From NCBI GenBank assembly GCA_028277115.1, contig JANQHG010000259.1:1-33765 (forward strand): a stretch of 33,765 nt of DNA, in the 5' to 3' direction. The DNA comes from Azospirillaceae bacterium (GTDB lineage: Bacteria; Pseudomonadota; Alphaproteobacteria; Azospirillales; Azospirillaceae). Shown piece by piece: positions 1 to 33,765 of the stretch. Positions within the stretch are counted from its first letter, which is position 1. Every line of letters begins with the position of its first letter. The position numbers and the translations under genes were made by a program. The notes under the pieces are model-generated. The model was not told where the DNA came from. It was given only the letters and a program-made list of their open reading frames with translations, and did no database searches.

Positions 1-465
1 CGCGGTCACGCGCTCGCGCGCCGCACGGGACAGCACGGTCGGGCTGCGCCGAAACCAGATATCGACATCGAGCCCGGTCTGGTGGCTCTTGTGACCGGAC
101 GGCATCGGGCCGCCGCGCGGCTGGGCCAGGTCGCCGATCAGGGCGTCACCGAGGCCGGCGGCCGCGAGCGACCGGCCGAACCGACGGATGAACGCGATCA
201 GATCCGGGTGACCGAAGGCGCGGCGCCGGCTGAGCCGGATCGCCTGGTAGCCCGGCCCCTCGGGGGTGAGCGCCCGCGCGCCGGATATGCATCCATTGGC
301 GTAGCCACCGATCACCTCGGCGCCGCCGCGGCTGGGCGCGGTGACCTCGTCCCACCGCGCCGCCGCGCCGGGGGTCGGCGCGGCGGCGAGCAGCGCCGCG
401 ACCAAACACAGACAGAGTGACGGATATTTGTGGCAATGGCGTAGGGATCGATCCGCTCTGAGCAT
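1..465 (-). CDS. mepA: Penicillin-insensitive murein endopeptidase (MepA-like), 3' part outside the window
   Basis: The first 155 codons of a minus-strand gene are visible, and the reading frame runs open off the left edge, so the C-terminal part is missing. The start ATG at 465 has a GGAGG ribosome-binding site about 8 nt upstream. Residues about 15-36 form a hydrophobic signal peptide ending in GAAA, so the protein should be periplasmic. Typical MepA stretches follow: NGCISGARAL (about 57-66), LAQPRGGPM (113-121) and SGHKSHQTGLDVDIW (123-137). The last one contains the H-x6-D zinc-binding pattern (H128, D135) of the LAS metallopeptidases. The known family cleaves D-alanyl-meso-diaminopimelyl cross-links in peptidoglycan and is insensitive to penicillin. 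The third zinc ligand would lie outside the window. The gene is divergent from the downstream adenylate cyclase. Confidence 0.9.
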   Translation of the reverse strand, partial: MLRADRSLRHCHKYPSLCLCLVAALLAAAPTPGAAARWDEVTAPSRGGAEVIGGYANGCISGARALTPEGPGYQAIRLSRRRAFGHPDLIAFIRRFGRSLAAAGLGDALIGDLAQPRGGPMPSGHKSHQTGLDVDIWFRRSPTVLSRAARERVTA

Positions 466-500
466 GGGGTGCCTCCGGTTGTCTCCGGGCGTGCGGGGTC

Positions 501-510
501 GGGGGGGGGG
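501..510. repeat. G10 homopolymer in the mepA upstream region
   Basis: Ten consecutive G (on the plus strand) lie 36-45 nt upstream of the mepA start codon, in the 201-bp divergent spacer between mepA and the cyclase gene. Homopolymers of this length are prone to slippage. The position would fit the 5' leader or the promoter spacer of mepA. A link to expression switching is inference only. Confidence 0.6.
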
Positions 511-666
511 TCGGCCCGGCGGCGCGTCCGTGCCGCGTGACGGGGTTGGTGCGACCTGATAACATCTGGTGCCGCGACAGTCCGCCGGTCGGTGTCGGAT
601 GCGGCGCTGTCGCGCCGGTTGCGCCCGACCCTGCGGCGGATCAGTGGACGATCTAGAAGATGTCCC

Positions 667-1560
667 ATGGAACGAACGCTTGCGGTCCTTTTCGTCGACA
701 TCGTCGACAGCACCCGACTCTATGAGACGCTCGGGAACGTCGAGGCAAGCTCACTGACTCGTGGGCGGCTGCAGGAGCTGATCCGGACCGCGACCGGCGC
801 CGGGGGACGCGTGATCAAGAGTTTGGGCGACGGCCTGCTGTGCGCCTTCGAAGCCGCGTCCGCCGCCGCCGCGGCGGCGTGCGATATGGTGCTCGACCCG
901 TCGGACCTGAGTGTCCGGGTCGGCCTGCACTACGGCGCGGTGGTCGAGACCAGCGACAACGACGATGTCGATATCGTCGGCGATGCGGTCAACCTGACCG
1001 CGCGTCTCCAGTCCTTGGCGCGCCCCGGCGAGATTTTGGCGACTGAGGATTTCGTGGTCGGCCTGCCGTCGGTGCTGCAGGCGCGCGCCGTCCTGCTCGA
1101 CCGGACCGCGGTCAAGGGCAAGACCACCCAGATCGCGATCTACACCCTGCACCCGCTCGACCGGGTCGATGACAGCCTGGAGACCACGGTGGTCGGGTCC
1201 CAGGTCTTGGCACCGATCCGCGACACCAGCATCACCCTGCAACTGACCTACCGCGGCGAGACCCATGTGATCGGTCGTGCCGTGTCCAAGCTGACCGTCG
1301 GGCGCGGCGACGCGTGCGATCTGCGCATTTGGTCAAAGCAGGCGTCGCGCCAACACGGCTCGATCGAGTTCAGCCGTGAGACCTTCATTCTTACTGATCA
1401 CTCTTCGAACGGGACCTATCTGTTGAGCGAGGCCGGCTACCCGATCCATTTGCATCGCGACAGCGCAAAGGTGATCGGGGCGGGGTTGATCGGGTTCGGT
1501 GCGGCGCCCGAGGATGAGGCCCAAGACCATGTCGTGCGCTACCGGTCCGAAGAGGGGTAG
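667..1560 (+). CDS. Class III adenylate cyclase fused to a C-terminal FHA domain
   Basis: This 297-residue soluble protein has two recognisable domains. Residues about 3-165 are a class III nucleotide cyclase. The metal-binding aspartates are D11 (FVDIVDST) and D55 (SLGDGLL). The adenine-selecting pair K51 and D102 and the transition-state residues N109 and R113 (DAVNLTARL) are all present, so it should be active and make cAMP rather than cGMP. Residues about 190-280 are an FHA domain, with G212-R213, S227, H230 and S246-x-N248-G249-T250, the canonical phosphothreonine-binding set. The ATG at 667 was chosen because the cyclase fold begins immediately after it; an in-frame start at 592 would add 25 unconserved residues. 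There is no membrane segment. The gene is convergent with exoD. A phosphopeptide-gated cyclase is inferred from the domain order. Confidence 0.9.
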   Translation: MERTLAVLFVDIVDSTRLYETLGNVEASSLTRGRLQELIRTATGAGGRVIKSLGDGLLCAFEAASAAAAAACDMVLDPSDLSVRVGLHYGAVVETSDNDDVDIVGDAVNLTARLQSLARPGEILATEDFVVGLPSVLQARAVLLDRTAVKGKTTQIAIYTLHPLDRVDDSLETTVVGSQVLAPIRDTSITLQLTYRGETHVIGRAVSKLTVGRGDACDLRIWSKQASRQHGSIEFSRETFILTDHSSNGTYLLSEAGYPIHLHRDSAKVIGAGLIGFGAAPEDEAQDHVVRYRSEEG

Positions 1561-1588
1561 ACCGCAAGCCGCCGTCGGTTGGCCGCCC

Positions 1589-1618
1589 GGCCGTGAGGCC
1601 GAACTCCGGCGCCGCAGC
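1589..1618. repeat. 30-bp intergenic repeat, copy 1
   Basis: This 30-bp element lies in the 60-bp convergent gap between the cyclase and exoD genes. It matches the sequence at 16935-16964 at 28 of 30 positions, with the only differences being two adjacent central bases. It contains two small palindromes: GGCC-GTGA-GGCC and CGGCGCCG. The match was found by eye, and the genome-wide copy number is unknown. Confidence 0.8.
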
Positions 1619-1620
1619 GC

Positions 1621-2241
1621 TCAAGCGAACAACCAAGCGGTCAGCGCACCAAGCGACACCAACACGCTCAGGGTCACCCCGACCCCGATCAGCCCGATCA
1701 AGAGCCCGAGCGCGACCACGATGCCGTCGCGGTTGATCAGGCCAAGCCCAATCAAAGCGATCCCGAACGCGGGCACGAAGTTGGTCAGTGGCAGCGGGAT
1801 CGCGATCGAGCCGGCGTAGACCACCACCGCGCCGCCGATCAGCCGCTCGGCCCGGGGTCCGGTGATCCACAACACGCGCGGCCGGCTGACATGCTCAAGC
1901 ATAAGCAGGGCCCGGGCAGCCCGACCCAGCACCGAGGTCAACAGGGACCGTCTGATCGGGCGGCGCGCGATCACCTTGGGCAGCCAGGGTTCGCGTACGC
2001 CCATCGCGAGCTGGATCCCGAAGATGATCAGTGGTAGGCCGACCACCGAGGCGACGCCGGGCGGGATCGGCACGCAGTTGGGCAGGGCGAACACCAAAAG
2101 TGCGATCCCGTACGCGCGATCGCGCAGCGAGTGGATGATGTCGCCGACCGCGACCTCATGGCTGCCCGACTCGGCAACCACAGTGAGGAGAATGTCGGAC
2201 GCGCGCGGGGTCGCACGGTGTCCGGACGCGGAACTGGTCAC
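1621..2241 (-). CDS. exoD: ExoD-family membrane protein
   Basis: The 206-residue protein has the ExoD family pattern. A short soluble N-terminus (about 1-45) contains VGDIIHSLRDRAYGIALLVFA-type sequence split by a proline-rich hydrophobic turn (NCVPIPPGVASVVGLPL). A basic central loop follows (about 85-120), and then a strongly hydrophobic C-terminal half with several predicted membrane segments. ExoD was named for an effect on exopolysaccharide production in rhizobia; its biochemical role is not settled. The start is a GTG at 2241 with AGAGG a few bases upstream, and no in-frame ATG precedes the conserved region. It lies just upstream of, and in the same direction as, no other minus-strand gene except mepA; the glycosyltransferase operon ends 85 bp before its start, so read-through is possible. 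Confidence 0.85.
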   Translation of the reverse strand: MTSSASGHRATPRASDILLTVVAESGSHEVAVGDIIHSLRDRAYGIALLVFALPNCVPIPPGVASVVGLPLIIFGIQLAMGVREPWLPKVIARRPIRRSLLTSVLGRAARALLMLEHVSRPRVLWITGPRAERLIGGAVVVYAGSIAIPLPLTNFVPAFGIALIGLGLINRDGIVVALGLLIGLIGVGVTLSVLVSLGALTAWLFA

Positions 2242-2326
2242 GCAGCCTCTTGGGGGGTTTCGCGGAGCCGGCGGCGCAGACGGCCGCCGAACGGGCAGTC
2301 AGTATGCCTGCGCACACGGCAGAGTG

Positions 2327-2938
2327 TCATACGGAATCCACGGGATCGCCTCTGGGCACACCGACCAGCGCAAGGTTGAGCGCCGCGACGGTCGGTGTGC
2401 CGTCGAGGCCGAGCAGGAAGCGATGTCCGCGGCCGGCGATCAGGCGATGGGGCGGCTTTCGGGACATGTCCCAGCCGGTGGCCAGCGCATAGAGCGCGCG
2501 CAGCACGCCGTGGTGGGTGACCGCGCCGGCCGGTTGGCCGGCGGCGGCGCGGGCGGCGAGGAACGGTGCAAGCCGGTGTTGGACGTCGCGTGGCGACTCC
2601 CCGCCGGGCGGGCGCAGGTCGAGGCCAGCCGCCTCATGCTCGGCGGTCAGCACGCCCGCGCCGCGCAGATCGGCAAGCCGCTCGCCTTCCCACGCACCCC
2701 ACGCCATTTCGGCGAGCGCGGGGCACGGCGTTGCCGCGACCCCGAGCCGACGGGCGGTTTCGACCGCGCGCGCGAGCGGGCTGGTAAACCACGCGCGGGC
2801 CCGGTCGGCCGGGGCCAGCGTCCAGCGATCGGCATCGGCCCGGCCGGCCGCGGACAGCGGGATGTCGGTGCGCCCCTGGAGCCGCCCGTCCGCGTTCCAG
2901 GCCGTCGGCGCATGCCGGATCACCAGGAGATCGGTCAT
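2327..2938 (-). CDS. Histidine phosphatase (phosphoglycerate mutase-like) family protein
   Basis: This 203-residue protein belongs to the two-histidine phosphatase superfamily. The N-terminal catalytic motif is R8-H9 in LLVIRHAPTAWN, followed by the phosphate-pocket sequence RLQGRTDIPLS. A glutamate-containing segment EMAWGAWEGE provides the probable proton donor. The second histidine lies in AVTHHGVLRAL. The substrate cannot be told from sequence; alpha-ribazole phosphatase (CobC-like) and sugar-phosphate phosphatases share these motifs. The ATG at 2938 overlaps the TGA of the upstream glycosyltransferase gene by 4 nt (ATGA), so translation is probably coupled. It is the last gene of a four-gene operon, which suggests that it acts on a phosphorylated sugar or lipid intermediate of the same pathway; that is inference. 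Confidence 0.85.
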   Translation of the reverse strand: MTDLLVIRHAPTAWNADGRLQGRTDIPLSAAGRADADRWTLAPADRARAWFTSPLARAVETARRLGVAATPCPALAEMAWGAWEGERLADLRGAGVLTAEHEAAGLDLRPPGGESPRDVQHRLAPFLAARAAAGQPAGAVTHHGVLRALYALATGWDMSRKPPHRLIAGRGHRFLLGLDGTPTVAALNLALVGVPRGDPVDSV

Positions 2939-4098
2939 CGGTCGGGGGCGACGGCGACCGGGTTGGCGCCGGTCAACCGGGACAGCACCCGGTCGAGCCG
3001 CGCTGCGGCGCGCGCAAGATCGTGCTCGGCCGCGACCCGGGCCTCGGCGGCGGCGGCGTAAGCGGCCCGGCGCGCCGGGTCGTCGATCAGCGCGCCGAGC
3101 GCGCCGGCAAACGCCGCGGCGTCGCCGGGCGGCACCAGCTCGCCGGTGGTGCCGGCGGCGACGATGTCGCCGACCCCGCCGCTGTGCCCGGCGACCACCG
3201 CGAGCCCGGTCGCCTGCGCCTCGAGCAGCGCCATGCCGTAGGCTTCGTCGATCGCAGGCCAGACCATCAGGTCGGCCGCGGCATACAGCGCCGGCAGCCG
3301 GTCGCCGTCGACCGCGCCGAGCCAGACCAGCCGCTCCGCCGGCAGGCCGGCGAACGCCGCCTCGATCGCGGCACGCCGCGGGCCGTCGCCGACCAGGATC
3401 AGCTGCCAGCGCCGGTCGGGCAGGCAGCGGAGCGCGTCGGCGAGCACCGCGAACGACCGCTCCTTCGCGCCCGCGCGCATCATGCCGACCGCGATCAGGC
3501 GGACCGCCCGGGGGTCGAGGCGGTGCGCCGCCGCCAACGCCGCCCGGTGCGCCGGCCGCGCCGCCGCCGCCGCCGCAAACGGTGCCGGATCGAGGAACGG
3601 CGGCAAACCGATCAAACGCCCCTCGTCGCAGCCCAACGCGCGCAGGCCCGGGCGATCCGCGCTGTTGACGACGAACAGCGCCTCGGCGCGCCGAATCGCG
3701 GCGGCGGCGGCGGCATGGCCGACCGCCCACGGACCGTCCGCGCGTCTGGGTGCGTGCGAGGCCTCGGCGATCACATATGGGATGCCGAGCGCGGCGGCGA
3801 CCGCCGGGCCAAGATGATCGGGGGCCTTGTAATAGACATGGTAGGTGAACCACAGATCGAACCGGTCGGTGGCGGCGGCGCGGCGCACCAGCCGCGCCGC
3901 GAGCCGCCGACCGATCGCGCCGAGCCGGGTCTGGCGCGCCGGGTCGCCGTCGCCGTCGCGGCTGCGCAACCGCGACGCCAGCACGACCCGATGACCGGAG
4001 CGGGCCAGCGCCGTCATCAACGCCCGCGCCATCCGGCGGTCGCCCGACGGCACCGGATGGTCCGGCGGCTTCAATGGCGCATAAAAGGCGATGTTCAT
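2935..4098 (-). CDS. Glycosyltransferase family 4 protein
   Basis: This 387-residue protein has the two Rossmann-like halves of a GT-B enzyme. The N-terminus (MNIAFYAPLKPPDHPVPSGD) carries the acceptor-side signature of family 4. The C-terminal half holds LILVGDGPRR and the nucleotide-sugar site DEAYGMALLEAQATG, which matches the E-x7-E pattern (E in DEAYG and E in LLEA). GT4 enzymes are retaining transferases that build polysaccharides, lipopolysaccharide or glycolipids at the cytoplasmic face of the membrane. The donor and acceptor are not predictable here. It overlaps the preceding glycosyltransferase gene by 4 nt (ATGA at 4095-4098) and the next gene, a phosphatase, by 4 nt. The coding strand is extremely rich in Ala, Arg and Gly codons, like its neighbours, so there is no sign of recent transfer. 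Confidence 0.9.
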   Translation of the reverse strand: MNIAFYAPLKPPDHPVPSGDRRMARALMTALARSGHRVVLASRLRSRDGDGDPARQTRLGAIGRRLAARLVRRAAATDRFDLWFTYHVYYKAPDHLGPAVAAALGIPYVIAEASHAPRRADGPWAVGHAAAAAAIRRAEALFVVNSADRPGLRALGCDEGRLIGLPPFLDPAPFAAAAAARPAHRAALAAAHRLDPRAVRLIAVGMMRAGAKERSFAVLADALRCLPDRRWQLILVGDGPRRAAIEAAFAGLPAERLVWLGAVDGDRLPALYAAADLMVWPAIDEAYGMALLEAQATGLAVVAGHSGGVGDIVAAGTTGELVPPGDAAAFAGALGALIDDPARRAAYAAAAEARVAAEHDLARAAARLDRVLSRLTGANPVAVAPDR

Positions 4099-5477
4099 GT
4101 CGGGATGGCGGCCAGAGTCTTGGCCGGATCTTCGCCAATAGCCCAGGCACGGTCGGCTCGGGCGGCCAACCGGGCCGACAGCGCGTCGAGCCCGGGGGCG
4201 GCGTCGAACCGGGTCTCGACCCGCCGGCGCCCGGCCGCGGCCTGGGCGGCGCGTCGGTCGGGCGCCGCTGCCAGGGCGGCGATCGCCGCCGCCAATGCGG
4301 CCGGGTCGGCGGGCGCGACCAGATGTCCCGTGACGCCGTGCTCGATCAACTCGGGGATCGCGCCGGCAGAGGTCGCCAGGCACGGCAGGCCGAGCAGCAG
4401 GGCCTCCATCAACACGTTGGGCAAACCGTCGCGGTCGCCGTCGCGCGCCGCGCGCGCCGGCAGCACGAACAGATCGGAGGTGCGATAAGCCTCGATCACC
4501 GCGTCGTGCGCCTGGGCGCCCCGCCATGCGATCCGGTCCGCCAGGCCGAGGGCGACGGCCCGGTGCCGCAGCGACGCCAATAGCGGACCATTGCCGATGT
4601 GGGTCCAACGCCAATGGAGGTGATCAGGCAGGTCGGCCAGTGCTTCGAGCAGGGTGTCGAAGCCCTTCTTTTCGACCGCCCGGCCAACCGAGACCAGGCG
4701 GATCGGGTCGGCCGGGTCGGCGCCGGTGCGCGGCGGTCGCGCTGCCGGCGGCGGCGGGAACCGGCGCCGGTCGAGGCCATGGTAAAGCAACGAGACCCGG
4801 TCCGGCTCGGCGGCGAGGTGCCGAAGCGCGGCGAGACCAGCGCGGGTGCAGGTCACCCCCCACGCCGCCTCGGCGAGCTTGGCGCGGGCGTCCCAGTCCG
4901 GCGTGGTCCAAATGTCCTTGGCATGGGCCGAGAATGACCAGGGACGGCCGGTCAGGAGCGCGGCATAGCGCGCAACGCTTGCCGGCGTGTGGAGGAAATG
5001 GGCGTAGAGATGGGTCACCTCGGCCGGCAGTTCGGCGGCGAGCACGCAGGCTTGGCCGAACCGGCGCACCCGGTTGCGGGTGCGGTCGCGGGCGAGATCG
5101 CGCCGCCACGCGGCCAGCGCTGCCGCCCAGCCGGGCCGCCGGCGCGCGGCGCGGACCGCGCGCACCACCCGGCGTGGCTCGTCGTGCAGATACTCGGGCA
5201 GATAGGTCACCGGCGCGCGCAGCGCCCGGTTGAGCGGGTGCACCGCCGGGTCGGTCGGATGACGCAGGGAGAACACGACAAGGCGATGGCCGCGATCCTC
5301 GAGGCCGACCAACTCCTGGGCGATGAAGGTTTCGGACAGCCGTGGCCAGCCCTTGACGATCACGGCGATCCAAGCGTGCGGATCGGGCGGGGCGGCCGCT
5401 CGGTCCGGATCGGCGCTGCCGGCCCCGGCGTCGGGGGCGGCCGCCACCAGGCGGCGTGCGCCGAGCGGTCCGCTCAC
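4095..5477 (-). CDS. Glycosyltransferase family 4 protein, colanic-acid (AmsK/WcaL) type
   Basis: This 460-residue protein has, after a short Ala/Pro-rich leader (about 1-35), the stretch VKGWPRLSETFIAQEL. That stretch marks the AmsK/WcaL-like branch of GT4 involved in exopolysaccharide assembly. HAKDIWTTPDW and VSVGRAVEKKGFDTLLEA are typical internal motifs. The nucleotide-sugar site reads DGLPNVLMEALLLGLP, with D in place of the first E of E-x7-E, a substitution that is common in this branch. The start is GTG at 5477, overlapping the TGA of the upstream gene by 4 nt (GTGA). No ATG is present near the conserved beginning, so the leader length is slightly uncertain. It is the second gene of the operon. 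Confidence 0.9.
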   Translation of the reverse strand: MSGPLGARRLVAAAPDAGAGSADPDRAAAPPDPHAWIAVIVKGWPRLSETFIAQELVGLEDRGHRLVVFSLRHPTDPAVHPLNRALRAPVTYLPEYLHDEPRRVVRAVRAARRRPGWAAALAAWRRDLARDRTRNRVRRFGQACVLAAELPAEVTHLYAHFLHTPASVARYAALLTGRPWSFSAHAKDIWTTPDWDARAKLAEAAWGVTCTRAGLAALRHLAAEPDRVSLLYHGLDRRRFPPPPAARPPRTGADPADPIRLVSVGRAVEKKGFDTLLEALADLPDHLHWRWTHIGNGPLLASLRHRAVALGLADRIAWRGAQAHDAVIEAYRTSDLFVLPARAARDGDRDGLPNVLMEALLLGLPCLATSAGAIPELIEHGVTGHLVAPADPAALAAAIAALAAAPDRRAAQAAAGRRRVETRFDAAPGLDALSARLAARADRAWAIGEDPAKTLAAIPT

Positions 5478-6715
5478 AGCGCCCGGACCCACGGCCGGAC
5501 CAGGTGGAGGGTCGGCGCCGGTTCGCGGCCGCGCCGCCCGCGCGCCAGCATCGCGGTCGCGCGCTGGTTGACCCGGCTGACCCCGTCGAGCAGCCCCGGC
5601 ACCACCACCCGTGACGGCCGCGGCTGCGCGGGCAGCCGGTGCAGCGCCGCCGCCATCGACGCCGGATCGCGGACGTCGTCGTCGACCAGCATGGTGACCA
5701 GACCGAGCGCGGCGGCGCGGCGGGCCCGGATCAGCTGCTCGCGCCGCGGGGTCTGGCGTGGCACCAGGAGTGCCCGGCAGTCGAACGACAGAATCTCGCA
5801 AAAGGTGTTGTAGCCGCCCATCGCGACCACCCCGATTGCAGCACGCATCAGGCTTTCGAGCCGGACCTCGAACCCGAGCACCTCGACCCTGTCGAGTCGG
5901 TCGGCGCGCGCGGCGAACTCGGCCTGGCGGTCGGCCGACATGAACGGGCCGAGCACGATCACCGCCCGGTGCGGCAGGGTCGGGTCGTGTTCATAGGCGC
6001 GCAACGTCCAATCGACCAAGTCCTCGCCATCGCCGCCGCCGCCGGCGGTGACCAGGATGTAAGGGTCAGCCGGGCCGCCGCCGGCGCCCGGGGTCGGCGC
6101 CGGCAGATCGCGGCGCAGATAGCCGGTATAGACCATCCGGCGGCGCACCGGCTCGGGCAACTCGATCCCGGCGAGCGGGTCGCAGATCGTCTCGAGCCCA
6201 TAGACCCACAGCTCGTCGTACAGGTCCTCGAGCGCCGGCAGCACGTTCTTGCGCGTCCATTCCGGGACCAACAGCGCGGGCTCGTCCATCACGTCGCGCA
6301 GGCCGAGCACCAACGGCACGCCGCGGTCTTTCAGCATTTCGAGCGTGTCGCGGACCTCGCCGCGCAGGCCGACCGGCTCCTTGTCGACGATGAACAGGTC
6401 GGGATCGAAGCTTTCGGCGGTGTGACGGATGATCGAGGCGCGGATCGCCAGCGTCTCTTCGATGTCGATGTGCAGATTGAGCGAGGTGTAGGCGCCGTTG
6501 CGCAGCTTGATGACGCCCGGGACCCGGACGAAGTCGACGCGGGTGCGGAACTCGAAGCTGCCGATGATCGGCGACCCCGACAGGATCAACACCGACATAT
6601 CTTTGTGATGCTCGACCAGCGCGTGCGCGATCGCCCGACATCGGCGCAGATGGCCGAGACCAAACGAATCGTGGCTGTAGATCAGGACCCGCTGGTGCCT
6701 GCTGCGGTCGGTCAT
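5474..6715 (-). CDS. MurG-like predicted glycosyltransferase (COG4671 type)
   Basis: This 413-residue GT-B protein resembles the MurG/family 28 group of uncharacterised glycosyltransferases. The N-terminal glycine loop reads HDSFGLGHLRRC (about 15-26), close to the GxGHxxR pattern of MurG. Near residue 150, the segment VLGLRDVMDEP is typical of the COG4671 group. The C-terminal half has PYILVTAGGGGDGEDLV and the donor-site sequence VAMGGYNTFCEILSF, where MurG has a GGxxSxxE arrangement. The ATG at 6715 directly precedes the conserved strand; an earlier in-frame start at 6775 would add unconserved residues. It is the first gene of the four-gene operon. It is divergent from the ABC exporter-like gene across 345 bp, so the two transcription units may share a control region. 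Confidence 0.88.
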   Translation of the reverse strand: MTDRSRHQRVLIYSHDSFGLGHLRRCRAIAHALVEHHKDMSVLILSGSPIIGSFEFRTRVDFVRVPGVIKLRNGAYTSLNLHIDIEETLAIRASIIRHTAESFDPDLFIVDKEPVGLRGEVRDTLEMLKDRGVPLVLGLRDVMDEPALLVPEWTRKNVLPALEDLYDELWVYGLETICDPLAGIELPEPVRRRMVYTGYLRRDLPAPTPGAGGGPADPYILVTAGGGGDGEDLVDWTLRAYEHDPTLPHRAVIVLGPFMSADRQAEFAARADRLDRVEVLGFEVRLESLMRAAIGVVAMGGYNTFCEILSFDCRALLVPRQTPRREQLIRARRAAALGLVTMLVDDDVRDPASMAAALHRLPAQPRPSRVVVPGLLDGVSRVNQRATAMLARGRRGREPAPTLHLVRPWVRAL

Positions 6716-7060
6716 AACGGTCGGTCTCGATCGAATGCGCGTGGGGTAGGCGCACCGCCGACGTCCATCGACCACGCCGGTCGGCGCGTTGGCACCGTCC
6801 TGCCGCGATCGGCCCGCCCCGGCTGCGGCGCCCCGCGCGACCCTTCAACGTCTGGGTCGCGGACCCGGTGTCCCGCGCTCTCTAACAGAAAACGGCGGAG
6901 GTCAGCTATCGCCTCGCGCCGGTGGCCTGCCTTATAGTCGGTGTGTGCCGCGCACATGCCACGGGGGCCGGCGCTGCCGGGTTTTCTCAAGGCACGGGAC
7001 GCATTCGACCTCCCGCCCGTCCGCTCTTGCCCTTGCCGTCATCGCCGCCCGTGGAACCCG
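6716..7060. other. Divergent intergenic region between the glycosyltransferase operon and the ABC gene
   Basis: These 345 bp separate two divergent transcription units. Reading frames here are short and lack conserved sequence, so I call no gene. A TTATAGT sequence near 6931-6937 could serve as a -10 element for the rightward gene, but no convincing -35 accompanies it. Other than the bidirectional layout, I see no clear operator or terminator. Confidence 0.5.
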
Positions 7061-9721
7061 ATGGAACCGACGGTCTTTCGCTTCATCCTGCGTCACAGCT
7101 TGGCCCAACAGGTCCAGATTCTGGCGCTGACCCTGGCGTCGTTCCCGTTTCTGTATCTCTCGCTCGATCTGCCGAAACGGATCGTCAACGACGCGCTTGC
7201 CGCCTTCGACCCCGCGACCACGGTCGCTGGGGTCCCGGTCGACCGGGTCGGCTATCTGATGCTGTTGTCGTTCCTGTTCCTTTTGATGGTCGTGATTAAC
7301 GGTCTGTTCAAATATGTGATCAATACTTTTAAAGGTCGAGTCGGAGAACGGATGTTGCGCCGACTTCGTTACTCACTTTATGAACAAATTCTGATCTTTC
7401 CGTTGGCGAAGTTTAAGAAAACCTCATCTGGTGAGATCATCCCGATCATCACCTCGGAGGTCGAACCGCTGGGCGGCTTCATCGCCGACGCGATCGCCCA
7501 GCCGGTGTTCCAGGGCGGCACCCTGTGCGTCTACCTCGCCTTCATTTTCATCCAGGACCCGGTGCTCGGCCTTGCCGCGGTTGCGCTTTATCCGTTTCAA
7601 GGGTGGATCATTCCGCACCTGCAACGAAAAATCAACCAGCTGGGAAAGCAACGGGTCCAGGCGGTTCGGCAGATCTCGGAACGAATCGGCGAAACGGTGA
7701 CCGGCATCCAGGAGATCCACAATCACGGCACCGCCCCCTGGCACCGCGCCGACATGTCGAACCGATTCGGGGACGTGTTCGACATTCGATTTGAGATCTA
7801 CCAGCGTAAGTTTTTTATGAAATTTCTTAATAATTTTATTAACCAACTTACGCCATTTTTTTTCTATTCAATCGGCGGTTACCTGGTCTTGACCGGCGAT
7901 TTGTCGTTCGGCGCCCTGGTCGCGGTGCTGGCAGCCTATAAGGATCTGGCGAGCCCGTGGCGCGAGTTGTTGATCTGGTACCAGCAAAAAGAGGATGCGC
8001 GGATCAAGTACGACCAAGTGATCGAGCAGTTCCGCGGCACCGAGGCGGGGCGGCCGCCGGCACCGGCGGACGCGCCGGACCGGTTAACCGGCGCGCTGGT
8101 GCTGTCCCATGTCGGGGTCGGGGAGGACAGCGGCACCCGGGTGGTCGAGGATGTCAGCTGTACCCTGCCGCTCGACCGCCACACCGCGGTGGTCAACGCC
8201 GGCGGCGGCGGCCAGGACGAGTTCGCCCTGGTGATCGGGCGCCTGATCGCCCCCGATCACGGCGGGCTCGCGGTCGACGGGGTCGATTATGCTCGTTTCT
8301 CAAGCGAAACGATCGGTCGTCGGGTTGCGACCGTCGGGCCGGGCGCGGTGCTGTTCGCCGCGTCGCTGCTCGACAACATCCTCTACAGCCTGCGCCGCCG
8401 CCCCGCGCCCGAGCGGACGTCGGACGCGCTCGCCGCACGCGATCCGGCCGCGACGGCGCGCCGGCGCCGGCGGGCGGCCGAAGCGCTTGCGGCCGGCAAC
8501 CCGCCGGACGACGCCGAGCAGGATTGGGTCGATCCGGCGGCGGCCGGATGCACCGATCGCGCCGCATTGTGGCAGCGCCTCGTCGCGGTGCTCGAAACCG
8601 TCGGGCTGGCCGAGGACGTTGTCCGATTCGGGCTGGCCGGCACGATCGACCCGGCGGCGCGCCCCGAGGTTGCTCGGCGCCTGCTCGACGCCCGGCACGC
8701 GCTGGCCGAGCGGCTGGCCGCCGAGGGGCTCGAGGAGATCGTGGTGCCGTTCGCCGGCGCGCGGTTCAACCCGAACGCCACCGTGGCCGAGAACATCTTG
8801 TTTGGTACCCCGGTCGGCAGCACCTTCGCGCTCGACCGCATGGCCGCCGAGCCGTATGTCCGCCGGGTGCTCGACCAGGCCGGCTTGACCGACCGTTTGG
8901 TCGGGGCCGGGCTCACCGTCGCCGAAACCATGCTTGAGATGTTCGCCGAGCTGTCGCCGGGCCACGAGTTGTTCGAGCGGTTCAGCTTCGTCGGTGCGGA
9001 CGAGTTGCCCGGGTTGAAGGCGATCTTGGACCAGGCGGCCCAAGGGGGGACGAACACCCTTGGCGACCCCGAACGCACCGCGCTGATCGGGCTGGTGCTG
9101 CGGCTGATCCCCGCGCGCCATCGTCTGGGCGTGGTCGACGACGCGCTGGCCGAGCGGATTCTTCAGGCACGCCGGTGTTTTGCCCGCGACCTGCCGCCGG
9201 CGCTCAGCGGTGCGGTCGCGTTCTTCGACCCCGCGCGTTACAATGCGGCAATCTCTGTTCAAGACAATATCTTGTTCGGCCGCTTTGCCTATGGCGAGAC
9301 CCAGACGGCGAGCCGGCGGGTGCGTGCGTTGCTCGCCGAGGTGATCGACCGCATGGCGTTGCGCCCGACCCTGGTCGAGGTCGGGCTCGACCATCAGGTC
9401 GGGGTCGGCGGCCAACGACTGTCGGCGGCGCAGCGCCAAAAGGCGGCGTTGGCGCGGGCCCTGATCAAGGACCCCGACCTTCTGGTGCTCAACGAGGCGA
9501 CCGCGGTACTCGACAGCGAAAGCCAGGCGGCGGTGCACGAGGCCCTGCTCGCGTGGCGCGCCGGCCGGGGTCTGGTCTGGTTCGTTCACCGCCCAACGTT
9601 CGCGCGGCGGTTCGACCAGGTGATCGTGCTGCGTCACGGCCGGGTGGTCGAGGCGGGCGGTTTCGATGCTTTGGTGGCGAACGGCGGCGTGCTTGCGGAG
9701 TTGCTCGAGGCGGTGTCATAG
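7061..9721 (+). CDS. Large ABC exporter-like protein with degenerate ATPase motifs and a long nucleotide-domain insertion
   Basis: This 886-residue protein starts with an ABC type 1 exporter membrane domain (about 10-310, roughly six membrane segments). A nucleotide-binding-like domain follows (about 340-886). Walker A is degenerate: NAGGGGQDEF (379-388) lacks the GK[S/T] core. The Q-loop region VGPGAVLFAASLLDNILYSL (425-444) lacks the glutamine. About 340 residues are then inserted before the signature RLSAAQRQ (786-793). Walker B reads LLVLNEAT, with N811 for the usual Asp but E812 kept. The H-loop His843 is present. The insertion contains two further Q-loop-like pieces, AENILFG (576-582) and QDNILFG (734-740). 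ATP hydrolysis is therefore doubtful. The ATG at 7061 was preferred over 6941 because MEPTVFRFILRHS fits an exporter N-terminus. The substrate is unknown; its neighbours suggest glycan or lipid. Confidence 0.88.
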   Translation: MEPTVFRFILRHSLAQQVQILALTLASFPFLYLSLDLPKRIVNDALAAFDPATTVAGVPVDRVGYLMLLSFLFLLMVVINGLFKYVINTFKGRVGERMLRRLRYSLYEQILIFPLAKFKKTSSGEIIPIITSEVEPLGGFIADAIAQPVFQGGTLCVYLAFIFIQDPVLGLAAVALYPFQGWIIPHLQRKINQLGKQRVQAVRQISERIGETVTGIQEIHNHGTAPWHRADMSNRFGDVFDIRFEIYQRKFFMKFLNNFINQLTPFFFYSIGGYLVLTGDLSFGALVAVLAAYKDLASPWRELLIWYQQKEDARIKYDQVIEQFRGTEAGRPPAPADAPDRLTGALVLSHVGVGEDSGTRVVEDVSCTLPLDRHTAVVNAGGGGQDEFALVIGRLIAPDHGGLAVDGVDYARFSSETIGRRVATVGPGAVLFAASLLDNILYSLRRRPAPERTSDALAARDPAATARRRRRAAEALAAGNPPDDAEQDWVDPAAAGCTDRAALWQRLVAVLETVGLAEDVVRFGLAGTIDPAARPEVARRLLDARHALAERLAAEGLEEIVVPFAGARFNPNATVAENILFGTPVGSTFALDRMAAEPYVRRVLDQAGLTDRLVGAGLTVAETMLEMFAELSPGHELFERFSFVGADELPGLKAILDQAAQGGTNTLGDPERTALIGLVLRLIPARHRLGVVDDALAERILQARRCFARDLPPALSGAVAFFDPARYNAAISVQDNILFGRFAYGETQTASRRVRALLAEVIDRMALRPTLVEVGLDHQVGVGGQRLSAAQRQKAALARALIKDPDLLVLNEATAVLDSESQAAVHEALLAWRAGRGLVWFVHRPTFARRFDQVIVLRHGRVVEAGGFDALVANGGVLAELLEAVS
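7800..7875 (+). other. AT-rich codon patch inside the ABC membrane domain
   Basis: About 75 bp coding residues about 248-272 (KFFMKFLNNFINQLTPFFF region) use codons such as AAT, TTT, ATT and CTT that are scarce elsewhere in the window. It includes a T8 run at 7856-7863. A milder AT-rich stretch occurs at about 7306-7440. The frame stays open throughout. Confidence 0.7.
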
Positions 9722-9765
9722 CGTCCGGCGACGCTGGGTCACCCGACCGACCGGGGGAGAGGACG

Positions 9766-10329
9766 ATGGGCGAGCTGTCTCAAGCCGACACCACGCTCGG
9801 CGCCAGCATTGCCGACGAGGTGCGGCTGTTGAAGCGGATCCCGTTGTTCGCCGGGATCGACACCAAGAAGTTGAAGCTGCTCGCGTTCACCAGCGAACGC
9901 CAGCGCTTCGAACCGGGCGACCTCTTGGTCCGCGAGGGCGAGGTCGGGACCTCGGCCTTCATCATCATCGACGGCGAAGCCGATGTGCTGATCGAGACCG
10001 CGCACGGGCCGCTGTGCGTGTCCGAGGTCCGGCGCTACGGCATCGTCGGCGACATCGCGATCTTGTGCGACGTCCGCCGCACCGCGACCGTGCGCGCGCG
10101 CACCAAGGTCGACGCCCTGTGTATCACCAAGGACTTGTTCTTCAGCTTGGTGCACGAGTTTCCCGAGATGGGGATCGAGATCATGCGGGTGCTCGCGCGG
10201 CGGGTTGATCGGATGACCCGCCTGGTGCGCGACACCGTAGACCGGCACGACGTCGAGGCCGCGGCCGGGTCCGACCATGCCGCGGCGCCGGACGCCGGCG
10301 ACGGCGCACCGACGCCAGGCGCGCATTGA
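9766..10329 (+). CDS. Stand-alone cyclic-nucleotide-binding domain protein
   Basis: This 187-residue soluble protein is essentially one cNMP-binding beta-barrel (about 25-145). It begins with LLKRIPLFAGIDTKKLKLLA and continues through the GDLLVREGEVGTSAFIIIDG strands. The phosphate-binding cassette reads VGDIAILCDVRRTATVRA (94-111). R105, which should bind the cyclic phosphate, is present at the correct spacing, but the usual Glu of GE is Asp (D96). No Crp-type helix-turn-helix follows; the last 40 residues are Ala/Asp/Pro-rich and probably disordered. The ATG at 9766 has GGGAGAGGA upstream. It lies 44 bp after the ABC gene in the same direction and is very likely co-transcribed, so I infer a regulatory or structural partner of that transporter rather than a transcription factor. 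Confidence 0.9.
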   Translation: MGELSQADTTLGASIADEVRLLKRIPLFAGIDTKKLKLLAFTSERQRFEPGDLLVREGEVGTSAFIIIDGEADVLIETAHGPLCVSEVRRYGIVGDIAILCDVRRTATVRARTKVDALCITKDLFFSLVHEFPEMGIEIMRVLARRVDRMTRLVRDTVDRHDVEAAAGSDHAAAPDAGDGAPTPGAH

Positions 10330-10354
10330 CACGCGCCGGGCGCGTCGGTAAGGG
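10326..10354 (+). promoter_or_regulatory. Candidate miaB promoter
   Basis: A perfect TTGACA (10326-10331) overlaps the stop codon of the cyclic-nucleotide-binding gene. With a 17-bp spacer, the -10 would be TAAGGG, which is a poor match; CTATAC at 10362-10367 is too far away for that -35. The call is weak. Confidence 0.25.
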
Positions 10355-10458
10355 TGATCCGCTATACGCGAGACGGGGCAACCGACCGGCGCCGCGAAAC
10401 CGGCAGGGGTCATTCGACCGGCGTTCGTGTCTCGACGGGGGAGCAAAGAAGGAGCGAC

Positions 10459-11880
10459 GTGGCGCGCACCCTCTACATCAAGACCTGGGGCTGTCAGATG
10501 AACGTCTATGACAGCGCCCGGATGGCGGATGTCTTGGCGCCGCTTGGATTTCGGCCGGTCGATCGGCCGGACGATGCCGACCTCGTGATCCTCAACACCT
10601 GCCATATCCGTGAAAAGGCGGCGGAGAAGGTGTTCTCGGCGCTCGGGCGGTTGCGCGCGCTGAAAGCGGCGCGTGACCGCCGCGGCGAGCGCATGATCGT
10701 CGCCGTTGCCGGCTGCGTCGCACAGGCCGAAGGCGCGGAATTGGCGGCGCGCGCGCGCGTGGTCGATGTGGTGCTCGGCCCCCAGACCTATCACCGGCTG
10801 CCCGAGTTGGTCGCGCGGGCTTGGCGCGCGGCCCGGGCGCCGGTGCTCGATCTCGAGTTCCCGGTCGAGTCGAAGTTCGACCATCTGCCCGAGGCGACCG
10901 CGGGCCAAGGGGTCAGCGCCTTCCTGTCGGTGCAGGAGGGCTGCGACAAGTTCTGCAGCTTCTGCGTCGTGCCCTACACCCGCGGTGCGGAGTATTCCCG
11001 CCCGGCCGACCAGATTCTCGCCGAGGCCAGGCGGCTGATCGCCGCCGGCGCGCTCGAACTGACCCTGCTCGGCCAGAACGTCAATGCCTGGCACGGCGCG
11101 GCACCGGACGGCGGTGGCACCTGGGGGCTCGGGCAGCTGATCCGTGCGGTCGCCGCGCTCGACGGGCTCGAGCGGGTGCGCTACACCACCTCGCACCCGT
11201 GCGACATGGACGACGCGTTGATCGCGGCCCATGCCGAGGTGCCGACCCTGATGCCGTTCCTGCATCTGCCGGTGCAGAGCGGCTCCGACCATGTGCTGGC
11301 GGCGATGAACCGGCGCCATCGCGCCGACGACTATCTGCGCGTGGTCGATCGTCTGCGCCGGGCCCGCCCAGATCTCGCGCTGTCGTCCGATTTCATCGTC
11401 GGCTTTCCGGGCGAACGTGACGAAGATTTCGCCGCCACCCTGTCCTTGGTCGACCGGGTCGGGTTCGCCCAGGCCTATTCATTCAAATTCAGCCCGCGCC
11501 CCGGCACCCCGGCGGCGGACGAGCGGATCGGCCGGGTGCCCGATGCGGTCAAGGTTGCGCGTCTCGCCGAACTTCAAGACCGGCTGGCCGCCCAGCAGCA
11601 CGCGTTCAACGCCGGCCACGTCGGTCGGGTGATGCCGGTGTTGTTCGACCGCCCCGGGCGGCGGCCGGGCCAGATCGCCGGGCGGTCGCCCTATCTGCAG
11701 GCGGTGCATGTCGATCTGCCCGGGGCGGCCTCGGGCGGCGGCCGGTTGCCGGGCGGGCACGCGGCGCTCTGCCGGGTCCGGATCGACACCGCCCACGCCA
11801 ACAGCCTGGCCGGCACCCTGGTCGGACCGGCCGAGCCGGCGGCGGCTGCGCCGACCCATGCGCTGAAGGGGGCCGCTTGA
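10459..11880 (+). CDS. miaB: tRNA-2-methylthio-N6-dimethylallyladenosine synthase MiaB
   Basis: This 473-residue radical-SAM methylthiotransferase adds the 2-methylthio group to i6A37 of tRNAs that read codons starting with U. The N-terminal MTTase domain holds C12 (TWGCQMN), C48 (NTCHIREKA) and C86 (AGCVAQ), which bind the auxiliary [4Fe-4S] cluster. The radical-SAM motif C162-x3-C166-x2-C169 lies in [28 protein letters not shown] and DFIVGFPGE are further family signatures, and a TRAM-like C-terminal domain follows. The GTG at 10459 is preferred because AAGGAG lies 4 nt upstream and conservation begins right there; an in-frame ATG at 10354 would add 35 unlikely residues. It heads the classic cluster miaB-phoH-ybeY-corC-lnt and overlaps phoH by 4 nt. 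Confidence 0.97.
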
Positions 11881-12932
11881 CGCGGGTGGCGGACCGCCGG
11901 GTCGATCTCACCTACGACGACAATCGGTTGCTGTCGGTGCTGTGCGGCGAGCACGACCGGCACTTGGCGCGGATCGAAAGCCAGACCGGTGTGTCGATCA
12001 TCACCCGCGGCAACCTGTTGACGGTCGCGGGCGCGCCGGAGGCGCTGGACATCGTGGTCGCGGTGCTCGACGCCCTATGGGATCGGTTGAAACAGGGGTT
12101 GCCGGTCGGGGTCGCCGAGGTCGACGCCGCGCTCCGGATCGCCGGCACCGGCACGCCGGACCGGGACGTCGGCGCCGGGCTCGGGGTCGGGACGGCACCC
12201 GGCCCCAGCGCGCTCGCGGTCTTGCGCGCGCCCGACGCCGGCTTGAAGGCACCGCGGCGCACGGTCACGCCGCGCTCGGCCGGCCAGATCGCCTATCTGG
12301 CGGCGATGCGCCGCCATGAGCTGGTGTTCGGGATCGGGCCGGCCGGCACCGGCAAGACCTACCTCGCGGTCGCCCAGGCGGTGGCGCTGTTGGTGGCCGG
12401 CTCGGTGCGCCGGATCATCCTGTCGCGCCCGGCGGTCGAGGCCGGCGAGCGGCTCGGCTTTCTGCCGGGCGACCTGCGCGAGAAGGTCGATCCCTACCTG
12501 CGCCCGCTCTACGACGCGCTGTATGACATGATACCGAGCGACCAAGTGCTGCGCCGTCTGACCGCCGGCGAGATCGAGATTGCGCCATTGGCGTTTATGC
12601 GCGGCCGCACCCTGAGCGACGCCTTCGTGATCCTGGACGAGGCGCAGAACACCACGCCGATGCAGATGAAAATGTTCCTAACCCGGCTCGGCGAGGGTGG
12701 GCGGATGGTGGTGACCGGGGACTTGACCCAGATCGACCTCGGGCCGGGCCAGCGCTCGGGCCTGGCTGATGCGGTCGCGATCCTCGAGGGGGTCGAGGGG
12801 ATCGGTCTCGTCCGGTTTACCGGGACCGACGTGGTGCGCCATCCGCTGGTCGCCCGGATCGTCCACGCCTACGAGGCGCATGACCGGGCCCGATGGGCCG
12901 ACGGCGGTCCGGTCGGGGCGCGGACGTCGTGA
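11877..12932 (+). CDS. phoH: PhoH family ATPase (PhoH-like protein, YbeZ type)
   Basis: This 351-residue cytoplasmic ATPase has the P-loop [11 protein letters not shown] (151-161) and Walker [21 protein letters not shown] (251-270), both diagnostic of the PhoH/YbeZ family. The N-terminal part (about 10-75) resembles a small KH-like fold, as in other family members. YbeZ proteins work with YbeY in ribosome and RNA metabolism. The start is a TTG at 11877 that overlaps the miaB TGA by 4 nt (TTGA); GTG codons a few residues downstream are alternatives. It is followed by ybeY with another 4-nt overlap (GTGA), which supports tight coupling of the pair. The Ala/Gly-rich linker at about 85-130 is longer than usual. 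Confidence 0.95.
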
Positions 12933-13609
12933 GCGCGCCGACCGGTGACCAGCCCCCGGATGCCTGTCCGGCCGGGGGCGCGGCCGATGTCGAGATCGAC
13001 GTCCAGACGATCGCCGGCACTTGGCCGGACGATCTGGTCGCCGCGACGGTGCGCGCGGCGCGGTTCGCGCTGGCCGGGCGGCTGCCGGCGCGGCAGGGCG
13101 GCTGGGAGCTCGCGGTCACGCTCGCCGACGACCGGCATCTGTGGCGGCTCAACCGATACCATCGCGGCCGCGACCGGCCGACCAATGTCCTGTCGTTTCC
13201 GCAACTCGCCGATCCGGCGGGGCCGGCCGCGACCGCCGGCCGGATCGCCGCCGCGGCCCGGGCCGGCGCGCCGTTGCCCCAACCGCTCGGCGACCTCGCG
13301 CTCGCCGACGGCGTGATCGCCCGCGAGGCCGCCGCCGGCGGCCTGGCGCCGGACGCTCATCTCAGTCATCTGGTGATCCATGGCGTTCTCCACCTGCTCG
13401 GCTATGATCACGCCGGCCAGGAAGAGGCTCTGCCCATGGAGGCGACCGAACGCGAGCTCCTCGCCCGGCTCGGGTTCGCCGATCCCGATCGGCGACCGGC
13501 CGGGGCACCGTCCCCACCCGAAGCGGCACCGGCCGGCGTGCCGGGTCGCGACAGGCAAGACCCCGACAGCGATGACCGACACGACCAACGGGCGTGGCGC
13601 GACCCGTGA
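12929..13609 (+). CDS. ybeY: Endoribonuclease YbeY
   Basis: This 226-residue metallo-endoribonuclease is needed for 16S rRNA 3' maturation and ribosome quality control. The zinc motif HGVLHLLGYDH places the ligands at H151, H155 and H161, and RPTNVLSFP (about 83-91) is the second family signature. The protein is longer than typical for YbeY (about 150-180 residues). The extra length is an N-terminal Pro/Gly-rich leader and a tail of about 37 residues rich in Pro and Asp. Part of the tail-coding sequence overlaps the start of corC by 38 nt in another frame. The GTG at 12929 overlaps the phoH stop by 4 nt; no better start precedes the conserved region. Confidence 0.95.
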   Translation: MSAPTGDQPPDACPAGGAADVEIDVQTIAGTWPDDLVAATVRAARFALAGRLPARQGGWELAVTLADDRHLWRLNRYHRGRDRPTNVLSFPQLADPAGPAATAGRIAAAARAGAPLPQPLGDLALADGVIAREAAAGGLAPDAHLSHLVIHGVLHLLGYDHAGQEEALPMEATERELLARLGFADPDRRPAGAPSPPEAAPAGVPGRDRQDPDSDDRHDQRAWRDP

Positions 13610-14537
13610 CGACAGTGGCGAAGACCACGCGTCGTTCACCCATCAATTCCGCCAGTTTTTGCGCAACATCCTGCGTGGAAAGGGTGACACCACGCTACGC
13701 GACACCATCGAAGAGCTGATCGAGGAACAGGACGTCGAGGAAAGCTCGATTGCTGAGGACGAGCGCACGCTGTTGTGGAACATCCTCAAGCTGCGCGGCC
13801 GCACCGTGGTCGATGCGATGGTGCCGCGGGCCGACATCGTTGCGGTCGATGTCGCGACCGAGCTCGACGAAGTGATCCGGCGGATGGTCGATGAGGCGCA
13901 CAGCCGGCTGCCGGTCTACCGCGAAACCCTGGACGAGATCGTCGGGATCGTCCACATCAAGGACGTGATGGCGTGCGTCGCGCGCCAGCATCGACCGGCG
14001 ATCGCCGAGATCGCGCGCGAGGCGCAGATCGTCGCGCCAAGCATGCTGGTGCTCGAGCTCTTGGTTCAGATGCGCCAGACCCGCCAGCATATGGCGCTGG
14101 TGGTCGATGAGTTCGGCGGAATCGACGGTCTGGTCACGATCGAAGACCTGGTCGAGGAAATCGTCGGCGAGATCCAGGACGAGCACGACGAGGAGGTTGC
14201 GCCGAGCCTGAGCGGGCGCGGCGACGGCACCCTGATTGCCGACGCCCGGGTGCCGGTCGAAGAGTTCGAAGCCGAGGTCGGGGCGATCCTGCTCGATGAG
14301 GAACGCGATGAGATCGACACCTTGGGTGGTCTTGTGTTCTCGCTCGCGGGACGGATTCCCGCACGTGGCGAGTTGTTGAAACACCACTCGGGCATCGAGT
14401 TCGAGGTGCTCGACGCCGACCCGCGCCGGATCAAGCGCCTGCGGGTGCGCAACCTGCCGGGTACCGCGGCGCCCCAGCTCTCCCCGGCCCTTGGCGCCGA
14501 CCCGGGCACCGACCATGACCACGACCGACCAGGCTGA
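13572..14537 (+). CDS. corC: CorC/HlyC-type CBS-domain protein
   Basis: This 321-residue cytoplasmic protein has two CBS domains. The first is about 70-130, beginning GRTVVDAMVPRADIVAVD. The second is about 140-195, ending DEFGGIDGLVTIEDLVEEIVGEI. A transporter-associated CorC_HlyC domain follows at about 210-300 (DARVPVEEFE and EIDTLGGLVFSLAGRIP). No DUF21 membrane domain is present, so it is the short soluble form found beside ybeY and lnt in many proteobacteria. The family is linked to Mg/Co homeostasis, and annotation as hemolysin is historical. The ATG at 13572 lies inside ybeY (38-nt overlap). The C-terminus overlaps lnt by 23 nt. Confidence 0.93.
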   Translation: MTDTTNGRGATRDDSGEDHASFTHQFRQFLRNILRGKGDTTLRDTIEELIEEQDVEESSIAEDERTLLWNILKLRGRTVVDAMVPRADIVAVDVATELDEVIRRMVDEAHSRLPVYRETLDEIVGIVHIKDVMACVARQHRPAIAEIAREAQIVAPSMLVLELLVQMRQTRQHMALVVDEFGGIDGLVTIEDLVEEIVGEIQDEHDEEVAPSLSGRGDGTLIADARVPVEEFEAEVGAILLDEERDEIDTLGGLVFSLAGRIPARGELLKHHSGIEFEVLDADPRRIKRLRVRNLPGTAAPQLSPALGADPGTDHDHDRPG

Positions 14538-16164
14538 GGGCGATGCCGGCACCGAGGCCGGCGCCGCGGCGGTGACGCCGGTCACCACCGCGATCGGCCT
14601 GAGCCGTGTTGTTCGCGTGTTTTCGGCGTTGAGCGGTTGGCGACGGCGTTTGGTCGCGTTCGGCCTCGGCGCGCTGGCGTGTTTGGCGTTGCCTCCGGCC
14701 GGCCTGGTCGTGGTGTTGCCGGTCGCCCTGGTGCCGCTGGTCTGGATGGTCGCGGCGCAGCCCGGGATCGGCGCCGCATTCGGGCTCGGCTGGTGGTTCG
14801 GCTTCGGCCACTTTGTCGTCGGGCTTTATTGGATTTCTTTTGCGCTCCTGGTCGATGCCGGGCGGTTCGCCTGGTTGTTGCCGGTCGCGATCGCCGGGCT
14901 GCCGGCGGTGCTGGCGCTGTTCACCGGGGCGGCGCTCGCCGCGGCGCGGGCGCTGCCGGGCCGGGGGCTCGGCCGGCCGCTTGGTGTTGCGGTCGCTTGG
15001 GGCGCGGCGGAATGGCTGCGCGGGCACCTGTTCACCGGCTTTCCGTGGCAGCTGATCGGCTATGCGTGGGTGGCCTGGCCGCCGATGCTCCAGGCGGCGG
15101 CCTGGCTCGGCATCTACGGCCTCGGCGCGCTGACCGTGGCGGCGGCGACCGTGCCGGCGGTGCTCGGCGACCCGACGCTGTCGCGGCGCACCCGGATTGC
15201 GGCGGTTGCGGTCGCGGTGCTCGGACTTTCCGGGCTCGCGGGCGCGGGCGCGCTTCGGCTCGCCGCCGCACCCGCCGCGACCGTGCCCGGGGTCACGCTT
15301 CGGTTGGTGCAACCGGCGGTGCCGCAACATCTGAAATGGCGAAGCGGTCTGCGCGAGGTCCATTTCGCCCGCCATCTCGGCTTGTCGGCCGGGTCTGGCG
15401 CAGCGGCGGCGCCGGCGCCGGTGGTGGTGACGATCTGGCCGGAAACCGCGGTCACCTTTTTTTTGGAGAACGATCCGGACGCGCGCCGGCGGATCGCCGA
15501 GTTGGTCCGACCGGGCAGCTATCTGATCACCGGGGTGCCGCGCACCGCCCGGGACCGCGACGGCACCCGGCGCTATTGGAACAGCCTGGCCGCGCTCGAT
15601 CATCGCGGCCGGATCGTGGCGCGCTACGACAAATTTCATCTGGTGCCGTTCGGCGAATACTTGCCGGGGCGGGACTGGGTGCCGGCATGGCTGCCGCTCG
15701 GTGCGGTTGCAAGCGGTGCGGTCGATTTCTCGGCCGGTCCGGGGCCGCGAACCCTGGCGCTGCCCGGTCTGCCGCCGGTCAGCCCGCTGATCTGCTATGA
15801 AGTGATCTTCCCGGGCGCGGTCACCGCGCCGGCGCCGCGGCCGGCGTGGCTGCTCAACCTGACCAACGACGCCTGGTACGGCCGCACCGCCGGGCCACAC
15901 CAGCATTTCGCGATCGCCCGGGTGCGCGCGGTTGAGGAAGGGCTGCCGTTGGTCCGGGTCGCCACCACTGGGATCTCCGGGGTGGTCGATCCGTTCGGAC
16001 GGGTACAGGCCCGGCTCGAACTCGGGGCCCAGGGTGTGGTCGACGCCCCGCTTCCCGTCGGTCTCGATCGGCCGACCCTTTATACGCGCATCGGCGATTG
16101 GGGTTTTGCTGCCTTGCTGCTGTTGGGCGCATTGGTTGTGGTGGTTTCCAGGTATACGCGATGA
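14515..16164 (+). CDS. lnt: Apolipoprotein N-acyltransferase
   Basis: This 549-residue inner-membrane enzyme transfers the third acyl chain to the N-terminal cysteine of lipoproteins. The N-terminal half (about 45-250) contains multiple hydrophobic segments, including LGWWFGFGHFVVGLYWIS. The periplasmic nitrilase domain carries the catalytic triad E310 (TIWPETAV), K373 (RYDKFHLVPFGEYLPGR) and C427 (SPLICYEVIFPG). A final membrane helix follows near the C-terminus. The ATG at 14515 lies within the 3' end of corC (23-nt overlap). The gene contains a T8 run at 15457-15464 in the VTFFLEN codons. It is the last member of the overlapping miaB-to-lnt series. Confidence 0.97.
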   Translation: MTTTDQAEGDAGTEAGAAAVTPVTTAIGLSRVVRVFSALSGWRRRLVAFGLGALACLALPPAGLVVVLPVALVPLVWMVAAQPGIGAAFGLGWWFGFGHFVVGLYWISFALLVDAGRFAWLLPVAIAGLPAVLALFTGAALAAARALPGRGLGRPLGVAVAWGAAEWLRGHLFTGFPWQLIGYAWVAWPPMLQAAAWLGIYGLGALTVAAATVPAVLGDPTLSRRTRIAAVAVAVLGLSGLAGAGALRLAAAPAATVPGVTLRLVQPAVPQHLKWRSGLREVHFARHLGLSAGSGAAAAPAPVVVTIWPETAVTFFLENDPDARRRIAELVRPGSYLITGVPRTARDRDGTRRYWNSLAALDHRGRIVARYDKFHLVPFGEYLPGRDWVPAWLPLGAVASGAVDFSAGPGPRTLALPGLPPVSPLICYEVIFPGAVTAPAPRPAWLLNLTNDAWYGRTAGPHQHFAIARVRAVEEGLPLVRVATTGISGVVDPFGRVQARLELGAQGVVDAPLPVGLDRPTLYTRIGDWGFAALLLLGALVVVVSRYTR

Positions 16165-16219
16165 TCCGTATCGGCGCTCGTGCCTCGGCGGCGAAACCCT
16201 GGTCTGTCGCGTCTCGTGC

Positions 16220-16249
16220 TTGACGATCCTCGTCACACCGGCGTAAAAA
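16220..16249 (+). promoter_or_regulatory. Candidate promoter of the XRE regulator gene
   Basis: TTGACG (16220-16225) is followed after 18 bp by TAAAAA (16244-16249). Both are reasonable sigma-70-type matches, about 28-57 bp upstream of the regulator start. The site lies in the 112-bp gap after lnt, so the regulator could be transcribed separately from the lnt cluster. Confidence 0.4.
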
Positions 16250-16276
16250 ACGCTTGGACTTGTGGGGATTTTCTCG

Positions 16277-16759
16277 ATGCAGACGACAGCTCGGGGCCGC
16301 CGCATCACCGGCGGCCGACTGAAGGGTGGGCGGCCGAACCCGATCGACGTCCATGTCGGGTCCCGGGTTCGATTGCGCCGGACTTTGCTGGGGATGAGCC
16401 AGGAAAAACTCGGCGAAGCGATCGGTCTGACATTTCAACAAGTCCAGAAGTACGAACGCGGCGCCAACCGGATCGGGGCATCGCGTTTGTTTGACTTGAG
16501 CCGGGTGCTCGACGTCCCGGTGTCGTTCTTTTTCGACGATATGGCGGACGAGGCGGAGATCATTCCGGTCGGCCAGCTCGCCGCCGACCCCGACGACCGC
16601 GGCGGCTTCGAACCCGACCCGATGGCCAAGCGGGAAACGCTGGAGCTGGTGCGCGCGTATTACCGGATCCCCGATTCCGGGGTGCGTAAGCGCCTGTTCG
16701 AGCTGACCAAAGCGGTCGCCAACGCCGGGCCGACCGGGCGCGACGACGACGGCGATTGA
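16277..16759 (+). CDS. XRE-family helix-turn-helix transcriptional regulator
   Basis: This 160-residue protein has a Cro/C1-type HTH domain at about 25-85: VGSRVRLRRTLLGMSQEKLG, then the recognition-helix region GLTFQQVQKYERGANRI and DLSRVLDVPVSFFFDD. This type of regulator is very widespread in alphaproteobacteria and is often found between lnt and metK. The C-terminal half (about 90-160) is acidic and includes a helical segment ETLELVRAYYRIPDSGVRKR. The ATG at 16277 has GGGGA 8 nt upstream; a GTG at 16262 is the alternative. Its targets cannot be told from the sequence. Here it is followed by a repeat-rich spacer and maeB rather than metK. Confidence 0.92.
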   Translation: MQTTARGRRITGGRLKGGRPNPIDVHVGSRVRLRRTLLGMSQEKLGEAIGLTFQQVQKYERGANRIGASRLFDLSRVLDVPVSFFFDDMADEAEIIPVGQLAADPDDRGGFEPDPMAKRETLELVRAYYRIPDSGVRKRLFELTKAVANAGPTGRDDDGD

Positions 16760-16851
16760 TGCCGCGCGGGCGACGGCGGCCCCTTCATCGACAGGTTTTT
16801 GGGCGCAAAGCCCCCAAGTCAGCGGAGGTTTCACCCCCCGACCAGGGGTGG

Positions 16852-16888
16852 CCCCCTGGACCCCGCCTACGAGTGGGGGTCAAGGGGG
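16852..16888. repeat. Inverted repeat: 13-bp arms, one mismatch
   Basis: CCCCCTGGACCCC (16852-16864) can pair with GGGGTCAAGGGGG (16876-16888) with one mismatch across an 11-nt loop. The right arm can alternatively pair with the C-run at 16892-16899, so mutually exclusive folds are possible. It may act as a terminator-like or REP-like element; there is no clear U-tract. Confidence 0.65.
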
Positions 16889-16910
16889 GTGCCCCCCCCT
16901 TTGCGGGGGT

Positions 16911-16931
16911 GTCGGGGGCAGCGCCCCTGAC
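16911..16931. repeat. Hairpin GTCGGGGGC-AGC-GCCCCTGAC
   Basis: Two 9-nt arms pair around a 3-nt AGC loop, with one G-U pair. It sits 3 bp before the 30-bp repeat copy 2 and could block 3' decay or help termination after the XRE gene. Confidence 0.6.
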
Positions 16932-16934
16932 AAC

Positions 16935-16964
16935 GGCCGTGAGGCCGACATCCGGCGCCGCAGC
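16935..16964. repeat. 30-bp intergenic repeat, copy 2
   Basis: This element matches the one at 1589-1618 at 28 of 30 positions, in the same orientation. Both copies are intergenic and lie downstream of a plus-strand gene. The copy here is directly preceded by a hairpin array. Confidence 0.8.
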
Positions 16965-17058
16965 ATGGTTGGCGGACCTGCTATAACCGGTTGGCGACAA
17001 CAGCCGGCGCGGGGATGAGCCCCGCGCCCGGCCGACCGGTCCCAAGGCGAGGGCGCAC

Positions 17059-19326
17059 ATGGGCGACAGCGACAATCGAACCATCAACCACGAAGCACTG
17101 CTGATGCATTCGGCCGGTCGGCCCGGCAAGCTCGAGATCACGCCGACCAAACCGCTGACCACCCAACGCGATCTGTCGCTCGCCTATTCGCCCGGGGTTG
17201 CCGCCCCGTGCCTGCGCATCCACGAAGACCCCGCGGTCGCGTTCGACTACACCGCCCGCGGCAACCTGGTCGCGGTGATCTCCAACGGCACCGCGGTGCT
17301 CGGCCTCGGCGACCTCGGCGCGCTCGCGGCCAAGCCGGTGATGGAGGGCAAGGCGGTCCTGTTCAAACGCTTTGCCGACGTCGACGGCATCGATCTCGAA
17401 ATCGACACCCGCGACGTCGATGAATTCGTCAACTGCGTGCGCTTTCTCGGACCATCGTTCGGCGGCATCAATCTCGAGGACATCAAGGCGCCCGACTGTT
17501 TCATCATCGAACAACGCCTGCGCGACCTGCTCGACATCCCGGTGTTCCACGACGACCAGCATGGCACCGCGATCATCGCCGCCGCCGGGCTGATCAACGC
17601 GCTCGACCTGACCGGGCGCGCGGCGCGCGACGTCAAGATGGTGGTCAACGGCGCCGGTGCCGCCGGGATCGCGTGCATCGAGTTGTTCAAGGCGCTCGGC
17701 GTGCCGTCGTCCGGGATCACGCTGTGTGATTCCAAAGGCGTGATTTATCGCGGCCGGCCCGGGCATTTGAACCAGTGGAAGGCAGCGCACGCGGCCGACA
17801 CCGACGCGCGCACGCTGGCCGACGCGATGGCCGGCGCCGACGTGTTCGTCGGTGTCTCGGTCAAGGGCGTGGTCAGCCCGGACATGGTCAAGGCGATGGC
17901 GGCCAAGCCGATCATCTTCGCGCTCGCCAACCCCGACCCCGAGGTCACGCCGGAAGAGGTGCGCCAGGTGCGCACCGACGCGATCGTCGCGACCGGCCGG
18001 TCGGATTATCCCAACCAAGTCAACAACGTGCTTGGCTTTCCCTACATCTTCCGCGGCGCCCTCGACGTGCGCGCGTCCACGATCAACGACGACATGAAGC
18101 TCGCGGCGGCGCGCGCGCTCGCCGCGCTGGCGCGCGAAGACGTGCCCGACGAGGTCGATGCCGCCTACGCCGGCCGCCGGCTTCGTTACGGGCCCGAGTA
18201 TATCATTCCGGTTCCGTTCGATCCGCGCCTGATCGTTTCGGTTCCGGCCGCAGTGGCACAGGCGGCGATGAACAGCGGGGTCGCCCGGGTGCCGCGGATC
18301 GACATGGCCGGCTACACCCACGGGCTGCGCGCCCGTTTCGACCCGACCGCCGACAGCCTTCAGTTCATCTTCGAAAAGGTCAAGGCGCACCCGCGGCGGG
18401 TGGTGTTCGCCGAGGGCGAGGAAGAGCGCACGATCCGCGCCGCGCTCGCCTTCCGTGCGGCAGGCTACGGCACCCCGGTGTTGATCGGGCGCGAGGAGAT
18501 CGTCGACGAACGCCTGCGCGCGCTCGGCCTGCCCGGCGGCGATCTTGAGATCGTCAACGCGCGCAAGACCGGCGCCAACCGTCGCTACACCGACCATCTC
18601 TATCGTCGGTTGCAGCGGCGCGGCGCCCTGTTCCGCGACTGCCAGCGCATGGTCAACCAGGACCGGAACGTGTTCGGCGCCCTGATGGTCGCCCAGGGCG
18701 ACGCCGACGCGCTGGTCTCGGGTTTGACGCGCAATTTCTCTACCGTGCTCGACGAGATCGGCCGGGTGATCGAGGCCCGGCCGGGCCAGCGGGTGTTCGG
18801 TCTGACCGTGTTGGTGATGCGCGGGCGCACCGTGTTCTTGGCCGACACCATGGTCAACGTCTCGCCCGACGGCGCGGCGCTGGCCGACATCGCGGTGCAG
18901 TCGGCCGCCAAGGCGCGCCAGATCGGCCACGAACCGCGGGTCGCGTTCCTGTCGTTCTCGAGTTTCGGCCAGCGTCGCCACGGGCGCGCCGACCATGTCC
19001 GCGATGCGGTCGACCTGCTCGACCGCCGCCGGGTCGACTTCGAATATGACGGCGAGATGTCGGCCGGCGTCGCGCTCGACTACGAGTTGTGCCGCCAGGT
19101 CTACCCGTTCGCGCGCCTGACCGGCCCGGCCAACGTCATGATCATGCCTGACCTGCACAGCGCCCACATCGGCGCCAAGCTGCTCCAGAAAATGGGCGGC
19201 GGCCAAGCGATCGGGCCGCTGTTGATCGGGCTCGACAAGGCGATCCAGGTGGTCTCGATGGGCGCCACGGTGTCCGATCTGGTCACCGCGGGCGCCCTTG
19301 CCGCCCACGACTCGCTCCAGTGGTAG
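17059..19326 (+). CDS. maeB: NADP-dependent malic enzyme with phosphotransacetylase-like C-terminal domain
   Basis: This 755-residue multidomain enzyme decarboxylates malate to pyruvate with NAD(P)H formation. The malic N-terminal domain contains LAYSPGVAAP (Y43), the catalytic-lysine region KPVMEGK (92-98) and the metal site INLEDI (E140, D141) with HDDQHGT. The dinucleotide fold follows at VVNGAGAAGIA (195-205). From about residue 430 the sequence is a phosphate acetyltransferase-like domain (VVFAEGEEERTIRAA and later FLSFSSFGQRR, MPDLHSAHIGAKL). In known MaeB enzymes this domain is catalytically inactive and gives acetyl-CoA-dependent regulation. The length matches the family. The ATG at 17059 follows GCGAGGGCGCAC. 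It stands alone between the repeat-rich spacer and phoR. Confidence 0.97.
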   Translation: MGDSDNRTINHEALLMHSAGRPGKLEITPTKPLTTQRDLSLAYSPGVAAPCLRIHEDPAVAFDYTARGNLVAVISNGTAVLGLGDLGALAAKPVMEGKAVLFKRFADVDGIDLEIDTRDVDEFVNCVRFLGPSFGGINLEDIKAPDCFIIEQRLRDLLDIPVFHDDQHGTAIIAAAGLINALDLTGRAARDVKMVVNGAGAAGIACIELFKALGVPSSGITLCDSKGVIYRGRPGHLNQWKAAHAADTDARTLADAMAGADVFVGVSVKGVVSPDMVKAMAAKPIIFALANPDPEVTPEEVRQVRTDAIVATGRSDYPNQVNNVLGFPYIFRGALDVRASTINDDMKLAAARALAALAREDVPDEVDAAYAGRRLRYGPEYIIPVPFDPRLIVSVPAAVAQAAMNSGVARVPRIDMAGYTHGLRARFDPTADSLQFIFEKVKAHPRRVVFAEGEEERTIRAALAFRAAGYGTPVLIGREEIVDERLRALGLPGGDLEIVNARKTGANRRYTDHLYRRLQRRGALFRDCQRMVNQDRNVFGALMVAQGDADALVSGLTRNFSTVLDEIGRVIEARPGQRVFGLTVLVMRGRTVFLADTMVNVSPDGAALADIAVQSAAKARQIGHEPRVAFLSFSSFGQRRHGRADHVRDAVDLLDRRRVDFEYDGEMSAGVALDYELCRQVYPFARLTGPANVMIMPDLHSAHIGAKLLQKMGGGQAIGPLLIGLDKAIQVVSMGATVSDLVTAGALAAHDSLQW

Positions 19327-19638
19327 CGGCGCGCTGGCCTTAAGACCCGGAAGCCCCGATTCGGAGAAGATTGTAACCGACAAACCACGTGCCCGGTCTG
19401 CGCTTTCAGGTGCTTTGCGGTTTGTTCCACGCGGGAAGCCGGCCGGGTCACCGAAATGGTGGTTGGTCTGGACGGCTCATCGATATACCTTGTGATGTAA
19501 ACATCTGCCCGCATCGGCCGGCCATAATGAATATTTTGTGAAAGTGTCGGGTCTGGCGCGGAATTGCCGTTGAAACCGCCTAGATTATCGGGATCGGCCG
19601 CTCCGGCGGTTCCTGCAACTCGCCCGTGTGTTTGCACC
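19327..19638. other. Intergenic region upstream of phoR
   Basis: These 312 bp hold no supported gene. The segment 19480-19545 is clearly richer in A and T than the surroundings. It contains a small inverted repeat GATGT-AA-ACATC (19494-19505) and CATAAT (19523-19528), a good -10 match. No Pho box is seen here. No strong terminator for maeB is visible. Confidence 0.5.
19494..19528 (+). promoter_or_regulatory. Candidate phoR promoter region with a small palindrome
   Basis: The inverted repeat GATGT-AA-ACATC (19494-19505) lies 17 bp before CATAAT (19523-19528), roughly where a -35 or an activator site would be. This is a positional argument only. Confidence 0.3.
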
Positions 19639-21288
19639 ATGGCTTCGCGCAAAGTTCGGCGGCATTGGTACGTGATCGGTTCGGTCTTGTTGGCGAGCCC
19701 GCTGGCGGCGGTGGTGATGTCGCTGGCGGCCGGGACCGGTCTAGTGGGGTTTGCGGCGGCGGCGGTGGCAGCGCCGCTCGGCGCCGTACTGATCGTGTAC
19801 GGGATCGGCGACGACATCCGGGACGTCACCGGCTATGTCCGTCGTCTGGTGGCGTCGCCGGATACCGGGGTCGCCCGGATTCCGACCTTCGACGTCGCAC
19901 CGCTCGGCGAGCTTGCGGTCGCGGTCGCGCAACTCGAGCGGTCGCATCGCCGCGCCCACCGTGGGTGCCGGGAACAGACCCGCGCGACCCAAAGCGTGCT
20001 CGAGGCGTTGCCGGACCCGGTCTTGTTGGTCGCCGAGGATCGGTTGATCAGCTATGCCAACGACCCGGCGCGCGCTTTGCTCGGCGCGCAGTTGGAAGGG
20101 CGCGACCTTGCGGCGGCGCTACGCCATCCCGCGGTGCTCGAGGCGGTCGATGGGGTGTTGCGCGGCGGCGCCTCGCGCCAGTTCGAGTTCAACCAGCCGG
20201 TGCCGGTCGAACGCACCTACGAAGTACGGGTCAAGCCGTTCCAACGCAACTCAGCGTCCGACTCGGCCGTGGGTCCGGGCGGGTCCGGCACGGCGGTCGG
20301 TCGTGCGCCGGTGGCGGACGACGGTGCGGCCGGCGTGGTCGCCGCACGGGTGCTGATCACGCTCCACGACATCACCGCGGTCAAACGCTCTGATCAGATG
20401 CGCGCCGACTTCGTCGCCAATGCCAGCCACGAGCTGCGCTCGCCGCTATCGTCGCTGCTCGGCTTCATCGAGACTTTGCGCGGTCCGGCGCGCGACGACC
20501 CGTCCGCGCACGCGAAGTTCCTCGCAATCATGCACGACAACGCGGTTCGGATGTCGCGGCTGATCTCGGATTTGTTGTCGCTGTCGCGGATCGAGCTTGA
20601 CGAGCATCGCCCGCCGACCGGGCGGGTCGATGTGTTGGCCTGTCTCGACAGCTGCATCCACGCGCTGGAGCTACGGGCAGCCGAGCGCAAGCTGGGCGTG
20701 CGGATCGAGGCGCCGGAGACGCTGCCTCGGGTGGTCGGCGACGCCGATCAGCTGGTCCAGGTGTTCCACAATCTGCTGAGCAACGCGATTAAATATGCCG
20801 AACCCGCGACCGAGGTCGTGATCCGGCTGCAGCTCTGCGACCCGGGCGAGGTCGGCAGCGGGCTGACGGCTGCACAGCAACTGCCGACCGTGCCGGCCAA
20901 CCGGACCGCGCGCAGCCCCGGTCTGGTCACGGTCTCGGTGATCGACCGCGGCGAAGGCATCCCGCCGACCCATCTGCCACGTCTGACCGAGCGTTTCTAC
21001 CGGGTCGATGCAGCGCGCTCGCGGTCGCTCGGCGGCACCGGGCTCGGGCTTGCGATCGTCAAGCACATCGTCAACCGCCACCGTGGCCGGCTGACGATCG
21101 AAAGCGAGCTCGGCGTCGGCAGCACCTTTACGGTGTATCTGCCGGCCGTAGAGCCGGCGCCCGAGACCCGGACGATTGCGCTGCCCAGACCGGCGTTCGG
21201 TCATCCCGGTGGCGACGATCGACCCACGGAACCGGGAGACCCGGTGCCGCCGCGTCGGGCCGCCACCGGACCGGTGGCGCCGCTGTGA
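19639..21288 (+). CDS. phoR: Phosphate regulon sensor histidine kinase PhoR
   Basis: This 549-residue membrane-bound histidine kinase starts with two hydrophobic segments (about 9-28 and 32-55). A PAS-like domain follows (about 115-245; VLEALPDPVLLVAEDRLISYAN). The HisKA box ANASHELRSPLSSLLGFIETL contains the phospho-acceptor H264. The HATPase domain shows the N box HNLLSNAIKYAEP, DRGEGIPPTHLPRLTERFYR, and the G box GGTGLGLAIVKHIVNRH. About 45 Pro/Arg-rich residues trail the kinase domain. The ATG at 19639 lacks an obvious ribosome-binding site; an upstream TTG at 19564 would add 25 residues. Under phosphate limitation PhoR phosphorylates PhoB, encoded at the other end of the same cluster (27732-28442), and the Pst-PhoU complex signals to it. 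Confidence 0.93.
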   Translation: MASRKVRRHWYVIGSVLLASPLAAVVMSLAAGTGLVGFAAAAVAAPLGAVLIVYGIGDDIRDVTGYVRRLVASPDTGVARIPTFDVAPLGELAVAVAQLERSHRRAHRGCREQTRATQSVLEALPDPVLLVAEDRLISYANDPARALLGAQLEGRDLAAALRHPAVLEAVDGVLRGGASRQFEFNQPVPVERTYEVRVKPFQRNSASDSAVGPGGSGTAVGRAPVADDGAAGVVAARVLITLHDITAVKRSDQMRADFVANASHELRSPLSSLLGFIETLRGPARDDPSAHAKFLAIMHDNAVRMSRLISDLLSLSRIELDEHRPPTGRVDVLACLDSCIHALELRAAERKLGVRIEAPETLPRVVGDADQLVQVFHNLLSNAIKYAEPATEVVIRLQLCDPGEVGSGLTAAQQLPTVPANRTARSPGLVTVSVIDRGEGIPPTHLPRLTERFYRVDAARSRSLGGTGLGLAIVKHIVNRHRGRLTIESELGVGSTFTVYLPAVEPAPETRTIALPRPAFGHPGGDDRPTEPGDPVPPRRAATGPVAPL

Positions 21289-21328
21289 CGCCCGACGGGA
21301 GGTACATGGCTACGGCCAAGTTTGGCCA

Positions 21329-21346
21329 CTGTCATCTGGCTGTAAC
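21329..21346 (+). promoter_or_regulatory. Pho box 1 (PhoB binding site)
   Basis: CTGTCAT-CTGG-CTGTAAC is two 7-bp half-sites separated by 4 bp, an almost ideal PhoB site. It starts 41 bp after phoR and lies 402 bp before the pstS start codon, so it may drive a long leader transcript. Confidence 0.82.
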
Positions 21347-21540
21347 AGAAATGCAGTAGTTTCTTCACCGTTGCTCGGTACCGATGGCCGGATGCGCGGG
21401 TCAAGGTGCCCCGGGGTCAGCCGGGTCGACCGGTTCGCTCGGGGGCCTCGCTGTTGAACTCCGTCGGTTCGGGCCAAACCGGCACCTGACCCGAGGGCCG
21501 ATTGCGACGTGGTGTCGGGCGGAGAGGACGGAAAGTGTTG

Positions 21541-21569
21541 ATGTCATATCAGTGTAATGAATCTGTAGT
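21541..21569 (+). promoter_or_regulatory. Pho box 2: three half-sites at 11-bp spacing
   Basis: ATGTCAT, GTGTAAT and CTGTAGT occur in a row, separated by ATCA and GAAT, giving an 11-bp period that puts successive PhoB monomers on one DNA face. Each half-site deviates from CTGTCAT by one to three bases. It ends 179 bp before pstS and is the likelier main PhoB target for this gene. Confidence 0.7.
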
Positions 21570-21579
21570 GAATCATTCG

Positions 21580-21593
21580 CTATCGCGCGATAG
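21580..21593. repeat. Perfect 14-bp palindrome CTATCGCGCGATAG
   Basis: This perfect palindrome begins 10 bp after the triple Pho box, where the -10 element or transcription start would be expected. It could be an operator for another regulator. Confidence 0.65.
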
Positions 21594-21603
21594 ATTGCGG
21601 CCC

Positions 21604-21629
21604 AGCCGCGGGCCGGGGTGCCCGCGGCT
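21604..21629 (+). promoter_or_regulatory. Leader hairpin 1 upstream of pstS
   Basis: AGCCGCGGGC (21604-21613) pairs perfectly with GCCCGCGGCT (21620-21629) around a 6-nt loop. It would form early in the pstS leader RNA if transcription starts after Pho box 2. Confidence 0.65.
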
Positions 21630-21657
21630 CGTCGGGCTGACCGAGTAGCTTGGAGCT

Positions 21658-21685
21658 CGCCCCTTGGGAGATGCCCCAAGGGGCG
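21658..21685 (+). terminator. Leader hairpin 2, terminator- or attenuator-like
   Basis: CGCCCCTTGGG (21658-21668) pairs perfectly over 11 bp with CCCAAGGGGCG (21675-21685), with a 6-nt loop. It is followed by TGTTATTTGAG, which is only moderately T-rich. It lies 63 nt before the pstS start, so it is either an attenuator or mRNA-stabilising structure of the pst leader, or a terminator for transcripts started at Pho box 1. Confidence 0.6.
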
Positions 21686-21748
21686 TGTTATTTGAGATGC
21701 GGTCGGTCGGCCTGATGGTTCCAGTCCCGAACCTTCGGAGTTAACGAC

Positions 21749-22801
21749 TTGTTTATCCGAACTATTGCTTTTACTATAGGTTTGGTCGCGGCCGCGCTGG
21801 GCGCGGTCGCGGCCGGTACCGCAACGGCACAGTCGCGCGACGACATTAGGATCGTCGGTTCGTCGACCGTGTTCCCCTTCGCGACAACGGTTGCCGAGAC
21901 GTTCGGCCGGACCACGGAGTTCCCGACGCCGGTGATCGAGTCGACCGGCTCGGGCGGCGGCCTGAAGCTGTTCTGTTCGGGTGTCGGCCCGCAGCACCCC
22001 GACATCACCAATGCCTCGAGGCGGATCAAGGTGTCGGAGTTCGATCGCTGTAACGAAAATGGCGTCAGCGGGATCGTCGAGGTCAAGATCGGGTATGACG
22101 GCATCGTGCTCGCCAATTCGCGTGCTGCGAGCGAAGCCAACTACACCCGCGCCCAGATCTGGCAGGCGCTAGCCAAGACCGTGGTCGTCAACGGTGAGCT
22201 TGTTGAAAACCCCTACACCAAATGGAGCGACATCGATCCGAGCCTGCCGCAAAAGGCGATCGAGGTCCTGGGGCCGCCGCCGACCTCTGGCACCCGCGAC
22301 GCGTTCGTCGAGTTGGTGATGGAAGAGGGGTGTGAGGCGTTCGACGTCGTCAACGCGCTTCCCAAGTCGGAAAGGGGCCAGGTGTGTGGCCAAATCCGCG
22401 AGGACGGCGCGTATATCGAAGCCGGTGAGAACGATAACCTGATCGTCCAGAAGTTGGTCGCCAACTCGGATGCTTACGGCGTCTTCGGCTTTAGCTTCCT
22501 TGACCAGAACAGCGACAAAATTCAGGGCGCCCAGATCGAGGGCGTTTCGCCGGAGTTCGACGCGATCGCCGACGGGTCCTACCCGGTCTCGCGTCCGCTG
22601 TTCTTCTACGTCAAGAAAACTCATGTCGGTGTGATCCCGGGCATGCGTTCCTACCTCGCCGAGTTCACCAGCGAGCGGGCCTGGGGTCCGGAGGGCTATC
22701 TTTCGGACAAGGGTCTGATTCCGCTTCCGAACGAACTGCGCGCCGCCGAACGGTCCAAGGTTCTCAATCTGGTCGTGCTTCAACGGGAAGATTTGTTGTG
22801 A
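21749..22801 (+). CDS. pstS: Phosphate ABC transporter periplasmic binding protein PstS
   Basis: This 350-residue secreted protein binds inorganic phosphate and delivers it to PstCA. It starts with TTG at 21749, with GGAG 8 nt upstream. A signal peptide of about 27 residues ends in GTATA-Q, and the mature part begins with RIVGSSTVFPFATTVAE. The phosphate-contacting regions are visible as GSST, then STGSGGGLKLFCSG, and PPTSGTRDAFVELV. These match the long alphaproteobacterial PstS type, in which the ligand pocket contains the serine-threonine loop and TSGTRD. It is the first gene of the pst operon and is preceded by two Pho boxes. The unusual TTG start may lower translation, but the ribosome-binding site is good. 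Confidence 0.95.
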   Translation: MFIRTIAFTIGLVAAALGAVAAGTATAQSRDDIRIVGSSTVFPFATTVAETFGRTTEFPTPVIESTGSGGGLKLFCSGVGPQHPDITNASRRIKVSEFDRCNENGVSGIVEVKIGYDGIVLANSRAASEANYTRAQIWQALAKTVVVNGELVENPYTKWSDIDPSLPQKAIEVLGPPPTSGTRDAFVELVMEEGCEAFDVVNALPKSERGQVCGQIREDGAYIEAGENDNLIVQKLVANSDAYGVFGFSFLDQNSDKIQGAQIEGVSPEFDAIADGSYPVSRPLFFYVKKTHVGVIPGMRSYLAEFTSERAWGPEGYLSDKGLIPLPNELRAAERSKVLNLVVLQREDLL

Positions 22802-23255
22802 TCGACTGCTGATCGATCGACGGTCGATCGGTTCGAAGTGTTCGGGTGACGGACCGGCCCCGTGCGATCGCGAGCAATCGAGGTCGGGCAGGGACCGGTG
22901 CGCACCCGCGGTCTGGTCTGTATTTGGCAAGGTTCGTGCCTGGCAGGCTCCGGTCGGGCATGGGGCCGCGGTGCGGTGGTCCTTCAGAAAGGTGTCGGCG
23001 CCTGCAGGCCCGAGGGGGCCGGTGCCTCCGGCAGACAGACACTTGGGAGCGCGTTTGCTCACGCACGGGTCCACGCTCACGTTTCTTCGAAAGGTCCAAC
23101 ACCCCAGCCAACATCCGGTCGATCGGTTTGCCGAAGATCTCGCAAGGTTCGAGGCGGTCCGCGGGCCGTTCAAGCGCACACGCCCGTACGACACCGACAG
23201 TCGCATTCCGGTCGACGGCGCGGGTGCGGGCTTTTCGTCAAAGGTCTCAATCGGT
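22802..23255. other. 454-bp spacer between pstS and pstC
   Basis: The pstC frame stays open leftward to 22971, but the translation there has no conserved sequence and ordinary composition, so I do not include it. A symmetrical CGATCGAC-G-GTCGATCG lies at 22814-22830 directly after pstS. No clear terminator, Pho box or small gene is seen. The gap may allow separate processing or termination so that PstS is made in excess of the membrane components. Confidence 0.5.
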
Positions 23256-24644
23256 ATGTCCGCATCCTATCTTCTGTTGGTCCTTATCGTACTTGGTTTG
23301 TTCGGCTACTATTTGGGGAAGAGCCGGGCTGTCGCGATCCCCGTGACCCCGGAATCTCGCCTTCACTCGGTTCCGTCCTATCACGGATATTTCGTTGCGC
23401 TGTGGGCGGGCGTGCCGGCGTTCCTGTTGCTGGCGCTCTGGGTCATGCTCGAGGGTTGGCTGATCATGGCCTTGGTGCTGGGGGCGATGCCCGAGCGTCT
23501 GACCAACGTCGGCGATCAGGAGCTCAGTCTGCTCCGGGCAACCATCTTGAACCATGCCAACGGGATCGACACCGGCCAGACCCTAGACCCCGCAATCGAG
23601 GCCGCGGCCGTGCATTATACCACGCTGTCGTCGATCGGCAACTGGTGCATTCTGGTACTTGGGTCGGTCGGCGCCATGGTCGGCGTCCGATTTGCGCTGC
23701 GGCAGGTTTCAATGTCGTTGCGGGCGCGCAACCATGTCGAACAAGTGATCAACGTCGTCCTGATTCTGTGCTCGCTCGTCGCGATCATGACGACGGTCGG
23801 GATCGTACTGTCCCTGCTGTTCGAGGCGATGTTGTTTCTTTCCCACGTTCATCCATACGATTTCCTGTTCGGGCTGCAGTGGAGCCCGCAGATCGCAATC
23901 CGCGCCGACCAGGTCGGCTCGAGCGGTGCGTTCGGGGCGGTACCACTGTTCACCGGCACGCTGTTGATCAGCGCGGTCGCGATGGCGGTTGCGGTGCCGA
24001 TCGGCCTGTTGTCCGCAATTTACATGGCCGAGTATGCGCCGCCGCTGGTCCGGTCGTTGGCGAAACCGGTGCTGGAGATCCTCGCCGGCATCCCGACCGT
24101 GGTCTATGGCTTCTTCGCCGCGTTGACCATGGCGCCGTTCGTGCGCCGGGTGTTCGGCGCCGAGGGGCTCGGGTTCGACGTCAGTTCGGAGTCGGCGCTC
24201 GCTGCCGGGGTTGTCATGGGGATCATGATCATCCCATTCGTCAGCTCGTTGTCGGACGACGTGATCAACGCGGTGCCCCAATCCCTGCGCGACGGCTCTT
24301 ATGGGCTGGGCGCGACCAAGTCGGAGACGATCAGCCAGGTGCTGCTGCCGGCGGCGCTGCCCGGGATCGTCGGTGCAATCCTGCTCGCGGTCAGCCGGGC
24401 GATCGGCGAAACCATGATCGTCACCATGGCGGCGGGCTTGAGCGCCAACTTGACCGCCAACCCGTTCGAGGCGGTGACCACGGTCACCGTGCAGATCGCG
24501 ACGCTCCTGGTCGGCGACCAGGAGTTCGACAGTCCGAAGACCTTGTCGGCGTTCGGTCTCGGCTTGGTCCTGTTCGTGGTGACGCTGTTGCTCAACATCA
24601 TCGCGCTTTGGGTGGTTAACAAGTATCGGGAGAAATATGACTGA
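23256..24644 (+). CDS. pstC: Phosphate ABC transporter permease PstC
   Basis: This 462-residue inner-membrane permease is of the long alphaproteobacterial kind. An N-terminal PstC_N region with an initial membrane helix (MSASYLLLVLIVLGLFGYYLG, written here as the first 20 or so residues) and more hydrophobic segments fills about 1-175. The standard permease domain follows at about 220-455. LLSAIYMAEYAPP and the EAA-type loop GSYGLGATKSETISQVLLPAALPG contact the PstB ATPase. The ATG at 23256 sits right before the first helix with AAAGG about 12 nt upstream. The frame is open for a further 95 codons upstream without conserved sequence. It overlaps pstA by 8 nt, so the two permease subunits are translationally coupled. 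Confidence 0.93.
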   Translation: MSASYLLLVLIVLGLFGYYLGKSRAVAIPVTPESRLHSVPSYHGYFVALWAGVPAFLLLALWVMLEGWLIMALVLGAMPERLTNVGDQELSLLRATILNHANGIDTGQTLDPAIEAAAVHYTTLSSIGNWCILVLGSVGAMVGVRFALRQVSMSLRARNHVEQVINVVLILCSLVAIMTTVGIVLSLLFEAMLFLSHVHPYDFLFGLQWSPQIAIRADQVGSSGAFGAVPLFTGTLLISAVAMAVAVPIGLLSAIYMAEYAPPLVRSLAKPVLEILAGIPTVVYGFFAALTMAPFVRRVFGAEGLGFDVSSESALAAGVVMGIMIIPFVSSLSDDVINAVPQSLRDGSYGLGATKSETISQVLLPAALPGIVGAILLAVSRAIGETMIVTMAAGLSANLTANPFEAVTTVTVQIATLLVGDQEFDSPKTLSAFGLGLVLFVVTLLLNIIALWVVNKYREKYD

Positions 24645-26013
24645 TATCGTCCAATCGGTCGGCGAGTTCGCCACGGACTCCCCGGCTGACCGGCGCGGTT
24701 GGTACCAGAGCGAAGAGTTCCGCCAACTGCTGCGTCGGCGCTATGCCTCGGAAGATCGGTTCCGCATCCTTGGTATCGCGGCGATCGTGCTCGCCGCCGT
24801 TATTCTATTGGTCCTGCTCGCCAGTATCGTCGCCAAGGGCTATCCCGCGTTCGTCCAGACCGAGGTTCGGCTTGACGTCACCTTCGAGGAGTCGGTGATC
24901 GACCCGAGCGGCAGCCGCGACGAGAGAGCGCTGTCGGGCGCAAATTACCAGCGGCTGATTCGAAGCGCGCTCCAGGACATTTTCCCCGATGCGACCGGTC
25001 GCCGGGTGCGCCGCCAGTTGACCGATTTGGTCAGCATCGGGGCGGCGTTCCAACTGCGCGACATGGTGATGAGCGACCCGTCGCTGATCGGGCAGACCCG
25101 CGAGCTGTGGGTGTTGGCATCGGACGATATCGACCAGTTCCTGAAGGGCAACATCGCCTGCGGCACCGAACATGCGGCGCGCTTGGGCGGTCAACCGTGT
25201 ACGGTGCCCGAGAACGAGCGCCGGGTCAACGACCGTCAGGTCGGCTGGGTCGACCAACTGATCGTCGAAGAGCGGATCCGTCGGTCCTTCAACACGGTGC
25301 TCTTCTCGGCGGGCGACAGCCGCGAGCCCGAGCTCGCGGGCATCCTGGGTGGCGTCGTCGGGTCGTTGTACACCTTGCTGGTCTGCCTCTTGATGGCGGT
25401 GCCGGTCGGGGTCGCGGCGGCGGTTTATCTTGAAGAGTTTGCGCCGCGCAACCGCTGGACCGGTCTGATCGAGGTCAATATAAACAATCTTGCGGCGGTG
25501 CCTTCGATCGTATTCGGTCTACTTGGTCTGTCGGTGTTGTTGAACTTTTTCGGTTTGCCGCGCTCGGCCCCGCTGGTCGGTGGCATCGTGCTGGCACTCA
25601 TGACCCTACCGACCGTGATCATCGCGTCCCGCGCGGCGTTGAAGGCGGTGCCCCCGTCGATCCGCGATGCCGCGCTCGGGGTTGGCGCCTCACCGTATCA
25701 GGTGGTCTCGCACCATGTCCTACCGTTGGCAGCACCGGGCATCCTGACCGGCACGATCATTGGCATGGCCCAGGCGTTGGGCGAAACCGCACCGCTGATG
25801 ATGGTGGGGATGATCGCGTTCATCGTCGATATCCCGGCTGGGTTCACCGATTCGGCAACCGTATTGCCGGTGCAGATCTACATGTGGTCGGACAGCCCCG
25901 AGCGCGCGTTCACCGAGCGGACCTCGGCGGCGATCATGGTTCTGCTCGGCTTCCTGATCGCGATGAATGCCGTGGCGATCTACCTGCGCAAACGTTTCGA
26001 GAGGCGATGGTAA
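24637..26013 (+). CDS. pstA: Phosphate ABC transporter permease PstA
   Basis: This 458-residue inner-membrane permease has an extended N-terminal domain (about 1-225, DUF3333-like). It contains one membrane helix ([20 protein letters not shown]) and a large probable periplasmic part. The permease domain (about 235-450) follows, with [17 protein letters not shown] and the EAA loop [20 protein letters not shown] that docks on Pst[15 protein letters not shown] near the end is a typical PstA segment. It starts at an ATG that overlaps the pstC stop by 8 nt and ends overlapping the pstB start by 7 nt. The extra N-terminal domain is common in alphaproteobacterial PstA; its role is not well known. 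Confidence 0.94.
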
Positions 26014-26834
26014 GCAAGATGATCGACGCGACCACGACCCCCTGGGTCCAGGTGACCGCGCCTGGTGGCGGTACCGGCCGAATTAAAATAAGATCATCCG
26101 GTGTCAAGGTATACTATGGCGACAAACAGGCTCTGAAAGGGATCAATCTCGACATCGCGGAGAACTCGGTGACAGCGTTGATCGGTCCGTCCGGTTGCGG
26201 TAAGTCTACCTATCTGCGCTGCCTCAATCGGATGAATGACACGATTGACCGCTGCCGGGTCGAGGGCACGATCAGCCTCGACGGCGAGGACATTTACGGC
26301 CGCACCATCGACACGGTCCAGTTGCGCGCGCGGGTCGGCATGGTTTTCCAAAAGCCGAACCCGTTCCCGAAGTCGATCTTCGACAACGTCGCCTACGGCC
26401 CGCGCATCCACGGCCTCGCCCGCCGCATCGAGGATTTGGAAGAGATTGTCCAGCGCTCGCTCGAACGGGCCGGCCTGTGGTCCGAAGTCAAGAGTCGGCT
26501 GCTCGATCCCGGGACCGGACTATCGGGCGGGCAGCAGCAGCGCCTGTGCATCGCGCGGGCGATCGCGGTCAACCCCGAAGTGATCTTGATGGATGAGCCG
26601 TGCTCCGCGCTCGATCCGATCGCGACCGCACATATCGAGGAGTTGATCGACGAGCTCCGGGCCAACTACACGATCGTGATCGTCACTCACAATATGCAGC
26701 AAGCTGCGCGGGTGTCGCAGAAGACCGCGTTCTTCCACCTGGGCGATTTGGTCGAGTTCAACGACACCGCCGAGATTTTCACCAATCCGCGGGACGACAA
26801 GACCCAGGGCTACATCACCGGCCGCTACGGCTGA
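26007..26834 (+). CDS. pstB: Phosphate ABC transporter ATP-binding protein PstB
   Basis: This 275-residue ATPase drives PstCA. All motifs are intact: Walker [10 protein letters not shown] (60-68), the Q-loop segment [20 protein letters not shown], the signature LSGGQQQRL, Walker [14 protein letters not shown], and the H-loop in [15 protein letters not shown]. The sequence KPNPFPKSI is specific to PstB. Two ATGs are possible: 26007, which overlaps the pstA stop and has GAGAGG close by, and 26019, four codons later. The stretch 26080-26110 is locally AT-rich. It is followed after 71 bp by phoU. Confidence 0.97.
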
Positions 26835-26905
26835 TCGACCGGGCCGGTCTCGGGGCGGCCCAGTCGAACCCATGGTCACGCCGCACCTTTGACGAGTCAG
26901 CATCG

Positions 26906-27679
26906 ATGACCAGAGAGCATATCGTCCGCTCCTTCGGCGAGGATCTGCGCCGGCTCGGCAACTTGATCACTCAGATGGGCGGGGTTGCCGAAGCTCAGGT
27001 CGACTCTGCGATCGAGGCCGTTGAACGCCGCAATACCCGGTTGGCCGAGCAGGTCGTCCAGGCGGACGCGCGCATCGACGAGTATGAACGCGAGGTCGAC
27101 GCCGAGGTCGTGCGTTTGCTCGCGTTGCGCCAGCCGATGGCGCAGGACCTGCGCGAGATCTTATCGGCGTTGAAGATCGCGTCGGATCTTGAGCGGATCG
27201 GCGACTACGCCGCCAACATCGCCAAAAGATCGATGGTGTTGGCGCAGTTGCCGGCGGTCAGCCCGGTGGTGGCGATTCCGCGGATGGGGCGGTTGGTCCA
27301 GGAGATCCTGAAAGAGGTGATCGACGCCTACGTCGAGCGCGACGTGACCAAGGCGATCGTCGGCTGGCGGCGCGACGAGGAGCTGGACGATCTCTACACC
27401 AGCCTGTTCCGCGAGGTCTTGACCTACATGATGGAGGATCCGCGGGTGATCACGCCGTGCACCCATCTGTTGTTCATGGCAAAAAATCTGGAACGGATCG
27501 GCGATCACGCGACCAACATCGCCGAGACCATCCACTTTTTGGTGGTCGGCAAGCCGTTGAAGGGCGAGCGGCCCAAGGGCGATGTCACAAGTTACGAACT
27601 CGTGACACCGGACCGCGAGCCGGCGCCGGTGGATGAGGCGGGCCGGCTGCCGCCGTCGGCGGGTGGGGCGGCGGGTTGA
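26906..27679 (+). CDS. phoU: Phosphate transport system regulatory protein PhoU
   Basis: This 257-residue all-helical protein consists of two PhoU three-helix bundles (about 8-105 and 110-215). Each carries the metal-binding E/D-xx-x-D signature: LKIASDLERIGDYAANIAKR in the first and LLFMAKNLERIGDHATNIAE in the second. PhoU links the Pst transporter to PhoR and keeps the kinase in the phosphatase state when phosphate is plentiful. The ATG at 26906 precedes REHIVRSFGEDLRRL, the normal start of the domain. The last 40 residues are Pro/Gly-rich and non-conserved. It lies between pstB and phoB in the same orientation. Confidence 0.96.
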   Translation: MTREHIVRSFGEDLRRLGNLITQMGGVAEAQVDSAIEAVERRNTRLAEQVVQADARIDEYEREVDAEVVRLLALRQPMAQDLREILSALKIASDLERIGDYAANIAKRSMVLAQLPAVSPVVAIPRMGRLVQEILKEVIDAYVERDVTKAIVGWRRDEELDDLYTSLFREVLTYMMEDPRVITPCTHLLFMAKNLERIGDHATNIAETIHFLVVGKPLKGERPKGDVTSYELVTPDREPAPVDEAGRLPPSAGGAAG

Positions 27680-27731
27680 CAGGGGGCCGGCGCGTCCGGC
27701 GCGCCGCATCGATCGCCGACGGGAGGCGGAG

Positions 27732-28442
27732 ATGAACGCGGGTCAGGAACCGCTGGTACTGATCGTCGAGGATGAACCCGACCAGGTCACGATGTTGACC
27801 TACAATCTCGACCGGGCCGGGCTTCGCACCATCACCGCCGACAATGGCGAGGAGGCGCTGCTGCTGGCGTCCGAGCAGGTGCCGCATTTGGTGCTGCTTG
27901 ATCTGATGTTGCCGTTGTTGCCGGGACTGGAAGTGTGCCGCCAGCTCCGGCGCAGCCCGAAAACCCGGGACATTCCGATCATCATGCTGACCGCCAAGGG
28001 CGAAGAGACGGACCGGGTGCGCGGGCTCGACCACGGCGCCGATGACTACATCGTCAAGCCCTATTCGCTGAACGAAGTGATCGCGCGAATCCGGGCGGTG
28101 TTGCGTCGGGCCCGACCGGGCCTGGCCGAAGAAACGCTGCGGTTCGACGAAATTGTCATGGACCTGGCCGGTCATCGGGTCCGGCGCAACAACCGCGACA
28201 TCCACCTCGGCCCGACCGAGTTCCGCCTGTTGCGCTACTTCATGCAGCATCCTGGGCGGGTTTTTTCGCGCGAACAGCTGTTGGATGTGGTTTGGGGCAC
28301 GGATGTTTACGTTGAGCCGCGCACGGTCGACGTTCATATCCGGCGGTTGCGCAAGGCGTTGAACGAGCAGGACGAGGCGGACCTGATCCGCACGGTGCGC
28401 TCAGCCGGCTACGCGCTCGACTTCAAGGCGCCGGCGGGATAA
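27732..28442 (+). CDS. phoB: Phosphate regulon response regulator PhoB
   Basis: This 236-residue OmpR-family regulator has an N-terminal receiver (about 7-120) with the acidic pair EDE, phospho-acceptor D57 (LVLLDLMLP) and the conserved Lys in DDYIVKPYS. The winged-helix domain (about 135-230) shows LGPTEFRLLRYFMQHPGRVFSREQLLD and the recognition-helix region EPRTVDVHIRRLRKAL, which match PhoB closely. The ATG at 27732 has GGGAGG 6 nt upstream. It should bind the Pho boxes upstream of pstS (21329-21346 and 21541-21569), giving autoregulation if the operon is read through. Phosphorylation would come from PhoR. Confidence 0.96.
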   Translation: MNAGQEPLVLIVEDEPDQVTMLTYNLDRAGLRTITADNGEEALLLASEQVPHLVLLDLMLPLLPGLEVCRQLRRSPKTRDIPIIMLTAKGEETDRVRGLDHGADDYIVKPYSLNEVIARIRAVLRRARPGLAEETLRFDEIVMDLAGHRVRRNNRDIHLGPTEFRLLRYFMQHPGRVFSREQLLDVVWGTDVYVEPRTVDVHIRRLRKALNEQDEADLIRTVRSAGYALDFKAPAG

Positions 28443-28518
28443 CCAAATCCTTATAGATCGCCGGCCGCGCGGCTGCCGCGTGGGGGCGGTCGATCCGGCG
28501 ATCGGGTCGCGTCTTTGC

Positions 28519-28547
28519 TTGACAGGGGCGTCAGGGTCTGCGGACAT
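28519..28547 (+). promoter_or_regulatory. Candidate tRNA-Leu promoter
   Basis: A perfect -35 TTGACA (28519-28524) lies 35 bp before the tRNA. With a 17-bp spacer the -10 would be GGACAT, a modest match. Position favours it as the tRNA promoter. Confidence 0.4.
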
Positions 28548-28559
28548 GGCTGCTTGGGC

Positions 28560-28645
28560 GCGGGCGTGGCGGAATTGGCAGACGCACCAGACTTAAAATC
28601 TGGCTTCCATCGGAAGTACGGGTTCGAGTCCCGTCGCCCGCACCA
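28560..28645 (+). tRNA. tRNA-Leu (anticodon UAA), CCA encoded
   Basis: The acceptor arm GCGGGCG (28560-28566) pairs with CGCCCGC (28635-28641), followed by discriminator A and genomic CCA. The anticodon stem CCAGA/TCTGG encloses CTTAAAA with anticodon TAA at 28594-28596. A long variable arm (type II tRNA) precedes the T-arm GGTTCGAGTCC. It decodes UUA and UUG. UUA is rare in a genome of this GC content. Confidence 0.97.
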
Positions 28646-28790
28646 CGTCGCCGTCCGACCCGGTCGCGGCTGCCGCCGGGCGTTGCGGCCCGCCGGGGGG
28701 TCTGCCATGATCCGGGGCCGATGCGCGGGGAGGGACGCGCCGGGCCAGGAATGACCCGGGACGTCTGGGTGGTTGGGGAGACGGAACGAT

Positions 28791-29066
28791 ATGGGCATCG
28801 GAATCTGGCAGGTCATCCTGATCTTGGTGGTGGTGCTGATCCTGTTTGGGGCCGGCAAGCTTCCGAAGGTCATGGGCGACGTCGCCAAAGGCGTGAAGAA
28901 CTTCAAGGCGGGCCTGCGCGAGGACGAGGACGCGGGCGAGGGGGGGCCGGCCAAGGTGCTGGGCCGCGACGACGCCACCCCGACCGCGCCGGGCGCGGCT
29001 GCCGGGGTGGGCGGCGGGGCCGCGCCGGCGACCGGCCGGGCCGACGACGGCGTGCGTACCGGGTGA
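28791..29066 (+). CDS. tatA: Sec-independent protein translocase subunit TatA
   Basis: This 91-residue protein has one N-terminal membrane helix ([19 protein letters not shown], about 2-20), the FGAGKLP hinge and an amphipathic helix ([17 protein letters not shown], about 26-42). These are the defining features of TatA, which forms the pore for folded twin-arginine proteins. The remaining half is Ala/Gly/Pro-rich and probably unstructured. The ATG at 28791 is chosen because the family begins MGxGxWQ; GGGGAGACGGA precedes it. It is the first gene of tatABC, 145 bp after tRNA-Leu. Confidence 0.96.
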
Positions 29067-29105
29067 TCGGCCGCCCGCCGCCCGCCGCCTGGAACCGGAA
29101 GAGAC

Positions 29106-29573
29106 ATGTTCGACATCGGCTGGACCGAGCTGTTCGTGATCGGGGTTTTGGTCCTGATCGTGATGGGCCCGCGCGAGTTGCCGCGGGTCTTGTACCAGAT
29201 CGGCAAATGGGTCCGGCGGGCGCGGGCGGTGACCCGGGAGTTCCAGGGCCATCTGGATGCGATGGTGCGCGACGCCGAGTTGGAAGACCTGCGCGCCCAG
29301 GCGCGCGCGGTGCGCGGGTTCGACGTTCGGGGCGAAATCAAAAAGACGGTCGATCCCGAGGGCGTGTTCGACCGCGGCCTGTCCGATCATCTCGGGATCG
29401 AAACGACCCCTGCGGCCGATCGCAGGTCGGCCCCGGCGGCCGAGGGTGCGCCCGACCCGGCGGCCCCGGTGGCGTCGCCCGGGTCGGCGCCGGCGCCGTC
29501 CGGGGCGGGCGCGACCCCGTCGTCGATCGGCCGACCGACCGAACCGGGAGGCACGGCCGATGGCGGCCGATGA
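29106..29573 (+). CDS. tatB: Sec-independent protein translocase subunit TatB
   Basis: This 155-residue protein begins MFDIGWTELFVIGVLVLIV, the usual TatB membrane helix with a conserved Glu at position 8, then the hinge MGPRELPRV. A long amphipathic and partly coiled helix runs to about residue 85 (IGKWVRRARAVTREFQGHL). The C-terminal 55 residues are Ala/Pro-rich. With TatC it recognises twin-arginine signal peptides at the cytoplasmic membrane. It lies 39 bp after tatA and overlaps tatC by 14 nt. Confidence 0.96.
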   Translation: MFDIGWTELFVIGVLVLIVMGPRELPRVLYQIGKWVRRARAVTREFQGHLDAMVRDAELEDLRAQARAVRGFDVRGEIKKTVDPEGVFDRGLSDHLGIETTPAADRRSAPAAEGAPDPAAPVASPGSAPAPSGAGATPSSIGRPTEPGGTADGGR

Positions 29574-30450
29574 CCGCGATGCCGCGGGCGACGAGATCGA
29601 CGACACCAAGATGCCCTTGCTCGATCATCTGATCGAGTTGCGCAACCGGCTCTTGTACTCGGTCGCCGCGATCCTGGTCGCGTTTGCCGTGTGTTACGGC
29701 TTTGCCGACGAGATTTACGGCTTTTTGGTGCGGCCGCTGGCGGTGGCGCTCGAGGGCGAGGGCCGGCGAATGATCTTCACCGGCCTGACCGAGGCGTTCT
29801 TCACCTATGTCAAGGTCGCGTTCTGGGCGGCGGCGTTTCTCGCCTTTCCGATCGTCGCGAGCCAGATCTGGATGTTCGTCGCGCCCGGGCTGTATCGCCA
29901 CGAACGGCGCGCCTTCCTGCCGTTTTTGGCGTCAACCCCGGTGTTGTTCTTCCTGGGCGGCGCCATGGCCTATTACGTGGTGTTCCCGCTGGCCTGGCGG
30001 TTTTTCCTGACCTTCGAGACGCCGGCGGCCGGCGCCGATATGTTGCCGATCCAGCTGGAAGCTCGGGTCAGCGAGTATCTGTCGCTGGTGATGACGCTGA
30101 TCTTCGCGTTCGGGGTCGCGTTCCAGCTGCCGGTGCTGTTGACGCTGTTGGCGCGGGTCGGACTGGTGACAGCCGACGGATTGGTGCGGTCGCGAAAGTA
30201 CGCGATCGTGCTGAGCTTCGTTGCGGCGGCGATCCTGACTCCGCCGGACGTGATCAGCCAGATCAGCCTCGGCCTGCCGTTGATCCTGTTGTACGAGGTG
30301 TCGGTGATCGCCGCGCGGCTGGTCGAACGCCAACGCGCGCGGCGCGAGGCCGCCGCCGCGGCGGCCGAGGCAGCCGAGGCCGCCGGGATCGGCGCGACCC
30401 CGCCCTCGGGCGGCGACGCCGGGTCCGAACCCGACCGGCCAACCGCCTGA
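29560..30450 (+). CDS. tatC: Sec-independent protein translocase subunit TatC
   Basis: This 296-residue polytopic protein has the six-helix TatC layout. The N-terminal signal-peptide-binding motif is MPLLDHLIELRNRLLYS (about 18-34), followed by YGFLVRPL. The first periplasmic loop contains TGLTEAFFTYVKVAFWAA. FVAPGLYRHERRAFLPF and VVFPLAWRFF are further family landmarks, and the last helices contain ILTPPDVISQISLGLPLILLYE. A hydrophilic, Ala-rich tail of about 35 residues follows. The ATG at 29560 lies inside tatB (14-nt overlap). It completes the operon tatABC, followed after 138 bp by serS. Confidence 0.97.
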   Translation: MAADDRDAAGDEIDDTKMPLLDHLIELRNRLLYSVAAILVAFAVCYGFADEIYGFLVRPLAVALEGEGRRMIFTGLTEAFFTYVKVAFWAAAFLAFPIVASQIWMFVAPGLYRHERRAFLPFLASTPVLFFLGGAMAYYVVFPLAWRFFLTFETPAAGADMLPIQLEARVSEYLSLVMTLIFAFGVAFQLPVLLTLLARVGLVTADGLVRSRKYAIVLSFVAAAILTPPDVISQISLGLPLILLYEVSVIAARLVERQRARREAAAAAAEAAEAAGIGATPPSGGDAGSEPDRPTA

Positions 30451-30588
30451 TCGACGCGGCAGGGCCGGGCGGTCCGCGTCGCTGGACGGCCCGTCTGGCG
30501 ATCCCTATAACCGGGGACGAGGGCTGCTTTGGCCCCGGCTGCCGTCGCCCCGCCCGGTTCCTTTAAACAGTGAGTGTCCGGCCGCGCC

Positions 30589-31863
30589 ATGTTCGACCTC
30601 CGCTTGATTCGGGAAGCGCCCGACCGGTTTGATCAGGGCTTGGCCCGGCGTGGGTTGCCGTCGGCGGCCGAGCGGGTGCTCGCGCTCGACGGGGAGCGCC
30701 GCGCGACCTTGACCGCGTTGCAGGAGTTGCAACAACGGCGCAACGAGGCGTCGAAGGCGATCGGCGCGGCGCGGCGCGACGGCCGCGACGCCGAGGCCGG
30801 GATGGCGGCGGTCGCCGAGATCAAGGCCGAGCTGACGGCGCGCGAGGAGGAGTCGCGCCGGCTTGAGGCCGAGCTCGACGGCCTGCTGGCGGCCCTGCCC
30901 AACACCCCGGCGGACGATGTCCCGGATGGGCCGGACGAAACCGCCAATGTCGAGTTGCGCCGGGTCGGCACGCCGACCACCCCCGGCGGCGGGCTGGCCC
31001 ATGACGCGCTTGGCGAGCGCTTGGGGTTGATGGATTTTGAACGCGCCGCGCTGATCTCGGGCGCGCGGTTTACGGTGTTGCGCGGCGGCTTGGCCCGGCT
31101 CGAGCGCGCGCTCGGCCAGTTCATGGTTGACGTCCACACCCGCGAGCATGGCTATACGGAGGTCTCGCCGCCGACCCTGGTGCGGGCGGACGCGCTGTAC
31201 GGCACCGGGCAGCTGCCCAAATTCGCCGACGATCTGTTTCGGTCCGCGACCAGCGACCATTGGCTGATCCCGACCGCCGAGGTGCCGCTGACCAACCTGG
31301 TCGCCGACAGCATCCTGGACGTCGAGGCGCTGCCGCTGCGGTTCACCGCGCTCACCCCGTGCTATCGCCTGGAGGCCGGGGCGGCGGGCAAGGACACCCG
31401 CGGTATGATCCGCCAACACCAGTTCATGAAGTGCGAGCTGGTCAGCATCGCCGACCCCGACCGGTCGGACGACGAACATGAGCGGATGACCGCGTGCGCG
31501 GAGACGATTTTGTCGCGGCTCGAGCTGCCGTTTCGCACCGTGGTGCTGTGCACCGGCGACATGGGGTTTCAAGCGCGCAAGACCTATGACATCGAGGTCT
31601 GGCTGCCGGGCCAGCAGACCTATCGCGAGATTTCCAGCTGCTCCAACTGCGGCGATTTCCAGGCGCGGCGGATGCGCGCGCGCTGTCGGCCGCGTGGCAG
31701 CCGGGCCGAGACCCGATTCGTCCACACGCTCAACGGCTCCGGGGTCGCGGTCGGGCGTGCGCTGATCGCCGTGATGGAAAACCACCAGACCGATGACGGC
31801 GCCATCACGGTGCCCGAGGCGTTGCGCCCCTATATGGGTGGCGTCGAGGTGGTCGCGCCATGA
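30589..31863 (+). CDS. serS: Seryl-tRNA synthetase
   Basis: This 424-residue class II aminoacyl-tRNA synthetase charges tRNA-Ser (and tRNA-Sec where present). The N-terminal coiled-coil arm for the tRNA variable loop spans about 25-105 ([15 protein letters not shown]-like heptads). The catalytic core carries [13 protein letters not shown], motif 2 around [17 protein letters not shown], and motif 3 [19 protein letters not shown]. In motif 2 the upstream part reads [15 protein letters not shown]. The ATG at 30589 starts [12 protein letters not shown], the universal SerRS beginning. It overlaps surE by 4 nt (ATGA). Confidence 0.98.
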
Positions 31864-32663
31864 CCGCGCTTGCCGCCGACGACCCGCGCCCGGTGATCGA
31901 TCTGGCGGGTGCGCGGCTGCTGCTGACCAACGATGACGGCATCGCCGCTGAGGGTCTGGCGGTGTTGGAAGAGGTTGCGCGCAGCCTGACCGATGATGTC
32001 TGGGTGGTGGCGCCCGAAACCGAACAATCGGGGGCCGGGCATTCGCTGACCATCCATCGGCCGTTGCGGTTGCGCCAGTTGGACGCGCAGCGGTTCGCGG
32101 TCGACGGCACCCCGACGGATTGCGTGCTGTTGGCGCTCAACCACATTATGTCGGGTGACCGACCGGCGCTGGTGTTGTCCGGGATCAACCGCGGCAGCAA
32201 TGTCGGCGAGGACGTGACCTATTCCGGGACCGTCGCGGCGGCGATGGAGGCGACCCTGCTCGGGGTGCCCGCGGTCGCGATCAGCCAACAGGTCCAGGAG
32301 GATCGCCCGCCGGACTGGGACACCGCGCGCAGCCATGTCGGCCAGGTGATCCGGACGGTCGCGTCGGTGCCCTGGCCGCGCGATGTTTTGATCAACGTCA
32401 ACCTGCCGGCGGTTCCGGCCGGCGCGGTCGGCGGCATCTGCGTTGCCTCCCAGGGCAATCGGAAGCTCGGCGACCGGCTCGACCAGCGGGTCGATCCGCG
32501 CGGCCGCGCGTATTTCTGGATCGGCGGTCCGCGCCAGGATGAAGCGGTCGGGACCGACACCGACGTCGGGGTGGTCGCGGGCGGCCGGATCGCGGTCACG
32601 CCGTTGTTCCTCAATCTGACCTATCGCCCGCTGCTGGACACTTTGAGGCAGGCCTTCGCGTGA
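31860..32663 (+). CDS. surE: 5'/3'-nucleotidase SurE
   Basis: This 267-residue metal-dependent phosphatase hydrolyses nucleoside monophosphates and related stationary-phase substrates. The metal ligands are visible as [12 protein letters not shown] (D25, D26), [13 protein letters not shown] (Ser of the QSG loop) and [24 protein letters not shown] (split here as [10 protein letters not shown] and the following GTVAAAME), including the metal-binding Asn. VDGTPTDCV is also typical. The ATG overlaps the serS stop by 4 nt. The stop overlaps the GTG start of pcm by 4 nt, the standard surE-pcm arrangement. Confidence 0.97.
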
Positions 32664-33322
32664 CGATCGCGGCGCGACAGATCAGGCTTGTGATGTCCTT
32701 GCGCGGTCAGGGCGTGACCGACACCGAGGTGTTGGCGGCGATCGAGCGGGTGCCGCGCGAACGGTTCGTGCCGGCGGCGTTCATCGACCAGGCTTACGAG
32801 GACCAGCCGCTTCCGATCGGTCATGCCCAGACGATTTCCCAGCCGCGGGTGGTCGCGTTGATGACCCAGGCGCTTGAGCTGGGCGACCGTCATCGGGTGC
32901 TTGAGATCGGCACCGGGTCGGGCTATCAGGCCGCGGTGTTGTCGAAGCTGGTCCGCCGCGTTTATACCATCGAGCGGGTGCGGCCGCTCTATGTCGAGGC
33001 GGTGCAGCGGTTTGCCGAGCTCGGTTTGCACAACATCACCACCCGATTCGGTGACGGCACCAAGGGGTGGCCGGAGCAGGCGCCGTTCGATCGCATCCTG
33101 GTCACGGCCGCGGCCGACGGCAGCGAGCCGCCGGCGCCGCTGCTGGCGCAACTGGCGGTCGGAGGCGTGCTGTTGATCCCGCTCGGCGGCCGCGACGCCC
33201 AGCGGGTCGAGCGATTCCGGCGCACCGAGACCGGCGTGGTTCGGGAGGGACTGTGGCCTGTTCGCTTTGTGCCCCTGATGACCGACACCACGGGCGATCC
33301 GGACGAGCCGGTGGGGGTTTGA
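32660..33322 (+). CDS. pcm: Protein-L-isoaspartate O-methyltransferase
   Basis: This 220-residue SAM-dependent methyltransferase initiates repair of isoaspartyl residues in damaged proteins. Motif I reads VLEIGTGSGYQAAVLS (about 75-90), preceded by the family-specific PLPIGHAQTISQPRVVALM and followed by VYTIERVRPL. The post-motif region has FDRILVTAAADGSEPPAPLL and GGVLLIPLG. The start is GTG at 32660, overlapping the surE stop by 4 nt (GTGA). It is followed directly by the LysM lipoprotein gene. Confidence 0.97.
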   Translation: MTIAARQIRLVMSLRGQGVTDTEVLAAIERVPRERFVPAAFIDQAYEDQPLPIGHAQTISQPRVVALMTQALELGDRHRVLEIGTGSGYQAAVLSKLVRRVYTIERVRPLYVEAVQRFAELGLHNITTRFGDGTKGWPEQAPFDRILVTAAADGSEPPAPLLAQLAVGGVLLIPLGGRDAQRVERFRRTETGVVREGLWPVRFVPLMTDTTGDPDEPVGV

Positions 33323-33345
33323 GCGGTCTCGCCAAGGGGGTGACG

Positions 33346-33765
33346 GTGGCGCGCCGGTTCGGCGCGGCGGCGCTGATCGCCGGTGTCGCGGCGCTGAGCG
33401 GGTGCGCGCAGTTGGGCGACCGCCCCGACCCGCGCGCCGACGGCCGGCCGCGGATCACGGTCCAACCGGGCGACACCGTCTATGGGATCGCGCGCCGACA
33501 CGGCGTGGTGATGGACGAGCTGATCCGGATCAACCGGCTTGAGCCGCCCTATCTGTTGCAAGTCGGCGATCAGTTGATCTTGCCGTGGGGCCGGCTTCAC
33601 CGGGTTCGCCCGGGCGACACGCTGTACGGGCTCGCGGTCGCGTATGGGGTCGAGGTGGCGGATCTGGCGCGGATCAACGGCCTTGCCGCACCGTTTACGA
33701 TTCGCGTGGGCGAGCCGCTGCGGCTGCCGGCGGGCGCGCGCGCCGTCCCGAGGCCGGCGCCACGG
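33346..33765 (+). CDS. nlpD: NlpD-like LysM lipoprotein, 3' end outside the window
   Basis: The first 140 codons of a lipoprotein gene are visible; the frame is open at the right edge. A short basic N-terminus and hydrophobic stretch lead to the lipobox ALSGC (cysteine at about 20). Two LysM domains follow: TVQPGDTVYGIARRHGV and HRVRPGDTLYGLAVAYGV, each ending in the LxxP motif (QLILPWG and LRLPAG). In complete relatives a C-terminal M23-type domain usually follows and activates amidases in cell division; it cannot be checked here. The GTG at 33346 has AAGGGGG 5 nt upstream. A TTG at 33319 overlapping the pcm stop is an alternative start. Confidence 0.9.
   Translation, partial: MARRFGAAALIAGVAALSGCAQLGDRPDPRADGRPRITVQPGDTVYGIARRHGVVMDELIRINRLEPPYLLQVGDQLILPWGRLHRVRPGDTLYGLAVAYGVEVADLARINGLAAPFTIRVGEPLRLPAGARAVPRPAPR

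Follow-up and report, generated by a model that had tools for sequence, protein, structure and literature searches.

In the type IV ABC exporters (ABCB/MsbA), a transmembrane domain (TMD) is followed by a nucleotide-binding domain (NBD) built of two halves. The protein described here, which we call pseudo-ABC, shares with them the fold and topology of the TMD, the order of the NBD halves, the D-loop, and the signature helix, but lacks the A-loop, the Walker A Ser/Thr, the Q-loop Gln, the LSGGQ signature, and the Walker B Asp. Its NBD is split by about 300 residues, and it has a cyclic-nucleotide-binding (CNB) partner. Heterodimeric degenerate-site exporters (TM287/288, TmrAB, TAP, BmrCD) likewise have one chain in which some catalytic motifs are lost, but ATP binding generally persists in these degenerate halves, along with the A-loop and GK[ST]. 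Pseudo-ABC differs from them in the residues it has lost, in its insertion, and in having no exporter half in its locus. CFTR (ABCC7) is an ABC exporter turned channel that carries a regulatory insertion and is ATP-gated and controlled by phosphorylation. It offers an analogy only, that of an exporter fold reused under second-messenger control; the pseudo-ABC insertion is unrelated, and we claim homology for the ABC fold alone. The CNB partner shares with stand-alone CNB proteins (PF00027) the phosphate-binding cassette G-E-[IL]-A...P-R-T-A and differs from the CRP/FNR transcription factors, which have a helix-turn-helix (HTH), in having none.

Results

An intact exporter-like gene with a split NBD

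The window, by which we mean the whole stretch of DNA analysed, is 33,765 nucleotides long and comes from an Azospirillaceae bacterium (contig JANQHG010000259.1); its features are collected in Table 1. Residue counts below refer to 133 distinct homologues in the numbering of the window protein.

Table 1. Features of the pseudo-ABC locus, in window coordinates
Feature	Position	Strand	Remarks
Adenylate/guanylate cyclase with FHA domain	592..1560	+	PF00211 + PF00498
Histidine-phosphatase-family protein	2330..2935 (limits approximate)	-	PF00300
Second GT4 glycosyltransferase	2935..4098 (limits approximate)	-	
GT4 glycosyltransferase	4098..5400 (start approximate)	-	PF00534
GT28-like glycosyltransferase, divergent, conserved neighbour	5474..6775	-	PF04101
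Pseudo-ABC exporter	7061..9721	+	886 aa, start ATG 7061; PF00664 E 1.2e-23
ABCB-type TMD, residues 1-330	7061..8050	+	PF00664; AF2; Foldseek to ABCB/MsbA exporters
NBD N-terminal half, residues 340-437	8078..8371	+	A-loop E355-D356, Walker A remnant, P427
Degenerate Walker A NAGGGGQDEF, residues 379-388	8195..8224	+	
Conserved ~300-aa insertion, residues 440-735	8378..9265	+	Helical; two extra Q-loop/helical-subdomain copies
Repeat 2 motif, residues 558-584, FNPNATVAENILFG	8732..8812	+	Strand-helix-strand
Repeat 3 motif, residues 716-742, FDPARYNAAISVQDNILFG	9206..9286	+	Strand-helix-strand; runs into signature half
NBD C-terminal half, residues 736-884	9266..9712	+	LSAAQ, LLVLNE, D-loop D818, H843
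CNB protein, 187 aa, without HTH	9766..10329	+	PF00027 E 1.4e-14

Translation of pseudo-ABC runs across 7061-9721 with no stop, giving 886 uninterrupted residues. Pfam, AlphaFold2 (AF2), and Foldseek all assign it a six-helix exporter TMD (PF00664) with long intracellular helices; the full-length AF2 model (pLDDT 91) has an ABCB fold, and Foldseek matches P-gp, PaMsbA (9bd6, TMt 0.66), TmrAB, and Atm1. From the NBD, Pfam recovers the C-terminal part alone (PF00005, ABC_tran, residues 758-815, E 1.1e-7). The protein scores 206 bits against the MsbA model, for which the cut-off is 602, and it reaches no NCBIfam cut-off among the best models listed.

A sequence-only reading of this DNA had described an ABC exporter with broken ATPase motifs, namely NAGGGGQDEF at Walker A, a missing Q-loop Gln, LSAAQ, and Asn in Walker B next to a retained Glu812 and His843. 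All of these are present: Pro427 stands at the Q-loop Gln, LSAAQ at 787-791, and LLVLN811-E812 at Walker B, with His843 further on. The single NILYS and paired NILFG that it reported lie at residues 439-443 and at 578-582 and 736-740. It had also called the stretch from Q-loop to signature over-long, and 361 residues indeed separate the Q-loop position from the signature Ser, about 300 more than in a canonical exporter. In place of a contiguous NBD of ~230-250 aa, every one of the 133 homologues carries ~300 extra residues.

A family conserved across Alphaproteobacteria

Relatives were found in 132 of 385 genomes sampled across Alphaproteobacteria and in 18 of 59 related genomes, and a profile of the insertion alone, run against 299 genomes of the phylum, returned no members outside the same class. 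Named members include Rhizobium etli CFN 42 p42e RHE_RS24195 and proteins of R. johnstonii 3841 pRL11, Sinorhizobium meliloti pSymB, Azospirillum sp. B510, and Ruegeria conchae. Their only labels in public records are "ABC transporter ATP-binding protein" or "ABC transporter transmembrane domain-containing protein"; a literature search by motif words returned nothing on the family. A second full-length copy, 47% identical, is encoded on a different contig of the same genome. The divergent paralogue of this genome (L002/L048, G000:C256:7823-10453) lacks a CNB gene and adjoins STAS and HATPase_c_2 (anti-sigma-like) genes.

In no domain or pair examined does pairwise dN/dS reach 0.6; most values lie under 0.35, and those for the insertion are 0.04-0.34, which agrees with the earlier view that the 2.6-kb frame is intact and its degeneration maintained rather than a sign of decay. 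By column entropy the TMD is the most conserved domain (mean 1.43, compared with 1.80-2.01 for the others), and the insertion is conserved on a par with the NBD. Together with the residue patterns described next, these data support a new conserved subfamily of bacterial membrane proteins that has no name in Pfam or NCBIfam. Its sequences also support an intact, selected, pseudo-ATPase-like protein, from which we infer that ATPase activity has been lost.

Remodelling of the ATP site

The canonical exporter set (Walker A GxxGxGK[ST], A-loop aromatic, Walker B Asp-Glu with the H-loop His, LSGGQ, and Q-loop Gln) is absent from the window protein, and no homologue among the 133 has all core motifs together. 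At the A-loop, aligned position 355 is Asp or Glu in 125/133 and aromatic in 0/133; a count of A-loop aromatics within a five-residue window proved misleading and was discarded, since the aligned position is acidic. The Walker A Ser/Thr position, 386, holds Asp or Glu in 99 homologues and Ser or Thr in nine, and the Walker B Asp position, 811, holds Asn or Ser in 98 and Asp in 18. Most members have lost the A-loop aromatic together with both Mg2+ ligands, Walker A Ser/Thr and Walker B Asp; acidic groups at the adenine and Mg2+ positions argue that the loss is directional, not random. Only 28/133 keep the Q-loop Gln and 9/133 the signature's second Gly (Pro427 and LSAAQ in the window).

Other positions vary more. 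The sequence-only reading had both the Walker A Lys and Ser/Thr missing, which is true of the window copy (NAGGGGQDE) and, for Ser/Thr, of the family at large. The Lys is kept in 74/133, and its loss is ruled out as a family signature; a GxGSGK-like P-loop is present in many members. Similarly, the retention of the Walker B Glu and the H-loop His (N-E and H in the window) holds for most of the window's own clade (~16/20 sequences) and not family-wide, where the Glu is found in 73/133 and the His in 44/133.

A close relative with intact Walker motifs, which would have spoken against conserved degeneration, was nearly found once. The protein L065:1495-4131(-), 52% identical, has an almost restored site (GNSGKT / LSGAQ / LDEAT / His), and its A-loop is still acidic. 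Because it is nested in the midpoint-rooted tree and keeps the acidic A-loop, its near-consensus site looks secondary and the degenerate state looks ancestral. Residual nucleotide binding by the NBD is possible, given this protein, the Glu812 and His843 of the window's clade, and the frequent Walker A Lys.

The insertion arose by internal duplication of the Q-loop subdomain

Including its edges, the insertion measures ~320 aa in nearly every homologue, and in none of the 133 does the distance from N439 to N736 fall outside 265-364 residues (median 292). The motif asparagines 439, 578, and 736 are invariant or nearly so, a point that the alignment proposed earlier was meant to check, and N578, N736, G740, R545, and R704 occur in 133/133. 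Such constant spacing and invariant residues argue that the insertion is not a chance event. Modelled alone with AF2 it is helical with a mean pLDDT of 94, and inside the full-length model pLDDT exceeds 90 over most of its length. The insertion has no Pfam match, no significant match among PDB sequences (best E 0.041 over 67 positions), and no match among PDB folds at E<=0.001. These searches rule out a known inserted domain, the outcome that would have undone the earlier interpretation.

The proposal that the Q-loop subdomain is internally duplicated fared well in profile comparisons, each judged against 40 column-shuffled controls and scoring well above them. Repeat 2 against repeat 3 gave E 2e-15 and a score of 84.6 (control maximum 19.5), and the linker plus motif of these two repeats gave E 6e-16. 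AF2 assigns both a common strand-loop-helix-strand layout with near-identical spacing (561/575/582 and 719/733/740). Repeat 1, the true Q-loop, is related to them more remotely (E 1.7e-5 and 1.5e-4; against repeat 3, E 1.7e-5 and a score of 34.3, control 19.4). The similar context claimed for all three motifs is marked in copies 2 and 3 and fainter in copy 1. At the level of sequence, repeats 2 and 3 are confirmed as duplicates of each other, and an origin of the extra domain by internal duplication of the Q-loop/helical subdomain is supported. The repeats resemble the C-terminal signature half no better than shuffled controls do; the duplicated unit is thus the Q-loop strand and the start of the helical subdomain, and duplication of a whole NBD is not supported.

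A CNB protein is encoded next to, or fused to, pseudo-ABC

The CNB gene begins with the ATG at 9766, 44 bp past the pseudo-ABC stop, and is preceded by GGGGGAGAGGA, which could plausibly serve as its own ribosome-binding site. A CNB gene lies directly downstream on the same strand at 77 of 109 loci and is fused to the C-terminus at another 22 (fused homologues of 1,050 aa are among them), for a total of 99/109; of the ten loci left, several are contig ends or belong to the divergent paralogue. This fusion in one branch and adjacency elsewhere strongly suggest that the two proteins are physically partnered. The phosphate-binding cassette of the window protein reads VGDIAIL...RRTA. Its phosphate-contacting Arg is kept in 99/99 partners and its acidic residue in 98/99 (Glu in 89, Asp in nine, the window among the latter), so ligand binding is expected. 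Pfam finds PF00027 alone in the 187 residues and no C-terminal HTH, which sets the protein apart from CRP/FNR transcription factors. In public records, the stand-alone CNB protein of S. meliloti R14 (L168:17809-18273) is labelled a Crp/Fnr transcriptional regulator though it has only ~155 aa.

The FHA-domain cyclase of the window is a possible source of the nucleotide signal. Three rhizobia (R. etli, S. meliloti, and R. johnstonii) carry a cyclase gene beside the locus, at the opposite end of the cluster. A single-sequence search placed one near 6/109 loci, and cyclases are common in these genomes, so the link is weak. Two further neighbours were observed: an NAD-kinase-like protein (PF20143/PF01513 in L030) lies upstream, next to or near the fused pseudo-ABC, in four genomes (L030, L031, L033, and L034), and the CNB genes of R. 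etli and R. johnstonii adjoin one gene for a RelE/ParE toxin and another, small one that is hypothetical (L165:18288-19036, L199:15294-16045).

Glycosyltransferase neighbours and the S. meliloti PPP cluster

Glycosyltransferases (GT4 and GT28-like) lie near 70 of the 109 loci, a histidine phosphatase near 57, a Dpp-like importer near 51, and a polysaccharide-deacetylase-like gene near 47. The rhizobial loci share a set of glycosyltransferase, importer, cyclase, pseudo-ABC, and CNB genes, in which they would resemble the cluster for PPP, an uncharacterised, phazolicin-protecting surface polysaccharide of S. meliloti (PMC10128002). According to that paper's account of its screen, nine genes among smb21252-smb21271 are needed for the putative PPP, and insertions in the adenylate cyclase gene cyaA were depleted; this account proposes no role for the pseudo-ABC or CNB gene (PMC10128002). 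In S. meliloti R14 the gene order is pseudo-ABC, CNB, FkbM, and LacI transcription factor, and SM_b21272 is a LacI transcription factor (PMC11387232). Since the LacI gene is the third past pseudo-ABC, the order of the tags places the S. meliloti homologue probably just inside the PPP cluster, among its last genes.

NBD-free relatives

Proteins of ~430-490 aa, 42-45% identical to the TMD, exist without an NBD. On Roseobacter plasmids they lie in copper-resistance islands, with a plastocyanin/azurin gene on one side and a cytochrome c gene on the other, and a genome of the window's own family has one near CusA, CusB-CusF, and a P-type ATPase. This TMD lineage is therefore able to exist with no ATPase domain on the same chain. 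The NBD-free TMDs include L169:9773-11077 (WP_009820143.1), L197:5773-7077, L198:5773-7077, and L056:8267-9625, and the conserved islands around them encode copper oxidase, plastocyanin/azurin, TolC, cytochrome c, and Cus efflux proteins. An ATP-independent, ABC-fold copper component is one possible role. These relatives, the CNB partner, and the glycosyltransferase locus are additions to what the sequence-only reading had noted.

Discussion

We suggest, with confidence that is evenly balanced, that pseudo-ABC is an ATPase-dead exporter whose state is set by the binding of a cyclic nucleotide instead of ATP hydrolysis, and that it serves surface-glycan assembly. In this model, the fold and the two halves of the NBD persist, while acidic residues take the adenine-stacking and Mg2+-holding positions and the Walker B Asp is gone. 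Two extra copies of the Q-loop/helical subdomain, with the original, would form a helical platform by the face that contacts the TMD, and the small CNB protein, as the product of the next gene or as a C-terminal fusion, would be the likely partner of this platform. Cyclic-nucleotide binding could then set the state of the TMD dimer through the enlarged NBD, making pseudo-ABC a passive gate or flippase, or an organiser, under cyclic-nucleotide control. Its cargo may be a surface glycan or glycolipid, the product of the adjacent GT4 and GT28-like glycosyltransferases. A bolder form, in which this is a cyclic-nucleotide-gated ABC transporter whose duplicated platform and CNB protein replace ATP hydrolysis, with an NBD-less sister lineage in copper-efflux islands, is tentative, and we rather doubt it.

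Pseudo-ABC could instead be a scaffold or receptor that transports nothing, a membrane anchor whose pseudo-NBD and CNB protein recruit or regulate glycosyltransferases in response to cyclic nucleotides. The helical insertion, as conserved as the NBD, and the linkage to glycosyltransferase and CNB genes would fit such a role. Still, the TMD is the most conserved part of the protein and survives alone in the NBD-free relatives, suggesting that the path through the membrane is important in itself, and we regard a pure scaffold as rather unlikely.

Somewhat less probable again is that pseudo-ABC forms the degenerate half of a heterodimer, with a canonical half encoded elsewhere and ATP still powering the other site. 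There is ample precedent for heterodimeric exporters in which one site is degenerate (PMC7756269). The same genome encodes several ordinary ABC exporters, and the residues retained in the window's clade (Glu812, His843) or in 74/133 homologues (Lys) would suit such a half. Against this, no exporter half recurs among the 109 loci, where the sole recurrent ABC ATPase is the double-NBD subunit of a Dpp-type importer, and the A-loop position is acidic nearly throughout; a distant partner is still conceivable.

That pseudo-ABC is an ordinary though divergent exporter, an active homodimeric ATPase that puts its acidic replacements to use in an unusual site, seems to us improbable: the GxGSGK-like P-loop of many members, the catalytic Glu in 73/133, and the near-consensus L065 are in its favour, but in most members the A-loop aromatic has gone along with the Mg2+ ligands, and the full set of core motifs is found in none. 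A decaying gene or chance oddity, which the broken motifs alone might suggest, is ruled out for practical purposes by the spread over 132/385 genomes, dN/dS below 0.6 throughout, the near-constant length of the insertion, and its invariant residues.

ABC exporters are defined by ATP-driven movement. Pseudo-ABC keeps the exporter TMD, has a remodelled ATP site, and has gained a CNB partner. The family, present in about a third of the sampled Alphaproteobacteria, model rhizobia included, makes it possible to ask directly whether a second messenger can take the place of ATP as the switch of an ABC exporter. Plant symbionts have a poorly characterised surface polysaccharide, and for its transport or organisation the family also provides a candidate component.
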